Source of the DNA: Saccharibacillus sacchari DSM 19268
Lineage (GTDB): Bacteria > Bacillota > Bacilli > Paenibacillales > Paenibacillaceae
DNA length: 64,000 nucleotides
Direction: 5' to 3'
NCBI RefSeq assembly: GCF_000585395.1
Contig: NZ_KK073875.1
Location: forward strand, 969,311-1,033,310
This document shows, in pieces, positions 1 to 64,000 of this stretch. The notes below the pieces were generated by a model. That model was given only the letters and a program-made list of their open reading frames with translations. It was not told the DNA's origin and searched no databases. The position numbers were made by a program, and so were the translations under genes. Each line of letters starts with the position of its first letter. The stretch's first letter is position 1.

Positions 1-2
1 CG

Positions 3-611
3 GCGGTCGAGGAACTGGATCGCCAATATATGCTGGGCGGATCGCTACTGGTCGCGCCGATCTTCAACGAGCGCGGCGAAGCCTTGTATTACCTGCCGGA
101 AGGGCGCTGGACGCATCTGCTGACCGGCGAAGAGGTGCATGGAGGCCGCTGGCAGCGCGAGCAATACGATTACTTCGGTCTGCCTCTGTTCGTCCGTCCG
201 AACACCCTGCTTGCGCTCGGCAGCGAAGAATCCCGTCCGGATTACGATTATCTCGACGGCGCGCAGCTGCACTTGTTCGCGCTGGAAGACGGTTATACGG
301 CGAGCGCGGAGATTTACGCGGCTCGAACGGATCAATCTTTGCCGGATCGCGATCCGGGAGAATCGGTTTCGAGCCGGCAACCGCAACTCGCCGTTCGGGT
401 GCGCCGAGAAGGTCAACTGTTGACCGTTACTGCCGAATCGGAAGGCAGCCGGCAGCAGCCGGCACGTCCATGGACGCTGGTCCTGCGCGGAATCGAAGAA
501 ATCGCTTCGGTTGAAGGCGCCTCGATTCTGGATAGCGGCGATGCTGCGCAAGGCTTGGCGCTTATTGCGAACGAACGTCAGGGCACTTTTACGGTCACAT
601 TGAAATCGTAG
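3..611 (+). CDS. Glycoside hydrolase family 31 (alpha-xylosidase/alpha-glucosidase), C-terminal part
   Basis: Only the last 202 codons are present; the frame is open to the left edge, so the gene starts outside the window. The segment reads MLGGSLLVAPIF followed by a YYLPEGRWTHLLTGE stretch and LPLFVRPNTLLALG. This is the characteristic end of the GH31 barrel (after the catalytic residues) plus the proximal C-terminal beta-sandwich of YicI-like alpha-xylosidases. The family hydrolyses alpha-xylosides or alpha-glucosides, usually in the cytoplasm, during use of plant oligosaccharides. The catalytic aspartates lie upstream and cannot be checked, so substrate is open. A strong terminator follows directly, so this is the last gene of its transcript. 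Confidence 0.85.
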   Translation, partial: AVEELDRQYMLGGSLLVAPIFNERGEALYYLPEGRWTHLLTGEEVHGGRWQREQYDYFGLPLFVRPNTLLALGSEESRPDYDYLDGAQLHLFALEDGYTASAEIYAARTDQSLPDRDPGESVSSRQPQLAVRVRREGQLLTVTAESEGSRQQPARPWTLVLRGIEEIASVEGASILDSGDAAQGLALIANERQGTFTVTLKS

Positions 612-653
612 GTATTCATGCATCGGTCATTGACGAAGATCGGGCCGATTCAT

Positions 654-697
654 CGAAAAAAGCACGCTTCTCGTTGACCGGGAAAGCGTGCTTTTTC
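654..697 (+). terminator. Rho-independent terminator after the GH31 gene
   Basis: AAAAAGCACGCTT pairs with AAGCGTGCTTTTT around a 14-nt loop and ends in a T-run. It lies 43 nt after the GH31 stop codon. The A-rich 5' side means it could also work on the minus strand. Confidence 0.85.
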
Positions 698-990
698 GGC
701 TATTGCTCCAGATTCGTACGGCTTTCGCGATAAAACTTTACTGCTTTCACACAAAAAAGAGAAGGAAATCATAGCTTTACTCGCGAACCTGTTTTAGAAT
801 AGAACAAAATTGAAGGTTTTTCGTCGTCATTTTGGAATACGTCTCATACGCAAGCGCCGTATCGGTCTGCCGGGCATGTACCCGGCTTTCGTGCTGTGCA
901 CGGGATACGATAAAAATCGGAATCTGCGGCGACATCCGGTCGGTTTGAGTAAATGCCGTGCCTCAACATTTTGGAAAAAGGAGGTCTCCC

Positions 991-1137
991 ATGCCGAACC
1001 GCAACAAAAACAAATGGCTGGTGGTTCTAGCTGCCGGGCTTTTGATTATCAGTGCCTGGACGTGGGGCAACGATGCCGCTTCATTGGCTGTTAACATGCC
1101 CTCGTCGCCTTCGTCGATCCTGTCGTTCCTTGATTGA
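991..1137 (+). CDS. Small 48-residue membrane or secreted peptide, unknown
   Basis: The start is ATG at 991 after the strong site AAAAAGGAGGTCTCCC. The peptide is MPNRNKNKW, then a hydrophobic run (LVVLAAGLLIISAW, about residues 10-23), then a short Ser/Pro-rich tail ending SFLD. This N-positive, single-helix layout fits a small membrane peptide or a signal-anchor. The coding evidence is the ribosome-binding site and the layout rather than any known family. The roughly 290 bp upstream (698-990) hold no other convincing gene and may carry its promoter. It sits between the GH31 terminator and a palindromic repeat and is probably transcribed alone. Confidence 0.5.
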   Translation: MPNRNKNKWLVVLAAGLLIISAWTWGNDAASLAVNMPSSPSSILSFLD

Positions 1138-1197
1138 TGGTCATCGACGCATAAAGACGAATCGCAGATTGTTTGTGGCATACATAAGGTGGGTGGG

Positions 1198-1331
1198 GGA
1201 AGCAAGAAGACTACGAGAGAAATTCGTTCCATTCGCTGTCTCACTTGGAAAACTGGATTGGAATTTTTAGTGGAATTTTTCCAAGTTCAAAGGCGTCTGG
1301 AACGAATTTCTCTCTCCGTCTTCTTGCTTCC
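1198..1331. repeat. Palindromic intergenic repeat, family A copy 1 (short form)
   Basis: Ends are 34-bp near-perfect inverted repeats: GGAAGCAAGAAGACTACGAG at the left, its partner at the right, then GAGAAATTCGTTCCA. The core has the family signature CGCTGTCTCAC, a stem (TTGGAAAA with TTTTCCAA) and GTTCAAAGGCG. It sits between the small peptide gene and thiD, which converge. See copies at 8166, 8461, 21011, 26430 and 28333. Confidence 0.85.
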
Positions 1332-1357
1332 AGTTACGGTAGAGTTTTTGGATAAAT

Positions 1358-1386
1358 AAAGGCGGACGATATTGTCCGCCTTTTTT
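1358..1386. terminator. Bidirectional terminator at the end of the thi operon
   Basis: AAAGGCGGAC pairs with GTCCGCCTTT around ATATT-like loop, with T-runs available on both strands. It is 30 nt past the thiD stop codon and can end both the thi operon and rightward transcription. Confidence 0.85.
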
Positions 1387-1415
1387 GCGTGTATCCAGCA
1401 AATTTCACAAGGCTA

Positions 1416-2333
1416 TTATCTTTGAAGATCGGCATGCTGCTTTCGATACGCCCAATGTGCGGTAGGGCCGTGGCCGGAGCCTAGGGCGAGTTCCGGGGCG
1501 CCTTCTATGGCGGCTTGAATGAAATCGCGGGCGGTTCGTACGGCTTCTTGCAAATCTTGGCCTACGGCTAGTCGCGCAGTGATGGCAGCGGAGAAAGTAC
1601 AGCCCGTACCGTGCGTGTGCGGGGTTGCGATTCGCGCTCCCGACAGTTCCTCGAATTTCCGTATCTGTGCGTCGTAGACCAGATCAACCACTCTCTCGGA
1701 CTCTGTCGGCTTCGAATCCGTAAAGTGCGCCTCGATCGCTTGGCGCTTCAGATCGTCCGCCTCAGCCTGTGGCTTCGCCGCTTCGGCTTTATCTATGGCA
1801 TGGCCGCCTTTGATCACTACGACTTTAGGGCCAAGACCGGCAATGCGCCTCGCGGCTTCCCGGCGATCGTTCATTGTGATAATTTTCATCCCGGTCAATG
1901 CTTCGGCTTCCGGGATGTTCGGCGTGACCACGAGCGCCAGCGGCAGCAGATGTCTTTTCAACGCTTCCACCGCTTCGGCGCGCAGCAGTTCGGCTCCGCC
2001 TTTGGCGATCATGACGGGATCGACCACCAGCCGACTCCAGCCGAAAGATCGGATTCGTCCGGCAACGGCTTCGATGATTGCCGCGTCGAACAGCATTCCC
2101 GTCTTCAGCGCATCCACGCCCAGATCTTGACCTACCGCATCAATCTGCGCCACGACGGCCTGCGGCGTCATCGGGTATACCCCATGCACGCCGAGCGTAT
2201 TTTGCGCCGTAACCGCCGCGATCGCGGACATGCCGAACACATCAAGCTCTTGAAAGGTTTTCAGATCGGCTTGAATGCCTGCACCTCCGCCGCTATCCGA
2301 ACCTGCGATCGTCAACGCGCGCGGGGCCGTCAT
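1416..2333 (-). CDS. thiD: Hydroxymethylpyrimidine/phosphomethylpyrimidine kinase
   Basis: The protein (305 aa) phosphorylates HMP and HMP-P to HMP-PP for thiamine synthesis. It opens [20 protein letters not shown], the substrate and ATP-fold signature of ribokinase-fold ThiD. It has KTGML and the anion-hole/catalytic motif [10 protein letters not shown] near residue 240. It is longer than the usual 265-270 aa because of a charged insertion at about residues 183-205 ([16 protein letters not shown]). The start codon overlaps the thiM stop as ATGA, which indicates translational coupling. It is the last gene of the riboswitch-controlled tenA-thiM-thiD operon. Confidence 0.95.
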
Positions 2334-3166
2334 CGCGTGCCTCCGCCTGCCGCCGGAGAACGATGCAGCGTACGCACGGCTCCTGCGGGCGCGGCCTGTG
2401 CGCTCAGATCGGCCAAAGCGTCCAGCAGCGCAATCTGGAAGCTGCCGGGACCGCGGCCTTCCGCCGCGGAAGCCGCTATTTCGCCTGCCGTTCCATACCA
2501 GGCTAAAGCGGCGACTCCGGCTTGAAGCGGATCATGTTCCACCGCGGCAAAAGCGCCCATGACCGAGGTGAGCAAACATCCGCTGCCCGTGACTCTCGTC
2601 AGCAGTTCATCGCCGCCCGTCACGATAAACCCTTTTTTGCCGTCCGTAATGACGTCTTCGATTCCTGTAACCGCCACTACCGTTCCCAGCTTATCCGCGG
2701 CTCTCACCGCCAGTTCCACCGACGCTTCCCCGCTGCCGTCTCCGGCATCCACGCCTTTGATCGCGCGTGCTTCGCCTGCCAAATGCGCGATCTCCGCCGC
2801 GTTGCCGCGTACGATCGAGACTTTCACTTCACGCAGAATACGCAAACAAGACTCCGTTCGATAAGGCGTGGCTCCGGCTCCGACCGGATCGAGCAGCACC
2901 GGCACGCCCGCTTCGTTCGCCGCTTTTCCGGCAATGATGCAAGCTTCGACCAACTCGGCCGTCAATGTTCCGATATTGAGCACCAACGCGCCCGCAACCT
3001 TCGCCATGTCGGCAACTTCCTCGCGAGCATAAGCCATAACGGGAGATGCGCCCAGCGCAAGCAATCCGTTCGCCGTAAAGTTGGTAACGACCGTATTCGT
3101 GATGTTATGTACCAAAGGCCGCTCTTTCCGCAATTTTTCTAACCGTTCGCCCAGTTCTTTTTCCAT
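2330..3166 (-). CDS. thiM: Hydroxyethylthiazole kinase
   Basis: ThiM phosphorylates the salvaged thiazole moiety (THZ) of thiamine. The protein starts [20 protein letters not shown], and the family signature [20 protein letters not shown] follows at residues 18-37. [11 protein letters not shown] (about residue 98) and TGSGCLLTS (about residue 200, anion hole with catalytic Cys) are intact. The start at 3166 is chosen because CGGGAGGTTGAATCGT precedes it; a longer in-frame extension upstream has no ribosome-binding site and unlikely composition. The gap to tenA is 55 nt and the end overlaps thiD. Confidence 0.95.
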
Positions 3167-3221
3167 ACGATTCAACCTCCCGTTTCCGTTGTTTGTCGGT
3201 TGCCACTGCTCCTTCAAACTT

Positions 3222-3887
3222 CTAAACCGGCCAATCCTCCAACTTATGCGCCATGTCCCAGAACATATACTCCAAGCGGCAGCTGGCATCAAATTGTTCC
3301 TTCAGCTTGCGTTTGCGCGCCTCGCTGAGCGGTTCTGCCCATTCATCGAGCAGGGCGCGCATTTTGTGCGTTGCTCCCGCTTCACGATCCCCGTAGAAAT
3401 GAATCCAGTCGTAGAAAGGATGCTCCGGTCCCGGCTTCACTTCATCCAGCAGCCGCTGCCCAATCTCCATGTACGTCCACGGACAAGGCAACAGCGCGGC
3501 CAAAATATCTTCAAGCGTGCCTTCGTAAGCCGCGTTCAGCATATGCCGGGTATAATGATGGGCCGACGGCGCAAGCGGATATCCCTGCAATTCCTCGTAC
3601 GTCACGCCCGCCTGATCGCAGAAGTTCTGGTGAGGATGGATTTCGCTGTTCAAAATGAAGCCGATCTGCTCGTTGAACATCTGAATATGCTCCCGCTGTT
3701 CGCATCTGGAGATCGCAATGCCGTAAATCCGCATATAGGCGTTCAGATATTCGAAATCCTGCTTCACGTAATGGATCAACTGCTCTTTCGCCAGCGTCCC
3801 GTCCGCAATCCCGCGCACAAACGGATGCTTGAAGATCGCTTCGTAAATCGGGTCCGCCCCGCGGCGAAGTTCCTCTGTAAAAGACAT
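3222..3887 (-). CDS. tenA: Thiaminase II / aminopyrimidine aminohydrolase
   Basis: TenA hydrolyses formylaminopyrimidine breakdown products of thiamine to HMP, feeding thiD. The protein opens [20 protein letters not shown] and contains [21 protein letters not shown] and the late LEYMFWDMA motif typical of the all-helical TenA family. Its length of about 221 aa is normal. Two ATGs lie close together (3896 and 3887). The second is preferred because GGAGG would be only 3 nt from the first but 12 nt from the second. It is the first gene behind the TPP riboswitch, which fits its salvage role. Confidence 0.93.
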
Positions 3888-3953
3888 AAAAGTCATGCAC
3901 CTCCGAAAAATAAAGTTCGTCGTTCGAATCCCGGCCACCGAAGGAGCGCACGC

Positions 3954-3982
3954 AAAAAAACCGCTCCGAAATGGAGCGGTTC
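3954..3982 (-). terminator. Leader terminator between TPP riboswitch and tenA
   Basis: On the minus strand ACCGCTCC pairs with GGAGCGGT and is followed by seven T residues. It lies between the riboswitch aptamer and tenA, where a riboswitch expression platform is expected, so TPP binding probably favours this terminator. Confidence 0.88.
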
Positions 3983-4125
3983 TTGTCAAAGTCGAAAGCC
4001 CGGGCTATCCGACGCCGATCGACTACCCGGCTGCACGTTACTTCCCCAGTAAGGAATAAACGAGCATCCAAGGCAATCCCGGTTGGATCGCGCTCAAGCA
4101 AATGGATGTTTTGAAAAAGGACCTG

Positions 4126-4217
4126 CTCCACTTCCCTACGCCGGTACGAGCCGGATCAGGTTCTAAGGGTCCAAGAACAGTTCTTGTCTCAGCCGCAGTG
4201 CGGCCCCCCCAGTGGAA
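4126..4217 (-). promoter_or_regulatory. TPP riboswitch (THI element)
   Basis: Read on the minus strand, the conserved aptamer blocks appear in order: CCACTGGGGGGGCCGC, the CTGAGA core in GCGGCTGAGACAAGAAC, GACCCTTAGAACCTGATC, then TACCGGCGTAGGGAAGTGG. The terminal stem pairs TTCCACT with AGTGGAG. It precedes the thiamine salvage genes, as is standard for this riboswitch in Bacillota. Confidence 0.97.
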
Positions 4218-4287
4218 TACGCTATTCGATTGACGCCGCCTCTACGGCGATGTTACGTGTCTACTCTAGCGTTCGCGTCCGCTCTTG

Positions 4288-4566
4288 TCAATGCTGCCGA
4301 TAACGCAAATAATAATCGATCAACGGCGAACACATAAAAGCAGCCAAACTGGCTAACCCGACCGCCACGCTCATCCCGCTCATCGTCAAGCCGTCGATCC
4401 GATTCAGGTCAAAGCTTGCAAAAATCATTAAAAAGCTCGCCAATAACGCTATCCCCGACGGAATGTACACCAGCTGCTGCTGATAAGGATATCTTTTATA
4501 GATCAAGTATGAAGCGCTCATCAGGATGATAAACGTCGTGACTGACAATAATACGATGCCGCTCAG
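4288..4566 (-). CDS. Small membrane protein, unknown, possible CTG start
   Basis: The reading frame encodes about 92 residues with three hydrophobic segments (LSGIVLLSVTTFIILMSASYL, VYIPSGIALLASFLMIF and MSVAVGLASLAAFMCSP) and ends YYLRYRQH. The strongest ribosome-binding site in the region, AAGGAGGTG, is followed 7 nt later by CTG at 4566. The GTG at 4575 is inside that site, and the nearest upstream ATG (4707) would add an AT-rich, unlikely leader. The start is therefore uncertain. It lies just upstream of the thi riboswitch on the same strand with no clear terminator between. No family recognised. Confidence 0.55.
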   Translation of the reverse strand: MSGIVLLSVTTFIILMSASYLIYKRYPYQQQLVYIPSGIALLASFLMIFASFDLNRIDGLTMSGMSVAVGLASLAAFMCSPLIDYYLRYRQH

Positions 4567-4578
4567 CTTGAACACCTC

Positions 4579-5060
4579 CTTGCCCACGAGAATAGCATAT
4601 TTGATCTTTTTAAAAGTAAAAATATTGTTAATTTTACATTTTGTTTTATATGTCCGACTCACACGCAATTCGTTTTCCAGATTAAACAAAAAAACAATTG
4701 CAGTCAACCAATCAAGCAGCCACTTACATACCCATTAACCTGAGTTTTTTTCTGTGACGCAACTTGTTTACCCGAAATTTTAAAGCGCTTACAAAATAAA
4801 AAAAGCAATGATATACTTCCTATCAATCTGGTTAAAAGTGGAACTATTATTTATATAGAGATTGCCGAAATCTCTCATAGCAAAAGCCATTTCGTTCGAT
4901 TCGCCCCCGCTTTGCGTCACATAATCTGACCGCTGTTTTATTAAACTTCTTTACGAAACAAGCTTTTGTGTGCAAAATAGAAGCTAAGCAAACATCATTC
5001 ACTCATTAAAGCACAACAGCTAAAAAGCAGAAACGCAAAAAAGCATAAGGAGGCTTACTA
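4579..5060. other. AT-rich intergenic region without a gene
   Basis: No reading frame here has a ribosome-binding site. It separates the leftward membrane-protein gene from the rightward gene at 5061 and probably holds both promoters. A cre-like sequence lies at 4780-4793. Confidence 0.6.
4780..4793 (-). promoter_or_regulatory. cre-like site (possible CcpA operator)
   Basis: On the minus strand TGTAAGCGCTTTAA matches the cre consensus TGWAANCGNTNWCA at 13 of 14 positions. Its position in the shared intergenic region is plausible, but neither neighbouring gene is an obvious catabolic gene. Confidence 0.35.
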
Positions 5061-5366
5061 ATGATCAAATCCCCCGAATTGGAATCGGAAGTGATTGCGG
5101 CACATTTAAAAGAGGCATTGGAGAAAAATCGGCTGCTTCTCACAGAACGTGCGGAACGAGACATGGAACGCGCCCATTTCGACGACGAGATGCTGGGTGA
5201 GTTCCTCCGTGCACCGCGCCGGATCGACAAGTACGAAGGGCGGCGCAACAACGGCTGCTCGTACATTTTGTATGGCGTTCGGACGACCCGCGCCGTCGTA
5301 TCCGTCCACGACGGCTACGTCACGCTCGTCTGCTTAAAACACAACCCTTTCCCTGCCGTAGGCTGA
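5061..5366 (+). CDS. Conserved-looking cytoplasmic protein, unknown (101 aa)
   Basis: ATG at 5061 follows ATAAGGAGGCTTACTA. The N-terminal half is helical and charged (SEVIAAHLKEALEKNRLLL, then ERAERDMERAHFDDEML). The second half is beta-like (SYILYGVRTTRAVVSVHDGY, then VTLVCLKHNPFP). There is no signal peptide or membrane helix. GC and codon use are like the neighbours. A terminator follows 70 nt after the stop, so it seems monocistronic. No family recognised. Confidence 0.65.
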   Translation: MIKSPELESEVIAAHLKEALEKNRLLLTERAERDMERAHFDDEMLGEFLRAPRRIDKYEGRRNNGCSYILYGVRTTRAVVSVHDGYVTLVCLKHNPFPAVG

Positions 5367-5437
5367 CCTCCAAACGGATGACGGACGCGAAGTCTCATGT
5401 CACGTCATGCCATCAGCCACTTCCTTTATGAACGATC

Positions 5438-5476
5438 AAAACCCCGAATCCGCTCTGCCGGAATTCGGGGTTTTTG
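5438..5476 (+). terminator. Rho-independent terminator
   Basis: AAAACCCCGAATCC and GGAATTCGGGGTTTTT form a strong hairpin ending in T5, after the gene at 5061-5366. Confidence 0.85.
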
Positions 5477-5628
5477 TTATGCGTTGAAAACCTCCAAGCT
5501 TCGCATATAAGATCAAAGCTTGCTTACACACAAAATAGATTAACATTTTAGTTACCCTTTAAAAATTATTTTCTCTGATATTTGAAATAAACACTTGTAA
5601 AAACGCAAGTTTTATGTTTATTATTTCT

Positions 5629-5642
5629 TGTAAGCGATACCA
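5629..5642 (+). promoter_or_regulatory. Probable cre site (CcpA operator) of the arabinanase gene
   Basis: TGTAAGCGATACCA matches the cre consensus TGWAANCGNTNWCA at 13 of 14 positions. It lies 84 nt upstream of the GH43 start in the AT-rich promoter region. Catabolite repression of extracellular arabinanases by CcpA is well known in Bacillus, so the context supports it. Confidence 0.6.
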
Positions 5643-5725
5643 AAGTTTCTTTTTCTATAAATCAACTTAGACATAATCTTATTTAAATTAACAAAAAAAT
5701 TAATCAAATTAAAAAGGAGACTCTA

Positions 5726-8137
5726 ATGACTCGAAAACTTTGGACCAAAACCGGGATCACAGCCGTGACGGCTGCCCTGCTGCTGCCTTTATCCGCCGGA
5801 GCGGCTCCGTTACCGGGCAACACAACGCCAACTTCCGCCTCGGTTGTACAAAAAGCCGTAACCCTGCCGACTTTTAACGCGCAAGCCCCAACATTCCGCG
5901 AAGCGTCCGTACACGATCCTTCCGTTATTAAAGTGGGCGATACCTTCTACGTATTCGGCTCCCACCTTGCGGCGGCCAAGTCGAAAGATCTCATGAACTG
6001 GGATCTGATCGCTTCCGGCGTCACCGATTCGAATCCGATTATTCCGAACGTCACCACCGAGTTAAAAGAAACGCTGGAATGGGCGCAGACCGATACGCTT
6101 TGGGCGGCAGACGTCATCCAATTGGCGGACGGCAAATTCTACATGTACTACAACGCGTGCAAAGGCGACTCCCCCCGCTCTGCGATGGGCATCGCGGTCG
6201 CGGATAACGTCGAAGGCCCTTATAAAGACACCGGCATCATTTTGAAATCGGGCATGTGGGATCAGATCAGCGAAGACGGCACGATCTACGACGCGACCAA
6301 ACATCCGAACGCGGTCGATCCCGACGTCTTTTTCGATAAAGACGGCAAGCTGTGGATGGTGTACGGTTCGTATTCCGGCGGTATCTTCATTATGGAAATG
6401 GACCCGACCACCGGCAAACCGCTCCCCAACCAAGGCTATGGCAAAAAAGTGATGGGCGGCAACCACAGCCGGATCGAAGGTCCTTACATGCTGTACAGCC
6501 CGGAAACGGACTATTACTACATGTACCTGTCGTTCGGCGGTCTGGATGCGGTCGGCGGTTACAATGTGCGCGTCGCACGCTCCAAAACGCCGGACGGTCC
6601 GTTCCTGGATGCGCAAGGCAACGACATGGCCAATGTAAAAGCAGATCCGACCAAGCCGATTTTCGACGATAAGTCGATCGAACCGTACGGCGTCAAACTG
6701 ATCGGCAACTATTTGTTCGAACGCCAATTGGGCGATCCGGGCACGGGACTCGGTATCGGCGCCGTCTCGCCGGGACACAACTCCGCTTACTACGACGAAG
6801 CGACAGGAAAACAGTTCCTGATCTTCCACTCCCGTTTCCCGGGACGCGGCGAGCAACATGAGATTCGGGTACACGAAATGTTCATGAACGCGGACGGCTG
6901 GCCGGTCGTCGCGCCTTATCGGTATGCGGGCGAAACGAACGTCGATGCGGCCGTGCAGGCTTCCGAGATTCCGGGTAATTACCGCTGGATCGCGCAGGGC
7001 AAAGAAATCAGCGCCGACATCGCCACCGACGTATCCGTTACGCTGAATGCAAACGGAACGCTGAGCGGCGCGGCAACGGGTACGTGGCAGCTCAGCGGCA
7101 CTAATGACGCGACGATCACGACAGGCGGCAAAACGTACAAAGGCGTCTTTTTACGCGAAACGAATCCCGTGTCCGGCGACAAAACGTTGACTCTGACGGC
7201 ATTGTCTACGGAAGGCACCACGGTCTGGGGCACGAAAGCAACGGCAAGCAACGCCAAAAGCGCGGTTTCCGCCGTCGAAAAAGCGATCAATCTGAGCACG
7301 TCCGGCGACGTATACTATGATGTGACGCTTCCGGTATCCGGCACGCAAGGCACTCAAATCTCCTGGTCTTCTTCGCAGCCTTCCGTCATTTCCAATACGG
7401 GAACGGTTACTCGTCCGGCCGCGGGCAAAGGCGATGCCAAAGTAACGCTGACCGCGACGATCACCAACGGCAGCGCCAAAAAAACGAAATCGTTCAAGCT
7501 TACGGTAGCCGAAAAAGCGCAAAGCCCGCTGATCGCGTCTTACGGATTCGAAGACGCGTCGAAAAACCGCCTCAAGGACGCTTCCCCTAACGGGTACAAC
7601 GGCACGCTGGAAAAAGGCGCTTCGTACGCGAAAGGCGGCAAAAGCGGTAAAGCGGCTCAATTTAACGGCAAAGACGGATATGTGAATCTGCCCGGCGCGG
7701 TAACGGATGCCGAGGATTACACGTTCGCGACTTGGGTCAAATGGGACGGCGGAGCCGCTTGGCAGCGCGTCTTCGACTTCGGCAACGACATGACCAGCCA
7801 TATGTTCCTCACCCCTTCGCAAGGGCAGGGCGCGCAGTTTACGATCCATAGCCAAGGCAAGGATCAGAGTATCTTGACCTCTTCCCCGCTGCCGACGGGC
7901 AAATGGGTTCATGTAGCCGTGACGCTTGCAGGAGACACGGGAACGCTGTATATCGACGGCAAAGCGGCGGGCACGAACGCGGCGATGACGTATAACCCGC
8001 GCGATCTGCAAACCAGCGAAGCCTGGCTCGGCAAAAGCCGATTCGCGGCGGACCCTTATTTCAAAGGCAGCCTCGACGAAGTCCGCATCTACGACAAAGC
8101 GTTGAGCGCGGCGGAAATTTCGGCGTTGGCGAAGTAG
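5726..8137 (+). CDS. Secreted GH43 arabinan endo-1,5-alpha-L-arabinosidase with Ig-like and LamG domains
   Basis: The 803-aa protein has a signal peptide ending near LPLSAGAAPLP and follows AAAAAGGAGACTCTA. The five-bladed propeller (about 55-400) carries the three GH43 acids: D64 in HDPSV (base), D198 in AVDPDVFF (modulator) and E251 in RIEGPYML (acid). Residues 415-510 look like the GH43 C-terminal beta domain. Residues 512-597 look like an atrophied bacterial Ig domain, with ISWSSSQPSVIS. Residues 600-803 form a LamG/jellyroll carbohydrate-binding-like domain. It probably cuts arabinan outside the cell. A likely cre site lies upstream. The LamG addition makes it longer than Bacillus Abn2. 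Endo versus exo action is inferred. Confidence 0.9.
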   Translation: MTRKLWTKTGITAVTAALLLPLSAGAAPLPGNTTPTSASVVQKAVTLPTFNAQAPTFREASVHDPSVIKVGDTFYVFGSHLAAAKSKDLMNWDLIASGVTDSNPIIPNVTTELKETLEWAQTDTLWAADVIQLADGKFYMYYNACKGDSPRSAMGIAVADNVEGPYKDTGIILKSGMWDQISEDGTIYDATKHPNAVDPDVFFDKDGKLWMVYGSYSGGIFIMEMDPTTGKPLPNQGYGKKVMGGNHSRIEGPYMLYSPETDYYYMYLSFGGLDAVGGYNVRVARSKTPDGPFLDAQGNDMANVKADPTKPIFDDKSIEPYGVKLIGNYLFERQLGDPGTGLGIGAVSPGHNSAYYDEATGKQFLIFHSRFPGRGEQHEIRVHEMFMNADGWPVVAPYRYAGETNVDAAVQASEIPGNYRWIAQGKEISADIATDVSVTLNANGTLSGAATGTWQLSGTNDATITTGGKTYKGVFLRETNPVSGDKTLTLTALSTEGTTVWGTKATASNAKSAVSAVEKAINLSTSGDVYYDVTLPVSGTQGTQISWSSSQPSVISNTGTVTRPAAGKGDAKVTLTATITNGSAKKTKSFKLTVAEKAQSPLIASYGFEDASKNRLKDASPNGYNGTLEKGASYAKGGKSGKAAQFNGKDGYVNLPGAVTDAEDYTFATWVKWDGGAAWQRVFDFGNDMTSHMFLTPSQGQGAQFTIHSQGKDQSILTSSPLPTGKWVHVAVTLAGDTGTLYIDGKAAGTNAAMTYNPRDLQTSEAWLGKSRFAADPYFKGSLDEVRIYDKALSAAEISALAK

Positions 8138-8165
8138 GGAGAGGGATAAGTTCCTATTCGGGAGA

Positions 8166-8296
8166 GAAGCTTGGACGGCTGCGGGAGAAATTCGTTCAAG
8201 GCGCTGTCTCACTCGGAAAATTGAATTGGATTCAAATAGGGATTTTCCGAGTTCAAAGGCGCCTATCACTGAATTTCTCCCGCAGCCTATTGCTTC
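8166..8296. repeat. Palindromic intergenic repeat, family A copy 2 (short form)
   Basis: Outer arms share GCTGCGGGAGAAATTC in inverted orientation. The core reads GCGCTGTCTCAC, TCGGAAAA with TTTTCCGA, then GTTCAAAGGCGCC. It lies between the 3' ends of the arabinanase and DUF2357 genes. Confidence 0.85.
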
Positions 8297-8395
8297 GCTC
8301 AGGCATATGAACTTTTCTCCTACTCTGTGGTAGGGGGAAAGGATTAGTTTCGGGTTATTTGCCCTCAACCGGATTTTGTATACAAGAACTATTAG

Positions 8396-8432
8396 AAGGC
8401 CTTACCCTCTATGCGATAGAGGGTAAGGCCTT
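8396..8432. terminator. Perfect 17-bp hairpin between convergent genes
   Basis: AAGGCCTTACCCTCTAT and ATAGAGGGTAAGGCCTT pair perfectly around GCG. There is no long T-run on either side, but it is flanked by repeats A2 and A3 between convergent genes. It is probably a bidirectional terminator or mRNA-end stabiliser. Confidence 0.6.
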
Positions 8433-8460
8433 AAACGTATCTGGAAAGCCCAACGTAGCT

Positions 8461-8676
8461 GGAAGTGAGAAGACGGAGAGAGAAATTCAGTGAAATACAG
8501 GATTTCAAAGAAAACCTGCGGTAACATTCAGTTCTATGTTGACGCCTTTGAACTCGGAAAATTCCTTATTCAAATCCCATCCATTTTCCGAGTGAGACAG
8601 CGGCTTGTGAAGCATTTCGAAGAAATGCACTTCGGAAGCATACGCTGGCAATTTCTCTCGCAGTCTTCTCGCTTCC
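8461..8676. repeat. Palindromic intergenic repeat, family A copy 3 (long form)
   Basis: Terminal inverted repeat GGAAGTGAGAAGACGGAGAG continues to GAGAAATT at the left and is mirrored at the right. The interior holds the core stem in reverse orientation (CTCGGAAAAT with ATTTTCCGAG) plus extra arms absent from the short form, including a small hairpin GCATTTCGAAGAAATGC. The extra arms are shared with the copy at 26430, so this is a distinct long subtype. Confidence 0.85.
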
Positions 8677-8711
8677 CCCACACACCTAACTTTCTCGATA
8701 GCTTTAAAGCC

Positions 8712-10592
8712 TTAGGGCCGGCTTAATAAGTCATCAAGCCAACGTTCGGCCAATCGGGTAGAGCCGGGGAGGAATGGTAAGGCGCCGACGCCGACTTTGG
8801 ATAGGCTTTGATAGAAGTGGTGGTTGGCATATTCGCGTTCGTCGGCGTACGGGAACAGGACGCAGGCGGAGGATACGCTGCGCTCGTAGCCGGACGCGCC
8901 GGGTTTGACGATCGCGTCGCGGTAGCGGTGCATGACGTTGATGTCTTCTTCCAGCGGGCCGGGGGTACCGTAGAGCGAAGCGTAAGAGCTGCCGGGAATA
9001 GCCGGGTCGATCCGGTATTTGGCGTCGAGCACGTATGAGACCTCCTGACCGTCTGAGCGAAGCGTCAGCAGCAGGTCGGGCTTTTGTTCGGTCGTGGGGC
9101 GCGCCCGGCCCAGCATGGACGGGTTGTAGACCAAAGATAACTGGGCGCTGCTTTCCGGGTATTCGTATTCGATGCGGGAAGCGCCGCCGCGGATCAGGGA
9201 CGGGAACAATCCGTTACGGTCGACGGCAGCGCCTTCGCGGCGAATGACCCGGCAGCGGCGGGACAAAAGTCGATGCAGCTTCAGGAAGCACCAATATTCG
9301 TATAGCTGCGCCATGTCTTTAAGCGACAAACGCATCATGCCTTCGCGCAGCGACAGGCCTTTGAGCAGGAGCAGATGCAGCTTGTACATCTCGCGGTATC
9401 CCGGTGCCATCTGGAGAACCAGGCTGACGTTTACCCGCTGCATCGGTCCGACGTCCCGAAGAAAGTCCATGTTCAGCATGATGCCGATCCGGCGGCCGAT
9501 TCGTTCCAGCTCCCGGTCGAGCAGCGGATCGCGGCCGGGTCGGGTTTCCTTTAACTCGCGGCGCAGCGTATCGACCCGGCCTGCCGTACGTTCCAACATC
9601 CAACGCAGGAACCGATTCTCGTCCGTATCGGTGGAGATGACCCTACGGGCTTCCAGCAAACGGGCAGGCATAAATCGGTTTAAGGATTCGCCCGTCCCTC
9701 TGCTTTCGCCGATTCCGGGCAAATACGCTCGATCTCTCCCTTGCGCTCCTTCGATCTCCAACCAACCGCGCCGGTCAGCCTGCAACCGCTGCGGATGACG
9801 GCGCAGATCCGCCAGCGTTCGGCGATCCGCTCGGCGGGCTTTGCCGGCATCAACCAAGCGATGCTCATTATCCAGCCGGTAATGCGGATTCGCTTCGATA
9901 CGCCGCATCGCATTCTCCAATCGTTCGAACACGCGGCGCAGAAGGGTATGAAATTCGGTCAGGCTTTGGCGCGAGGTCTCCCGTTCTTCGGCAGGGCGAT
10001 ACGTCCGGCGCAAGAAGTCGAAGGTCAGGTCGTAACCTTCCTCGCTGACCTCCTCCATCAGCTGCATATAATCGCGGCGATAATCCAGCTTGGCCGGAAA
10101 AATCTCGATTCCGATCGTAAGCAGCGGACGGTCGTTCAGCCGAATCTCCAGTTCCGTCTCTCCGATCTCGCTGCCGAAGTCGAGCGTTCCCGACAATACG
10201 CGGCTGCCTCTCGGCTTGATCCGGCGGCGCAAATTGACGTTTTCGTGATGGAAAGTGAGGTTTAATGCGGGATCGGCTTTAACTAGCGTCAACTCGTAAG
10301 CTTTCGTTTCATAAAAACACGGAAACACCAACGTTCCAGGCTCCCAGCGTTCAGCCTTTCCCGTTTCCGGCGAGAACAAGCTAACGCGGCACTCCGTCAA
10401 GCGCAGCGACCGCACTTCCGCATCAAAATGAGCGCTCAACCGCTCTCCCGTCTCGGAATCGCGATGAAGCCCAAGCTGCTCCGCCGTCTCGTGCAGCGGC
10501 TCCCCGGCGATATACAGTTCAAACAGATTGCTTTCGACCCGAAGCAGTTCGGTGCTGGAGTCAAAAGACGCCGGCGATATCGACATGCTCAT
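8712..10592 (-). CDS. McrC-like DUF2357 protein with PD-(D/E)XK nuclease domain
   Basis: The 626-aa protein has an N-terminal beta-rich region with DUF2357 features (about 1-330, including FHHENVNLRRRIKPRGSR). A C-terminal nuclease domain follows, where KPDLLLTL (about 505) and VLDAKYRID (about 523) supply the PD...DxK catalytic signature. Members of this family usually pair with a McrB-like AAA+ ATPase in type IV restriction-like systems. Here the neighbours are unrelated, but a McrB-like gene lies at 23012-25054 on the same strand. ATG at 10592 has AAAGG only about 4 nt away; the ATG two codons later is an alternative start. Restriction activity is inferred. Confidence 0.82.
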   Translation of the reverse strand: MSMSISPASFDSSTELLRVESNLFELYIAGEPLHETAEQLGLHRDSETGERLSAHFDAEVRSLRLTECRVSLFSPETGKAERWEPGTLVFPCFYETKAYELTLVKADPALNLTFHHENVNLRRRIKPRGSRVLSGTLDFGSEIGETELEIRLNDRPLLTIGIEIFPAKLDYRRDYMQLMEEVSEEGYDLTFDFLRRTYRPAEERETSRQSLTEFHTLLRRVFERLENAMRRIEANPHYRLDNEHRLVDAGKARRADRRTLADLRRHPQRLQADRRGWLEIEGAQGRDRAYLPGIGESRGTGESLNRFMPARLLEARRVISTDTDENRFLRWMLERTAGRVDTLRRELKETRPGRDPLLDRELERIGRRIGIMLNMDFLRDVGPMQRVNVSLVLQMAPGYREMYKLHLLLLKGLSLREGMMRLSLKDMAQLYEYWCFLKLHRLLSRRCRVIRREGAAVDRNGLFPSLIRGGASRIEYEYPESSAQLSLVYNPSMLGRARPTTEQKPDLLLTLRSDGQEVSYVLDAKYRIDPAIPGSSYASLYGTPGPLEEDINVMHRYRDAIVKPGASGYERSVSSACVLFPYADEREYANHHFYQSLSKVGVGALPFLPGSTRLAERWLDDLLSRP

Positions 10593-10695
10593 CCATCCTT
10601 TAAATCATTTTGCTTGCTTATTTATACATAAGATGGAAAAATAAAAAAAGAAACTTTCTTATACTCATCAAAAAGCGCAAAGGAGAACAATATTC

Positions 10696-11295
10696 ATGCG
10701 TAATAAGTTCATTTTATCATTATTGGGCGCCGTATGGCTCGGAACTTCCTTAGCTTCGTTAGCCCCGCTGCCGTCGGCTTCCGCCTCTCAAAGTTCAGAT
10801 CTCAAGGTTCAGGCCGTTCAAGCCAGAAAAGCACTTGCGAAAAAGTACCCCAATGAACAGATCTATTCGATTCGCACAGCAGATTTGAATAATGACAAAA
10901 AATATGAATCGTTCATGCTGACCGAGACCGGCAATTTCTTTCTTTATAATTCTAAAGGCTACCTGATTCCGATCGCAACCGAAATTCTGAGCGATGAAGG
11001 ATTTGAAAATCCGACCCTACAAGTTTTCGCAGTGAGTCCGACCGAAAAGCAAATCGCCACGTTTCATTCCTTCGGCCCTTCTAACACTTGGACAAAAGTC
11101 TATCGTCTTCAAGGCGGAACTTTGGTAAAAACCTTGGATGTCATGGGAGACCAAGGTGTGGAAATAGACAGCAAGGGCCGTATTCATCAGCATTGGAAAA
11201 AATACCGTGAGTTCGGAGGATGGTTCGCTGTCGAAGCGGTTTATGCTTGGAACGCTGCCAAACAAAAATATACGGGAACCGGAATGATTCCTTGA
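10696..11295 (+). CDS. Secreted protein of unknown function (199 aa)
   Basis: ATG follows AAAGGAGAACAATATTC. The N-terminus MRNKFILSLLGAVWLG then SLAPLPSASAS is a classical signal peptide with cleavage after about residue 30. The mature protein contains IRTADLNNDKKYESFMLTE, reminiscent of a VCBS/FG-GAP-like element, and a beta-rich C-terminal half rich in aromatics. It probably acts outside the cell or at the wall. It is followed by a terminator and seems monocistronic. No specific family is recognised. Confidence 0.72.
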   Translation: MRNKFILSLLGAVWLGTSLASLAPLPSASASQSSDLKVQAVQARKALAKKYPNEQIYSIRTADLNNDKKYESFMLTETGNFFLYNSKGYLIPIATEILSDEGFENPTLQVFAVSPTEKQIATFHSFGPSNTWTKVYRLQGGTLVKTLDVMGDQGVEIDSKGRIHQHWKKYREFGGWFAVEAVYAWNAAKQKYTGTGMIP

Positions 11296-11311
11296 AACTT
11301 TATCCCTAAAT

Positions 11312-11359
11312 AAAACACGTCCGTTATCGAGAAGGGTTCTCCTCGTTACGGACGTGTTT
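11312..11359. terminator. Bidirectional terminator between convergent genes
   Basis: AAAACACGTCCG pairs with CGGACGTGTTT around a loop that itself contains GAGAAGGGTTCTC. It serves the secreted protein gene on the plus strand and the stalk-domain gene on the minus strand. Confidence 0.82.
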
Positions 11360-11367
11360 CAGTTGTA

Positions 11368-12684
11368 CTATTTCAAATGGAAACTCCGCCCGCCGATTTG
11401 CACGTAAATAACGCCTTCTTTGTCGGGTGGAAGCTTGTCGAAGATATAGCTTTCCGTTTTGCCGTCGCTGTATTTCAGGGTAATCGTATTTTTGGAAATG
11501 GTGTAGGTTCCGCTAAGCGTCTTGGCTGAAGAGCTGCTGTCCGTCCGCGCTGCTCCTGTATCCAAAGCGGCAATAGTCAGGGTATCACTCGTAAATCGTC
11601 CATCCGAGTAGAAGGTGAGATAATCCGTCCAAGACGTCGAGAACGGAGTAATGCCCACTAGACCATAGTACCCTTGGGAAATGTATTCGCCGTTCAACTT
11701 CGTTCCCGCCGCAGCCGGCTTTACAGGATCGAGATGAACTTCATCGATCACTAATCGGCCTTCTTTGCTGATCGAGATCGGCAGCGTCTCGCCGCCTTGA
11801 ATCTTCAACTGTCCGCCGCTGACCGAATAGGTTCGGCACTGATCTTTGGAACAGTTGACATTTTCCGGACCTCCGCCGACGGGTTCGCCCACCACGATTT
11901 TATTGTTAGGGAGGAACGTGTAAAACTTCCAGCAGATTCCGCCGCATTCGTACCCGGCATAATCGTATTCGGCACCATAGTACATGCCCGATAGTTTGCT
12001 TACATTGACCGGAGTCGTATTGGCACTGCTAGAATCCGCTTTCTCGGCTGCCTTGGCTTCCGCATGCTTGGCATTGGCATCCGCTTGCAGTTTCGCCAGC
12101 TCTGCTTTGACCTGAGCAGGCGTCACGTTGTTCTCCTGCATCCATTCTGTCGTGACGACCAGAATTTGCCGCCCGGCGCCGTTCCAATGCACGATAGCCC
12201 CTGTCGCTTCACCGACAAATCGCAGCGGAACGAGCGTATTGCCGTTGATGCTGGTTGCCGGATAATCCAACGTAACGTTCTTGCCGTTAACCGTAGCGGT
12301 TTTGGAGCCCAATTTCAATGTCAGTTCCGTTCCGCTTTTGACCGCTTTGACCGTTCCGGCTGCTTGGTTCCAGGTCAACTCCATGCCCAACCTTTCAAAT
12401 AGCGGTCTCATCTGTACCAAGGTTGTTCCCTGCCTACTGATCGGGTCAACCGTAAAAGACAACGGCGTTGTCTCCTCGTTGAGCATCACCCGAATCGGCG
12501 ACGTTTCTGCTGCTTCTGCCTGCGAATGTCCGACGGTCACACCGACAAAAAGAATCATCATCATGCATCGGAACATCCAGCTTGCACGGCCAAAAGGCCC
12601 CGCCGAAGATCCGGCCGAGCCTCTATTTCCTATTCTCCACCTTCGCCTCGCCACTTGCTTTTCCTCCGTTCTCGCTGCTTTCAT
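11368..12684 (-). CDS. Stalk-domain (copper amine oxidase N-terminal-like) exported protein
   Basis: The chosen start ATG at 12684 follows CCAGGAAGGAGCGATCAA; an in-frame ATG further upstream lacks this. A basic leader and hydrophobic segment (MFRCMMMILFVGVTVG, about residues 37-52) end at SQAEAAE and look like a long signal peptide. Residues about 60-180 form a copper-amine-oxidase-N/stalk domain, with VQMRPLFERLGMELTW and LVPLRFVGEATGA. An Ala/Glu-rich linker follows. The C-terminal half has two beta-rich repeats (LSGMYYGAEYDYAGYE and LNGEYISQGYYGLVG). Its role is unknown; stalk domains are common in Paenibacillus cell-envelope proteins. Confidence 0.8.
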   Translation of the reverse strand: MKAARTEEKQVARRRWRIGNRGSAGSSAGPFGRASWMFRCMMMILFVGVTVGHSQAEAAETSPIRVMLNEETTPLSFTVDPISRQGTTLVQMRPLFERLGMELTWNQAAGTVKAVKSGTELTLKLGSKTATVNGKNVTLDYPATSINGNTLVPLRFVGEATGAIVHWNGAGRQILVVTTEWMQENNVTPAQVKAELAKLQADANAKHAEAKAAEKADSSSANTTPVNVSKLSGMYYGAEYDYAGYECGGICWKFYTFLPNNKIVVGEPVGGGPENVNCSKDQCRTYSVSGGQLKIQGGETLPISISKEGRLVIDEVHLDPVKPAAAGTKLNGEYISQGYYGLVGITPFSTSWTDYLTFYSDGRFTSDTLTIAALDTGAARTDSSSSAKTLSGTYTISKNTITLKYSDGKTESYIFDKLPPDKEGVIYVQIGGRSFHLK

Positions 12685-12768
12685 TTGATCGCTCCTTCCT
12701 GGTTTCAGGGAATAAATCAATGAAAAGGTAACGCTTACGTTGAAGTTTAGCAAAGTCGGACGTCAATG

Positions 12769-13719
12769 TTAAGAATTTAAATTTATTTTCGCCGTATACC
12801 GTACGAAATTATCGAAGGCAAATCCGCGCACCTGCTCCTCGCTGTAGTGCTTCAGCAGCTCGCTAATCAGACGTTGGCTTTTACCCGCATGCTCCAATCC
12901 TTCGACCGTCAGCGTGATCCCGTCGAAGTCCGATCCGAAGCCGATATGACGCTCCCCGCCCAAAGCGCACATATGGTCGATATGGCGAATCAGATCGGCA
13001 ATCGTCGCAGGACCGGAGCTCCGCGCATCAACAACGAATTCCGGATAGTACACGACATGAACCGGGGCGCCGCGTCGGAACATTGCAATCAGCTGCTCGT
13101 CGGTGAGATTGCGCGGATGATCGCACAATACTCTCGCGTTGGAGTGGCTGGCGATCGGATAGCGCGCCAGCTCCATCACCTCCCAGAACCCTCGCTCGTT
13201 CAAATGGCTCACGTCCGTCAATACGCCATAGCGGTTATGGAGCGCAATCATTTCTTTGCCCAGCGACGTCAGTCCCGCGCCGCGCGGCTCCAGTACGCCG
13301 TCTCCGGCTTGATTGCCGTAATTCCATGTCAATCCGACAGAACGCACACCCAGACGGTACAGCAAGTGCAGCCTTTTCAGGTCGTTCTCGATCGGGTCCA
13401 CGCCTTCCAACGTCAGCAGCGCCCCTATCGATCCTTCAGATAACTTCCCGATCTGCGACCATTCGGTAATCAGCTGCATATCGTCATGTTTCTCCAGAAT
13501 CTCCGCGTAAAAATAGTGAATCTGATCCAGACACGATTGCCAGCGCATCGAGCCAGGCAGCGCCGGATCGACGAACACCGCAAAACCCTGGACGGCCACG
13601 CCGCCTTCCTTCAACCGATCCCGATTGCTCGCAAGCTCCGGCGCATCCGTGTAGCACAACGCGCCGCGGGACGCTTCGATCTTCGCCAGCGCGTCGCAGT
13701 GCAAATCGATAATCCGCAT
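12769..13719 (-). CDS. Membrane dipeptidase-family peptidase (M19, renal dipeptidase type)
   Basis: The 316-aa protein opens MRIIDLHCDALAKIEASRG, with the H-x-D pair of the binuclear zinc site. It has TLEGVDPIEND (bridging Glu), LTDVSHLNERGFWEV, IASHSNARVL (His ligands) and IGFGSDFDGI (Asp). All typical M19 metal ligands appear present. The family cleaves dipeptides, including ones with D-residues. There is no signal peptide, so it should be cytoplasmic. ATG follows AAGGAGGCGTAAGTC. It is downstream of the photolyase gene on the same strand with a 48-nt gap, so they may be cotranscribed. Confidence 0.93.
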   Translation of the reverse strand: MRIIDLHCDALAKIEASRGALCYTDAPELASNRDRLKEGGVAVQGFAVFVDPALPGSMRWQSCLDQIHYFYAEILEKHDDMQLITEWSQIGKLSEGSIGALLTLEGVDPIENDLKRLHLLYRLGVRSVGLTWNYGNQAGDGVLEPRGAGLTSLGKEMIALHNRYGVLTDVSHLNERGFWEVMELARYPIASHSNARVLCDHPRNLTDEQLIAMFRRGAPVHVVYYPEFVVDARSSGPATIADLIRHIDHMCALGGERHIGFGSDFDGITLTVEGLEHAGKSQRLISELLKHYSEEQVRGFAFDNFVRYTAKINLNS

Positions 13720-13767
13720 GACTTACGCCTCCTTCCTGTTTGCGTTTTGAGCGAAAAGGTTCGTCGT

Positions 13768-15111
13768 CTATTTACCGTTCACGATGCCTTTATACGTCTC
13801 GATCGCCGCCGCCCGCGAAGCTTTCAGATCCACGATGGCGTCTTTGCGCGGCTTATGCACCGTTTTGACGTCCTCGTCCGCAAGCTCCGGAAGCCATTCG
13901 CGGATATGTTCGCCGTTCGGATCGTATTTCTCGGATTGGGTGACGGGATTGACGACGCGGAAGTAAGGCGCCGAGTTCGCTCCCAGCGACGCGCACCACA
14001 GCCAATTGCCGCGGTTCTGGATATTGTCGTAATCGAGCAGTTTGCGGCGGAAATAATTTTCCCCCAGCGTGAACGTGCATTGCAGGTTTTTGGTCAGGAA
14101 CATGGCGCACAAGATACGCAGCCGATTCGGCATCAACCCTGTCTCGTTCAACTCCCGCATCGCGGCGTCGATCACCGGAATGCCCGTTTCTCCTTTGGCC
14201 CATGTTTCGAAATGTTCGTCGGTCAGCGCGGACAAATCGTATTTTTTTTCGTAGGCAAAATAGTCTTCGTCGTAGATCGCCAGATAATAATAGAAGTCGC
14301 GGAACGCCAGTTGGCGGACCCATTCGTCATGCTCTTTGCGGCGTTTGGCGCGCGCGTACAGCTCACGCAGCGACACGGCTCCGGCGTTCACGTGCGGATT
14401 GACGCCGCTCGCCGGAAGTTCCGGGTAATAATCGCGCTTGTCGCCGTATTCGCGAATCGCGTCCCCCAAAAAAGGCGTCAGCTTATCTTCCCACTCGTCG
14501 GCCGGTTCGATCTCGTTCAGGTTCAGCGTAGGTTGATATTTTTTGGGCAATTCGATCTTAGTCTCGCTTTCCGGCAGATCGTCGAGCGATACGGAAGAAG
14601 GCTGATTCGGCGAGTGCGCCAAATACTCCAGCCACTTTTTATGAAACGCCGCGAACACTTTGTAGTAGCCGTCTTTGCCCGTGAACTCGGCGAAACGATC
14701 CAAGTCGATCATCAGCGTGTCCATCAGCGGCGTAAACGCGGCATCGTGCTTCTCCGCCGCCTTTTTCAGTTTGCGGTCGCGCTCGCGCGCGTACGGCGTG
14801 AAGTCGCGGTGTACCACGACCTCGTCGATCTCGTGCTGGCCGCCTTTTTGCTTATCCAGCAGCCATTCCAGCACTTCCGCCGGATCGCCGTGCGCGATAT
14901 GCAGCGTGCGTCCGGCTTGGTCGTACAGCTTGCGCAAACGGACGACGTGACGGAGAAAATTGACGCCGCTATGATCCTGGTCCCGGCCTTTTTGCAGCAA
15001 AAAAGGATCTAGGATCAGCAGATGCAGCACAGGCTCGCCGGCCTCTTTCAAATAATCGAACGCGGCCAAATCCTCGGTGCGCAGGTCTTTGCGGTGAATG
15101 AACAGTTTCAA
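13768..15111 (-). CDS. phr: Deoxyribodipyrimidine photolyase (cryptochrome/photolyase family)
   Basis: The 447-aa protein splits UV-induced cyclobutane pyrimidine dimers with blue light, using FAD and an antenna chromophore. It has the Rossmann-like antenna domain (MKLFIHRKDLRTED at the start) and the helical FAD domain, with WVRQLAFRDFYYYL, GIPVIDAAMRELNETG, MFLTKNLQ and NRGNWLWCASLGANSAPYF, followed by RVVNPVTQSEKYDPNGEHI. The start codon is TTG at 15111, with GGAAAGGGG about 13 nt upstream; no better ATG is available at the N-terminus. Length is normal for the class. Confidence 0.95.
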   Translation of the reverse strand: MKLFIHRKDLRTEDLAAFDYLKEAGEPVLHLLILDPFLLQKGRDQDHSGVNFLRHVVRLRKLYDQAGRTLHIAHGDPAEVLEWLLDKQKGGQHEIDEVVVHRDFTPYARERDRKLKKAAEKHDAAFTPLMDTLMIDLDRFAEFTGKDGYYKVFAAFHKKWLEYLAHSPNQPSSVSLDDLPESETKIELPKKYQPTLNLNEIEPADEWEDKLTPFLGDAIREYGDKRDYYPELPASGVNPHVNAGAVSLRELYARAKRRKEHDEWVRQLAFRDFYYYLAIYDEDYFAYEKKYDLSALTDEHFETWAKGETGIPVIDAAMRELNETGLMPNRLRILCAMFLTKNLQCTFTLGENYFRRKLLDYDNIQNRGNWLWCASLGANSAPYFRVVNPVTQSEKYDPNGEHIREWLPELADEDVKTVHKPRKDAIVDLKASRAAAIETYKGIVNGK

Positions 15112-15259
15112 ATGCGGCGTGCCCCTTTCCGTTGCTCGGTTAATATGGATTCCTCTATATTACCCGAGAGCGGCGCGGAACGAAAACGGGACAAGATTCG
15201 GAAAGGGTCTTTTGCATCGCCTCCAGCTCCTTCAGGTATTCGCTCCCTTTATCGTATTC

Positions 15260-15296
15260 AAAAAGCCGGACCTCGCTTGCGCGATAAAGTCCGGCC
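15260..15296 (-). terminator. Terminator of the aldo/keto reductase operon
   Basis: On the minus strand GCCGGACT and AGGTCCGGC form the stem, followed by TTTTT. It lies 28 nt after the stop of the reductase ending at 15324. Confidence 0.8.
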
Positions 15297-15323
15297 AAAC
15301 TCTTTTTCGATTGCGGCTCAAGC

Positions 15324-16337
<1,014 letters not shown>

Positions 16338-16347
16338 TTAAGATATT

Positions 16348-17325
16348 TTAAAATCCCCAGATCTGATGCGGTAAGTATGGCGCTTCCAGCTCGGCGATTT
16401 CTTCGTCCGTCAGCTTCACGTCGATCGCGGCCACCGCGTCTTCCAGATGATGCGGCTTGGTCGCTCCGACAATCGGCGCGGTGACCTCGGACTTTTGCAA
16501 GACCCAAGCCAACGCCACTTGAGCTTTCGAAATGCCTCGACGAGCCGCGATCTCCGCTACTTTTCCCACGATATTCCGGTCGCTCTCCTGCATCGAATCC
16601 GCCATGCGCGTTCCGACCGGATCGTTGCTCGAACGCGCCGTTTCTTCGTTCCAATCGCGCGTCAAAATCCCTTTCGCGAACGGGCTCCACGGAATGACGC
16701 CGATCCCGTCTTCTTTGCACAAAGGCAGCATCTCGCGCTCTTCTTCCCGATACAGCAGGTTGACCAGATTCTGCATCGAAACGAATTTCGTCCAGCCATG
16801 CTTTTCCGCAGCATGTTGGGCTTTCAAAAACTGCCACGCGTACATCGACGAAGCTCCGATGTAACGCGCTTTGCCGGCTTTGACTACGTCATGCAGCGCC
16901 TCCATCGTTTCTTCGATCGGCGTCGACGGGTCCCAGCGGTGAATCTGGTACAGATCGACGTAATCCGTGCCGAGGCGTCTCAAGCTTTCGTCGATCTCGT
17001 GCAGGATCGCTTTGCGGGACAGCCCCGCTCCGTTCGCCCCTTCCCGCATGCGAAAATACACTTTGGTCGCGATGACGGTCTCATGACGCGGCACCAGTTC
17101 CTTCAAGGCGCGGCCCACGAACTCTTCGCTGGTGCCGTCCGAATAGATATTTGCCGTATCAAAAAAGTTAATGCCGAGTTCCAGCGCCTGCTTGATGAAC
17201 GGACGGCTTTCCGCTTCGCTCAGCGACCACGGCGCAATGCCTCGTTCCGGAACGCCGTAGCTCATGCAGCCCAGCGCAATCTTCGAGACTTCCAGGCCGG
17301 TACGGCCGAGTTTCACGTATTCCAT
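16348..17325 (-). CDS. Aldo/keto reductase (Kv-beta/AKR-like)
   Basis: The 325-aa protein starts MEYVKLGRTGLEVSKIALGC; ATG at 17325 follows AAGGAGCGTGCACAAAC. The tetrad appears in NFFDTANIYSDG, VIATKVYF and LYQIHRWDPSTP. The cofactor motif TAPIVGATKPHHLEDAV is intact. It heads an operon with the reductase at 15324 and is divergent from the AraC-type regulator at 17616, with a 290-bp shared intergenic region that should contain both promoters. It is likely an aldehyde or ketone reductase of stress metabolism. Confidence 0.92.
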   Translation of the reverse strand: MEYVKLGRTGLEVSKIALGCMSYGVPERGIAPWSLSEAESRPFIKQALELGINFFDTANIYSDGTSEEFVGRALKELVPRHETVIATKVYFRMREGANGAGLSRKAILHEIDESLRRLGTDYVDLYQIHRWDPSTPIEETMEALHDVVKAGKARYIGASSMYAWQFLKAQHAAEKHGWTKFVSMQNLVNLLYREEEREMLPLCKEDGIGVIPWSPFAKGILTRDWNEETARSSNDPVGTRMADSMQESDRNIVGKVAEIAARRGISKAQVALAWVLQKSEVTAPIVGATKPHHLEDAVAAIDVKLTDEEIAELEAPYLPHQIWGF

Positions 17326-17615
17326 GTTTGTGCACGCTCCTTGATCGAATAGGGTAGAAGCCCGAAGCATCCAACATCATCCGGCAGCAAAACGTTGGCC
17401 GTCCAGGTACGATCAGCGTTGGAATTGCTCGATTCTGTCGAAACGTTCGCGCTTCTTTTTCGGTTCCCGTTCAGTATGATCGATCCCGTATGCGCGGCGT
17501 TATCCCGATCATCCCGAATGTTTGCCTATTCCTGTCGGAGGGGCTGGCGGGGCGTATGCTCAAGTCGTATAATCGAGCCAGACCTTAACTTCGTTCAACG
17601 TTAAAGGAGGAACCT

Positions 17616-18533
17616 ATGTCCGCGATTTTCGGTGCCCCGCAGCATAAAGAATTATCCCGAATCATCGAGCGGTATTCGCAGCGCGACCGTTCATGCGAGA
17701 CCGCGATTCCGTCTTTGTTTTTCTATCAACATTCCAGCGTCTCCGAACCCGTCTATCGGGTATACAATCCGTCGCTCTGCCTGATCGTGCAGGGAACGAA
17801 GCAGATGCTGCTGGCTCAGGAGCGTTTCGAATACGGCCCCGCCAATTATATGGTCGCCTCGATGAACCTTCCCGTGATCGGACAGATCATCAAAGCCGCG
17901 CCGGACGCGCCTTATATGAGCCTCAAAATCGAATTCACGCATAACGATATTCTGGATGTGCTGAAAGCAACCGAACTGAACCTGCCGCAAAAAGAAAATA
18001 CCCGGCGGGCGCTGTTTATCGGTCAACTGGAAACTTCGCTGCGTGACGCGGTGCTCCGATTGGCCCGCTTGCTCGACACCCCCGATGAAATTCCGTTTCT
18101 GGCCCCGCTGTATAAAAGAGAGATTCTGTTCCGTCTGCTTCAGGGGCCTTACGGTCCGGCGCTGGGGCAGCTCGCGCTCGACGGTAGCAGCTCCTCCCGG
18201 ATCAAAGACGCGATCAACCGCCTGATCCGGGAGTGGGACAAGCCGTTTCGCGTCGAGGAATTGGCGGAGGCGGCGAATATGAGCCTGTCGGCGTTCCACC
18301 GCAACTTCAAGGAAGTCACGGCCATGAGCCCGCTTCAATTTCAAAAGCAACTCCGGCTGCAGGAAGCGCGGCGCATTCTGTTGTCCGAAGCCGCTGATGC
18401 CGCAGACGTCGCTTTTCGCACCGGTTACGAGAGCGCTTCGCAGTTCAGCCGCGAGTATGCGAGAATGTTCGGCGCTCCGCCGCGTACGGATATCAATCGG
18501 CTGAAGGAGAAGTATGAGCTGAAAGCGGAGTAA
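17616..18533 (+). CDS. AraC-family regulator with AraC_N domain (YqhC-like)
   Basis: The 305-aa protein has an AraC_N effector domain (about 20-170; IPSLFFYQHSSVSEPVYRVY, then NPSLCLIVQGTKQMLL). A C-terminal pair of helix-turn-helix motifs follows (about 195-300), with FRVEELAEAANMSLSAFHRN, FKEVTAMSPLQFQKQLRLQE and AFRTGYESASQFSREYARMF. The start follows TTAAAGGAGGAACCT. Regulators of this architecture, such as E. coli YqhC, activate neighbouring aldehyde-reductase genes. The two divergent aldo/keto reductases fit that role, which is inferred here. Confidence 0.92.
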   Translation: MSAIFGAPQHKELSRIIERYSQRDRSCETAIPSLFFYQHSSVSEPVYRVYNPSLCLIVQGTKQMLLAQERFEYGPANYMVASMNLPVIGQIIKAAPDAPYMSLKIEFTHNDILDVLKATELNLPQKENTRRALFIGQLETSLRDAVLRLARLLDTPDEIPFLAPLYKREILFRLLQGPYGPALGQLALDGSSSSRIKDAINRLIREWDKPFRVEELAEAANMSLSAFHRNFKEVTAMSPLQFQKQLRLQEARRILLSEAADAADVAFRTGYESASQFSREYARMFGAPPRTDINRLKEKYELKAE

Positions 18534-18694
18534 GGCGAAAAAGGAGCAATATCGTGCGACCTTGCGTCAAAGCGACTGTACAGCGTGCATATGCTTCGTA
18601 CATTGACCGATAACGACATAAAGTTTCGGTTCGCATGCAAACCTCAGATCGAACACGGTCAACTTACGGCATCAAGGCTTTTGCTACGACAAAT

Positions 18695-18721
18695 AAGCCG
18701 CGGGGAAGACTCCCCACGGCC
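18695..18721 (-). terminator. Probable terminator of the MerR-linked aldo/keto reductase
   Basis: On the minus strand GCCGTGGGGA pairs with TCCCCGCGGC (one mismatch) around a short loop, then CTTATTTGT. The T-run is weak. It is 24 nt past the reductase stop. Confidence 0.55.
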
Positions 18722-18744
18722 TGTTGCTTGAATGATCCGTCTTT

Positions 18745-19608
<864 letters not shown>

Positions 19609-19651
19609 TCAGTGATTCACAGATCATAGCGGCCTATCCCGCAACACCGTT

Positions 19652-19682
19652 AGTCTATTCCCTTCGAGTAACTCGAAGTCAA
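19652..19682 (-). promoter_or_regulatory. MerR-type promoter and operator of the aldo/keto reductase gene
   Basis: On the minus strand -35 TTGACT (19682-19677) and -10 TAGACT (19657-19652) are separated by 19 bp instead of 17. The spacer overlaps the perfect palindrome CTTCGAGTaACTCGAAG (19662-19678, centre 19670). An overlong spacer with a dyad between the hexamers is the hallmark of MerR-activated promoters. Confidence 0.85.
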
Positions 19683-19720
19683 GCATATCCGTCCAAAAAC
19701 TTTTCTATAGGAGGACATTC

Positions 19721-20236
19721 ATGCACACCGTCAAAGAAACCGCGCTGCTGCTCGACATGAGCGAACATACCGTCCGTTTTTATACCGACAAAGGACTGGT
19801 TCCCAACCTGAAACGAGACAAAAACAACAACCGGCAGTTTGACGAAGAATCGATCAACTGGCTCACCGGAATCAAATATCTCAAGCAAAGCGGCATGCCG
19901 CTCGACAAAATCAAAACATACATCGAACTCTGCCTGGAAGGCGACTCGACGATTCCCCAGCGGTACGCCATTATTCTGGAGCAAAAAGAAGCGGCGCTCG
20001 CCCAGCTGGAGCAAGCCCGCGAGCGGGCCGAATATATGATCCGCAAAGCGGAAGGGTATCGGGAAATTTATGAGCACCGGCTGTCTGACATCGCTAACCC
20101 CGCCACATGGAGCGCGGAAACGAACACAAACACCGAATCCGAGCGCTTGGAACAATTGCAGGCCACCCGTTCAAACCTGCGTTTTTCCGACCTCGATGAT
20201 TCAGATGTCTCGATTCCGTCCAAAACCATACTGTAA
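19721..20236 (+). CDS. MerR-family transcriptional regulator
   Basis: The 171-aa protein starts MHTVKETALLLDMSEHTVRF. The winged HTH covers residues 1-70, with FYTDKGLVPNLKRDKNNNRQ and FDEESINWLTGIKYLKQSGM; a dimerisation coiled coil follows (about 85-125, LEQKEAALAQLEQARERAEY). The C-terminal tail lacks the cysteine clusters of metal sensors, as in MerR proteins that answer organic electrophiles or drugs. ATG follows ATAGGAGGACATTC. It is divergent from the reductase at 18745, whose promoter has the expected operator. Confidence 0.92.
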   Translation: MHTVKETALLLDMSEHTVRFYTDKGLVPNLKRDKNNNRQFDEESINWLTGIKYLKQSGMPLDKIKTYIELCLEGDSTIPQRYAIILEQKEAALAQLEQARERAEYMIRKAEGYREIYEHRLSDIANPATWSAETNTNTESERLEQLQATRSNLRFSDLDDSDVSIPSKTIL

Positions 20237-20273
20237 CGCCGACCCGACAAAGCTGCACATTATTCGACATATG

Positions 20274-20326
20274 GGGCGTGTCTGAAAACTCAAGGATATG
20301 CATCTTCGGAGTTTTCGGACACGCCC
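20274..20326. repeat. Short inverted-repeat hairpin with GGGCGTGTC ends (possible MITE or terminator)
   Basis: GGGCGTGTCTGAAAACT and AGTTTTCGGACACGCCC pair at 16 of 17 positions around a 19-nt loop. No T-run follows. It may terminate merR, but its ends resemble those of the 319-bp palindrome at 62407-62725 (GGGCGTGTCTTTAAGCC), so a mobile origin is possible. Confidence 0.6.
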
Positions 20327-20360
20327 TAATAATTACAGCAATCATCTGGAGGGATTTACG

Positions 20361-20891
20361 ATGAAAAACGCATGGAGAAAGAAAACAACCGCTTTGGCAA
20401 CGACAAGCCTGCTGGCCGCCGCGATCGCCGTCCCGGTATCTGCTGCTCCGGCTTCCATATCCGCTTCCGGCTCTGCAACCGCAGTCTCGGCAGCCGCTTC
20501 GTCCAAAGCCTCGACCGTCGAGAACAGTCTGGTGAACGTAGCGGGCTTCAAAAGCGCTTCGAACTTCAAAGCCTTTTACGCCAATCTGCAGCGCGCCGTC
20601 GCCAAAGGCGATAAAGCCGCGGTAGCTGCGCGCGTCCACTACCCGCTCACCGTCTTCCTGGATGACGACGATGATGATCAAAACCAAAAACTGGTGATCA
20701 AAACCAAAGCCCAGTTCCTGAATAATTACAACCGAATCTTCACCGACGACGTCCGCGAAAACCTGGCCGAAACCTCGTTCTCCGAACTGCTCGTCAACTG
20801 GAAAGGCGCCTCAGTCGACGACGGCGACATCTGGTTCACTCCATCCAAATCCGGCATGCCCGGCATCTCGACCGTGAATGCGGACGATTAA
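20361..20891 (+). CDS. Secreted protein with acidic tract, unknown (176 aa)
   Basis: ATG at 20361 follows CTGGAGGGATTTACG; an upstream in-frame ATG at 20298 lies inside a hairpin and is rejected. The signal peptide runs MKNAWRKKTTALATTSLLAA then AIAVPVSAAPAS. The mature part has an Ala/Ser-rich linker, then a domain with FKAFYANLQRAVAKGDKAAV, VHYPLTVFL, a run of six Asp, KTKAQFLNNYNRIFTDDVRE and GDIWFTPSKSG. The layout resembles NTF2/SnoaL-like secreted domains. The D6 run (about residues 99-104) interrupts it and may bind Ca2+ or simply be an expanded codon tract. Function unknown. Confidence 0.7.
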   Translation: MKNAWRKKTTALATTSLLAAAIAVPVSAAPASISASGSATAVSAAASSKASTVENSLVNVAGFKSASNFKAFYANLQRAVAKGDKAAVAARVHYPLTVFLDDDDDDQNQKLVIKTKAQFLNNYNRIFTDDVRENLAETSFSELLVNWKGASVDDGDIWFTPSKSGMPGISTVNADD

Positions 20892-20943
20892 AAAAGTTGT
20901 GGTTTAAGGCAATACATGAACTGCATCAAGTCCATTGCGCAGC

Positions 20944-20984
20944 AAAAAGCCGATCTCCCAAAAAAGGAGATCGGCTTTCTTTTA
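20944..20984 (+). terminator. Rho-independent terminator
   Basis: AAAAGCCGATCTCC and GGAGATCGGCTTT form a 13-bp stem and CTTTT follows. It ends the secreted-protein gene. Confidence 0.85.
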
Positions 20985-21010
20985 TAAATTCCCCATCTGA
21001 GCAGCAAGGT

Positions 21011-21108
21011 CAGCGGAGGGAGAAATTCAGGTCAAGACGCCTTTGAACGAGGAAAGCTGAAAGCTTTCTTCGTGAGACAGCGTCTTTACCGAATTTCTCC
21101 CGCAGCGG
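21011..21108. repeat. Palindromic intergenic repeat, family A copy 4 (minimal form)
   Basis: Outer arms GCGGAGGGAGAAATTC and its inverted partner GAATTTCTCCCGCAGC. The core is in reverse orientation: GACGCCTTTGAACGAGGAAA, AGCTGAAAGCT, TTCTTCGTGAGACAGCGTC. The stem ACGAGGAAAGCT pairs with AGCTTTCTTCGT with one G-T pair. It lies between convergent genes. Confidence 0.82.
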
Positions 21109-21121
21109 CTCTCAAGCGCAG

Positions 21122-22144
21122 TCAGAATCCCCCCGCATACTGTTTAGGCGCAGTAGAAGGCTGACGCAGAATGCTCTCCGCTTCGATCGCCCAATACGGA
21201 TTCCGCAGCATCCCGCGTCCGACCGCAACCAGATCCGCATCTTCGTTGCCCACGACCGCATTCGCCAACACCGCATCGTCCAAACGGCCGACCGCCATCA
21301 CCGGAATATCCAGCGTGTCGCGGATCTCGCGAGCGAGCGGAACCTGATAACCCGCATGCGTGCCCGGTCTGCCGGATGCGCCGATCGGGCCTTCGCCGCC
21401 GGACGAGACATCGAACATGTCCACGCCTTCGTCGCGATAAGCACGAACAAACTCCAGACTTTCCTTGATGCCGTAACCGCCTTCCACATATTCCTTCGCG
21501 GAAACGCGCATAATTAACGGCATGTCCGCCGGCATGTTGGCGCGAGCGGCGCGAATGATTTCGCGGCCGAACAACGTACGATCTTGACCGTATTCGTCTT
21601 CGCGCTTGTTGCTGAGCGGAGAATGGAATTGATGGATCAAGTAGCCGTGCGCCCCGTGCAATTCGATCGTATCGAATCCGGCACGAACCGCGCGTTCAAC
21701 CGAACGGCCGAATTTGGCGACCATTTCTTTAACTTCTTCCGTAGTCAAAGCACGCGGCGTTTGCCAACCTTTGTCGAATGCGATCGCCGACGGTGCGACC
21801 GGAACTTCGGCATCTTCGGCTTTGCGTCCGGCATGCGCGATCTGGATTCCGATCTTCGCGCCGTGAGCATGGACGGCATCGACGATTTTTTTCAAAGCCG
21901 GGATCTGCTCGTCCGACCACAAGCCCAGATCATTGTCGCTGATCCGACCGTCCGGCTCGACGTCGGTCATCTCCACGATGATCAGGCCCGTGCCTCCGAT
22001 CGCGCGGCTGACGTAATGCACATAATGCCAGTCCGTCGCGATGCCGTCTTTCAGGTCGACGGAATATTGGCACATCGGAGGCATGACTACTCGGTTTTTC
22101 AATTCCAGGTTTTTCAAACGATACGGGGTGAAGAGATTATTCAT
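21122..22144 (-). CDS. namA: NADPH dehydrogenase / old yellow enzyme (YqjM-like)
   Basis: The 340-aa FMN-dependent ene-reductase starts MNNLFTPYRLKNLELKNRVV. It shows the YqjM-type features: C25 in MPPMCQYSVD that tunes the flavin, TDWHYVHYVSRAIGGTGL, IQIAHAGRKA, and H-x-x-H in ELHGAHGYLIHQFHSPLSN. It reduces activated C=C bonds of enones, nitro-compounds and other electrophiles. A MarR-type regulator lies just upstream on the same strand, and three aldo/keto reductases are within 6 kb, supporting an electrophile-response role. Confidence 0.95.
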   Translation of the reverse strand: MNNLFTPYRLKNLELKNRVVMPPMCQYSVDLKDGIATDWHYVHYVSRAIGGTGLIIVEMTDVEPDGRISDNDLGLWSDEQIPALKKIVDAVHAHGAKIGIQIAHAGRKAEDAEVPVAPSAIAFDKGWQTPRALTTEEVKEMVAKFGRSVERAVRAGFDTIELHGAHGYLIHQFHSPLSNKREDEYGQDRTLFGREIIRAARANMPADMPLIMRVSAKEYVEGGYGIKESLEFVRAYRDEGVDMFDVSSGGEGPIGASGRPGTHAGYQVPLAREIRDTLDIPVMAVGRLDDAVLANAVVGNEDADLVAVGRGMLRNPYWAIEAESILRQPSTAPKQYAGGF

Positions 22145-22259
22145 GGAGGATTCGCCTCGGTTTCTTTTGGATTATTTTGAATGTATGCGTATGCATGTAT
22201 ATTAGCATTTGGTTTTTCGCGCTGTCAACTTAAGGGGAAGTCCTATTCGGGGAGAAGCA

Positions 22260-22293
22260 AAAAAAGAGACCGATAGGATCACGGTCTCTTTAG
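22260..22293 (-). terminator. Terminator after the MarR gene
   Basis: On the minus strand AAAGAGACCG pairs with CGGTCTCTTT and TTTTT follows. It separates marR from namA, so the two are separate transcripts despite the same orientation. Confidence 0.8.
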
Positions 22294-22298
22294 TGATT

Positions 22299-22742
22299 TT
22301 ATTCGACTATGCTTGCGGCTCGGACAAGAAAAGCATTTAGCTCGGGCGGCAGTTCGCCGGGAGCGCTCAGGGATTGAAGAACGTTTTTTACGGCTTCCGT
22401 TCCGCGTTTGAGTTTGTCTTCGCCGAGGGCAGTCATTTCGGTGTAGATCCCGCGACGGTCGTCTTCGCAGATATGGCGGCGCAGCGCGCCGCATTTGGGC
22501 GCTTCCATCCGAAGTACCAACCGCGACATGGCGCTTTGGCTCAAGCCGACGCGTTCTTGAAGCTGCTGAAGGCGAAGCTTTTTCTCCTCGTTCAAGGACA
22601 AAAAGTGCAGCACGTAAAACTCATTGAGCGACAGGCGGGCCTCTTCGTCAAGAGCTTGTTCCAAACGCTGCGAGATCTTGGCTTGAAGGTTCGCCAGCTC
22701 CAACCAATTATTCAAAAGTCCGTTCGACTCGTTGGCATTCAT
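22299..22742 (-). CDS. MarR-family transcriptional regulator
   Basis: The 147-aa protein starts MNANESNGLLNNWLELANLQ. The winged helix-turn-helix includes LSLNEFYVLHFLSL, LRLQQLQERVGLSQSAMSRL, VLRMEAP and EDDRRGIYTEMTALGEDKL. ATG at 22742 is used (AGGTG 6 nt upstream); an in-frame GTG three codons earlier is inside that site. It has a cysteine in GALRRHICEDDRRG (and another in PKCG), which could permit redox or electrophile sensing as in OhrR/DUF24-like factors; this is inference. namA lies downstream, a possible target. Confidence 0.88.
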   Translation of the reverse strand: MNANESNGLLNNWLELANLQAKISQRLEQALDEEARLSLNEFYVLHFLSLNEEKKLRLQQLQERVGLSQSAMSRLVLRMEAPKCGALRRHICEDDRRGIYTEMTALGEDKLKRGTEAVKNVLQSLSAPGELPPELNAFLVRAASIVE

Positions 22743-22908
22743 GGAATTCACCTGTTTCTTGGCATAGGATAACTTGGGAGCGCGAGGCGATCGCGCCCCG
22801 GCGTGTTCCTGTATTATATCGCCTATTTCGATACCTTGCCAGCGATAAGACGATGGGGCGAGGGAGCGGTACTTTGTTACAAGTGAACGTAGGGGTGCGT
22901 AGTGCTCG

Positions 22909-23011
22909 CAGCTTGTCCCAGGCTAATGTAAGGTTAAGTTTGACTGAAGCTTACCTAAAGCGTGTGAGTTTCAGTCAAACTTAAGCCTACCATTTAAAGT
23001 GGGACAAGCTA
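22909..23011. mobile_element. MITE-like palindrome, family B copy 1
   Basis: A 103-bp element with ends AGCTTGTCCCA and TGGGACAAGCT and long internal arms (TTAAGTTTGACTG with CAGTCAAACTTAA). Read on the minus strand it aligns along its whole length with the element at 57524-57625, sharing CTGAAACTCACACGCTTTAG around the apex. It abuts the McrB-like stop codon at 23012. Confidence 0.78.
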
Positions 23012-25054
23012 CTAACTCAACCAATACGAAGTAAACCCGTCCTCGTCCAATCGCCGCAGCATATACGCGATTTTGCGAGCGCTTTGCGGATAACGGGCGG
23101 CGGCCAGCGCTTCGCGGCTGCGCCGTCCGGAGTAGACGCTTTCCGCCGAATCCTCCAGCTCGCGCCAATCGAACGCTTTTTCCGCTTCGCTTCCGAGGCA
23201 ATGGCGCAGCAAATCCAGCAGCACTCTTTTGACCGAAAAACGACTTCCCTGGATCCGCGGCAAAATCTTCTGCATGAGCTGGGCATCGAAGGCTTCCGCG
23301 CGCGTCATCAGGCCGAAGCGTTCGTTATAGATCAGGTAAAAGCACACCGCGTCCCGCACCCGAAACCCGACGTGCGCTTGAATCTCCTCAAGGATGCCGT
23401 TGATCTGAGCCAGCTCTTCGGCCGTTCGTTCGATCAGCTTGGAGTGGTTCCCCATCGCGTCGATCAGTTGCAAATAATCGCTACCCAGCAGGTGACGGTC
23501 GGCCGACAGCGCTTCTGCTTCTTGCTCAACTTCGGCAAAAAGCTGCGGAAGCCGCAACAGGTCGATATGATTGAACTCGATCGTTCCGGCGCGGTCGAGC
23601 ACTTTTTTGCTGAACGGATAAGTGGTCTCGTCCATGTTGACGGTACCGACCACGTACACATTGCCCGGAATCGCCAGATTGCCGTACAACGCCCGATCCT
23701 GCACCCGTTCGAGCGAGGCTTCCGGCAGCAGCGGTTGGGTGACGATGCTGCCGACTTGAGATACGCCCAGTGCGCCTTCGCCTTCTTGCAAAACGTAGCG
23801 CCGGCGCGTCTCCATCAGGCTGAGCACGTCGCTGAAGTAATGCTCGACGCGTGCCAGATTCATCTCATCCAGCACGATAAAATACGGATATTCCGCGTTT
23901 TCCGGCCGCGAGGCTTCTTTGAGCGCCAGCGTCAGCGGACCGGGCTTGAACGCGCCGGACAAGTCTTTGTATCCGATCAGGTCGGCCGGATCGTTCCAGT
24001 CGGGCCGCACCGGAATCAGCGTAAAGCGTCCGTTGTCCGGCGTCGAACCCAGCGCTTCGGCGAACAGGCGCGCAAGCTGCGTTTTACCCGTGCCGGAGAT
24101 GCCTGCGAGGATGACGAACGGACGCGTTTTGAGCGACAAATAAAAATGCTCCACCAGTCCGTCCGGAAACGAAAAGCCGCGCTGCCGAATATAGGCGGAT
24201 ACGCCTGCGATAGCTGCCCGAACCTCTTTGTCCGGAATATGCGGCAAAGATTCAGGAGCAGGAATCGCGTTCGCGGACGGAGTTTCGACCGTTTCACCCT
24301 CTGCCTTTTCCCCTTCAACCGAATATTCGGCCCCAGCTTCCGCGATATGAAAATGAGCCCGGCTCACCTCGCGTCCGCCGAGCGTTCGCAGCTCGATCCG
24401 GTAAGTGAACGGCGTATCCGTCTCGTACAGATACAGATACTCCGCTCGTTCTTCCCGCGGCAAATAAGCATCCGGCGTATCGAAAGGATTCCGCACGGCC
24501 GCGATCTCGACCGATCCGCGCGGCGGAATTCGGCGTGCACCGGACGAACCGCCGCGTTCCGAGGAACCGGAAGAGTTTTCAGGCGAAGCCGAAGGTCGGG
24601 CGGACGCGTTGTCGGCTGCCGTCTGCGGATTTGCATGTTCCGCAGACGAGCCCGTTTCCTTCCCGTCGCCGTCTCCTCCCTGCTGCCTCGCAAATCGAGC
24701 GGCCCACTCCTCCACTTCCCGATAGGTCATTTGAAAAGCAGACCGCAAAAAATCTTTGAATTCTTTATTGGAATCGTAACGAATCTCTAATGAAGACTTC
24801 CCGCTCGGCACGGCAATCCGCCAATGCTCCAGTCTCGCTTCGTAAGTGGCAATCGTATCGCCGCTTTGGTGCAGCAGACGAACCGGACGGCTTTCTCCGA
24901 CTGCGGGCAGGAAGCCTCCTTCTTCCGCAAAATCCGTACGAAAGTCCGGAGGAATCTCGAAGCCGTGCCCGAACAGAAATCCGTCTACTTGTTTGCGCGC
25001 GATCAGGCCGGGGATGCGATCGTCTTTCCACCAGCTTCCGTTTTGTTTAATCAT
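23012..25054 (-). CDS. McrB-like AAA+ NTPase
   Basis: The 680-aa protein has an N-terminal domain of unknown fold (1-130, opening MIKQNGSWWKDDRIPGLIAR), a low-complexity linker rich in Gly, Ser and Ala (about 130-180), and an AAA+ module. Walker A is AGISGTGKTQLA (about 315), Walker B is FIVLDEMNLARVEHYFSDVL (about 392), and the sensor region VGTVNMDETTYPFSKKVLDR is McrB-specific. McrB uses GTP or ATP hydrolysis to translocate on modified DNA and activate the McrC nuclease. The likely partner is the DUF2357 protein at 8712, not adjacent here. ATG follows CGGAGGAGTCTC. Confidence 0.88.
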   Translation of the reverse strand: MIKQNGSWWKDDRIPGLIARKQVDGFLFGHGFEIPPDFRTDFAEEGGFLPAVGESRPVRLLHQSGDTIATYEARLEHWRIAVPSGKSSLEIRYDSNKEFKDFLRSAFQMTYREVEEWAARFARQQGGDGDGKETGSSAEHANPQTAADNASARPSASPENSSGSSERGGSSGARRIPPRGSVEIAAVRNPFDTPDAYLPREERAEYLYLYETDTPFTYRIELRTLGGREVSRAHFHIAEAGAEYSVEGEKAEGETVETPSANAIPAPESLPHIPDKEVRAAIAGVSAYIRQRGFSFPDGLVEHFYLSLKTRPFVILAGISGTGKTQLARLFAEALGSTPDNGRFTLIPVRPDWNDPADLIGYKDLSGAFKPGPLTLALKEASRPENAEYPYFIVLDEMNLARVEHYFSDVLSLMETRRRYVLQEGEGALGVSQVGSIVTQPLLPEASLERVQDRALYGNLAIPGNVYVVGTVNMDETTYPFSKKVLDRAGTIEFNHIDLLRLPQLFAEVEQEAEALSADRHLLGSDYLQLIDAMGNHSKLIERTAEELAQINGILEEIQAHVGFRVRDAVCFYLIYNERFGLMTRAEAFDAQLMQKILPRIQGSRFSVKRVLLDLLRHCLGSEAEKAFDWRELEDSAESVYSGRRSREALAAARYPQSARKIAYMLRRLDEDGFTSYWLS

Positions 25055-25195
25055 GAGACTCCTCCGTTACCGATTGTCGGGCCGAAACCCGAAGGTCTTT
25101 TCTATAACCCGTATTATATACAAAATGATGCCCAAAAAGCTGTATACGCAACAAGCATTATAGAAGTTATACCCAAACGGCAACGGCGAACCGAC

Positions 25196-26359
25196 TCAGG
25201 ACGATCGCGAATTGTGGAACGGCCCGTAAGACAGCTTGCGCCACAACAACTCCAGCGGCCCCGCCTGCCATCTGCGCACGAACAGGTTGGCGGCGATCGC
25301 GATCAATACGGCAATGACGACGAACATGCCGAGCGTCAACCATACGCTGTAGCGTTCGCCGAGCCCCAGTCCCCAGCCGTAGAAAAAGACCGAGGCCAGA
25401 ACATTTTGCAGGACGTAGCAGCTGAGCGCCGCTTTTCCGATATCCGCAAAACGGTCGTTGAGACTGCGCAGTTGTTTCTTTTCCGCCAGCCAGCCCAGCA
25501 ATCCGATATACCCCACCGACAGCAGCGGAGCGAAGATATAACGCAATGCCAGATCCAGATAGCCGCCTGCGAACAACGGAACGATATTGAGCACAAGCGC
25601 GATCGGCAGCACGACTTTGAGCAAGATGCTGCGCGTCCGGCGTCCTTTATCAGTGTTTTGGAACGCTTCGCCTCGCAGCAGCTTGATCCCGCCGATATAC
25701 AAACCGATGTTCATCAGACCGATCATCACGCCTTCGGCCCGCAGCGAAAAGAAATTGTTCAGGCGGTAGATGATTTGCTCCATATAGTTTCCGTCCGCAT
25801 AAAGCATGTTCGTTTCCTGACCGAGCGCCAGCAGTTCCCGTTGAAAACCGGCATCCTGCATGAGCCAGCCGAGTCCGAGCGACAGCGGCAGCATCAGCAG
25901 CGCATGAAGCGAAAGGCAGACGATCATGATGACGGTGAGCTTGCGTTCGGACAACCCGATCAGCATTGCCACGATCATGCCGGTTACGGCGTAGCTCATC
26001 AGCACGTCGTATTCGAACACGAACACGTAATGCAGCAGGCCGTCGAGCAGAAGCAGCAGCATCGTCCACAGGATGAATCGCCGCCAAGGAAGTCCTGTGC
26101 GCTGGGCTTTGCGGTAGCGCATTTCCAGGCCGACGCCGAACAGAATGGTCAGCAGGCCGAGCATTTTACCGTTGACGAAAACGGATTGCAGCGCCGTTAC
26201 GATGCCTTCGGCCGACGCGCTCCAGTTGGTCAGGTCGAGAAAAGTGCCGAGATCAGAGTAGGTGGCGAATAGCCAGATGTTAGTACCCAGCGTGCCGAGA
26301 ATCGCGAAACCGCGCAGGATGTCGAGCAGTTCGATGCGTTTTTGCTGTTGCTTTTGCAT
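25196..26359 (-). CDS. DUF418 family integral membrane protein (YeiB-like)
   Basis: The 387-aa protein starts MQKQQQKRIELLDILRGFAI, the typical opening RIxxLDxLRGxAIxG of DUF418/acyltransferase-3-like membrane proteins. About nine or ten hydrophobic segments follow. The late AALSCYVLQNVLASVFFYGW and the end GPLELLWRKLSYG are conserved family signatures. Length is normal. The role is unknown; related proteins may modify envelope components. It is upstream of the McrB-like gene on the same strand, with about 140 nt between, so cotranscription is possible but not shown. Confidence 0.9.
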   Translation of the reverse strand: MQKQQQKRIELLDILRGFAILGTLGTNIWLFATYSDLGTFLDLTNWSASAEGIVTALQSVFVNGKMLGLLTILFGVGLEMRYRKAQRTGLPWRRFILWTMLLLLLDGLLHYVFVFEYDVLMSYAVTGMIVAMLIGLSERKLTVIMIVCLSLHALLMLPLSLGLGWLMQDAGFQRELLALGQETNMLYADGNYMEQIIYRLNNFFSLRAEGVMIGLMNIGLYIGGIKLLRGEAFQNTDKGRRTRSILLKVVLPIALVLNIVPLFAGGYLDLALRYIFAPLLSVGYIGLLGWLAEKKQLRSLNDRFADIGKAALSCYVLQNVLASVFFYGWGLGLGERYSVWLTLGMFVVIAVLIAIAANLFVRRWQAGPLELLWRKLSYGPFHNSRSS

Positions 26360-26429
26360 ATTGTCTCCTTTTTAATACGAATGTGTTATAAAAGGATTGT
26401 ACGGGAGTTGTTGTCAACGTGCAAGGGGA

Positions 26430-26611
26430 GGCGCTACGGGAGAAATTGCCAGCATAGGCTCCCGAAGTGCATTTCTTCGAAATGCTTCACAAGTCGCTGT
26501 CTCACGCAGAAAACTTTCAGTTTTCCGCGTTCAAAGGCCAACGTGCTGTCGGACGTTACCGCAGGCTTTCTTCGAAATCCTGTATTTCACTGAATTTCTC
26601 CCTCCGCTTAC
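26430..26611. repeat. Palindromic intergenic repeat, family A copy 5 (long form)
   Basis: Same long subtype as the copy at 8461, in opposite orientation. It has GGGAGAAATTGCCAGCATAG, GAAGTGCATTTCTTCGAAAT, the core GTCGCTGTCTCACGCAGAAA with AGTTTTCCGCGTTCAAAGG, and ends TATTTCACTGAATTTCTCCC. The core stem sequence (CGCAGAAAACT / AGTTTTCCGCG) differs from other copies but still pairs. Confidence 0.85.
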
Positions 26612-26634
26612 CGCTTTCGTTGAGGGGGTGTTTA

Positions 26635-26676
26635 AAAAACATTGAACCGCCCCTTGGAAGGGCGGTTCAATGTTTT
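26635..26676. terminator. Perfect 18-bp hairpin, bidirectional terminator-like
   Basis: AAAAACATTGAACCGCCC and GGGCGGTTCAATGTTTTT pair perfectly around an 8-nt loop, with T-runs on both strands. It lies between repeat A5 and a heptamer tandem repeat next to the IS element. Confidence 0.7.
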
Positions 26677-26690
26677 TAGATATGGCTATT

Positions 26691-26749
26691 GCTGCTTGCT
26701 GCTTGCTGCTTGCTGCTTGCTGCTTGCTGCTTGCTGCTTGCTGCTTGCT
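26691..26749. repeat. Heptanucleotide tandem repeat (GCTGCTT)8
   Basis: Eight exact copies of GCTGCTT plus a partial ninth. In one minus-strand frame it would encode KQQAASS repeats, but that frame has no ribosome-binding site. Such 7-bp arrays change length by replication slippage. Confidence 0.95.
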
Positions 26750-26822
26750 CAATGTTGACTTTTTGATCACTTTTTTCGTCAAAACTTAGTGAAATCAAGA
26801 AAATGTTGATATTTGGTCAGAT

Positions 26823-28033
26823 CTGTTGATTAACCATTTTCAGGGAATTCTATCCCGTGTAGCAGATAAAGATTCCACTCGACAGGCAATCGATTGAGCT
26901 TCAATAATCGATCGAATTGCGCCACCGTCAAAGAAGCCGAAGGATGCACGCGTTGGCTGCCTTGCTTGAACACAAATTGCAGAAGCACATAGCTAAGCAA
27001 AGCTGTATACAACTGCCCGTACACCGCGTTCGGCGTGGTGCCGAACAGATTTTTGACGTTCAAATGCTGCTTGACCCAGCGAAACAGCACTTCAATTTGC
27101 CAACGTGTGCGATAGATTTCGGCGATGCGTTCCGGCGAATGGGTATGCAGATTGGTCGCCAAAATCACCGGTTTTCCATTCGGATCGAGCAGATGCACAA
27201 TCCGGAAACGGTGCTGCGTTAATGTCGCAGAGCTCCCGACCCGACACGTGAAGTCCCGTTGAATCGACCCGCCCCACGGTTTTTTCCGTTCGCGAGGCGT
27301 GACCTCTTGGAAACAGGTATTGTCTCGAAGTCGGATCACGAAAAACTGACGTTTCTCGGCTTCTTCGTACGCGTCAAATCGCTTGTGTTTGCCGTACGCT
27401 CGATCCGCCACCAAAATAAAATCTGGATCAGTTACGCTTGGGGCATGTGTGGAGTCGTGTTCGCGAGAAATCGTTTCGGTCACCCGGTGCAGACGATGTT
27501 CTTCCGGCAAAAAGGCCACATGGAGCTTCACGCCAGCCTTTTGGTTATGAAGAGGTGCCCAAGGCAGGCGGGTTTCGCCCACATTGACTTGCGTCGAATC
27601 GACCAGAAGCAGTTCTTTCGGTAAACCAATTCGGCGTTTGACGGTACGGCTGCACTTTTCAATCGCCAAGTGAAGCAAGCGTTTAAAGAGGTCGAACGGC
27701 ACGTCTTTCGCTTTTTTGGATAGCGTCGAATGGTCGACCGGAGTCAGTCCGCTGGCCGCAAGGCGCGGCTCGGCGTCACGATACCCGCTCCACTTTTGGT
27801 GGGCAGCTTCCGCTAAGAACAAAAATAAATCATAGACTTTGAACTTGCGAGCCGTGTCGAGGTAACCGATGTCCGTGAGCAACTCTCCGAGTTGCTCACG
27901 GGGGAAAACTGATTGCAGGACCGATTGGAATGAAGTAGACTTTGTCATGAGGTCGCCTCGTTTCTCTGGGTGTAGGGGTACAACCAGCGTAACAAACAAG
28001 GCGCCTCTTTTCTATTTTTTGGTTAATCAACAG
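26823..28033 (-). mobile_element. IS4-family insertion sequence (about 1.2 kb)
   Basis: A single DDE transposase gene fills the element. The ends are CTGTTGATTAACCA (26823-26836) and TGGTTAATCAACAG (28020-28033), a perfect 14-bp inverted repeat; the left one overlaps the transposase stop codon. No clear target duplication is visible at these borders, so the true ends may lie a little further out. The flanks on both sides also carry several ATGTTGA motifs. Confidence 0.8.
26830..27948 (-). CDS. IS4-family DDE transposase
   Basis: The 372-aa protein starts MTKSTSFQSVLQSVFPREQL. The catalytic triad reads D in ELLLVDSTQVNV, D in FILVADRAYGKHKRF and E in RTRWQIEVLFRWVKQHLNVK, where the Y-R-E-K spacing of the IS4 family is intact (Y in IAEIYRTRW). 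No frameshift or internal stop is present, so it looks active. ATG at 27948 is chosen to match the IS4 N-terminus; the upstream in-frame extension to 27999 has no support. The stop codon lies within the left inverted repeat. Confidence 0.93.
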   Translation of the reverse strand: MTKSTSFQSVLQSVFPREQLGELLTDIGYLDTARKFKVYDLFLFLAEAAHQKWSGYRDAEPRLAASGLTPVDHSTLSKKAKDVPFDLFKRLLHLAIEKCSRTVKRRIGLPKELLLVDSTQVNVGETRLPWAPLHNQKAGVKLHVAFLPEEHRLHRVTETISREHDSTHAPSVTDPDFILVADRAYGKHKRFDAYEEAEKRQFFVIRLRDNTCFQEVTPRERKKPWGGSIQRDFTCRVGSSATLTQHRFRIVHLLDPNGKPVILATNLHTHSPERIAEIYRTRWQIEVLFRWVKQHLNVKNLFGTTPNAVYGQLYTALLSYVLLQFVFKQGSQRVHPSASLTVAQFDRLLKLNRLPVEWNLYLLHGIEFPENG

Positions 28034-28332
28034 GCCTAATATTTGGTTCACATTTTCCGGCGAAAAGAGGTATTATGACGTTTTTTGAGCAAAAATTTGA
28101 TCGTAATGTCAACATTTTCGCTCGGAAAGCAGGATTGGGGCACTATTTGCTGACTTTTCGTCAACATTCGATATGGGAATGTAGGCAATCGGTTGTTGAC
28201 TTCAAGCGAGGTCGACTTACAGATCGATCAAGCTGACCTCTACCCTTGCGATTCGAGTCTGCATAGCTATTGTAAGACGTTGAATAGAGAACTTAAAAAA
28301 TGCTTCACGTATCGAGAAAATCCGACGTAACT
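28034..28332. other. Intergenic region between IS element and repeat A6
   Basis: No gene is seen. It holds three TCAACATT/TGTTGAC motifs (near 28110, 28162 and 28193) similar to motifs on the other side of the IS element, and nothing else recognisable. Confidence 0.6.
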
Positions 28333-28478
28333 GGAAGCGAGAAGACGGAGAGAGAAATTCAGTGAAGGAATGAAATGTTCGCCTTTGAAATCGGGAAAAT
28401 ACAAATAAAAGTTCAATCCTATTTTCCCGATTTCAACACGCGACCGGAACGAATTTGTCTCGGAGTCTTCTCGCTTCC
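28333..28478. repeat. Palindromic intergenic repeat, family A copy 6 (variant core)
   Basis: Outer ends GGAAGCGAGAAGACGGAGAG and inverted GACTCCGAGA form, mirrored by CTCGGAGTCTTCTCGCTTCC. The core differs: GCCTTTGAAATCGGGAAAAT pairs with TATTTTCCCGATTTCAACAC. The CTGTCTCAC half of the usual core is replaced by a sequence complementary to TTTGAAA, so pairing is extended. Confidence 0.82.
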
Positions 28479-28512
28479 CGCGCCAACGAAACTTTCGAGG
28501 GCAGTCTGAGCA

Positions 28513-29421
28513 TTATCTCCCCTTCATCTTCGGATCGAACGTGTCGCGCAATCCGTCGCCCATCAGGTTGAAGCCGAGCGACGTCAGCAGGATGCACACG
28601 CCCGGGAAAATGACGGTCCACGGCGCGGTCTGAATAAACTGACGGGAATCGGACAGCATTTTGCCCCATTCAGGATCGGGCGGTTGGGCGCCGAGGCCGA
28701 GGAAACCCAAGCCTGCGGCTTCGATGATCGCGGTGGCGACGCCGAGCGTGCCTTGCACGATGATCGGAGTCAGGCTGTTAGGCAAAATATGCTTGAACAG
28801 GATTCGTCCGTCGTTGGCTCCCAAAGCGCGGGCGGCGGTGATGAACTCCTCCTGCCGCAGCGACAAGACGCGGGAGCGGACCAAGCGTCCGTAGGTCGGG
28901 ACGTTGACGATCGCGATCGCGTATAAGGCATTTTGCAGCGAAGGGCCGAGAATCGCAACGATCGCGATCGCAAGCAGGATGCCCGGGAACGCGAGCAGGA
29001 TATCGAACACACGGGAGATAAGCATGTCTACCCATTTTCCGTAAAAGCCCGCGATGATCCCGAGCAGCGTGCCGATCACGATCGAGCCGACGACGGAGAG
29101 AAGGCCGACCCAAAGCGAAATGCGCGCCCCGTAAATGACCCGGCTGAAGATGTCGCGGCCGAGGTCGTCGGTGCCGAACCAATGCTCGCCGGAGGGCGGT
29201 TTGAGCCGGTCGGACAAGACTTGGGCTTTGTAATCGAACGGCGCGATTAACGGTGCGACCAACGCCAGCAGGACGAAGAAAATCACCAGGCACAGACCGA
29301 TCAGCGCCGTTTTGTTTTTCGCGAACGATCGGGCCGCATCCCGCCAGGGGCCATGCTGCACGTTACTCTGTTTGGAGTCGGCGTTCGGCCGGACGTCGGC
29401 CTTCAAGAATGCGTCGCTCAT
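28513..29421 (-). CDS. Peptide ABC transporter permease (DppC-like)
   Basis: The 302-aa protein has a cytoplasmic N-terminal stretch, six hydrophobic segments and the permease signature AARALGANDGRILFKHILPN, the EAA loop that contacts the ATPase. FGTDDLGRDIFSRVIYGARI is typical of DppC/OppC (OppC_N plus BPD_transp_1). It follows dppB by 10 nt. It forms the second channel subunit for oligopeptide, dipeptide or nickel-type uptake. It is the last gene of the cluster; no ATP-binding subunit follows. Confidence 0.93.
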   Translation of the reverse strand: MSDAFLKADVRPNADSKQSNVQHGPWRDAARSFAKNKTALIGLCLVIFFVLLALVAPLIAPFDYKAQVLSDRLKPPSGEHWFGTDDLGRDIFSRVIYGARISLWVGLLSVVGSIVIGTLLGIIAGFYGKWVDMLISRVFDILLAFPGILLAIAIVAILGPSLQNALYAIAIVNVPTYGRLVRSRVLSLRQEEFITAARALGANDGRILFKHILPNSLTPIIVQGTLGVATAIIEAAGLGFLGLGAQPPDPEWGKMLSDSRQFIQTAPWTVIFPGVCILLTSLGFNLMGDGLRDTFDPKMKGR

Positions 29422-29431
29422 GTGAGTCCCC

Positions 29432-30436
29432 CTATTTGTACTGGATGCGCGGATCGAACACGACGTACAGCAGATCCACCAGCAGATTGATAAGCACGAA
29501 AATGACGGCGACGATCAGGATGCCGGATTGGATCACCGGATAATCCCGGTTGCTGATCGCTTCGAAGATGTAGCGCCCTACTCCCGGCCAAGCGAAGATC
29601 GTTTCGGTCAGCACCGCGCCGCCGAGCAAAGCGCCCGTCTGGATGCCGATCACCGTCAACACGGGAATAAACGAATTTTTAAGTGCGTGCCGATACACGA
29701 CCGCGAATTGGGACAACCCTTTCGCCCGCGCCGTGCGCACGTAATCAAGCTGCATCACTTCCAGCATGCTCGAACGCGTCATACGGGCGATGACCGCCAT
29801 CGGAATGGTACCGAGCGCGATGGCCGGCAGGATCAGGTGCTTGAACACCGTCCATAGTTGAGCAAACTGTCCTTGAATGATCGCGTCAAGTACATAGAAT
29901 CCGGTTACCGCATCCAACGGATCGCGCGCGTTCATCCGTCCGCTCGACGGCAACCAATGCAGCTCGTTGGCAAAGATCCACTGTTCCATCAAACCGAGCC
30001 AAAATACGGGCATCGACACGCCAAGCAGCGCAATCAACATACAGATATAGTCGAACCACGAATTATGCTTCCAGGCGCTGATGATGCCCGCGTTAACGCC
30101 GAAAAACACCGCGAACAACATGCTGGCAACCGTAAGCTCGAATGTCGCGGCCAGATAAGGCACGATCTCTTCCGAGATCGGCGCGCGTGTTCGAATCGAA
30201 TTGCCTAGATCTCCCGTAAGCAAATCTCCGAGATAACTGAAATACTGCTGCAGCCAAGGTTTGTCGAGTCCGAGTTGGTCGCGCAGCGCCTGCTTGGACT
30301 GCTCGGTCGCTTTTTCGCCCAGGATCGTATCGGCCGGATCGCCCGGAATCGCGTGAATGATCGAAAAAACGATAATCGTCATGCCCAGCAGCACGGGGAT
30401 CAGTACAGCCAATCGTTTGAATATGTAAGAAGTCAT
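29432..30436 (-). CDS. Peptide ABC transporter permease (DppB-like)
   Basis: The 334-aa protein starts MTSYIFKRLAVLIPVLLGMT. It has GDPADTILGEKATEQSKQAL, LDKPWLQQYFSYLGDLLTGD, the EAA loop VRTARAKGLSQFAVVYRHAL and GALLGGAVLTETIFAWPGVG, all diagnostic for DppB/OppB. Six membrane helices are expected. It lies between the binding-protein gene and dppC, with a strong intercistronic hairpin upstream that may lower its expression relative to dppA. Confidence 0.93.
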   Translation of the reverse strand: MTSYIFKRLAVLIPVLLGMTIIVFSIIHAIPGDPADTILGEKATEQSKQALRDQLGLDKPWLQQYFSYLGDLLTGDLGNSIRTRAPISEEIVPYLAATFELTVASMLFAVFFGVNAGIISAWKHNSWFDYICMLIALLGVSMPVFWLGLMEQWIFANELHWLPSSGRMNARDPLDAVTGFYVLDAIIQGQFAQLWTVFKHLILPAIALGTIPMAVIARMTRSSMLEVMQLDYVRTARAKGLSQFAVVYRHALKNSFIPVLTVIGIQTGALLGGAVLTETIFAWPGVGRYIFEAISNRDYPVIQSGILIVAVIFVLINLLVDLLYVVFDPRIQYK

Positions 30437-30507
30437 GATCTCTCACCCGCTGTCGGTTTGGTATAAATCGGGAGTCGGTGCAAAGTTGATGCTGAGTCAA
30501 CAGATAA

Positions 30508-30560
30508 GTTACGGCCCGGGAAGTTTGCCGCTGTGAGCGGCGTACCTCGCGGGCCGTAAC
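30508..30560 (-). terminator. Intercistronic hairpin between dppA-like and dppB-like genes
   Basis: GTTACGGCCCG pairs with CGGGCCGTAAC at the base, and GCCGCT with AGCGGC at the top. No T-run follows on the minus strand, so it is more likely an mRNA 3'-end stabiliser or partial attenuator giving extra binding protein than a full terminator. Confidence 0.7.
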
Positions 30561-30652
30561 AGGTATTCAAGAGCGACGCAGCTTCTTTTCCGAACACTCC
30601 GTCATTGAATGTCCGGTCTTATCGTTGCTGCGGCGTTGCTTTCGTTTACCGC

Positions 30653-32326
30653 TTATTGCGTGATCGAAATTTCCGCGTACGGCTCGGAGCCGGTCGGCGA
30701 AGGCACGTAGCCTTGAACGTTATTCGAAGCGGCCAAGAGCGGCGTGGAGTGTACCAGCGGTACCCACGGCGCGTCGTCATGCACGATGACCTGCGCTTCT
30801 TCATACAACTTAGCGCGTTCGTCTTGGTTCGTTTCCTGCTGCGCCTTCACCAACACTTCGTGCAGCGGATCGCTGGCGTATTGGCTATAGTTGTTGCCGC
30901 CGATGGAGTCTTTGTCGAGCAGCGGGTAGAAGAAGTTGTCCGGGTCGCCGTTGTCGCCGGTCCAACCGATGATGAACAGATCGTCTTTTTCGCCCTTGCT
31001 CAGATCGTCGAGGTAGGTTGCCCATTCCGGCGACTCGATATTCACCGTTACGCCGATTTGCGCGAAGCTGGCTTGGATAACCTCTGCCACCTTGCGGCCG
31101 TCCGGCATATACGGACGGGATACCGGCATCGCGTAGAAAGTCAGTTCCTGCTCGATTCCGTTCGCGTATCCGGCATCGGCGAGCAATTGCTTGGCCTGCT
31201 CCAGATCGTACGGGTAATCTTCAATGCTGTCGTTGTAGCCCCACAGCGACGGCGGGATCGGGTTTTTGGCCGGTTCGGCTTGTCCCGCGAAGAACGCGTC
31301 CACGATTCCCTGCTTGTCGACGGCGTGGCTGAGGGCGATGCGCACCTTCGGATCGTCGAACGGCTTTTTCGTTACATTGAAGCCCAGGTAAGCGACGTTG
31401 AACGGCGGACGGTTGAACTTTTGCAAATCCGGATTGCTTTCCAGCGTCGCCAGATCGTCCGGGCTGAGGTCTTCCATCAGGTCGATCTCGCCGTTTTGCA
31501 GAGCGTTAAAGCGCGCCGTGTTGTCCGGGATCGAACGCACGATGACCGTATCGACCTTCGGCAGGCCTTCCTGCCAGTATTCCGGATTCTTTTCCAACGT
31601 GATCGAGTCGCTGCGCTTCCATTCTTTGAATACGAACGGGCCGGTTCCGACCGGGTTGGCTTTAAAGTCGGCACCCGATTCCTGAACCGCTTTCGGACTG
31701 GCGATCGAGAACGGCGGCATCGCCAAGTTTTGCAGGAACGGGGCTTGCGGCTGGTTCAGTTCGAACACCACCGTCGATGCGTCGGAAGCCGTTACGCTTT
31801 TGATGACGCGGGCTTCGGCAGGACCGAACATGGAGTCATAGTAATCGAACGAATCGCCTTCGAACTTGTATTCGCTGTCCGGGTCATTCCAGCGATCGAA
31901 GTTGAATACGACCGCGTCGGCGTTAAAGTCTGTTCCGTCATGAAACTTAACACCTTCGCGCAACTTGAACGTGTAGGTCAGACCATCGTCGGAAATCTCC
32001 CAACTTTCGGCGAGCGCGCCTTCGACTTCCGTCGTACCCGCTTTGTAAGCGAGCAGAGGATCGAATACCTGCTGCGCGATTTTGAGCGATTCGCCGTCGG
32101 TTACGATTGCGGGATCGAGTGCTGCCGAATCCCCGCCGCGTCCGACGATCAATGTACCGCCAGTTGACTCTCCACTAGGCTCGGTTGCAGGTTCCGTAGT
32201 GCTCTCTGTTCCGGTCTCCGTCGACGTCGTCGGTTCCGTGGTACTTTCCCCGGCACCTCCGCATGCAGCAAGCACCAGGACCAACGACAACATTAACGCA
32301 AATAATAATCCGAATCTTTTTCTCAT
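30653..32326 (-). CDS. Peptide-binding lipoprotein of an ABC transporter (SBP family 5)
   Basis: The 557-aa protein starts MRKRFGLLFALMLSLVLVL, with lipobox LAAC and a Thr/Glu/Ser-rich linker, so it should be anchored to the outer face of the membrane. ATG at 32326 follows GAGGGGAGCGTACTGTTC. The SBP_bac_5 domain shows GGDSAALDPAIVTDGESLKI, FKLREGVKFHDGTDFNADAV (family signature) and VNIESPEWATYLDDLSKGEK. It delivers peptides or a similar solute to the DppB/DppC-like pair downstream. Ligand specificity cannot be read from sequence. Confidence 0.94.
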   Translation of the reverse strand: MRKRFGLLFALMLSLVLVLAACGGAGESTTEPTTSTETGTESTTEPATEPSGESTGGTLIVGRGGDSAALDPAIVTDGESLKIAQQVFDPLLAYKAGTTEVEGALAESWEISDDGLTYTFKLREGVKFHDGTDFNADAVVFNFDRWNDPDSEYKFEGDSFDYYDSMFGPAEARVIKSVTASDASTVVFELNQPQAPFLQNLAMPPFSIASPKAVQESGADFKANPVGTGPFVFKEWKRSDSITLEKNPEYWQEGLPKVDTVIVRSIPDNTARFNALQNGEIDLMEDLSPDDLATLESNPDLQKFNRPPFNVAYLGFNVTKKPFDDPKVRIALSHAVDKQGIVDAFFAGQAEPAKNPIPPSLWGYNDSIEDYPYDLEQAKQLLADAGYANGIEQELTFYAMPVSRPYMPDGRKVAEVIQASFAQIGVTVNIESPEWATYLDDLSKGEKDDLFIIGWTGDNGDPDNFFYPLLDKDSIGGNNYSQYASDPLHEVLVKAQQETNQDERAKLYEEAQVIVHDDAPWVPLVHSTPLLAASNNVQGYVPSPTGSEPYAEISITQ

Positions 32327-32831
32327 GAACAGTACGCTCCCCTCAAGATCGCATTCTGCCCGCGCACATCGCCTGCCAAGCCCCGACATGTTGTAATTAT
32401 TATGTATATGGGTATGCTTGCTTGAAGCTCGGCTCCGAGTCGAGTGAATATAACTTACATGAACGGCGGTAGATTCGCAATATTTTTTTCTAAATCTTAT
32501 TCATTATGTAAGGTTTTATAACTCTCAAGTATTCAAAATGATTTTTTCTCGCTTCATATATAGAGAACAGTCGAAACGTTTGGAATTTTTTACAGAAAAA
32601 ATGCTCAATCGCCGTTGATTGAACACGATAACTCGATCATTCCGTCTCTTCTTCTCTTTTTTCGCTGATCAAATGACGCATTATCTTTTTCCAACAACAG
32701 GATGTTTCGCCTAATACAGAGCCGATACACGTTATCTTTTTCAACTTTTGCCAATGATGATAACTCCTTTGCCTTTCCATGTGTTTATTGTATTAAAGAG
32801 GAGCTTAAGGCTTCGCAAGGAGGCTATTGCC
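32327..32831. other. Divergent intergenic region
   Basis: About 500 bp of AT-rich sequence between the leftward transporter operon and the rightward DUF3139-like gene. Both promoters should be here. No riboswitch, operator dyad or RNA gene was recognised. Confidence 0.6.
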
Positions 32832-33530
32832 ATGTTTTCTGCCGTGAAAAGGAAGGTAGGACTCTCGCTGATTCTGATTTCAATCCTGCTCGCTGCTATT
32901 TTATACCTGCTGCTTCAGCTCAAATTGAACGGATTCGAGCGAGATATGCGCATGTACCTTACGGATCACGGCGTCGCCGAATCGGAGATTGCAGGGATCG
33001 AAGCCAAACGTTCGATGCTGCCGACCTATCCGGTGTACGTGCGCTTTGACCATGATCCGAATCGCGCCTATATGTTCAAGCCCGATGAAGAGAAGCCGGG
33101 GAATTTCATCTTGTTGGAGTCCCGCATCCCTCCTCAGTTGGTGGATCGCGACGCACAAAATGCGGAATACGCCGCCTTTTTGGAAGCCTTCGGGTTTACC
33201 GATGTGAAAAGACTGGGAATGACCGATTCGTCGGTGCTTGCGGAAGACGCAGATGCCTCGAAGCTCCTCCAGTCGTATCGAAGCGCGCCCGAAGCCGATC
33301 CGGCAGCCCTGTATGGGCAGCGCGTCAATACGTACAAATTTTCCGTCGATCACCCGCAGCTTCGCAAACAGTTGAATCTGCAAGAACAGGATCAGATAGA
33401 TGCTTACCTCATGAAGGTGGGCGATCTGGTTCGCGGCGGTTATGTGGAAGTCCGCGAGACACCGGCAACTAAACAGACTCAGCCAAAAAGCAAACGTTAC
33501 ACGCTCCGCGGCGACGCGGCCGAATCCTGA
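32832..33530 (+). CDS. Membrane-anchored DUF3139-like protein
   Basis: ATG at 32832 follows GCAAGGAGGCTATTGCC; a longer frame from 32748 has no such site. The 232-aa protein has one N-terminal membrane helix (VGLSLILISILLAAILYLLL) and an extracytoplasmic domain. FERDMRMYLTDHGVAESEIA then YPVYVRFDHDPNRAYMFKPD resembles DUF3139 (peptides that read as ...yL.e.gy.e.di..ie...v.F..dP...Y). The C-terminus is Lys/Thr-rich. Function unknown. The small gene at 33594 follows with a 63-nt gap. Confidence 0.7.
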   Translation: MFSAVKRKVGLSLILISILLAAILYLLLQLKLNGFERDMRMYLTDHGVAESEIAGIEAKRSMLPTYPVYVRFDHDPNRAYMFKPDEEKPGNFILLESRIPPQLVDRDAQNAEYAAFLEAFGFTDVKRLGMTDSSVLAEDADASKLLQSYRSAPEADPAALYGQRVNTYKFSVDHPQLRKQLNLQEQDQIDAYLMKVGDLVRGGYVEVRETPATKQTQPKSKRYTLRGDAAES

Positions 33531-33593
33531 ACTCGCGCCCTCGCGTGTCCGCGGTATCGAATATATTCGAATCCCGAATAGGAGGTATGCCTG

Positions 33594-33866
33594 ATGCGCA
33601 CGTTACATCGTCCGATCGCTTTGCTTGCCTTATTGTTGGCCGCATGTTCGGCTATCCTGTTTGTTTTCCCGGTGTTGACCCTGTACGACTCGCAATGGCT
33701 TCCCGGCTTCCTGATCGCGTTAATCGGCAGCGTGCTTGGCCTGTTTTTTCTGCTTCCGTATCGCCGCCAATCCACGCTGTATGCGGTATCGCTGTACGCC
33801 GCGCCCGTGGTGTTAGTGCTGCATTTGCTACTATTCACGCCACTTGGTTCTATGTTCGGCATCTGA
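33594..33866 (+). CDS. Small membrane protein, three hydrophobic segments, unknown (90 aa)
   Basis: ATG follows AATAGGAGGTATGCCTG. Segments LALLLAACSAILFVFPVLTL, LPGFLIALIGSVLGLFFLLP and LYAVSLYAAPVVLVLHLLLF cover most of the protein. LLAACS resembles a lipobox, but the further helices argue against a lipoprotein. It is probably cotranscribed with the DUF3139-like gene and followed by a terminator. Confidence 0.7.
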   Translation: MRTLHRPIALLALLLAACSAILFVFPVLTLYDSQWLPGFLIALIGSVLGLFFLLPYRRQSTLYAVSLYAAPVVLVLHLLLFTPLGSMFGI

Positions 33867-33873
33867 TCGACAA

Positions 33874-33930
33874 ACGACCTTCCCGCCTGAATCGGACATC
33901 GATTTCAGCTGCGGAGAATGTCGTTTTTTT
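33874..33930 (+). terminator. Probable terminator (imperfect hairpin)
   Basis: AAACGAC pairs with GTCGTTT at the base and CTGAA with TTCAG inside, with bulges; T8 follows. It comes directly after the gene at 33594-33866. Confidence 0.65.
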
Positions 33931-33945
33931 ATTTTTTCGAAAAAT

Positions 33946-33994
33946 ATGTTGCCAACCACTTAAATTTGAATTATATTTATGTGGCTGGCAACAT
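33946..33994 (+). promoter_or_regulatory. Promoter and palindromic operator of the MDR oxidoreductase gene
   Basis: -35 TTGCCA (33949-33954) and -10 TATATT (33972-33977) are separated by exactly 17 bp. The promoter is bracketed by a 14-bp inverted repeat, ATGTTGCCAACCAC (33946-33959) and GTGGCTGGCAACAT (33981-33994), matching at 13 of 14 positions. The left arm covers the -35 box and the right arm the start-site region, as expected for a repressor operator. Confidence 0.8.
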
Positions 33995-34041
33995 TATTCG
34001 ATTTTATAACGAACTTCCCACCTACAAAGGAGACGATAAAC

Positions 34042-34977
34042 ATGACTCAAAACAAGATGCAGGCTATTCAGGTAGACCGCTACGGAGACGCTGACGTTCT
34101 GGAATTGCGCGAAACCAATCGCCCTCAGCCGCAGGAAAATGAAGTGCTCGTACGTATCGCCTTCGCCGCCATGATCCCGCTGGATTGGAAAATTCGCAAC
34201 GGTTGGCTGGAACAGGTCTTCCCGATCGCTTTCCCTTATATTCCGGGCTTCAACGCCTCGGGAATCGTCGAAGCGGTCGGCTCGAAAGTCGCGACGCTGC
34301 AACCCGGCGACCGGGTATTCGGCGAACTTCGCGGCTCGTATGCCCAATATGCGGTTGCCAAAGAAGACGCGCTCGTCAAATTGCCTGATTCGATCTCGCT
34401 CGAAGACGCTGCCGCGATCAAAGCCGGAGCCGATTCCGCCTGGAAAGCGCTGTTCCTCGAAGGCGATCTGCAAAGCGGGCAAAGAGTTCTCGTCCATGCC
34501 GCCGCGGGCGGAGTCGGTCAATTCGCGGTACAGCTCGCCAAATGGAAAGGAGCGACCGTGATCGGCACGGCTTCGGCGGATAACCTGGAGTTCGTCAAAT
34601 CGATCGGCGCGGATGTGGTCATTGACTATCGCAGCGAAGACTTTTCCCAGCTTGTAAAAGAGGTTGATCTGGTGGTCGATACGGTCGGCGGGGATACGGA
34701 GCAGCGTTCGTGGGGCGTTCTGAAACGAGGCGGCATTCTGGTCTCCCTCGTCGGCGATCCGGATGCGGAGCAAGCCGCCGCGCACGGGGTGAGGGCGAAG
34801 TTCAATACCGTGTTTGCCACGCGCGAGCATCTGCTTCAGATTGTCGATCTGCTTGTGGACGGCACACTGAAGATGGAAACAGGACATGTGTATCCATTGA
34901 GCGAGGCGGGAGAAGCGCAGCGCTTCAGCGAACAGCGTCGCGGACGCGGGCGGATTCTGTTGAATCCTGAAGCTTGA
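34042..34977 (+). CDS. NADP-dependent MDR oxidoreductase (quinone oxidoreductase/zinc-type ADH family)
   Basis: The 311-aa protein starts MTQNKMQAIQVDRYGDADVL after AAAGGAGACGATAAAC. It has an N-terminal GroES-like fold (LDWKIRNGWLEQVFP, PGFNASGIVEAVGSKVATLQ, PGDRVFGE) and a Rossmann domain (VLVHAAAGGVGQFAVQLAKW, then GTASADNLEFVKSIGADVVI). It lacks the zinc-ligand cysteines, as in quinone oxidoreductases and 2-alkenal reductases. An operator-like dyad sits on its promoter and a MarR-type regulator lies downstream. A role in quinone or enal detoxification is inferred. Confidence 0.92.
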   Translation: MTQNKMQAIQVDRYGDADVLELRETNRPQPQENEVLVRIAFAAMIPLDWKIRNGWLEQVFPIAFPYIPGFNASGIVEAVGSKVATLQPGDRVFGELRGSYAQYAVAKEDALVKLPDSISLEDAAAIKAGADSAWKALFLEGDLQSGQRVLVHAAAGGVGQFAVQLAKWKGATVIGTASADNLEFVKSIGADVVIDYRSEDFSQLVKEVDLVVDTVGGDTEQRSWGVLKRGGILVSLVGDPDAEQAAAHGVRAKFNTVFATREHLLQIVDLLVDGTLKMETGHVYPLSEAGEAQRFSEQRRGRGRILLNPEA

Positions 34978-35138
34978 TTAGGCTTGCGATGCAACAATGA
35001 GCCAACTGTTTGGCTGGAACAAGCTTGAAGTAGAAGGTATGATAGAAGCAGCAGTACCCAAATTACACAAGGGAGTACAATGCCTGCGTTTAACGTTGGA
35101 TTTCCTTATGCAGATCGGGTAGAAACGAGGACGATACG

Positions 35139-35684
35139 ATGAACGACGAACACAATCAATCACCTGACTCTCTTCCCAATCACCAAGGGGAGAAGTCGCA
35201 AGATTCAGATACCACGAACCTTTCCTCTCCTCCCCCTCCCCGAGAATTCAGCGCCGGCGAGCAGTACCCGGTCAGCTTCGCGATCTTCGCCATGGCGCGT
35301 TCTCATAAAGGCTTGACCGCTCAACTGCTGCGCGAGATCGGTCTTTTTCCCGGACAGGAGATCCTGTTATTCCAGCTCTGGGATCGGGATGCTCAATCGC
35401 AAAACAGTCTGGGACGCGCGCTGAGACTGGATCATTCCACCGTGGCCAAGTCCGTCAAAAGGCTGGAAGAAGCCGGGTTGGTATCGCGTTCGCGCTCACC
35501 GGAAGACGGCCGCGTCACGCTGGTGTCGCTAACGGATGCGGGACGTGCGTTGGAGCAGCGCGTGACGGAGGTCTGGCAGCACGTGGAGCAGGCGACGACG
35601 GAAGGGTTTACCGAAGAGGAAATGGCCACGTTGACACGGTTGTCGTTGAAAGCGGCGGCGAACGCCGATAAGCATTTGAAATGA
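35139..35684 (+). CDS. MarR-family transcriptional regulator
   Basis: The 181-aa protein has an unusual polar, Pro-rich N-terminal extension (about 1-40). The MarR winged helix follows: FPGQEILLFQLWDRDAQSQN, LRLDHSTVAKSVKRLEEAGL and VSRSRSPEDGRVTLVSLTDA. Usual MarR proteins are 140-160 aa, so the extension is real or the start is further in, but the ATG at 35139 has only a modest site (GAGGACGATACG). It lies 160 nt after the MDR gene and is a candidate for its regulator. Confidence 0.88.
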   Translation: MNDEHNQSPDSLPNHQGEKSQDSDTTNLSSPPPPREFSAGEQYPVSFAIFAMARSHKGLTAQLLREIGLFPGQEILLFQLWDRDAQSQNSLGRALRLDHSTVAKSVKRLEEAGLVSRSRSPEDGRVTLVSLTDAGRALEQRVTEVWQHVEQATTEGFTEEEMATLTRLSLKAAANADKHLK

Positions 35685-35719
35685 CGGGTTGAATGGATAT
35701 TCAATCAAGGAGGTTCATT

Positions 35720-36052
35720 ATGAGCATAAGGAGAAAAGGGACGGTTTTTGCGGTTTTGTTGGTCTCTCTGTTTTTGCCGGTCAGTCAAGCTGACGCACCG
35801 ATGCCTATTGCCTCTCCTGCCGCTTCCGAGGCCAATACGGTCATCGGTATGCCTTCGACGTCAGCGGAACATGCGCTTGACGGGACGATCCGCGACGTTT
35901 TGCCGAACGAAGATGCAGACAATGCGGTAAAAGGGATCGAAATCCAGCTTTCCGCGCGCGAGATGATGGAAGGGCATAGCACCCAATCGTATGCGCGTCC
36001 GCTGTACAAGTTCGATCCGGTAGATATTGGCTTTTTGGAGCAAGGGATTTAG
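35720..36052 (+). CDS. Secreted protein of unknown function (110 aa)
   Basis: ATG at 35720 follows CAAGGAGGTTCATT; an in-frame ATG at 35693 is rejected for lack of a site. The signal peptide is MSIRRKGTVFAVLLVSLFLP then VSQADAPMPIA. The mature part of about 85 residues is acidic and has no recognised domain (IRDVLPNEDADNAVKGIEIQ, SAREMMEGHSTQSYARPLYK). It lies 35 nt after the MarR gene and ends at a bidirectional terminator. Confidence 0.65.
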   Translation: MSIRRKGTVFAVLLVSLFLPVSQADAPMPIASPAASEANTVIGMPSTSAEHALDGTIRDVLPNEDADNAVKGIEIQLSAREMMEGHSTQSYARPLYKFDPVDIGFLEQGI

Positions 36053-36069
36053 AAGCAGTTCGGACATGG

Positions 36070-36104
36070 AAAAGAGACCTTATCGAGGTGATGAAGGTCT
36101 CTTT
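36070..36104. terminator. Bidirectional terminator
   Basis: AAAAGAGACCTT and AAGGTCTCTTT pair around a 12-nt loop between the convergent genes ending at 36052 and 36132. Confidence 0.82.
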
Positions 36105-36131
36105 GTTGATGGATTCAAATGGGCTTCTGGA

Positions 36132-37259
36132 TCATTTCTCCCCCAGCGCCTTATCCACCGCATAATCCTCTAAAGGCAAATCCGTCTCCTGTCCCAGCGC
36201 AAGCTTCGCCAACTGACTGCCGAGGAACGGTCCCATCGTCAGGCCGGACGCGCCCAGGCCGTTGGCGGTGATCAGTCCTTCCCAGCCCGGAACGCGTCCG
36301 ATCACCGGCAAAAACCCCGGCGTGAACGGACGGAAGCCGACGCGGACCTCCTCTACTTCTCCGTCTGCCAGACCGGGCGCAAGCGCCAGTCCTTTGTCCA
36401 GCACCTCGTGCATGCCGCCCGCCGTCACGCGCATGTCACTCAGCTCCACCCCGTTCTCGTGCGTTGCGCCGACGACCATTTTCCCGTCATCGAACGCCAG
36501 CAAATACTGATCGGTCGGCGGGATCACGACAGGCCAACGGCCGCTGTCCGGCTGACTCGGAATGCCGAGATGCAAGATCTGCCCTTTCTGATACGTCACT
36601 TGGAAATCCAGCCCCAGAGGCCGCAGCAGCTCGCCGGACCAGGCGCCCGCGCATACAACGACTTCGTCCGCAGGCAGGAACTCGCCGCTTACGTCCACCC
36701 CCGTTACCCGTCCTTCCGACGTCTCGAGCCTCGCCTGCCCTTCCTTCACTTTCGCGCCATTACGCACGGCTGCCGACACCATCGCATCCCGCAGCGCACG
36801 CCCGTCCACCCGAGCCGCTCCGTTGACCTGAACCGCCAGATAGCCTTCGTTCAATAGCGGGAAAAGCTCTCGGACTTGCGCCTCGTCCAGCACCGTAATC
36901 TCCCCGATCTCCGGCGCGTCTTCCCTGCGTTTCTCTGCGCGTTCGCGCATCTGCTCGATCTTCACCGGGTCCGTATGCAGACTCAGCGCGCCGACCCGGG
37001 CATATCCGGTATCATGCTCGCCTTCCGCGCGCAGGCGCTCCGTCAACTCGGCGTAGTACCTTGCTCCCGCCTTGGCGAGCCGATACCAGGCCTGATTGCG
37101 GCGCTGCGACAGCCACGGGCAAATAATCCCGGCCGCCGCGTCCGTCGCGCGTCCGGGATGCTCGGCGTCGATCAGGGTCAAGTCCGCGTCCGAGCGAGAT
37201 AGATGGTAAGCCGCCGAAGCGCCGAGAATCCCGGAGCCGACGACGATAACTTTTTTCAT
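36132..37259 (-). CDS. FAD-dependent oxidoreductase (DadA/glycine-oxidase-like)
   Basis: The 375-aa protein starts MKKVIVVGSGILGASAAYHL, a dinucleotide-binding motif. The DAO-family features include TDAAAGIICPWLSQRRNQAW, GAARVDGRALRDAMVSAAVR, ADEVVVCAGAWSGELLRPLG and the C-terminal GWEGLITANGLGASGLTMGP that closes the FAD site. ATG at 37259 follows GGAAAGGAATTATATGTC; a 41-codon upstream extension is rejected. The family oxidises D-amino acids, glycine or sarcosine. Substrate unknown; no linked transport or catabolic genes. Confidence 0.92.
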   Translation of the reverse strand: MKKVIVVGSGILGASAAYHLSRSDADLTLIDAEHPGRATDAAAGIICPWLSQRRNQAWYRLAKAGARYYAELTERLRAEGEHDTGYARVGALSLHTDPVKIEQMRERAEKRREDAPEIGEITVLDEAQVRELFPLLNEGYLAVQVNGAARVDGRALRDAMVSAAVRNGAKVKEGQARLETSEGRVTGVDVSGEFLPADEVVVCAGAWSGELLRPLGLDFQVTYQKGQILHLGIPSQPDSGRWPVVIPPTDQYLLAFDDGKMVVGATHENGVELSDMRVTAGGMHEVLDKGLALAPGLADGEVEEVRVGFRPFTPGFLPVIGRVPGWEGLITANGLGASGLTMGPFLGSQLAKLALGQETDLPLEDYAVDKALGEK

Positions 37260-37403
37260 GACATATAATTCCTTTCCGCGGGTAAAAATAAGTTCTTTGG
37301 CTGTCCGTTCAGCCTTTCCATAACTATTATACCGGGCGGCGGGTTCATCTTTATAGAAAAAGAAAAAATGCGTTGAGCACATTCACGCAAAAAGGGGTTA
37401 ACC

Positions 37404-37679
37404 ATGTTATTTGAAATTTTTCCGGATTTGAATCCGCTGCTTATGATCCTCGTGATCGCTCCGATCTTAGCCGTGGCGCTGGTATTGATCGGTAAACGAT
37501 TGAAACTGCATGCCGGTTGGAGCGTGGCGGCGAGTTTGTTTATTCCGCTGCTTTTTATCTGGACGGATTGGTCGACGCTGAAAGCGAATATGGATAGTTG
37601 GGTGATTTACGGCGCGGCTTATGGGGCGATTGCTTGGGTGGTCGGTTGGGTGTTGAAGGGAAGGCAAGTACGAGCGTGA
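37404..37679 (+). CDS. Small membrane protein, unknown (91 aa)
   Basis: ATG at 37404 after AAAAAGGGGTTAACC. Three hydrophobic segments: LLMILVIAPILAVALVLIG, WSVAASLFIPLLFIWTDW and WVIYGAAYGAIAWVVGWVL, with a basic C-terminus (KGRQVRA). It heads a run of three tightly spaced small genes with the next two encoding a membrane-anchored protein and a lipoprotein, so an envelope role is likely. No family assigned. Confidence 0.72.
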   Translation: MLFEIFPDLNPLLMILVIAPILAVALVLIGKRLKLHAGWSVAASLFIPLLFIWTDWSTLKANMDSWVIYGAAYGAIAWVVGWVLKGRQVRA

Positions 37680-37700
37680 ACGGGAAAAGAGGATTGAGCC

Positions 37701-38048
37701 ATGAAGCGATCGAAAAAGCCGTGGATTATGTTGTTGGTCGTTGTGTCGCTGTATAGCGGTGTGGAATTCTTGGTCTTTGTGACCGGACATGTAGGCACGT
37801 TCAATACGGTTCGGCGCATGGCAGCGGCTGCTCCGGCAGTGGAGTGGCACGGCGCGCGACTGGCGTATGTCGGTACGGAACACCTTTCAAATACCGATCG
37901 GGTCGCGTTGAGCCATGCGGAAAACGATTCGGCAATCATGCTTTATAAGATCGCCTACTACCCGGAAAACCCGCCGTATGTGTTTGTGCACCAAAAGGAT
38001 GAGAAATATTTCAAGTACCGGATTCCGCGGGCAGCTTGGTCGATGTGA
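37701..38048 (+). CDS. Small membrane-anchored protein, unknown (115 aa)
   Basis: ATG after GGGAAAAGAGGATTGAGCC, 21 nt past the previous stop. One N-terminal helix (WIMLLVVVSLYSGVEFLVFV) anchors an extracytoplasmic domain with WHGARLAYVGTEHLSNTDRV and PENPPYVFVHQKDEKYFKYR. It is part of the three-gene run 37404-38421. No family recognised. Confidence 0.65.
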   Translation: MKRSKKPWIMLLVVVSLYSGVEFLVFVTGHVGTFNTVRRMAAAAPAVEWHGARLAYVGTEHLSNTDRVALSHAENDSAIMLYKIAYYPENPPYVFVHQKDEKYFKYRIPRAAWSM

Positions 38049-38064
38049 GAGGAGTACGAGTGAG

Positions 38065-38421
38065 ATGAGAAAGTATCCTTTTATCTATTCGCTGCTTATC
38101 CTGCTGCTTGCGACCGGATGCGTGCCAGAAGGCCAAACCGCAACATCAGCAAGCTTCGCGCAAGAAAAAGCGGTCGTTTTTGAAGGAAAAATGTATGCAA
38201 GTTCGGATGAACCCGTTACCGACGTCGGAGATCAGATTGGCGTCATCGATCACCAGATCACCCAAGAAAGCGAAGAAGAACATACGCAAGGGAATTATTC
38301 CAATTATTATCCGGCAGGAACGAAAGTCTATGAGGTGAAAAGGAAACCGGTGTCGGAAGGAATTGCTTTGGAGATCGGGGAGCGCGAGTATGTGGAGGTG
38401 AAGATATTTCCTGCTGAATAA
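38065..38421 (+). CDS. Small lipoprotein, unknown (118 aa)
   Basis: ATG at 38065 after GAGAGGAGTACGAGTGAG, 16 nt past the previous stop. Signal and lipobox: MRKYPFIYSLLILLLATGCV, with Cys at residue 19. The mature part has EGKMYASSDEPVTDVGDQIG and PAGTKVYEVKRKPVSEGIAL, reminiscent of small extracytoplasmic DUF-type lipoproteins in Bacillota. Likely cotranscribed with the two genes before it. Confidence 0.7.
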   Translation: MRKYPFIYSLLILLLATGCVPEGQTATSASFAQEKAVVFEGKMYASSDEPVTDVGDQIGVIDHQITQESEEEHTQGNYSNYYPAGTKVYEVKRKPVSEGIALEIGEREYVEVKIFPAE

Positions 38422-38731
38422 GAAGCTGGTCATTTCAAAATCCGCGATCGAGATGATCCCACAGCACGCGTATCGAGGCAAGGCGTTGGTTGTACAGCGT
38501 CCTTTTCCATTGCATATGCCTATTACCTCTCATCCCTGGGTCCACCGTAACATTTTGTTGCAGATATCGTATTGCTAAGTACCTAAATTAGGTATCTGCT
38601 CCTACACTGGAGATGTATCCTCAATTTTTTACATATTACCGCTTATTTCGTATTCCGCACGCCTGCCTCAACTTTTCCTCATTTCCTACGCAAGCCCGGC
38701 TTTCCACACCTACCTAAAGGAGCGCTACATT
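38422..38731. other. Intergenic region with a small palindrome
   Basis: No gene is seen. The perfect palindrome TACCTAAaTTAGGTA (38580-38594) lies about 140 nt before the next start and could be a regulator-binding site for the gene at 38732. Confidence 0.5.
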
Positions 38732-39073
38732 ATGGCAACGACATCCGGTTCCGCGCAAGACATCCTGACTCAACCGCTCACGCTGCAACAGATTCACGAC
38801 ATTCAGGAAAACAATCGCATTGCCGCCGTTCTTCCGGTAAGCTTGCAGGATGTTTCCGATCTCTCTCCCGAAGAACTGGCCGACCATCTTTCGATTCAAT
38901 TGACGGACAGCGATCTGCTGACCGACGTGCAGTTCGAACGCGTCGGCGTGCAGGACGAAAACACCGTGCTCATGAAAGTGTCGGGAGACGTCACGATACT
39001 GCTGGAGACGCTGGAGCTGTTCTCCGAGCATGCGGACGAGGAAGACGAAGAAGAGGACGAAGACAAGGAATAG
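38732..39073 (+). CDS. Acidic cytoplasmic protein, unknown (113 aa)
   Basis: ATG follows TAAAGGAGCGCTACATT. The protein has no signal peptide or membrane helix. It contains QPLTLQQIHDIQENNRIAAV, LSPEELADHLSIQLTDSDLL and VLMKVSGDVTILLETLELFS, and ends in a long Asp/Glu tail (DEEDEEEDEDKE). Such tails often mediate binding to basic partners or solubility. No family recognised. A palindrome lies in the upstream region. Confidence 0.68.
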   Translation: MATTSGSAQDILTQPLTLQQIHDIQENNRIAAVLPVSLQDVSDLSPEELADHLSIQLTDSDLLTDVQFERVGVQDENTVLMKVSGDVTILLETLELFSEHADEEDEEEDEDKE

Positions 39074-39165
39074 CAGGTTACGGTTGAAAAAGATGCAGCG
39101 TTCGCTTCGGGAGTTTCGAGGCGGGCGCTTTTTGACGTGGAAAGCGGTACGGAACCGCAGGAGGT

Positions 39166-39789
39166 TTATTTGATTTCCGTGCGTTCCAACCACAGACCGT
39201 TCAGACTTTCGAGATTTTGTTCTTTTAAAAAGGATTCTGTCGCTGCTTCCGCCTGTTGCATACGCTCGACCCAAAGCGAATCCCGGAAACGGTACACGCC
39301 GCTTCCGGTGCTGTCAAATCGGTCGGGAATATCAAAAGCCTCCTGCCATAACGCATTCAATTCCGCAAAGTTTTCAATGACGCCCAAGTCTTTTTCGCTC
39401 AGCGGCCCGATCTTTTCTTCGCCTGCGAAGCTGGTTATTTTCAGAGCCGTGATCGAGATGATCCCGTACGGATACTCCCGCTGCTCGCGCTTGAAATGGA
39501 CGGCTGTGCGTTTATATTTTTCCCAGAGTTCGGCAAGTTTCTGGTTAGTTACAACGATGCGAATCCGCTGATTTTCATCCAATGTACGGGTCCGCAATAT
39601 CTCTTCGTAAACGAGCCGATTATCGTTGATCGATTGGATCATGTTAGAAAAGTCCATTTGCATCTCGTAGTCGATATAGCTTCGGTAGGTTCGGTTGGAA
39701 GCATACAGCATGACCGTCGAGATCAGCAGAATGAGCGAAAGGAGTCCGAGGACGGCTGTTTTTTTGTGTGTCCGGATACGTTTGAGCAG
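39166..39789 (-). CDS. Signal-anchored extracytoplasmic protein, probable CTG start (207 aa)
   Basis: The first ATG (39711) would give 181 aa and omit an N-terminal segment. In frame upstream, from CTG at 39789, the sequence reads LLKRIRTHKKTAVLGLLSLI then LLISTVMLYA, a textbook signal anchor, preceded by AAAGGAGTGCTGAACC and an in-frame stop. No ATG, GTG or TTG lies between, so CTG is the probable start. The outer domain has DFSNMIQSINDNRLVYEEIL and QKLAELWEKYKRTAVHFKRE. No family recognised. It lies 40 nt downstream of the lipoprotein gene at 39830 on the same strand. Confidence 0.62.
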   Translation of the reverse strand: MLKRIRTHKKTAVLGLLSLILLISTVMLYASNRTYRSYIDYEMQMDFSNMIQSINDNRLVYEEILRTRTLDENQRIRIVVTNQKLAELWEKYKRTAVHFKREQREYPYGIISITALKITSFAGEEKIGPLSEKDLGVIENFAELNALWQEAFDIPDRFDSTGSGVYRFRDSLWVERMQQAEAATESFLKEQNLESLNGLWLERTEIK

Positions 39790-39829
39790 GGTTCAGCACT
39801 CCTTTCGCCGCAGCTTACTGACAATGAGA

Positions 39830-40249
39830 TCAAGGATGGAAGTTCTTGCGCTCTTCCCGCTCCCGCTTGAACACGACCGTTTCTTCTTTCCCTCCGCCCA
39901 TGATCTTAACTTCGAAGTCGAGACCATTCAACGTTTGCGGCGGGATATTTTCGATGTCTATCTCGACTTCTTTGCCGATCTCGCCTTCGAGCGCTTGTTC
40001 CGAATCCTCAAAGTAAAGCTTGGCCGGGCTGCCTTCGTAGGCTTCCGCATTTTCGTTAAGTACGATTCGAAGCGTAGAACCTTCCGGCGCGGGCTTTGCG
40101 GATTCGACAGTTTTCAATTCGATCTCAAAGCTGTCGGACGTGCCGGTGTAAAAGGAACGATAATACGTTTCCGCTCCGGGAGGGGCGCAGGCGGTTAACG
40201 ATAGGGTCAGTAAAATAAATAAGATGAATAGAATTTTGATTTTGGACAT
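39830..40249 (-). CDS. Small lipoprotein, unknown (139 aa)
   Basis: Starts MSKIKILFILFILLTLSLTA with lipobox LTAC (Cys at 21). The mature part is acidic with a beta pattern (FEIELKTVESAKPAPEGSTL, EVEIDIENIPPQTLNGLDFE) and a charged tail. It precedes, on the same strand, the signal-anchored protein at 39166-39789, so the two may act together at the outer membrane face. No family recognised. Confidence 0.7.
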   Translation of the reverse strand: MSKIKILFILFILLTLSLTACAPPGAETYYRSFYTGTSDSFEIELKTVESAKPAPEGSTLRIVLNENAEAYEGSPAKLYFEDSEQALEGEIGKEVEIDIENIPPQTLNGLDFEVKIMGGGKEETVVFKREREERKNFHP

Positions 40250-40458
40250 ACGATCACCCTGGCATTTGACGTAAGAGAGAAACGAGGTTCCGCTCTGCTA
40301 GCTGTTTTGGCTGTAGGGTCAGGTTGTCGGATTAGGATGGGTGTTTTTACACCTTCTATAATTAGAACGTTCGATTCCTATGAAAAATTAGGACTCCTAT
40401 CGAAAAACCTGAAGCTGCGCCGAAACACTGCTCCAGGTTTGGTTATGTGCTTATACGT

Positions 40459-40713
40459 TTATGAATCGCTTTTACGTTTCCGTCCTGTGAAAGCCGCGAA
40501 TACTACGATATATACCAGAACAAAAGCATAAAAATTACGGTTTATCATATGCAAAAAGCCGGAGTCAGAACCGGGATCGATCCAGGTCAACATAAAAGCA
40601 CCTGCTATAAGCCCCATATTTTCTTTCGCGTGATAATCGACTCCGTGACGCAGAGCCCGATATATGACCAACGCAAGAACGACGATCAACATGATACTAA
40701 CAAAATAATCCAT
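40459..40713 (-). CDS. Small membrane protein, unknown (84 aa)
   Basis: ATG at 40713 after TGGGAGGGGTTT. Two to three hydrophobic segments (FVSIMLIVVLALVIYRALRH, LIAGAFMLTWID, YAFVLVYIVVFAAFTG), basic C-terminus. The roughly 200 bp on either side hold no other gene. No family recognised. Confidence 0.65.
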   Translation of the reverse strand: MDYFVSIMLIVVLALVIYRALRHGVDYHAKENMGLIAGAFMLTWIDPGSDSGFLHMINRNFYAFVLVYIVVFAAFTGRKRKSDS

Positions 40714-40912
40714 AAACCCCTCCCATGCAGGCCATTATAGGTGAAGCGTTTCGATTTGTAAAATTGGGAAGAAGACGGACAATTACTTTAAGTATCGAGT
40801 TCTTATAGCAGCGTAGATGATGTGTCTAGCCTCTTCCCCATTTCCATAATAGAATAGGAATATAGATGCAGAACAAGCACAACCTATCCTAAGCTGCATA
40901 ACGGAGGCATTC

Positions 40913-41311
40913 ATGAAAAAACATATTCACGTAGTTGGAGCAGTCATCATCGAAAATGAAAAAATCCTTTGCGCGCAGCGCGGGAATACGAAAACCCTAT
41001 CTTACAAATGGGAGTTCCCCGGCGGAAAGATCGAAGAAGGCGAGACGCCGCAAGAAGCTCTAAAACGCGAGATCGACGAAGAAATGAATTGTACGGTGGA
41101 GATCGGCAAGTTCATCGAAACAACCGTGCACGAATACGAATTCGGCTTTGTTCATCTGTCCACGTTCTATTGTACGTTGATCGACGGACAACCTACGCTG
41201 ACCGAACATGTCGATATCAAATGGCTAGCCGCTTCCGAGCTGATGACGCTGGACTGGGCTCCTGCGGATATCCCGGCCGTAGAGAAAATCCAGGAGCAGA
41301 TGAAGAACTAA
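40913..41311 (+). CDS. NUDIX hydrolase (MutT/CTP pyrophosphohydrolase-like)
   Basis: The 132-aa protein starts MKKHIHVVGAVIIENEKILC. The Nudix box is complete at about residues 37-58: GGKIEEGE, then EALKREIDEEM with the metal-binding REIDEE. It resembles MutT/NudG-type sanitising enzymes that hydrolyse damaged or modified nucleotides. ATG follows ACGGAGGCATTC. Its stop codon overlaps the start of the PLD-helicase gene as TAATG, so the two are translationally coupled and probably work together. Confidence 0.93.
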   Translation: MKKHIHVVGAVIIENEKILCAQRGNTKTLSYKWEFPGGKIEEGETPQEALKREIDEEMNCTVEIGKFIETTVHEYEFGFVHLSTFYCTLIDGQPTLTEHVDIKWLAASELMTLDWAPADIPAVEKIQEQMKN

Positions 41312-44205
41312 TGGACAACTCGATGCAGCATTTGAACGACTCCCTGAATTGGGGATTCATCAATCATGAACAAGAATCGTTGGATCAATATAAACCTAAG
41401 CTGCTGATTAACAATAAAGAAACGGGCGATCACGTCCTTACGCCTTTGCTCGAAGAGCTTCAGCAATGCCAGAGCTTTACGTTCTCCGTAGCTTTTATCA
41501 CGGAGAGCGGCCTGGCCGTATTAAAGTCTCAACTTGCGGATCTTAACGCCAAAGGCATTCGCGGCAAAATTCTGACCTCTAACTACTTAAACTTCAACCA
41601 GCCTAAGATTTTCCGAGAGCTGCTGAAGATTACAAATGTGGAAGTCCGCATTACTTATCTCGACGGCTTCCATGCAAAGGGCTATGTATTCCAACATCCG
41701 AACCATTCCACAATCATCATGGGAAGCTCAAACCTGACGTCGGCTGCTTTGAAAACAAACTATGAATGGAACGTGAAGCTAACTTCTTTCGAACACGGTG
41801 GATTATTGGGGCAGTTCCATACCGAGTTCGACAAAGCCTGGCAAACAGCGACCCCGCTCACTCCGTATTGGATCGAGGCTTATGAAGTTCTGTATGAAGA
41901 AGTTAAAAAAGCAAACGAGCAGATTCAGATTCCCGTTCCTTTCTTGCCGGAAGTCGCGGTCCCTTACAACACGCTTCGACGAATCGAACCCAACAAAATG
42001 CAAGTTCAGGCTTTGCAGAATCTCGGCGCATTAAGAGACAGCGGAGCCCGCAGAGGCTTGGTGATCTCGGCGACGGGAACCGGAAAAACGTATCTGTCTG
42101 CTTTTGATGTCAGAAACGCCGCTCCGCGTCGAATGCTTTTTATCGTCCACAGAGAGCAAATTCTTAAAAAGGCGATGAGCGATTATCAGAAAATCATCGG
42201 CGGACCGGATTCGGACTTCGGCATTTTCTCCGGTAATCGTCGGGAAACGGAAGCTAAATACGTATTCGCCACGATCCAGACCATATCCCGAGCAGACAAT
42301 CTAAGTCACTTTGCCGCCGATGCTTTTGATTACATCTTGATCGACGAAGTACATAGATCGGGCGCAGATACCTACTTGAGAGTGATCAACCATTTTGAAC
42401 CCAAGTTCCTGCTCGGCATGACGGCTACGCCTGAACGTACGGATGAATTCAACATCTATGAATTGTTCGATTACAATATCGCGTACGAGATCCGGCTGCA
42501 ACAAGCTTTGGAAGAAGATATGCTGTGTCCGTTCCATTACTTCGGCGTGACGGATTTTATTCAAAACGGCGAACTGATCGACGATCCGACTCGTTTGACC
42601 CAGCTCGCTCAAGAAGAACGCGTGAACTATTTGCTGGAGAAAATCGTCTACTACGGGCATTCCGGAGAAACGGTTAAAGGTCTGATCTTCTGCGCGAACT
42701 TGAACGAAGCCGGCGGTTTATCCGATATGCTCAACGCTCGCGGTTATCGTACGGCAGCATTAACAGGCGACCACGATCAAGACGAACGCGAACTTCGGGT
42801 GACGCAGTTGGAAAACGGAGAGCTTGACTATATTCTTACCGTGGACATTTTCAACGAGGGAATCGATATTCCTTGCATCAACCAAGTAGTCATGCTGCGC
42901 CAAACGCAATCCAACATCATCTTCGTGCAGCAGCTCGGCCGCGGATTACGTAAGCATGAAGATAAAGAGTTCGTTACGGTGATCGACTTCATCGGAAACT
43001 ACAAAAACAACTATATGATCCCGATCGCCCTCTCCGGAGACAAGTCGCAGAACAAAGATAATATTCGGCGCCATATGAAAGACACCAGCTACATCAAAGG
43101 CGTCTCTTCGATCAACTTCGAAGAAGTCGCCAAGCAACAAATTTTCAAATCGATCAGCAATAGCAACCTGACGGCACTTAAGGTGCTGCGCGAAGCATAT
43201 ATTGAGCTCAAAAATCGATTAAACCGTATTCCGCTGCTGCTGGATTTCATGGAGAATAACTCGCTCGACCCGTTGATCTTCGCCGACGAGTTCTCAAGTT
43301 ATTATCATTTCTTATTGAAGATCAAGGAGCCGGTTCCGAGTTTATCCGAGCAGGATCAACAGTACTTGACGATGCTTTCTTCGGAAGTGCTGAACGGCAA
43401 GCGCCGACATGAGATTGTATTGCTGGACATGCTCATGAAGCAAGATCACGTGACCAAACAAGAATACGTCGAACGTCTTCGAGCAGAGAACTGCCGGGTA
43501 GGCGTAGACACGCTGCATTCGGTCATGCGCGTTCTGAGTATGGAATTCTTCACCGATCCGACGCGAAAAAAGTACGGTACCACGCCGATAGTCGAGCTGA
43601 ATGACGATCAAAGGTATAGCTTCCATCCCGTGATGAAAGAAGCGTTGCAGCAACGAGAACACTTCAGAGAGCTTATCGTAGACCTGATCCAAACGGCCTT
43701 TTCCAAAAACGAACAGTATGACGGCCAAGCTCCTATGACTTTGCATAACAAATATTCTCGTAAAGACTCCTGCAAGCTGCTGAATTGGGAAAACGACGAG
43801 AGTTCGACGATGTACGGGTATAAGACCAAACACGGAACATGCCCGATCTTCGTGACCTACGAGAAACATTCCGATATCGAAGCCAGTACCAAGTACCAGG
43901 AAGAACTGATCAATCCGGAAGTCCTAAAGTGGTCGACCCGTAGCCGGCGTACGACGATGTCTCCGGAAGTTCGGATGATTCTGGATGCCGATCAGGAAGG
44001 AATCGAGCTGCATGTCTTCGTGAAGAAGGATGATGCGGAGGGTACGGAGTTTTACTACCTGGGCAGAGCGCATTATGACGGGAAAAGCGCCGTAGATAGC
44101 ACTATGTCGGATAAAGATGGCAATTCAATTCCCGTTGTGCATATGAATTTGGTGTTGGAGAATGCGGTGGAGAGTAAGTTGTATGGGTATTTGGTTCGGA
44201 GTTAA
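41311..44205 (+). CDS. PLD nuclease-SF2 helicase with C-terminal DUF3427
   Basis: The 964-aa protein has an N-terminal phospholipase-D-like nuclease domain (about 30-190; GFHAKGYVF and IIMGSSNLTSAALKTNYEWN give the HxK...N motif near 121-140). An SF2 DEAD/DEAH helicase follows: Walker A ISATGTGKTYLSAF near 250, ILIDEVHRSGADTY near 345, GMTATPERTDEF, and motif VI QQLGRGLRKHED. The C-terminal DUF3427 region (about 800-964) includes GYKTKHGTCPIFVTYEKHSD and EFYYLGRAHYDG. The single HKD half-site implies dimerisation. Such proteins occur in defence islands. It is coupled to the NUDIX gene by TAATG. The target nucleic acid is unknown. Confidence 0.88.
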   Translation: MDNSMQHLNDSLNWGFINHEQESLDQYKPKLLINNKETGDHVLTPLLEELQQCQSFTFSVAFITESGLAVLKSQLADLNAKGIRGKILTSNYLNFNQPKIFRELLKITNVEVRITYLDGFHAKGYVFQHPNHSTIIMGSSNLTSAALKTNYEWNVKLTSFEHGGLLGQFHTEFDKAWQTATPLTPYWIEAYEVLYEEVKKANEQIQIPVPFLPEVAVPYNTLRRIEPNKMQVQALQNLGALRDSGARRGLVISATGTGKTYLSAFDVRNAAPRRMLFIVHREQILKKAMSDYQKIIGGPDSDFGIFSGNRRETEAKYVFATIQTISRADNLSHFAADAFDYILIDEVHRSGADTYLRVINHFEPKFLLGMTATPERTDEFNIYELFDYNIAYEIRLQQALEEDMLCPFHYFGVTDFIQNGELIDDPTRLTQLAQEERVNYLLEKIVYYGHSGETVKGLIFCANLNEAGGLSDMLNARGYRTAALTGDHDQDERELRVTQLENGELDYILTVDIFNEGIDIPCINQVVMLRQTQSNIIFVQQLGRGLRKHEDKEFVTVIDFIGNYKNNYMIPIALSGDKSQNKDNIRRHMKDTSYIKGVSSINFEEVAKQQIFKSISNSNLTALKVLREAYIELKNRLNRIPLLLDFMENNSLDPLIFADEFSSYYHFLLKIKEPVPSLSEQDQQYLTMLSSEVLNGKRRHEIVLLDMLMKQDHVTKQEYVERLRAENCRVGVDTLHSVMRVLSMEFFTDPTRKKYGTTPIVELNDDQRYSFHPVMKEALQQREHFRELIVDLIQTAFSKNEQYDGQAPMTLHNKYSRKDSCKLLNWENDESSTMYGYKTKHGTCPIFVTYEKHSDIEASTKYQEELINPEVLKWSTRSRRTTMSPEVRMILDADQEGIELHVFVKKDDAEGTEFYYLGRAHYDGKSAVDSTMSDKDGNSIPVVHMNLVLENAVESKLYGYLVRS

Positions 44206-44243
44206 ATACTTTATTTAAGTAGTTGATAAGGAGATAAAAAAAG

Positions 44244-44735
44244 ATGAAAGATAAAGTAAAAGGTATATTCATTGGGCTCGCAATCGGTACATTGTTAACA
44301 GGAGCTACTGCGGCTGCGGCTGGAACAAATATAAACGTTGTAATCAAAAAGCTTACTATGTACGTAGATGGTACAAAAAAGACCTCAGCTAACAGCCTCA
44401 TTTACAATGGAACTACCTACGTGCCAATCCGCAGTACGGCTACTGCAATCGGAAAGTCTGTTTCCTTACACGACAACAATTTGTATATCGGGAAGCAACC
44501 CACTGCTCTGACAGAAGATCAGGCGCTTGATAAGTTGTATAACAAAATCAAAAAAGATGCTGACCGCTATAAGCTTCATTTTATGTTGGAAGAAGAAAAC
44601 TCTGAAAGTTATTCAATAAGAGCCTTTGAAGATATGGATACTCATATCGCTACATACGGTTTCTATACCATCTACAAATATAGCGGTAAAATTACTAAGT
44701 TAGATATTGTCAGCGGAAAAGAAATAGAAATTTAG
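44244..44735 (+). CDS. Small exported stalk-domain protein (163 aa)
   Basis: ATG follows TAAGGAGATAAAAAAAG. The signal peptide is MKDKVKGIFIGLAIGTLLTG then ATAAAAG. Residues about 30-95 form half of a copper-amine-oxidase-N/stalk domain, with LTMYVDGTKKTSANSLIYNG and TTYVPIRSTATAIGKSV. The rest is charged and helical (LTEDQALDKLYNKIKKDADR). The gene is AT-rich compared with the chromosome and sits inside the defence-type island, 38 nt after the PLD-helicase. Its role there is unclear; it may be an unrelated envelope protein. Confidence 0.78.
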   Translation: MKDKVKGIFIGLAIGTLLTGATAAAAGTNINVVIKKLTMYVDGTKKTSANSLIYNGTTYVPIRSTATAIGKSVSLHDNNLYIGKQPTALTEDQALDKLYNKIKKDADRYKLHFMLEEENSESYSIRAFEDMDTHIATYGFYTIYKYSGKITKLDIVSGKEIEI

Positions 44736-44790
44736 TTAGTCACAATGAATAAAAATATCTTAACTCAATCATTATAAAAGCAACTTACAA

Positions 44791-44832
44791 ATAGCCAAGA
44801 GAATTGTCTAAACCATTCTCTTGGCTATTTCT
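44791..44832. terminator. Bidirectional terminator
   Basis: ATAGCCAAGAGAAT and ATTCTCTTGGCTAT pair perfectly around a 9-nt loop between convergent genes ending at 44735 and 44840; TTTCTTT follows on the plus strand. Confidence 0.85.
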
Positions 44833-44839
44833 TTAAATG

Positions 44840-45781
44840 CTATTGCTTCTTCCATCTTTGTAATTTTTCTAATATGTCTCCTCGTGCGATTACGTCTCCT
44901 GTAATCATCGCAATGTATTCTATTTCTTTAGCATCATAAAGAGTTAATTTAAATTTAAATTCTCGATCAGTAGTACCATACTCGTCTAGATTTAATCGAA
45001 TAGGATCCGAGGATTCAAAACGTACGAATAGTTCCCCTACTGTCTCATGTGCAGGCAAGAGAGAAATTTGAAAATCTCCTCCTACATCTTCTTTCATTCC
45101 ACATACCATATGCCTTGAAAGCTTGTTTCCTTCCAGGTCAAACACTGTCAGGCTTCCCGCTATGATAGTGACCGGTTTTTTTGTGTAATTGCTAATACGT
45201 ACTTCTATAGACGCACAGCCTAACCTTTCAACTCGAGCAAATAAAAGATCATTGCGAAACGCTACTTCTACTTGTTCTTTACCTTCATAGATCAAATCCA
45301 AATCTCTTCGTTGAAGTCGGCTATTATGGCTTCCTTTTCTGATCCAAGAGTCTCCTACTTGAAGATAAGTCGCTTTTTTCTGAGAAGTAGCTTCTCCTTC
45401 CTTATGAAAAATGGCTTTATTTTTCTTGACTACATAAGGTCTATCCGTATTGCCAAAGATTTTGAATATGCCATATGCCTTACCTTTAAGTTCATATTTG
45501 AAATATTCAAATGCAATATCAGGCTCTACATAGCTACTTAATATAACAGCATACTCTGCCGAATCTCTAAATTCTTCAGGTGTAATTCCTATAAAATCTT
45601 TCCCTTCTTTCCGATCCTTTATTCCAATAATGATATATTTATCTTCGTCAGAAATTACATTGGCCATTGCTATTACATCTTTTATAAAATCTATGGTTTT
45701 ATCTGGTGAATACTGTGTTTGCTTATAATCCAAGCATTCCCCTTCATGTCCATAAAGAATTAAATCATCTAATTCATTCAT
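44840..45781 (-). CDS. AlbA_2/Schlafen-type domain protein
   Basis: The 313-aa protein starts MNELDDLILYGHEGECLDYK. The N-terminal 160 residues match the AlbA_2 (Schlafen core-like) pattern: ExxxLDYKQTQ, FIKDVIAMANVISDEDKYII, IGIKDRKEGKDFIGITPEEF and the late YLQVGDSWIRKGSHNSRLQR. The C-terminal 150 residues are beta-rich and unassigned. AlbA_2 proteins bind or cleave nucleic acid, and Schlafen-like cores are found in antiviral proteins. It is AT-rich, follows CGAGGTGAATAT, and is separated from the helicase operon by a terminator. Confidence 0.8.
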   Translation of the reverse strand: MNELDDLILYGHEGECLDYKQTQYSPDKTIDFIKDVIAMANVISDEDKYIIIGIKDRKEGKDFIGITPEEFRDSAEYAVILSSYVEPDIAFEYFKYELKGKAYGIFKIFGNTDRPYVVKKNKAIFHKEGEATSQKKATYLQVGDSWIRKGSHNSRLQRRDLDLIYEGKEQVEVAFRNDLLFARVERLGCASIEVRISNYTKKPVTIIAGSLTVFDLEGNKLSRHMVCGMKEDVGGDFQISLLPAHETVGELFVRFESSDPIRLNLDEYGTTDREFKFKLTLYDAKEIEYIAMITGDVIARGDILEKLQRWKKQ

Positions 45782-45810
45782 ATATTCACCTCGTTAAGAT
45801 TCGAAAATTC

Positions 45811-45847
45811 AAAAAACATAAGAAGCGTTAGCCTCTTATGTTTTTTA
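45811..45847 (-). terminator. Terminator of the helicase/Gabija operon
   Basis: On the minus strand AAAAAACATAAGA pairs with TCTTATGTTTTTT around CTAACGC. It starts three nt after the PLD-helicase stop codon and separates it from the AlbA_2 gene. Confidence 0.88.
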
Positions 45848-45849
45848 AA

Positions 45850-48297
45850 TCATTTTTCATGTACCCGCCGCTCAAAATGCACATGCAGCCGATACTCGCA
45901 AACTTCCCGCGTCCAGCGATAGAGCAGCCCTTTATCTTCCTCCGCTACATCAAACGCCAACCGGAACTTTCCATCTACAAACTCCACCTGACTGCCTTTC
46001 GCCCCTGCCCACTTGCTCATCGGCATACCCGCGATCAGCTTCGCCACTTTGGTTCGCGTCTGCTCGCTCCAGTTCCACATCGCTTTCGCTTCTTTGCCCG
46101 AGAAGTCGATCCGTTTGCGGTATTCCTTCTCCGTCAAATATTCATGGAAAAAGGATGCTGCTTCCTCAGCCGCCACCGGATCGGTCCAACGCTCCGCGCC
46201 GCGCTCCAGCATATAGGCAAGCACGACCATTTTGTAGCTTCTCGCCATCGCTGTTTTTTCCGCGTCGATTAGCCAGGCTTCATACCGCTGGTATACCCGT
46301 TGCTCCCGTTCATCCAACAATCCGGCCCAGTTCAAGAACCCGACATACGAACCGAATTCATCCCGATAGCCTTTGCTCACTGACCGTCCCTGCAAATGCA
46401 GCTCCAAGTAAGTCGGTATACGCCCTAGCTCGCTTTTGACATCCAGAAAATCGCGGTGCAGCTTCTCCCGGTACGGCGCGCGTTTGCGGCTCAGTTCTTC
46501 CAACAGATTGACGACCGCCGTTTCCAGTTGGATCGAGCAGCTTTCCGGCACGGTCGGGATACCGGTCGGCCGTTCCTTTTTCCCGCCTTCGTCCTCGTCC
46601 CCGTGTTCCGCAAACAACCGCAGCTTTACGTCCGCATTCCGGTAGTTGCCGATCAGGTCGATAATGACGCAGTGCGACTTTCCTTCCGCCAAACGCAGCC
46701 CGCGCCCCACCTGCTGCGTGAACACGGTCAGCGACTCGGTCGGCCGGACAAATAGCAGCGTATCCACGCTCGGAATATCCGTGCCTTCGTTGAACAGGTC
46801 CACCGTGAACAGCACGTCCATTTCTCCCGCATCCAACCGACGAATCGCTTCTTCCCGGCTCATTTCCTTCGTGCGCGAGTGCAAGCTCAGCGTACGGCTG
46901 CTTCGAATGCGGAAGTAGTCCGACAAATAATCCGCCTGCTGGATCGACGAGCAAAACGCGATCGTACGCGTCTGCCGTCTGTCAATCCAAGCTTCGTACA
47001 CGCGCTCCGCATACTCTTCCCGAAGCTGCGCCGCAAGCAGCTGCTCCTCGTCGTAATGCGTGCCCAGCCAGCGAATGTCGGAATAGTCCGTCTCATCATG
47101 CACACCGTAATACTGGAAAGGCGCCAGCCATTCCCGCCGAATCGCCTCGATAAAATGTATCCGGTACGCCACGTTCCCGCCGCACAATGCATATACGTCC
47201 TGCCCGTCCATCCGGTCCGGCGTCGCCGTGATGCCCAGCATGAAATGCGGCCGGAAATAGTCGAGCACCGACCGATACGATCTCGCCGCCGCATGATGGA
47301 ACTCGTCGATAACGATCAGGTCGAAATCATCCGGGGAAAAGGCTTCGCGATGCTTTTTCATCCCCAGCGTATAAATAGAAGCAAATACGCAGTCGCTTTG
47401 GCTGTCTTTGCTCTGCCCATTGTACAGACCATGGCTTCGCTCCGGAAGCACATGCCGAAACGAACGCGCCGCCTGCTGAAGAATCTCCTCGCGGTGAGCG
47501 ACGAACAGCACTCTTCGATACCGTTTCGCCAAAAAAGCGGCCAGATACGTTTTGCCTAGCCCGGTCGCCATGACCACCATTGCGCGGTCGTATTCTTCCT
47601 CGATCGTCGCGTCCAGCGCATCCAGCGCCATGGCCTGAGCCGGTCTGGGCTGGATGGTGGTGTCCGTGCTTTTTTCTTCCGCCGGCGCTTCAATCTGCGT
47701 CTCCCTAACGTCCGCTTCGGCTTCCTCCATCTGGATCACCTGACGCTGCAATTCGGGATTTTTTCGGTGATTGAGCAGGTACTCTTCTTCGTACAGCGTG
47801 ATCGTATCCTCTGTCAGCGGCAGCGTAGCGTCATGATACAGACTCTCCATGAACTGATCCATCGCGTTCTGGAACGTATACGGCTCCGCCTGCGCGTTCA
47901 TCGCCAGATTCCATTCATACCCCGTCTTCAACGCCGAAAACGAAAAATTGGAAGAGCCGACGATCAGCAGCCCTTCCCCGTTTTCATAGTCAAAGAGGTA
48001 AGCTTTGGGGTGAAAAGACGTCCCCATGCTCCGCCACAACCGCGCTTCCAGCCGATTGTCGATCGACAGCAGTTTGCGCAGCCCTTCCGGCTGAGTGATG
48101 TACAGATAGTCCCCCGCCAGCATCTTCACCTCGGCCCCGCGATCTAGCGCCTTTTTCAAATGCGGAGCCAGCAGATTAACGCCAGACTGCATGAGAAAAG
48201 ACGTCATGATGTAGATCCCTGTCGCATGCTGCATCCCCGCAATAAGCTCATCCCCCAGGTTGCGGGTGATGAGCTTGACGTTAAGATTCGTGGACAT
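45850..48297 (-). CDS. PLD nuclease-SF2 helicase (second copy, no DUF3427)
   Basis: The 815-aa protein has a PLD-like N-terminal domain (about 10-170; TSFHPKAYLF and LIVGSSNFSFSALKTGYEWN), a Glu-rich linker (about 190-215), and an SF2 helicase. Walker A is MATGLGKTYLAAF near 243, followed by VIDEFHHAAARSY near 329, MLGITATPDRMDGQ, FTVDLFNEGTDIPSVDTLLF and QQVGRGLRLAEGK. The C-terminal region matches the corresponding part of the helicase at 41311 but lacks the DUF3427 tail. Its start overlaps the MazG-like gene by 17 nt. GC-rich, unlike the Gabija genes upstream. Probably a DNA-targeting defence protein. Confidence 0.88.
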   Translation of the reverse strand: MSTNLNVKLITRNLGDELIAGMQHATGIYIMTSFLMQSGVNLLAPHLKKALDRGAEVKMLAGDYLYITQPEGLRKLLSIDNRLEARLWRSMGTSFHPKAYLFDYENGEGLLIVGSSNFSFSALKTGYEWNLAMNAQAEPYTFQNAMDQFMESLYHDATLPLTEDTITLYEEEYLLNHRKNPELQRQVIQMEEAEADVRETQIEAPAEEKSTDTTIQPRPAQAMALDALDATIEEEYDRAMVVMATGLGKTYLAAFLAKRYRRVLFVAHREEILQQAARSFRHVLPERSHGLYNGQSKDSQSDCVFASIYTLGMKKHREAFSPDDFDLIVIDEFHHAAARSYRSVLDYFRPHFMLGITATPDRMDGQDVYALCGGNVAYRIHFIEAIRREWLAPFQYYGVHDETDYSDIRWLGTHYDEEQLLAAQLREEYAERVYEAWIDRRQTRTIAFCSSIQQADYLSDYFRIRSSRTLSLHSRTKEMSREEAIRRLDAGEMDVLFTVDLFNEGTDIPSVDTLLFVRPTESLTVFTQQVGRGLRLAEGKSHCVIIDLIGNYRNADVKLRLFAEHGDEDEGGKKERPTGIPTVPESCSIQLETAVVNLLEELSRKRAPYREKLHRDFLDVKSELGRIPTYLELHLQGRSVSKGYRDEFGSYVGFLNWAGLLDEREQRVYQRYEAWLIDAEKTAMARSYKMVVLAYMLERGAERWTDPVAAEEAASFFHEYLTEKEYRKRIDFSGKEAKAMWNWSEQTRTKVAKLIAGMPMSKWAGAKGSQVEFVDGKFRLAFDVAEEDKGLLYRWTREVCEYRLHVHFERRVHEK

Positions 48298-48607
48298 CGA
48301 TCAGGTAGATCCGCTGGTCGAAACCGCCGCGCTGGGCGGCTTTATCGGCACGGATCTGCTCTAACTGCTCGGGGTCTGCGCCGTGAGTAGCTGCGAGTGC
48401 GCGGATCACTTCGAGCATATCGGCGAGTTCTTCCAGCGCGTCAGCGTCGGAGGAAGCGGCGAAGTATTCGGTGGCTTCCTCGCGCAGCTTGGAGCGGAGT
48501 TCTATCGCATATTCGGCTTCGTCCAATATGCGGGTGGCAGTGGATTTTCCGGTGGATGCGATGATGTTTGGGATGAGATTACGGATTAGTTTGTTATAAG
48601 TTTTCAT
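48281..48607 (-). CDS. MazG-like nucleoside triphosphate pyrophosphohydrolase
   Basis: The 108-aa protein starts MKTYNKLIRNLIPNIIASTG, the KLVRDKIPEII opening of small phosphoribosyl-ATP-pyrophosphohydrolase/MazG-like enzymes. The metal-binding EExxE...ExxD layout is present in LREEATEYFAASSDADALEE then LADML. These enzymes convert NTPs or dNTPs to NMPs and pyrophosphate. It starts one base after the GajB stop codon and overlaps the PLD-helicase start by 17 nt, so it is translationally tied to the helicase, mirroring the NUDIX-helicase pair at 40913. Confidence 0.85.
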   Translation of the reverse strand: MKTYNKLIRNLIPNIIASTGKSTATRILDEAEYAIELRSKLREEATEYFAASSDADALEELADMLEVIRALAATHGADPEQLEQIRADKAAQRGGFDQRIYLIDVHES

Positions 48608-48608
48608 T

Positions 48609-50246
48609 TTAACCTTCTTTCATTGTACTTTTAGTGTTCCAAGAAAGATTTCCTCTTAGCTCTGGAGTATTATTTAAATATAAAAAAGGTGATTCTCTGG
48701 CTTCAATAAGATCTTTTTGCTTACTCCTGAAACGTTGAGTTCCTATCATAATAAAACAACAGGAAATCGCTCTGGTTACGCCTACATAAAAAAGGTTCAA
48801 AGACTGAGTATAATCTTCCTTTGTAACATGATCACCTTCAAATGGAAAAATCCATCTATAAAGATCCAGCAAAAAAACACATTTAAACTCTAAGCCTTTC
48901 GATTTATGTAACGTCATTATATTAATTTGTTCTTTACTAGCTGGCTTAAAACTGTTTAGTTTACTTTTATCACTTAAAATATTTATTAATTCCAAAAAAA
49001 CTTTTTCATCTTTATGATTAGGGTGAATTAGCTCAGCAAATTTTTTGAAGATATTAGCGTTAAATGACAAGTTTTCCTCTTCTAATTCATAAATTTGAGT
49101 CAATAAATCAAGTGCTTTATAAAATCTCCTTTGTTCATATTCTTCATTAACATACACACTCACAAAGTCCAGCTTTGTAGAAGAACCTGACTTGTATGAG
49201 AAAAAATTAGACAATAAGTCATTGAAGAGAACTCCCCAATAAGAATTACTATGATCTAATGGTGTTTCAATAAATAGCTTGTTAGGAATATTTAAAAAGA
49301 AAGATGCTCTTCTGACGCTTTCATTTCCTCGACACAAAATGGCAAAGTCGCTATTATTCTCTAATCCAAGTCTATTTTTAATCAGCTCTATCTTAGATTC
49401 TATGGCACCCATAATAGCTTCGTCGTCTCCTAAAATATTAACTTTAAATACACGTGTTTGTTCTAATGGCTTTAGGTCAGGCACACCCATTAATGCTAAT
49501 GAATAATTTGCTATACTCTCATGGCACCTATAATTCTTACTCATTCTTAAGTGGGTAAATCTTTTATCTGAGAGAAGTGCAAACAAATATTTCGAATATC
49601 GTTTACTAAAACCATAAATGGCCTGATCCAAATCACCTACAGCAATACCTGTAAGCCCTGAATCAACGATTTTTAAAAATATGTCATGTTGAATTTGACC
49701 ACAATCTTGATATTCGTCTATAAAAACATGAGAATATTTTGATTTTAAATAGAGCATTGCTTCTGGAACGTTACTCAAAATATACATTGCTGTTTCACCG
49801 CATAACTCTAAATAAATTTCACCCTTTAACAAGGACTTTTCAAGTAGCTCATCTTTATTCAAAAATTCCTTCTTCTCTTTTAAATATTTGTAGATTGCAT
49901 CATCTTCTAAGCCTTCTATTACTTCTAGCTCCACGACTTTACCAAGTAAAATTTTAGAAAAAGGAACTATGATCTCTGATATGTAAAATTTATCTATAGT
50001 CCCATAGAAATTATTTTTATTATTGATACCTTTCCTTTCGCATCTAGTCTTTAACTCTTCACTAGCCTTTTTAGTAAAAGAAATTGCTATTACTCCCTGA
50101 TAGTCAAATAAATTTTTAGATATACGATTTATTTTTTCAACTATGGTAAAGGTTTTCCCGCTCCCTGGCTTTGCAGTCACTACTATATTATCATCTAGTT
50201 GTACTATTTTTTGCTGATCTGGACTAGGTTGTACAATCTTCGACAC
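48609..50246 (-). CDS. gajB: Gabija helicase GajB (UvrD/Rep-like SF1)
   Basis: The 545-aa protein is a compact UvrD-type helicase: Walker A VTAKPGSGKTFTIVEK (about 27-40), Walker B FIDEYQDCGQIQHDIF (near 178), VGDLDQAIYGFSKRYSKYLF, MSKNYRCHESIANYSLAL, INIMTLHKSKGLEFKCVFLL and motif VI NLFYVGVTRAISCCF. The length fits GajB (about 490-550 aa). It overlaps gajA by 23 nt, the usual Gabija order. The genes are much more AT-rich than their neighbours, indicating recent transfer. GajB works with the GajA nuclease to block phage replication. Confidence 0.92.
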   Translation of the reverse strand: MSKIVQPSPDQQKIVQLDDNIVVTAKPGSGKTFTIVEKINRISKNLFDYQGVIAISFTKKASEELKTRCERKGINNKNNFYGTIDKFYISEIIVPFSKILLGKVVELEVIEGLEDDAIYKYLKEKKEFLNKDELLEKSLLKGEIYLELCGETAMYILSNVPEAMLYLKSKYSHVFIDEYQDCGQIQHDIFLKIVDSGLTGIAVGDLDQAIYGFSKRYSKYLFALLSDKRFTHLRMSKNYRCHESIANYSLALMGVPDLKPLEQTRVFKVNILGDDEAIMGAIESKIELIKNRLGLENNSDFAILCRGNESVRRASFFLNIPNKLFIETPLDHSNSYWGVLFNDLLSNFFSYKSGSSTKLDFVSVYVNEEYEQRRFYKALDLLTQIYELEEENLSFNANIFKKFAELIHPNHKDEKVFLELINILSDKSKLNSFKPASKEQINIMTLHKSKGLEFKCVFLLDLYRWIFPFEGDHVTKEDYTQSLNLFYVGVTRAISCCFIMIGTQRFRSKQKDLIEARESPFLYLNNTPELRGNLSWNTKSTMKEG

Positions 50247-52008
50247 TTTCTCTCACAACCTTTTCAGCTAAATTTTTGACCTCCGTTAAAGGCTGAGTGA
50301 TAGCATCATTTTTTAATACTTCTAAACTATCAAAGTTATCATTTAAATAAGAAAGCATATTTTCAGCTTTAGCTTTTTTCATTTTTTTAATCACCTTATC
50401 TCTCATGGTTGTACCATAAAATTCAGATAATGAAGAAAACAATATACTATTGGCAAGATCTTCTTCGAGATCTACTTTTGACAAAAAAATATTTTGTGTT
50501 TCCGCTTCTTTTTTCACATTATCCAATAATAAAAGAGTTTCTTTAGGTATTTCATTTTCTTTATTCCATTCATTTTGGTCTTTATTAAGATTCCAATATT
50601 CTAAGAGTTTTGGATTTGAATCTTTTAATAGTTCTTCATAAATCCCCATCACTCTTGAAACCCCAGCATAATACAGCAGATCCAAGGTAACTTCCTTAGA
50701 TATTTTTTTAGTTTTCGAAAATATATCGTTATCTGTTCTAAAAACAAATGGGATATCTAGAGCAAGGCAAATTTTAATGTATGGTTTAAATCCAATACCA
50801 TCAACTGGAATTATAGAGATATTCAAACGATCAAGGTCAATATCCAGTTTTTTAGATAAAGCTGTATAAAAAAGTTTTTCTGAAGGACCTTCTACTAACA
50901 ATACAGCGTTCACAAAAAATACATCCGCAGTAATTGCATTCAGCCTATACCCAAAGTCATTAAAATCTATTTTTATTCTTTCACTACAACCTCCTTGAGC
51001 AACTTTTGTTTTTCTATTTTTAGAATACAATTTAACAATTTTATCCGGACGAAATTCAGAAGCAATATGTGGTGAGTGTGTTGTAATAAATATTTGATCT
51101 TCGAAATTACTTAGTAAGTAACTCGATAGTTTTTTTTGTTGATGGGGATGCAAATGTGCTTCTGGTTCTTCGATTGCAAAAAAAGTTACCTTCTCTATCG
51201 TTCTTCTTGTTTTCTGTTTAGCAACCCAAGTAGCAAGGAATATTTGATTACTTCTTCCGTCTCCTCCAAGAGTTAATTCTTCACCATCTGCTGCATAAAC
51301 AAGTTCTAAGTTTTCTAAAAGTTTAGTCGTATTAGAGCTTGCATTTTTAAAACTCAACTTTTGCCCTTCATTATGAATAGCAAGTCCTTCTAACTCACTA
51401 TTTACATTCTCTAAAGATTTTTTAACATAATTCAAATTATCAACTTTAGAATTTATAGTTTTAAGATTTTCTTTAAGATCATTTATTACACGCTCATCAT
51501 CCGCTTTTAAGTCATCTATCAGGCTAATCTTAGCATCATCAAGAATCTGATTTTTCTCACGCTTCATAAAAGAAGATAAATTTCGATTAGTATTAACATA
51601 CTCCATGTTAAGACGCTTTAAATAAAACCTAGAATTCTTGTTTTCCAGAACATCTTCTGCATGACCTGAGAGGAAAGTATGTTCACCATTTTTAGTGTTT
51701 TGGTACTGGATGTACACATTACCCTCTTTCAAGTCCCCTTTAAAAACACTTCTCAAGCAATCTTCCACTACATTTGTTAACTTTACAGTAATTTCTATTT
51801 CATCTGTTTTGGCATATACATTATAATCTCCATCTGATAGTTCTAAGTCTCTATCACTTAAGCTTCTATCAAACAAAATACGCAGAGCGTAAATCAAATT
51901 TGTTTTACCAACATCATTAGCACCAATTATAAGAGTTTGATTTGCCAGATTTATGCAACAATCATCAAAGTTCCTGAAGCCTTTTATTTTAATCCACTCA
52001 ATCAACAC
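50224..52008 (-). CDS. gajA: Gabija nuclease GajA (OLD-family ATPase-TOPRIM)
   Basis: The chosen start is GTG at 52008 (reads MLIEWIKIKGFRNFDDCC), because ATGGAGGTAATACA precedes it; an ATG at 52047 overlaps the previous stop but lacks a site. The 594-aa protein has an ABC-type ATPase (QTLIIGANDVGKTNLIYAL near 25; LTLGGDGRSNQIFLATW; FFAIEEPEAHLHPHQQKKL; FITTHSPHIASEF) and a TOPRIM domain (AVLLVEGPSEKLFYTAL, SIIPVDGIGFKPYIKI, FVFRTDND). This is the OLD/GajA architecture, a sequence-specific nicking endonuclease held in check by nucleotides. AT-rich. Confidence 0.92.
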   Translation of the reverse strand: MLIEWIKIKGFRNFDDCCINLANQTLIIGANDVGKTNLIYALRILFDRSLSDRDLELSDGDYNVYAKTDEIEITVKLTNVVEDCLRSVFKGDLKEGNVYIQYQNTKNGEHTFLSGHAEDVLENKNSRFYLKRLNMEYVNTNRNLSSFMKREKNQILDDAKISLIDDLKADDERVINDLKENLKTINSKVDNLNYVKKSLENVNSELEGLAIHNEGQKLSFKNASSNTTKLLENLELVYAADGEELTLGGDGRSNQIFLATWVAKQKTRRTIEKVTFFAIEEPEAHLHPHQQKKLSSYLLSNFEDQIFITTHSPHIASEFRPDKIVKLYSKNRKTKVAQGGCSERIKIDFNDFGYRLNAITADVFFVNAVLLVEGPSEKLFYTALSKKLDIDLDRLNISIIPVDGIGFKPYIKICLALDIPFVFRTDNDIFSKTKKISKEVTLDLLYYAGVSRVMGIYEELLKDSNPKLLEYWNLNKDQNEWNKENEIPKETLLLLDNVKKEAETQNIFLSKVDLEEDLANSILFSSLSEFYGTTMRDKVIKKMKKAKAENMLSYLNDNFDSLEVLKNDAITQPLTEVKNLAEKVVRESVEDCTT

Positions 52009-52043
52009 TGTATTACCTCCATTAATTTTAATTATGAACATAT

Positions 52044-53873
52044 TCATTTAAGATTTTTCAATTCATTAGTCATATCTTTAGACTGATTCGCTTCACACAA
52101 CCACCCCGCAAACCCCTGCGCCTTACAATAACTCAAAAACAACCACTCCATCGCCCGCGTCATCCCGATATAAAACAACGAAACTTCCCGCTCCACGTTC
52201 TCTTCAAACTTAAACGGCATACTCTCCACGTTCACGATAAACACCGCCCGGAAATCCAACCCTTTCGAACTGTCGATCGTCGAGAGTTTCACCGTATCCG
52301 CCGTCCGGTCGTAAGCCCGCTTGGAGTGGACGTCTTCCGCGATCCAGTCATGCGGAATCTCCAACCGATCCAGCTCCTTACGCAGTCGATCCACGTAGGA
52401 ATACGAGTACCGATTCCGCACCCGGTACAGGATCGCGATCTCCGAGTAAGGCACCTTCTTCTCTTCATGCAGCTTGCGGATCGCGCGGGCGACCCAAGCG
52501 GCTTCTTCATTGAAGTTCGCACACTGCTTGATGATCGGTTCCGGGCCTTTGCGTTTGGTGCTTTGAGGCGGGATGATCTCGACGCCGTCGACGCTGCTAC
52601 CTTCTTTGACGCGGTCTTTCAGAGCGGAGTGCGTCCGGTAAAAGTCCCAGGCGAAGTTCACGATCTGCGCCGTATTCCGGTAGTTGATGCTCAGGATCTT
52701 GGACCGTCCGCGGAAATCGAGACCGGTGCTGGACGAGAGGCTGCTTTTGCGTCTGAAAATGTTTTGCGCTTTATCTTCAACCAGCAGCAGGGATTGCGTT
52801 TCCGGATTGAGCACTTTGCTCAGCAGCTCCAACCAGCTCGGTTCGAAGTCCTGGCCTTCGTCGATCAGGATCGCGTCATACGTCGGGAGGATCGCTTCGC
52901 CGAGTTTGACCTTTTCCAGCAGCGGCTCGATTCCTGCATCCGGGATGCGCAGCGTGTTTTTCAACCATTCGTGGAACGTCGCCGTCTCGATGTTATGCTT
53001 CTTGGCAGCCGGATTGCCGCTTTCTTCCGCGCTCATCGCCGCAAAGTCGAACAGATCTTCCGGTTCTTCCGTCATATTGTGGATCATGGACTTCAGCACG
53101 CGGGACAGCGGAATGCCGTAGCAGAGCACGAGAATTTTCCAATCGGGATGTTCTTTGGACAGCAGGCGTGCGCGGGCGGACAGAATGAGCGTCTTCCCGC
53201 TTCCGGCAACGCCGCGGATCAACCGGTTTTTGTCACCGAGCTGACGCGCCAGCGCTTCCTGATGCAGATCCATCGCTCGAAGATTATGTAACGACAACAG
53301 CAGTTGATCGTCGTGATGCACGGGAGGCTTGTATTCCGCGCTGATCCGCACTTCGGGGAACAGATGGTAGCGGATCGCTTTGATATCGTCGCGCGTCAGC
53401 ATGAATTGCGGCTCGATCACCCGATGCAGCTGATGTTTGACGATATGCGTCTCCCGCATCTGGGTGAACACGACGCCGAAGCCGAACCGGAATTTGAGGT
53501 TGCCGCGGTACACGCCTTCCAACTGCACGAGGCTTTTATCTTTTTTGAGTTTGCTCGCGATGCGGAATGCATAATTTCGGGCCTGATGCAGCGGGTTGAT
53601 CACCGTGCTCACTTCGCCCTGCTTGTTATAGATGCGCCATTCTTCGGGAAAAAGTTCGTACAGCGTGCTTTCGGTATAGTCTTTCACTTCCAGCACAAGC
53701 ATGCCGAGGTCCGGGCCGATCACGACGAAGTCGGGACAGCGGCCGAAGATGCGGGGTTCGTAGTAGACGATGTAATCGTCGGGCAGATGTTCTTTGAGGG
53801 TGCCGAATAACAGGCGTTCGCCTGCGGTAACTTTCGCGCCTCGGGGAAGGGTCTCCGGGATCATATAAGCCAT
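52044..53873 (-). CDS. NERD-domain SF1 helicase
   Basis: The 609-aa protein begins with a NERD nuclease-related domain (about 14-125; AGERLLFGTLKEHL, CPDFVVIGPDLGMLVLEVKD with the D...ExK signature). A UvrD-like helicase follows: Walker A RGVAGSGKTLILSARARLL (about 220), AILIDEGQDFEPSWLELLSK, KILSINYRNTAQIVNFAWDF, VKLSTIDSSKGLDFRAVFIV and FYIGMTRAMEWLFLSY. It is GC-rich like the chromosome. It lies upstream of gajA on the same strand with 35 nt between, so it may head the whole operon. NERD helicases recur in defence contexts. Confidence 0.9.
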   Translation of the reverse strand: MAYMIPETLPRGAKVTAGERLLFGTLKEHLPDDYIVYYEPRIFGRCPDFVVIGPDLGMLVLEVKDYTESTLYELFPEEWRIYNKQGEVSTVINPLHQARNYAFRIASKLKKDKSLVQLEGVYRGNLKFRFGFGVVFTQMRETHIVKHQLHRVIEPQFMLTRDDIKAIRYHLFPEVRISAEYKPPVHHDDQLLLSLHNLRAMDLHQEALARQLGDKNRLIRGVAGSGKTLILSARARLLSKEHPDWKILVLCYGIPLSRVLKSMIHNMTEEPEDLFDFAAMSAEESGNPAAKKHNIETATFHEWLKNTLRIPDAGIEPLLEKVKLGEAILPTYDAILIDEGQDFEPSWLELLSKVLNPETQSLLLVEDKAQNIFRRKSSLSSSTGLDFRGRSKILSINYRNTAQIVNFAWDFYRTHSALKDRVKEGSSVDGVEIIPPQSTKRKGPEPIIKQCANFNEEAAWVARAIRKLHEEKKVPYSEIAILYRVRNRYSYSYVDRLRKELDRLEIPHDWIAEDVHSKRAYDRTADTVKLSTIDSSKGLDFRAVFIVNVESMPFKFEENVEREVSLFYIGMTRAMEWLFLSYCKAQGFAGWLCEANQSKDMTNELKNLK

Positions 53874-54242
53874 AAGGTGTCACTCCTTGATGCGTGCAGA
53901 TCCCGTAGTAAGTCCGGTGCTTCCGGAATCTGGGCGAGATGGTGTATCGAACTGTCCAAAGACGATCGGTGCGTGAAAAGATACGATGTATAGTTCTATA
54001 TCAGGAATGATTCGAATGTCATAGGCCGTAAGACTGCTTTGCTTGCTGACCTTATTGTACTTCGTCTGGACACAAATGGGAATAACAAATCAGTGAAGGA
54101 TTGTTAATTTGTCAATTTGAGTGAGAGGAGTTACTTTCGGTAAAACGTAACTTTAATGATACTGAAGCGTTTAACAAGTAGCTTGAAGTCAATTGCATCT
54201 GCACGATTTTTATACCAAACTTGCTCAAGGAGCCTACCCGCT
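53874..54242. other. Divergent intergenic region
   Basis: About 370 bp between the leftward NERD-helicase operon and the rightward DUF4181-like gene. It should hold both promoters. A short dyad AGTTAC...GTAACT lies near 54128-54150. No other feature was seen. Confidence 0.55.
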
Positions 54243-54608
54243 ATGACAAACATCTTCTTCCCTCTGATCAGTGTGCTCTTCATTATCCAAATACCGCTTC
54301 GACTGTTTATCGTGGAAGGCAAAGCCGAATTCATCGACAAAAACCTGAAAAGGCGTTACGTCTGGACGCACACCGGGCTGACCGCACTGCTGATTATTGC
54401 GGCGCTGCTGTGTCTTTACCTGCTGCCAGATCAAGTCGCGCTGCCTACGGCGATTTTGGTGTTTGGCTCGATCTATCTGGCGAATGCTCTGGTCGAATTC
54501 AAGTACGTACGCGGCACGAAAGAACATGTCGTATCCGCGATCATGGCTGCCGTATATTTGGTGCTTGGGATCGCGCTGTATGTATTCGGCTGGACGGATT
54601 CGTTATAA
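54243..54608 (+). CDS. Small membrane protein, DUF4181-like (121 aa)
   Basis: ATG at 54243 follows CTCAAGGAGCCTACCCGCT. Four hydrophobic segments are visible. The motif LVEFKYVRGTKEHVVSAIMA near residue 85 matches the E-(W/K/F)-K-Y-x5-H signature shared with the genes at 56199, 56609, 57008, 57396 and 58413. The function of the family is unknown; it is common as paralogous clusters in Bacillota. Ends at a strong terminator. Confidence 0.75.
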   Translation: MTNIFFPLISVLFIIQIPLRLFIVEGKAEFIDKNLKRRYVWTHTGLTALLIIAALLCLYLLPDQVALPTAILVFGSIYLANALVEFKYVRGTKEHVVSAIMAAVYLVLGIALYVFGWTDSL

Positions 54609-54610
54609 CA

Positions 54611-54648
54611 AAAACCGGCACCGGTGAAGACTGGCGCCGGTTTTTTGC
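54611..54648. terminator. Bidirectional terminator
   Basis: AAAACCGGCACC and GGCGCCGGTTTT pair around a short loop with T-runs on both strands, between convergent genes. Confidence 0.88.
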
Positions 54649-54694
54649 TGTATTCAAATCGGAGTCTTCTCCGTTTATTTCCGCTTTCTTATCC

Positions 54695-55870
54695 CTACTT
54701 CTTCACCTTCACCAGCAGCGCATTACTCACCGGCCGCCCCGGCTTCGTAATATACTTCCCGTTCAGATACAGCCCGCTTGAAGCGCCGCCGTCCAGGTTC
54801 ATCGCCTGATATGCCCCCGCCTGCTTCATGATCCGGGCAAGCTGCGGCATGGAAGCTTTCGGCGTCGTCACCATAATCAACTCATGGTTCCGCGTGATCC
54901 CGATCGCGCTGCGCGCCGCCTGCCCTCGCAGGATCGCCGGATCGCGGAAGCCTTCTCTCGGCGCGTTCACCGCGACGACGCCGTTTTGCACCAGCAGCGG
55001 ACCCGCTTGCACGGCTCCTTCCACCTGTCCCGCAGCGTACGCCTGGCCGAATTTCAGACCCGGAATCAGACGCGTCATATGGTTCTGGTCATACGCGAAT
55101 ACCGTCAGGTTGGAACCGCCGTTGACGAACTTCATATTCCCTTTGCTGACCAGATACCCGTACGGCGCTCTATAGATCGCCGAGCTGTATGCGTCGAAAT
55201 ACGTCGCGTTGATCGCCGCATACGCGTAATTTTCCGAAGCGATCCATTTCAGATTCTGCACCGTTCCCGCTTTGTTATGGGCAAAGGCCGCATCGAGCGA
55301 TACCCGGGGGTGCATCAGCTGCACGGTCACGATATTTGCCCGGAACGCGGCACCGCCGGAGTAGAAGACTTGCTGGCGGTACGTCACCGGCTTGTCCGTC
55401 AAGGAACCGCGCGCGATGATCGGCAGATCCATCGATTGTCCGCCGCTCGCGATCCGCATCGAGGAAGTCGATTCGTGCCATTTGACGTTCAGCCCCAGAT
55501 GCTGCGCGGCAAAACCGAGCGGCACGTAAGTCACCCCGTCATAGGCAAAAGGCGCCGCGTCGATCTTCGTCTTTTTGCCGTCCACTTCCGCTTTCTTTTT
55601 TCCCGTATGGAGCACGATTTTCTTGTTGCCTTTCACAATTTCCAACTTGCTCGAATCCTGCGCCGCATTGACTTTCGCTCCGGCGAACGTGCTGAGCACG
55701 CGGATCGGAATATACGTGCGGCCCGCCGCCGGATCCGAGTATCCAAAAACTTTAGCCGAGGACGAGGTCGCAGCTGCCGCCGTGGCAACCTCCGTTCCCG
55801 GCACCGCGCCTGTCGTGATCGTTCCTGCAACCAGCGCGATCGCCAGCAGCGTTTTTAACCCCTTTTTCAT
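54695..55870 (-). CDS. Exported phosphodiester glycosidase-family protein with stalk domain
   Basis: The 391-aa protein has a signal peptide (MKKGLKTLLAIALVAGTITT). An N-terminal copper-amine-oxidase-N/stalk domain follows (about 40-140; AGRTYIPIRVLSTFAGAKVN, GVTYVPLGFAAQHLGLNVKW). A C-terminal NAGPA-like phosphodiester glycosidase domain (about 170-388) includes YAAINATYFDAYSSAIYRAP, GAVQAGPLLVQNG, ARSAIGITRNHELIMVTT and YQAMNLDGGASSGLYLNGKY. These enzymes act on cell-envelope glycan phosphodiesters. The intact C-terminus GRPVSNALLVKVKK is the reference for its damaged paralogue at 59832. Confidence 0.9.
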   Translation of the reverse strand: MKKGLKTLLAIALVAGTITTGAVPGTEVATAAAATSSSAKVFGYSDPAAGRTYIPIRVLSTFAGAKVNAAQDSSKLEIVKGNKKIVLHTGKKKAEVDGKKTKIDAAPFAYDGVTYVPLGFAAQHLGLNVKWHESTSSMRIASGGQSMDLPIIARGSLTDKPVTYRQQVFYSGGAAFRANIVTVQLMHPRVSLDAAFAHNKAGTVQNLKWIASENYAYAAINATYFDAYSSAIYRAPYGYLVSKGNMKFVNGGSNLTVFAYDQNHMTRLIPGLKFGQAYAAGQVEGAVQAGPLLVQNGVVAVNAPREGFRDPAILRGQAARSAIGITRNHELIMVTTPKASMPQLARIMKQAGAYQAMNLDGGASSGLYLNGKYITKPGRPVSNALLVKVKK

Positions 55871-56198
55871 GTGAGCCCTATCCCCTTTGCATCTGCTTAT
55901 TCGTTGAAGGTTGATTTCCGTCAGCCGTTATGACCCTGTTTATTTCTTCCCTTTTATATATCTGTTTTTCCGGCGGCGGAATGAACCTTTTTCAAGAAAA
56001 ACCCTCCTTCGGAATTAGATAAAAACCGTAACTTCACCATTCTCCCGAGAGTCTATTCAAAAGTAAGAACAAAGCCCCAAATCCGAAACGCACCGATCCG
56101 CTGCCGATAGGAAGATGTAGACGTATCGATGATAGGACGGAACTTTTTACGCAGCAAGGCTACATCTACATAAACTCGCAAAGGAAGGATGTTTCATT
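55871..56198. other. Intergenic region
   Basis: About 330 bp between divergent genes. Likely promoters; no gene, RNA or dyad was recognised. Confidence 0.5.
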
Positions 56199-56550
56199 AT
56201 GTTGATTTCTTCAGGTCGAATCGCACTCATGCTGGTTCTTTTCATTTTATTCGTCATTTTGCTTTACAAACAAATTCAAATCCGATCCCTGCATGAACTG
56301 CTCTTGTTTTCGATTTCTTTATTGCTGTTAGGCATCGCGTTACGCCTAATTAGCCTACAGCAAGACGTAGCTTTTTATTTCATTAGTTTCGTGTGTATCG
56401 TACTAGGTGGATTAACTGCGTTGATCTCGTTTTTTTTCAAAAAAGCACATTGAACGCAAATATGCACCGGCAAAAAGGCAGCACTTCGCGTCCGTGATTT
56501 TGTCGGTGCTCTACATCGGAACATCTGCGGCACTCTGCATAAATTTTTGA
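56199..56550 (+). pseudogene. Frameshifted DUF4181-like membrane protein gene
   Basis: ATG follows AAAGGAAGGATGTTTCATT. The first frame gives 84 aa and stops at 56451-56453, just after a T8 run (56430-56437) and an A6 run. In the +1 frame the sequence continues IERKYAPAKRQHFASVILSV then LYIGTSAALCINF to a stop at 56548. This restores the family motif E-K-K-Y...R-H seen in the intact paralogues. One base fewer in the homopolymer would give a continuous protein of 117 aa. It is a decayed, slippage-regulated or mis-sequenced gene. Confidence 0.78.
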
Positions 56551-56608
56551 ATCTATCACCCAACTAATTCCACTTATAAAGCGTTTATTAATATAGAGGT
56601 GAACGTTT

Positions 56609-56971
56609 ATGGGAGATTACTCGAATTTTATCGTTATTGTATTGATTGTTGCTTTGCGATTTCTGATGGATCGGCTGATCGTTCGCGGCGAAGATCGTCG
56701 CAGGCTTACCGATCTGGATAAGCCGCGAATCTACTCGTTTATACTCAACGGAGTCGTGATCGCCTCGATAATCGCATTGATTATTTTCGTCAGAGATATG
56801 TCTTTATTCACGGGAATCGCGCTTGGCCTTTTCGCTTTGTACGGTCTGTCTCAATCGTGGCTGGAAAAGAAGTACCTGCCGAATACCAAGCGTCATATCG
56901 CAACCTTGCTTTCGATCGGGTGCGCGATAATCGTGCTCGGCTCTTATATGCTGTTTTATCCGATGACTTGA
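56609..56971 (+). CDS. Small membrane protein, DUF4181-like (120 aa)
   Basis: ATG follows ATAGAGGTGAACGTTT. Four hydrophobic segments. The motif SWLEKKYLPNTKRHIATLLS near residue 85 places it with the paralogues in this cluster, and RLIVRGEDRRRLTDLDKPRI forms the first cytoplasmic loop. It is followed at 36 nt by the paralogue at 57008, so the cluster probably arose by tandem duplication. Function unknown. Confidence 0.75.
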   Translation: MGDYSNFIVIVLIVALRFLMDRLIVRGEDRRRLTDLDKPRIYSFILNGVVIASIIALIIFVRDMSLFTGIALGLFALYGLSQSWLEKKYLPNTKRHIATLLSIGCAIIVLGSYMLFYPMT

Positions 56972-57007
56972 TCCGCCAAGCTTATACGCAAAAGGAGGTC
57001 CCCTACT

Positions 57008-57370
57008 ATGAACTACGCCGCTTTCCCGATCATCACGTTCGGTAATCTGGTCGTCGTGCTGCTGATCTATTTCGTCTTTCCGCGCTTTATCGTGACGGGG
57101 CCGGACCAGCGCAGGCTTCAAGACGTTCCGCGATTGGATCTGGCTGTGAAAATCGCTCTTGTTTCCGTGATCGTCATCCTGCTCATAGCGGCCGCCCTGA
57201 ATATGAATCTCGACTTTGTCGGATTTCCGCTCGCGATCCTTTTCGGTCTTCTGATCCTGTTCATGGAGAAAAAATATCTGCCCGCAACGCGCCGCCACTT
57301 GGTCACGCTGTGCTGGATCGGCTTTACGTGCGTGCTTTTCGGCATTTATTTTGGAGTCTCTTATTTTTAA
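57008..57370 (+). CDS. Small membrane protein, DUF4181-like (120 aa)
   Basis: ATG follows GCAAAAGGAGGTCCCCTACT. Loop FIVTGPDQRRLQDVPRLDLA and motif MEKKYLPATRRHLVTLCWIG are nearly the same as in the disrupted neighbour at 57396, making these two the closest pair in the cluster. Four hydrophobic segments. The next paralogue starts 25 nt downstream. Confidence 0.75.
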   Translation: MNYAAFPIITFGNLVVVLLIYFVFPRFIVTGPDQRRLQDVPRLDLAVKIALVSVIVILLIAAALNMNLDFVGFPLAILFGLLILFMEKKYLPATRRHLVTLCWIGFTCVLFGIYFGVSYF

Positions 57371-57395
57371 AAACATCAAATAGGAGGACTGCCGC

Positions 57396-57876
57396 ATGAC
57401 CCCGATCTTGTTCTCTGTCGTGCTTCCCGGCATCATTATCGTATCGCTACTGGCTTACGCCGTACTGCCGCGCTGGATCGTCGTTACCGGACCGGACAAG
57501 CTCACCCACAAAGACGTTCCTAATACCTTATCAACTCCTAATCAGAGGATTACGTTCGGCTGAAACGCACACGCTTTAGGTGTGTTTCAGGTGGGCGTAA
57601 CCTTACCTTTAGTGTTGACAAGGTACTAAGCTTAATCGTTACCTGAATATCGTGGCTTGGACGCAGCTGGTGCTCATGTTCGTAACGATTGTTTTGGAAC
57701 TTCCGCGACCGCAAATGGAACTGATCTTCTTCGCGTTGATCGCGGCGGCGGGAATCGCGTTCGCGCTGTTGGAGAAAAAATATTTGCCCGGCACAAGGCG
57801 ATATTTGGTTACGTTATGCTGGGTCGCAGGGATATGCATCGTGTTCGCCATCTATGGATGGGTCGCTTATTTCTGA
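57396..57876 (+). pseudogene. DUF4181-like gene split by a 102-bp MITE
   Basis: ATG at 57396 follows AATAGGAGGACTGCCGC. The frame reads to THKDVP, then enters the insertion and stops at 57561-57563 after 55 codons. The rest, KLNRYLNIVAWTQLVLMFVT to the motif LEKKYLPGTRRYLVTLCWVA and the end IYGWVAYF, lies past the element. Removing 57524-57625 and one copy of the CTAA duplication joins CCT to AAG and gives an uninterrupted protein colinear with the 57008 paralogue. The 3' part has no good ribosome-binding site, so the gene is probably inactive. Confidence 0.88.
57524..57625. mobile_element. MITE, family B copy 2, inserted in a membrane-protein gene
   Basis: The 102-bp element has inverted ends TACCTTATCAAC and GTTGACAAGGTA, flanked by CTAA on both sides (57520-57523 and 57626-57629). 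It is a palindrome with apex CTGAAACGCACACGCTTTAG and encodes no protein. It aligns end to end with the element at 22909-23011. Confidence 0.88.
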
Positions 57877-57958
57877 ACGGCTCGATGATACAAAAATGCT
57901 ATTCCCTTCGTCTTCTTTGCAAACCAATCCGTCCGAATGATCGAAGGGAGTCAAAAGC

Positions 57959-58396
57959 ATGAATCAGACCGAACTTAAATCCGCGCCTCCGTCCAAAAAG
58001 TTAAAAAGAAATCGGCTGCTGTCATTAATCACCATCATCGTCTCCGTTTGCACGATCATCATCATTGCCACGCAGGCCTTCGGAATTCTTCACTCGATGC
58101 GCCCGCTCACCGTTACGTTGAAAAATAATACGAATTCCGAAATTATTTCCGTCGAGTTTCGTATGACCCATATGGACACTCCGTACGTATTCGAACGAAC
58201 CATCCCCGCCGGCGAGAGCCGAAATATCCGACCGGAGTTCGAGAATCTGGTCGAAGGCGAGATGACTTTTACCGCCGCGGACGCCGAAGGGCACCGTTAC
58301 ACAGGCATCGCTTGCGGCTACACGTCAAGGTTGAGCGGGGAATCGACCATCACGATCGACGCGAACGGAGTTGCGATCCAAGCTGAATGCAGTTAA
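57959..58396 (+). CDS. Membrane-anchored extracytoplasmic protein, unknown (145 aa)
   Basis: ATG follows CGAAGGGAGTCAAAAGC. A basic N-terminus precedes one membrane helix (LLSLITIIVSVCTIIIIATQ). The outer domain is beta-rich: PLTVTLKNNTNSEIISVEFR, FERTIPAGESRNIRPEF, GEMTFTAADAEGHRYTGIAC, and two Cys near the C-terminus could form a disulphide. It sits between DUF4181-like genes, 17 nt before the last paralogue, so it belongs to the same transcript. No family recognised. Confidence 0.7.
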   Translation: MNQTELKSAPPSKKLKRNRLLSLITIIVSVCTIIIIATQAFGILHSMRPLTVTLKNNTNSEIISVEFRMTHMDTPYVFERTIPAGESRNIRPEFENLVEGEMTFTAADAEGHRYTGIACGYTSRLSGESTITIDANGVAIQAECS

Positions 58397-58412
58397 AAAA
58401 GGAGGAATATCA

Positions 58413-58781
58413 ATGACACCGGAAGGTACAGCCGCAATGATTCTGCTCGCGATCATCATCGGAGCCCGGCTTTTATTCGGCAAACTGTTCGTCAACCGCA
58501 GCGATTCGCGCAAACTGCATCAGACGGTAAAAGGATACATCCTGACTACTCTCGGCAGTCTCACCGTTATCATTTTGGGCTTCAGCTTACGCTTTTGGGA
58601 ATTGAACGTCGCGACTGCTCAAGGCATTCTGCTTGGCTTACTGCTGGTACTCGGCGGCTACTACGCGTTTCTCGAATGGCGGTATATCCGCGAATCCCGC
58701 AGGCATATCGCGACGCTGCTGACGACGGTTGTCGCAGTGGCGGCAGTCGGCGTGTACGTTTTAATACTGCCGATCGTTTGA
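58413..58781 (+). CDS. Small membrane protein, DUF4181-like (122 aa)
   Basis: ATG at 58413 follows AAAAAAGGAGGAATATCA; an in-frame ATG at 58371 overlaps the previous gene and is rejected. Four hydrophobic segments. The motif FLEWRYIRESRRHIATLLTT carries the EW(K/R)Y form usual in the family. It is the last gene of the cluster. Confidence 0.75.
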   Translation: MTPEGTAAMILLAIIIGARLLFGKLFVNRSDSRKLHQTVKGYILTTLGSLTVIILGFSLRFWELNVATAQGILLGLLLVLGGYYAFLEWRYIRESRRHIATLLTTVVAVAAVGVYVLILPIV

Positions 58782-59003
58782 ATCCTAATTTTTTGAGTTA
58801 TAGGATATAACCCTTCAGGTTTCTAAAATTATGACCGATTTAAAATCTAAAGACATTCGTGTCTTGAAATGGTTAAGTATCATCAAGAGTTTATCTATCT
58901 GTATCAGTTTCCTTAGTTATACCTTTGCTAATCAAAGATTTCTGAGTTAATATATGTTTATTGGAATTGATCGGAATTATTTCAAAGGAAGGTGGCATTT
59001 CAG

Positions 59004-59186
59004 ATGGCTACCAAGAGTTTTACTTCAGAATTTAAATTTAACCAAAGAGCTAGTTCGAAACTTGCAGATGCAATCGACAATTCTCGAAAGGTTTCTCAGG
59101 TGAGTAATCAGACGGTGAATGATGTAGTTCGAACAGAAGCTATTCAAAAAATCATGGATAGCTTTTTAAGCAACACATCAAAATAA
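59004..59186 (+). CDS. Putative antitoxin of a GNAT toxin pair (60 aa)
   Basis: ATG at 59004 follows CAAAGGAAGGTGGCATTTCAG. The protein MATKSFTSEFKFNQRASSKL then ADAIDNSRKVSQVSNQ is short, polar and largely helical, with no recognised DNA-binding motif. Its stop overlaps the start of the GNAT gene as TAATG. Size, order and coupling fit a toxin-antitoxin module, but the antitoxin family is not one I recognise. Both genes are AT-rich compared with the neighbours. Confidence 0.6.
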   Translation: MATKSFTSEFKFNQRASSKLADAIDNSRKVSQVSNQTVNDVVRTEAIQKIMDSFLSNTSK

Positions 59187-59806
59187 TGGCACTAAATATC
59201 ATTTCGCTTTACGACATGCTTCGATCAATTCCAATAGAGAGCGACATTCAAAAACTCCTTTCATCTTTTAAAAGTATGAACGCTCAAGATAGCACTGGAG
59301 CAGATGATGTGGAGTTTTTTTTGCATAACAAAGCTATTCAATTCGAAAAGATGGATTTGGCTCGTACATATCTAGTTATGTCTACTTATCAGTCTAAACC
59401 TATCCTTGTCGGATATTTCTCCATTTCTAACAAACCACTCACAATGCCTGGTAAGCAGTTTAGAAAACTTTCTAAAAGCTTGCAAAAACGCTTGACCGGA
59501 ATGGGTAGCAGGGGCGAACAAAGTTCTTATATCATCAAAGGATATCTTTTGGGACAACTCGGTAAAAATTTTAGCACCGAAGCTCTGGCTGCTAATTGTT
59601 GTAGCGGAAATGACCTGCTTCAGATTGTATATAAAAAGGTGGCAGAGGCACACCGGATTGTTGGCGGCCGTATTCTATATTTGGAATGCGAAAACGTCCC
59701 AAAAATTATTGAATTCTATCGATCAAACGGTTTTAGTCAAATCGAAGGATTTGAAACGGAAAACGGGTACTGCATGATGGTCAAGCAAGTAAAAGATTTA
59801 CTCTAA
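59186..59806 (+). CDS. GNAT acetyltransferase, probable toxin of a TA pair
   Basis: The 206-aa protein contains VEFFLHNKAIQFEKMDLART, YLVMSTYQSKPILVGYFSIS and the GNAT end GGRILYLECENVPKIIEFYR then SNGFSQIE. The pattern FL..KA..........TYLV......VGYFS is typical of toxin-type GNATs (TacT-like), which acetylate charged tRNAs. At 206 aa it is longer than usual (about 160-175). An insertion at about residues 85-125 (PGKQFRKLSKSLQKRLTG) is rich in basic residues. Start overlaps the upstream stop as TAATG. Confidence 0.72.
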   Translation: MALNIISLYDMLRSIPIESDIQKLLSSFKSMNAQDSTGADDVEFFLHNKAIQFEKMDLARTYLVMSTYQSKPILVGYFSISNKPLTMPGKQFRKLSKSLQKRLTGMGSRGEQSSYIIKGYLLGQLGKNFSTEALAANCCSGNDLLQIVYKKVAEAHRIVGGRILYLECENVPKIIEFYRSNGFSQIEGFETENGYCMMVKQVKDLL

Positions 59807-59815
59807 AAACTCAGA

Positions 59816-59850
59816 AACAAGAGACCTTCGATCATCGAAGGTCTCTTGTT
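59816..59850. terminator. Bidirectional terminator
   Basis: AACAAGAGACCTTCGAT and ATCGAAGGTCTCTTGTT pair perfectly around one base (practically a 14-bp stem). It serves the GNAT gene and the glycosidase paralogue on the other strand, whose shifted stop codon lies inside it. Confidence 0.85.
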
Positions 59851-61013
59851 CTTTCTAAAATTAAATCTACTCCACTTTCACCAACAACGCATTGCGTCGT
59901 GATATACTTCCCGTTCAAATACAGCCCGCTCGAAGCCCCGCCGTCCAGATTCATCGCCTGATACGCTCCTGCCTGCTTCATGATCTGCGCGAGCTGCGGG
60001 ATGGTAGAGCCGCCGACGGTCAGCAGGATCAGCTCGTGATTTTGCGTGATGCCGATAGCGCTGCGCGCTCCGCCGCCTGTTAGAATCTTCGGATCCTGGA
60101 ACCCTTCCGCGGCTGCATTTACCGCAACGTTACCGTTCTTGAGCAGCATCGGCCCGGCTTGCACGGCTCCTTCTACTTGCCTTGCATCGAACGCCGTTCC
60201 GAATTCGAACCCCGGAATCAGCCTCGCCAATTGATTGTCGTCATAAGCAAATATCGTCCGATTGGTGCCTCCGTTGGCGAACTGCACATCCCCTTTGCTG
60301 ACCAAATAGCCGTAAGGCGCTTTGTAGGCAGCCGAGCTGTACGCGTCGAAAAACGTTCCGTTGATCGCTGCATACGCACCGTTTTGAGCCGCAATCGCAC
60401 TCAAATCCTGCACGGCTCCGACTTTATGATTGGCAAAAGCGGCGTCCAGCGATACCTGCGGATGCATCAACTGCACAGTCACGACGTTGGCGGTAAAGGA
60501 AGAACCTCCCACGCGGAACGTTTGACGCTGGTGACGCACGGGCGTGTTCGTCAACGAGCCGCGGGCGATGATCGGCAGATCCATCTTCTTCTCCCCGTTC
60601 GTGACGCGCATGGAGGAGGTCGAGCTGTCCCATTTCAAACCTACGCCTAAATGCGTCGCGACCAGACCGAGCGGAACGTAGGTCACGCCTGCGTCGCTGA
60701 ACGGCGCTGCGTCGATTTGGACCGATTTACCGTCGATCGTCGCCTGCTTTTTCCCCATCGTCAGCGTTATTTTCTTTTTGCCTTTTACAATATCGATCTT
60801 GCCCGAAGATGCTACCCAGTTCACCTTGGCCCCCGAAAAATCACTGAGTATGCGAATCGGCACATACGTCCGTCCTGCCGCCGGGTCCGAGTAGCCGAAT
60901 GTTTTGGCCGTTGTCGCCGCTACCGCCGTTGTCGTCGCGATCGGAACCGATCCGACCGTTGTTACTCCCGCCGTCAGCGCAACAGCCAACAGCATTTTTA
61001 TTGCTTTTTGCAT
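59832..61013 (-). CDS. Exported phosphodiester glycosidase paralogue with frameshifted C-terminus
   Basis: Start ATG at 61013 (MQKAIKMLLAVALTAGVTTV, a signal peptide) after AAGAAGGGAACATACATC. The stalk domain (GRTYVPIRILSDFSGAKVN, VTYVPLGLVATHLGVGLKW) and NAGPA-like domain (YAAINGTFFDAYSSAAYKAP, YQAMNLDGGASSGLYLNGKY) match the paralogue at 54695 throughout. After GKYIT the frame departs (TQCVVGESGVDLIL...) and runs into the terminator. In another frame the DNA still encodes NALLVKVE and a TAG at 59867-59869. Relative to the paralogue a net 17-nt deletion removed PGRPVS and shifted the frame. The catalytic region is intact, so activity may persist. Confidence 0.85.
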   Translation of the reverse strand: MQKAIKMLLAVALTAGVTTVGSVPIATTTAVAATTAKTFGYSDPAAGRTYVPIRILSDFSGAKVNWVASSGKIDIVKGKKKITLTMGKKQATIDGKSVQIDAAPFSDAGVTYVPLGLVATHLGVGLKWDSSTSSMRVTNGEKKMDLPIIARGSLTNTPVRHQRQTFRVGGSSFTANVVTVQLMHPQVSLDAAFANHKVGAVQDLSAIAAQNGAYAAINGTFFDAYSSAAYKAPYGYLVSKGDVQFANGGTNRTIFAYDDNQLARLIPGFEFGTAFDARQVEGAVQAGPMLLKNGNVAVNAAAEGFQDPKILTGGGARSAIGITQNHELILLTVGGSTIPQLAQIMKQAGAYQAMNLDGGASSGLYLNGKYITTQCVVGESGVDLILERTRDLR

Positions 61014-61259
61014 GATGTATGTTCCCTTCTTCCCGGTTCTCCCACCAGATCCGGATTTTTGCTTGCTCACTCTCTATATATCTGCATGTTTCCCTTTAAA
61101 ATAAACCTTTTGGGAAAGATTTCTCGACCGAATTTCGGGGTGAAAAGAAAGTAAGGGTGCATCTTAAGCCATATCAATAAAAAAGCAGCCATGCCAACCG
61201 TAACTTTTACCTGAACGTAGGAGTTATGAATTTATGAAGGGCAAAGGAGGAAGTATCCG

Positions 61260-62000
61260 ATGAACCTGCTGGAACCTAAAGACCTGAAGCAAGAACCCGA
61301 AGAGTCGCTGGGCTTGAAGCGTTCGACGTCGTTTGAAGAATCGAAAACAAATCAATCTCCGTCGGGAGCGATTGTGCTCATTGCGGGTGCAGCCGCTTTT
61401 CTGCTTACCGCGGCTTTGATGGCTACCGTGAAACGAATCCGGCAAACCCGTGAAATCAAGCGATACTTTAGCGGCGAAACGACCGATCGTTTGGCGGCAT
61501 CCGCCGATGCCATCGTGCAGCTGATCGAACGCGAATCGAACGAAGCGGAAGCTTTATCCGGGTCGGGTTATCCCGCGTCCTTCCTGCTGGAGTTGGAGAG
61601 AGAGCAGCACCGACTGGTCGAAGCTTACGGCAGTCTGTACCAGACGCTTGGCGTCAAGGAGCAGTCGGAACTGATCGATCCGAAACAGCTGCTGATCTTT
61701 AACGGAATCGAGGCTTTCGAAGCTCTGCCCGCAGCCGAGGGACGGCCTGCCGCCGTGCATCATCGCGGGCTTGCTCCGGAGGAACCGCAGTTTGCGGCGA
61801 TAACCGATGGAGCGGCTCAATCGGAGGTTCGTTTTATCCCCGACATCGCTCAGGCGTCTGCGTTGGAACATCTATACGCGATGTGCCTCAACATTCGCGA
61901 ATTGGCGAACGTGGACAACCGTTCTTCTTACGGCGCCGAACGATCCGAACAGTCCGCCGCCCGTCTGCTGGCTTCGATCGGACAGCAGTCCGAAGCGTGA
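61260..62000 (+). CDS. Single-pass membrane protein, unknown (246 aa)
   Basis: ATG follows GCAAAGGAGGAAGTATCCG. A charged N-terminal segment of about 36 residues (EPKDLKQEPEESLGLKRSTS) precedes one membrane helix (AIVLIAGAAAFLLTAALMAT). A long, mainly helical soluble domain follows (RLAASADAIVQLIERESNEA, LLELEREQHRLVEAYGSLYQ, ASALEHLYAMCLNIRELANV). No family recognised. The gene at 62049 follows with a 48-nt gap; the pair may form an envelope complex. Confidence 0.68.
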   Translation: MNLLEPKDLKQEPEESLGLKRSTSFEESKTNQSPSGAIVLIAGAAAFLLTAALMATVKRIRQTREIKRYFSGETTDRLAASADAIVQLIERESNEAEALSGSGYPASFLLELEREQHRLVEAYGSLYQTLGVKEQSELIDPKQLLIFNGIEAFEALPAAEGRPAAVHHRGLAPEEPQFAAITDGAAQSEVRFIPDIAQASALEHLYAMCLNIRELANVDNRSSYGAERSEQSAARLLASIGQQSEA

Positions 62001-62048
62001 TAGGCAGAAGCCGAAGCAAAATTCGATACAAGAAAGGAAAAACCAAAC

Positions 62049-62324
62049 ATGTCCCGACGCATTACGGTGCAAGACAGCCCGGGCCTCGACGAAATCCGGG
62101 CCGAATACGACCAACTCTGGACGGACTTGCAGCATGCAAACGCAAAAAAAGCAGCCCGAATATTGAAACGCAGCCGACGCGCCCTATTGCCTTCGGGCCA
62201 ACGTTTGGCTGAACGATTGCAGCCGTTTCGCAGTCGTCTATTATGGGCAATCCCGCTGGGAACGGCTGCTGCGGTAAGCGCTTCGTATGTGGCGTTTATT
62301 TGGGTTGCTTTGTGGGTGGAATAA
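62049..62324 (+). CDS. Small tail-anchored membrane protein, unknown (91 aa)
   Basis: ATG after AAGAAAGGAAAAACCAAAC. Helical, basic N-terminal part (LDEIRAEYDQLWTDLQHANA, KKAARILKRSRRALLPSGQR) and one C-terminal hydrophobic helix (LLWAIPLGTAAAVSASYVAF). Probably cotranscribed with the gene at 61260 and followed by a terminator. No family recognised. Confidence 0.65.
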   Translation: MSRRITVQDSPGLDEIRAEYDQLWTDLQHANAKKAARILKRSRRALLPSGQRLAERLQPFRSRLLWAIPLGTAAAVSASYVAFIWVALWVE

Positions 62325-62356
62325 GAATTACGAGGTATAACCGAATTTATTAGAGG

Positions 62357-62387
62357 TCGCCCGGTACTTGATGCCGGGCGATTTTTT
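62357..62387 (+). terminator. Rho-independent terminator
   Basis: TCGCCCGG pairs with CCGGGCGA and TTTTTT follows. Ends the 61260-62324 pair. Confidence 0.88.
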
Positions 62388-62406
62388 ATGAAGATATCTG
62401 TTCTAG

Positions 62407-62725
62407 AGCGTGTCTTCAAGCCTGCCCATTTGCATCTTTTGCGGCCTTTTCGCTCCTTCGAATCCGTAGTCAAAATGTTGCGAAAATCCAACAAATCGAT
62501 GCCATCTATGCCTAATCGACGTAAATTGTTGCGAGTATCCATCATTTCAATAGGCAAAAGCTTTAATTCGTTCAAAAGCGTTGAACATGATGGATTCCTA
62601 CAACATTTTTGATGAAATCGATAAATAAGAGCGAAAATGATGCATATCCGCAATATTTTATTTTAATCCGCGAAGGGTAAAAAGCCAGTAAAAGATACGC
62701 GTCAGCAGGCTTAAAGACACGCCCT
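62407..62725. repeat. 319-bp imperfect palindromic element (possible MITE)
   Basis: Ends AGCGTGTCTTCAAGCCTGC and GCAGGCTTAAAGACACGCCC pair at 18 of 19 positions, and pairing continues imperfectly inward (TCTTTTGCGGCCTTTT with AAAAAGCCAGTAAAAGA). An inner dyad pairs TTGTTGCGAGTATCCATCAT with ATGATGGATTCCTACAACA. It has no coding capacity. The roughly 70 bp after it contain nothing else. Confidence 0.72.
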
Positions 62726-62795
62726 GAAAAACTCGAAGTCGAATCATGTCTTTAAGCCAATCTAAACGTGCTGAGAATTCCTTATCCTAAAACCA

Positions 62796-62832
62796 AAAAG
62801 GGAAGAAGCTTAATACGCTTCTTCCCTTTTTA
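62796..62832. terminator. Terminator of the aldo/keto reductase at 62851
   Basis: AAAAGGGAAGAAGC and GCTTCTTCCCTTTT pair perfectly around 7 nt, with T-runs on both strands. Confidence 0.87.
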
Positions 62833-62850
62833 CCGACAAACTCCACCATC

Positions 62851-63825
62851 CTACCGAGCCGGAGCGAAATCCTTCACCGGCTCCAAAATCCGCTCCATCT
62901 TCTCAAGCGTCTCCTCACTCAATACCACGCCGGATGCCGCCGCATTCTCGCGTACTTGCTCCGCACGGCTTGCGCCAATAATCGCGGAACTCACGCCCTT
63001 CTGACGCAAAATCCAGGCCAAAGCCAACTGCGACAGCTTCAAATCCAAGCTTTCCGCAAGCTGGTTCAACTCCTGCGTCACGTTCAACACATCGTCGCGC
63101 AAATAGCTGCCGATGACCTGATTCACCGAGCTATCCGCCGCGCGCGTGCCTTCGGCGGGCTTTTGCCCCGGCTTGTATTTCCCTGTCAAAATCCCTTGCG
63201 CCAGCGGCGAGAAAACAACCTGTCCCAAGCCGGCTTGCTCCGATACGGACAGCACTTCATCCTCGATATAACGCTCGAACAGATTGTAGATCGGCTGGTT
63301 CGACGCGAGCGGGCGCAGGTTGCGGCGGTCCGAGATCGCCGCTGCGGACGCGATCTGCGCGGCGGTCCATTCGCTGACGCCTGCATACAGAATTTTGCCC
63401 TGCGCCGTCAGGTCGTCGAGCGCGCGCAGCGTTTCTTCGACCGGAGTCTCATTGTCATAACGATGGCAGAAATAGACGTCGATATAGTCCGTGCCCAGCC
63501 GCTTCAAGCTGGCTTCGCACTGTTCGACAATATGCTTGCGCGATAGCCCGCGGTCATTGGGACCGTCGCCCATCGGGAAGAATACCTTCGTGCTGAGCAC
63601 ATAGCTCGAACGCTCGTATTTGCTCAGCGCCGCTCCCATCGCTTTTTCCCCTTCGCCGCGATTGTACGCATTGGCAGTGTCGAAGAAGTTAATCCCCTGC
63701 TCAAAAGCCGCTTCGATGCATAGATCCGCCGCTTTTTGCTCGGCTGCCGTGCCATAGGTAAGCCAGCTTCCTAGTCCGATCTCGCTGACTTTAAGACCCG
63801 TGCGTCCCAGATTCCGATACTTCAT
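62851..63825 (-). CDS. Aldo/keto reductase (Kv-beta/YghZ-like)
   Basis: The 324-aa protein starts MKYRNLGRTGLKVSEIGLGS; ATG is preceded by CGAGGAGGAACAATCG. The tetrad is in INFFDTANAYNRG, VLSTKVFFPM and VYFCHRYDNETP. The NADPH motif is VSSAIIGASRAEQVRENAA. The opening GLGSWLTYG resembles the Kv-channel beta-subunit/YghZ group, which reduces methylglyoxal-like aldehydes. Transcribed alone, with its own terminator; no regulator is adjacent in the window. Confidence 0.93.
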   Translation of the reverse strand: MKYRNLGRTGLKVSEIGLGSWLTYGTAAEQKAADLCIEAAFEQGINFFDTANAYNRGEGEKAMGAALSKYERSSYVLSTKVFFPMGDGPNDRGLSRKHIVEQCEASLKRLGTDYIDVYFCHRYDNETPVEETLRALDDLTAQGKILYAGVSEWTAAQIASAAAISDRRNLRPLASNQPIYNLFERYIEDEVLSVSEQAGLGQVVFSPLAQGILTGKYKPGQKPAEGTRAADSSVNQVIGSYLRDDVLNVTQELNQLAESLDLKLSQLALAWILRQKGVSSAIIGASRAEQVRENAAASGVVLSEETLEKMERILEPVKDFAPAR

Positions 63826-63956
63826 CGATTGTTCCTCCTCGAATCAAATAAGTTTCGTTATTCCTTAATCATTCCACTAAATATTAACGAATCATGTTCC
63901 GCTCCGCAACCGCTTTCTTTATTTTTTTGCGCGTTGCGGCGGAATATCGGAATACG

Positions 63957-64000
63957 CAAAAAGCCGTTCCTTGACACGCGTCTGCGTCCGGAACGGCTTC
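63957..64000. terminator. Terminator hairpin cut by the window edge
   Basis: AAAAAGCCGTTCC pairs with GGAACGGCTTC around a 19-nt loop; the expected T-run is beyond the window. It probably ends a leftward or rightward gene outside. Confidence 0.65.

Follow-up and report, generated by a model that had tools for sequence, protein, structure and literature searches.

SauUSI, named a major gene-transfer barrier of Staphylococcus aureus in the title of PMC7913695, is reported to work as a single polypeptide, both in vitro and when cloned in Escherichia coli, and its in vitro requirements are modified DNA together with ATP or dATP (PMC3874153). Restriction in E. coli occurs without a cloned NUDIX gene (PMC3874153), but E. 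coli has its own NudG. The main text of PMC7913695 does not mention the terms nudix, pyrophosphohydrolase, mutT or operon. In the S. aureus record NZ_CP077890.1, one ORF matches SauUSI (7clg) identically over residues 1-655; a NUDIX gene precedes it at a distance of one base, and the NUDIX product has the sequence of PDB 5x1x. No description of a PLD-SF2 nuclease paired with a nucleotide hydrolase was found in the literature searched.

The window analysed here, a 64,000-nucleotide stretch of Saccharibacillus sacchari DNA, contains two such pairs on opposite strands (Table 1). As the initial annotation had described, the NUDIX gene and the gene for helicase 1 overlap as TAATG at 41309-41313 (NUDIX stop, 41309-41311; helicase 1 ATG, 41311-41313), and the MazG-like gene overlaps the start of helicase 2 by 17 nt (48281-48297). 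Judging from these overlaps, both hydrolase/helicase pairs are probably translationally coupled. By Pfam and PADLOC, the window is a defence island that carries NERD-UvrD and SLFN_AlbA_2 genes as well as Gabija (48609-52047), the last represented by adjacent, overlapping gajA and gajB. A single base separates the gajB stop from the MazG start, and we treat Gabija as context outside the hydrolase/helicase pair. The SLFN_AlbA_2 gene follows helicase 2 in the same orientation after 68 nt and is a possible additional member of its operon. The SauUSI type of helicase 1, the position of Gabija beside MazG, and the HIT proteins described below as a third hydrolase fold were absent from the initial annotation.

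Table 1. Genes of the two nuclease/hydrolase pairs and of their surroundings, in window coordinates.
Feature	Position	Strand	Support
NUDIX hydrolase, 132 aa	40913..41311	+	PF00293 6.2e-19; PDC-S07 8.3e-58; top PDB match 5x1x 5.5e-44
Helicase 1, 964 aa, predicted SauUSI-family type IV restriction enzyme	41311..44205	+	7clg 2.6e-290; PADLOC mREase_IV 3.2e-303; DUF3427 1.5e-87
SLFN_AlbA_2 protein	44840..45781	-	PF04326 1.2e-13; PDC-S50 2e-16
Helicase 2, 815 aa, predicted PLD-SF2 nuclease-helicase without DUF3427	45850..48297	-	7clg 7.1e-81; ResIII 1.5e-38; PLDc_2 3.8e-8; family alignment
MazG-like all-alpha NTP pyrophosphohydrolase (predicted), 108 aa	48281..48607	-	EExxE..ExxD; PF01503 4e-4, just under cut-off
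GajB (Gabija) UvrD helicase, context	48609..50246	-	PADLOC GajB 3.1e-183
GajA (Gabija) OLD-type ATPase-TOPRIM, context	50224..52047	-	PADLOC GajA 1.1e-221; OLD-like_TOPRIM 2.2e-18
NERD-UvrD helicase, defence-island context	52044..53873	-	PADLOC C3a187 NERD+UvrD 2.4e-99; NERD 1.1e-11

Residues 5-962 of helicase 1 align to residues 5-952 of SauUSI, that is, over the whole length, and Pfam finds PLDc_2, ResIII, Helicase_C and DUF3427. The PLD-type nuclease domain (PF13091, 4.9e-12) carries HxK and GSSN in the translation, the SF2 helicase-like ATPase is matched by PF04851 (2.3e-39) and PF00271 (1.3e-14), and the C-terminal DUF3427/SRA target reader covers positions 1-279 of the 280 in PF11907. 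On sequence grounds, helicase 1 is thus assigned to the SauUSI family of type IV restriction enzymes, with PLD nuclease, SF2 motor and DUF3427/SRA reader. The PLD pattern is kept at 83/88 DUF3427 loci.

In helicase 2, PLDc_2, ResIII and Helicase_C are found together with HxK/GSSN, Walker A and DExH motifs, and the PLD and Walker A motifs are kept in 81/81 helicase-2 sequences. A DUF3427/SRA reader had no Pfam match in this protein, as the initial annotation had noted, and 7clg aligned over chain residues 43-665 of 953 only. The structure model of helicase 2 was poor (pLDDT 65.5, pTM 0.36). By its predicted domains, helicase 2 is classed as a relative of the SauUSI family rather than a member. 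The proposal that the two systems are diverged versions of one module holds only in part: helicase 2 has no DUF3427 reader, and both modules may be found next to each other, which makes them look complementary.

The initial annotation had further held that homologous helicases are each joined to an unrelated nucleotide hydrolase and had predicted enrichment of such neighbours around helicase homologues. Both statements were supported by a survey of 398 genomes of the class (Bacilli). NUDIX genes of PADLOC candidate defence family PDC-S07 (E up to 1e-40), to which the window NUDIX belongs, were found within 3.5 kb of 95/138 DUF3427 matches; conversely, 94/148 of these NUDIX hits lay within 3.5 kb of DUF3427, whereas random placement in a 3.6 Mb genome would put approximately 0.3 of them there. 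By genome, NUDIX was present in 104/132 with DUF3427 versus 40/266 without it, kinship being ignored. Among 88 DUF3427 loci read in DNA, 65 had a NUDIX within 300 nt (31 upstream, 8 downstream and 26 convergent), and the helicase tree requires at least 13 changes between these three arrangements or none, indicating that the association persists even where the genes do not share an operon. Linkage was observed at 58/66 loci on the full-DUF3427 side of the tree versus 7/22 on the other (p 1.2e-6), for a root split that is weakly supported and with one of the 7 (L141) on a long branch. For helicase 2, 75/82 loci had a co-directional MazG gene no more than 1.5 kb upstream, with 74 of these 75 genes within 5 nt of helicase 2 or overlapping it, and overlapping pairs occur across many family codes. 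HIT proteins, a third fold, were found beside 11/82 helicase-2 loci, where they can occupy the MazG slot, and MazG or HIT was beside 78/82. The NUDIX and MazG pairings are far above chance in the class. The idea that the hydrolase is fixed in one position holds for MazG but not for NUDIX, given its three arrangements.

Outside Bacilli, linkage is patchy: profile models found neither NUDIX nor MazG at six plasmid loci of other DUF3427 or helicase-2-like types (L163-L168) or at a Fusobacterium SauUSI-type locus (L169). No shared second hydrolase emerged at the DUF3427 loci without NUDIX when one neighbour was taken from each of 6 of 20 loci (L109, L123, L147, L148, L149, L150); these neighbours were Exo_endo_phos, GmrSD, a nucleoside transporter, SIR2_2, a histidine kinase and an AAA protein.

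The catalytic motifs of the hydrolases are conserved. The window NUDIX has a Nudix domain (PF00293, 68.8 bits against a cut-off of 21.1) with the box GX5EX7REXXEE, and this box is kept in 68/68 NUDIX ORFs at DUF3427 loci. The nearest solved structures of the NUDIX proteins include NudG (2rrk) and MutT2 (5zrc), with 5x1x the best for the window protein. The model for NudG, a pyrimidine dNTP enzyme, outscored both MutT models in 9/12 NUDIX tested, and 3/10 relatives scored higher with a MutT model than with NudG. A mixed model, PRK08999, gave the top score in 9/12, and the NudG equivalog cut-off (NCBIfam NF007834) was reached by none of the NUDIX scanned (window NUDIX, 100.2 versus 156 bits). 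Given the missed NudG cut-off and the MutT and PRK08999 scores, 8-oxo-dGTP is also a possible substrate. A NUDIX-Vsr fusion was set aside as proof of a 5-methylcytosine role, the fused NUDIX scoring nearer MutT.

The MazG-like protein scored 21.2 bits against PF01503 (PRA-PH), for which the cut-off is 21.3, and 12/13 aligned relatives matched this model at E up to 0.1. Its predicted fold is nearest to 2a7w and also resembles 5ie9, with PRA-PH and MazG proteins among the matches at weak E values (0.3 to 0.7). The metal-binding motif EExxE..ExxD is present in the window protein and kept in 75/75 MazG ORFs (E up to 1e-10) at the 82 helicase-2 loci, and the HxHxH motif is kept in 11/11 HIT proteins there. 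HIT proteins are not known to be dNTP pyrophosphatases. Human DCTPP1, which has the MazG fold, is reported to prefer dCTP and 5-methyl-dCTP (PMC4491611). Searching the PDB up to E 10 with the MazG profile gave no chain named DCTPP1, and the parallel is accordingly one of fold level only.

From the observed homology, conserved motifs and linkage, we infer the following substrates, targets and self-protective role. Both modules would be restriction systems, each consisting of a PLD-SF2 nuclease-motor with its own dedicated nucleotide hydrolase. Helicase 1 would be expected to cut DNA containing 5-methyl- or 5-hydroxymethylcytosine, and helicase 2 may cut DNA with a different mark, presumably through its own C-terminal part. 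The hydrolase (NUDIX, or MazG with or without HIT) would clear the modified dNTP, arising from degraded phage DNA or phage synthesis, from the nucleotide pool; otherwise, polymerase would insert it into the host chromosome and create a target for the nuclease. The hydrolase may in addition starve phages of modified precursors. We tentatively favor the reading that the hydrolase keeps the targeted mark out of host DNA, regarding it as a real possibility that still falls short of probable.

This self-protection reading draws on the two-way linkage, the kept catalytic motifs, the NudG-leaning scores, the DCTPP1 substrate, and the lack of any C5-cytosine methyltransferase match in the window genome (0/1; controls 10/14). 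It is weakened by the missed NudG cut-off, the hydrolases found away from nucleases, the activity of SauUSI alone, the patchy linkage outside Bacilli, and the weak depletion of methyltransferases. C5-cytosine methyltransferases over the cut-off were found in 28/80 full-DUF3427 genomes versus 40/80 in the comparison (one-sided p 0.039, kinship ignored), a weak effect, and we dropped this depletion as a clean test of self-protection.

Because SauUSI cuts alone, the hydrolase looks accessory, and the earlier suggestion that nucleotide hydrolysis belongs to the mechanism is not supported for cutting by this enzyme, whose restriction does not need it (PMC3874153). The same activity counts against an offensive double layer, in which the hydrolase destroys the modified dNTPs of a phage and the nuclease cuts its finished modified DNA, so that the same kind of phage is hit twice. 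We consider this unlikely, even though the NUDIX/MazG linkage data fit it equally, PDC-S07 is already a candidate defence family, and MazG is among the defence domains predicted by DefensePredictor (PMC13092281), since NUDIX-MazG pairs also exist without a listed nuclease. Such pairs, in 8 genomes of one genus with no helicase listed, look like housekeeping, and in the one scanned (L200), YceI and GFO/IDH genes adjoin.

It is also conceivable, but improbable, that the hydrolases, like MutT, clear oxidised or otherwise damaged dNTPs in general as these arise from infection stress or DNA degradation, with no relation to the mark read by the nuclease. Consistent with this, a MutT model is preferred by the three relatives noted above, and hits apart from these helicases are common: 54/148 NUDIX hits lie more than 3.5 kb from DUF3427 (2 within 5 kb and 1 beside helicase 2), and at most 56/129 MazG hits lie away from a listed helicase 2 (with two candidates scored per genome, the true figure may be lower). 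A specific, recurrent linkage to PLD-SF2 nucleases that is stronger with full DUF3427 would not be expected of a general cleaner, however.

Dinucleoside polyphosphate hydrolases occur in both the NUDIX and HIT folds, and HIT can fill the MazG slot, so the hydrolase might instead remove a controlling nucleotide, such as an Ap4A-like alarmone or a base-modified one, and thereby arm or disarm the nuclease on infection. This appears quite improbable given that, in vitro, SauUSI depends on modified DNA plus ATP or dATP (PMC3874153) and that Pfam finds no nucleotide-sensing domain besides the ATPase in either helicase. Removal of an inhibitory nucleotide, raised in the initial annotation, likewise fits poorly with SauUSI being active alone (PMC3874153) and was not our first choice for the main role. 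Finally, that defence islands such as this one simply collect genes, leaving the pairing without functional meaning, is hardly credible given the MazG/helicase-2 overlaps across many family codes and the NUDIX enrichment in both directions, and operon hitchhiking was rejected because the NUDIX linkage survives changes of arrangement, including convergent placement.

If self-protection is correct, it would explain how phage DNA can be recycled by a cell that retains a nuclease directed at modified bases. Moreover, reader domain and hydrolase fold would pair up, allowing the mark attacked by an uncharacterised PLD-SF2 nuclease to be guessed. The broader proposal, that modification-dependent restriction enzymes carry a cognate pool-immunity enzyme whose fold (NUDIX, MazG or HIT) is set by the mark the nuclease reads, is more doubtful.

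Among known hydrolases, E. coli NudG/Orf135, one of the closest NUDIX relatives with a solved structure, is described as acting on 5-methyl-dCTP, and the passages on NudG and on human DCTPP1 contain no nuclease linkage. The PADLOC entry for PDC-S07 comes without partner or mechanism, whereas neighbours and arrangements are counted here. DefensePredictor places MazG among domains acting on nucleotides, but the passages on the MazG system name no PLD helicase (PMC13092281). SauUSI and helicase 1 both have PLD, SF2 and DUF3427 domains and a NUDIX neighbour (for SauUSI, in NZ_CP077890.1), but SauUSI is described as a single active polypeptide, while the target of helicase 1 is putative, from homology. 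The SauUSI partner, linked in most relatives examined and with its structure already solved (5x1x), is a candidate overlooked component. In restriction-modification, self is protected by DNA methylation; in these systems, if the self-protection reading is true, the mark would instead be excluded from the dNTP pool. Self and non-self would then be told apart by a mirror-image logic, and this would apply even next to the textbook enzyme SauUSI.

The gene positions given in the initial annotation were borne out by the window DNA, as was the arrangement of two PLD-SF2 helicases, each preceded by an overlapping gene for a different nucleotide pyrophosphohydrolase. TAATG at 41309-41313 is common to the stop of the NUDIX gene and the start of helicase 1, and on the opposite strand the MazG-like gene overlaps helicase 2 by 17 nt. 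PLDc_2, ResIII, and Helicase_C domains are present in both helicases, DUF3427 is confined to helicase 1, and the observation as a whole is confirmed.

Features of the window and its surroundings
Feature	Position	Strand	Remark
Window			Part of a single contig, 6.08 Mb
NUDIX	40913-41311	+	Before helicase 1
Helicase 1	41311-44205	+	SauUSI family
SLFN_AlbA_2 protein	44840-45781	-	68 nt downstream of helicase 2
Helicase 2	45850-48297	-
MazG-like gene	48281-48607	-	Before helicase 2
Gabija pair gajA, gajB	48609-52047	-	gajB stop one base before MazG start

Helicase 1 matched PDB entry 7clg over its full length (E 2.6e-290) and was labeled mREase_IV by PADLOC (3.2e-303). 7CLG is the deposited structure of SauUSI, in which PMC7913695 distinguishes a nuclease of the PLD type, an SF2 ATPase, a coupler, and a reader with the SRA fold. 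The alignment of helicase 2 to this chain stops at residue 665, and it was therefore filed as a SauUSI relative without the reader. The window NUDIX falls in PADLOC family PDC-S07. The MazG-like protein contains an EExxE..ExxD motif and scored slightly under the PRA-PH profile cut-off, while the top matches of its predicted model (pLDDT 86) included PRA-PH (2a7w) and MazG (5ie9), with weak E-values and unrelated helical proteins also among them. In locus L032, a distant GajA/GajB-like pair (27% identity) is likewise upstream of MazG, suggesting that this position is a hot spot for defence genes. Of 48 loci compared, only L045 and the pair L033/L052, on a single contig, had SLFN_AlbA_2-like genes close to helicase 2.

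Across 398 genomes of the window's class, taken as Bacilli because the closest named contigs carrying helicase 2 belong to Saccharibacillus, DUF3427 gave 138 matches in 132 genomes (fragments counted), and PDC-S07, at E <=1e-40, gave 148 matches in 144 genomes. NUDIX lay within 3.5 kb of 95 of the DUF3427 matches, and DUF3427 within 3.5 kb of 94 of the NUDIX matches, compared with about 0.3 such NUDIX matches expected for random placement in a 3.6 Mb genome. We examined 88 DUF3427 loci as DNA: 79 were hand-picked from these matches, with a small number per genus and mostly of full length, and the other 9 came from relatives of the window. NUDIX was no more than 300 nt away in 65 loci, of which 59 belong to the hand-picked set, within 3 kb in 3 more, and not found nearby in 20. 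Its arrangement was upstream on the same strand in 31 loci, downstream on the same strand in 8, and convergent downstream in 26. With absence taken as a further state, the helicase tree (FastTree, which warned of long branches) requires at least 13 changes between states. Adjacency was seen in 58/66 loci on the full-DUF3427 side of this tree versus 7/22 on the other, a split that has weak support and places one long branch, L141, on the latter side. At L123 (344-5373), a SauUSI-type gene with no NUDIX nearby adjoins a GmrSD type IV restriction gene, and NUDIX is present on a different contig of that genome. Partial DUF3427 matches less than 2 kb from a C5-cytosine methyltransferase gene (contig G251:C8, about 192-195 kb; G434:C6, about 141-144 kb) are perhaps ordinary restriction-modification enzymes with a DUF3427-like reader.

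For helicase 2, a profile from 16 sequences found 82 loci, every one of which was examined. At 75 of them, MazG preceded the helicase on the same strand at a distance of no more than 1.5 kb; it overlapped or abutted the helicase start in 74 and was 757 nt away in L196. L193 contains a fragment, and overlap lengths are possibly too large where the ORF runs from the first start codon. Conversely, 73 of 129 MazG matches adjoin a listed helicase 2. The enrichment of pyrophosphohydrolases beside helicase homologues over background, which the initial annotation had named as one test of its reading, was found for both NUDIX and MazG, and the helicase-hydrolase association is real and broad within the class. 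A HIT-domain protein adjoins helicase 2 in 11 loci spread over eight family codes, jointly with MazG in eight and directly upstream without it in three (PF01230 in three tested, the remainder by a profile made from those three). Neither MazG nor HIT was found at four of the 82 loci (L176, L220, L221, L222). In Paenibacillaceae copies L037, L043/L072, L069, L070, and L077, helicase 2 is split or broken and the MazG frame is still open. Six loci of more distant types (L163-L168) gave no match to the NUDIX, MazG, or HIT models; in one, a Pseudoalteromonas plasmid (L163, 3365-6919), a class I SAM methyltransferase directly precedes a helicase-2-like protein (34%), in the expected place of MazG.

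The two modules also occur together, with DUF3427 within 15 kb of 11/82 helicase 2 loci versus 0.4 expected. NUDIX, helicase 1, MazG, and helicase 2 lie together on one strand in L097/L272, and all four are also together in L119 and L219 and, with one gene between, in L223. Adjacent NUDIX and MazG genes (30-61 nt) with no listed helicase nearby were found in eight genomes of one genus code; such pairs of these families include L200, L201, and L202 (genus code g13), and in L200, the single NUDIX-MazG locus scanned, the neighbors are YceI and GFO/IDH genes. Elsewhere, a Collinsella aerofaciens plasmid (L274, 3998-4987) encodes a PDC-S07-type NUDIX (4.5e-38) fused in one protein to Vsr, a mismatch endonuclease linked to 5-methylcytosine; this NUDIX part scored closer to MutT than to NudG. 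In a Treponema saccharophilum plasmid (L275, 2595-4417), the gene for a PDC-S07 NUDIX overlaps one for an AAA ATPase; the same island encodes a cytosine-specific DNA methyltransferase and an endonuclease of the Eco47II type.

Since SauUSI is reported to be active as a single polypeptide (PMC3874153), the hydrolase partner would be accessory for cutting; the marks that SauUSI is reported to read are 5mC and 5hmC. NudG is reported to hydrolyse 5-methyl-dCTP. The MazG-fold enzyme DCTPP1 is reported to prefer dCTP and 5-methyl-dCTP (PMC4491611). Because these enzymes act on 5-methyl-dCTP and SauUSI reads 5mC/5hmC, we infer as the leading reading that the hydrolase would keep the nuclease's target mark out of host DNA. 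By model scores, NudG was closer than MutT for 9 of 12 NUDIX proteins tested, the mixed model PRK08999 scored highest in 9 of the 12, and none of the 12 reached the NudG cut-off. A MazG-family profile search of the PDB listed no DCTPP1 chain up to E 10. No C5-methyltransferase match was present in the window genome, which we count as weak support for the leading reading, and depletion across the wider genomes was slight (28/80 versus 40/80).

Our literature search, which drew in part on excerpts of PMC7913695, PMC3874153, PMC7159879, PMC13092281, PMC3744803, PMC5389931, PMC4491611, PMC10742078, PMC12839542, PMC10853773, and PMC11090510, found no description of NUDIX, MazG, or HIT next to PLD-SF2 nucleases, whether of the SauUSI type or another, and a 2015 survey of nucleotide-centred conflict systems (PMC4678834) may cover some of this ground. 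Among six plasmid records with a match covering at least 80% of helicase 1, NUDIX was directly upstream in five (S. aureus, Latilactobacillus, Lactiplantibacillus, Hymenobacter, and, by coordinates, Limosilactobacillus) and not in the sixth, from Fusobacterium (L169). On the Lactiplantibacillus plasmid, the helicase is followed by a MazG-like protein (PF12643). In the S. aureus record NZ_CP077890.1 ("plasmid unnamed2"), the NUDIX, identical to PDB 5x1x across 130 residues, ends one base before a SauUSI-type ORF that is identical to 7clg over residues 1-655 and whose frame is broken beyond residue 655.
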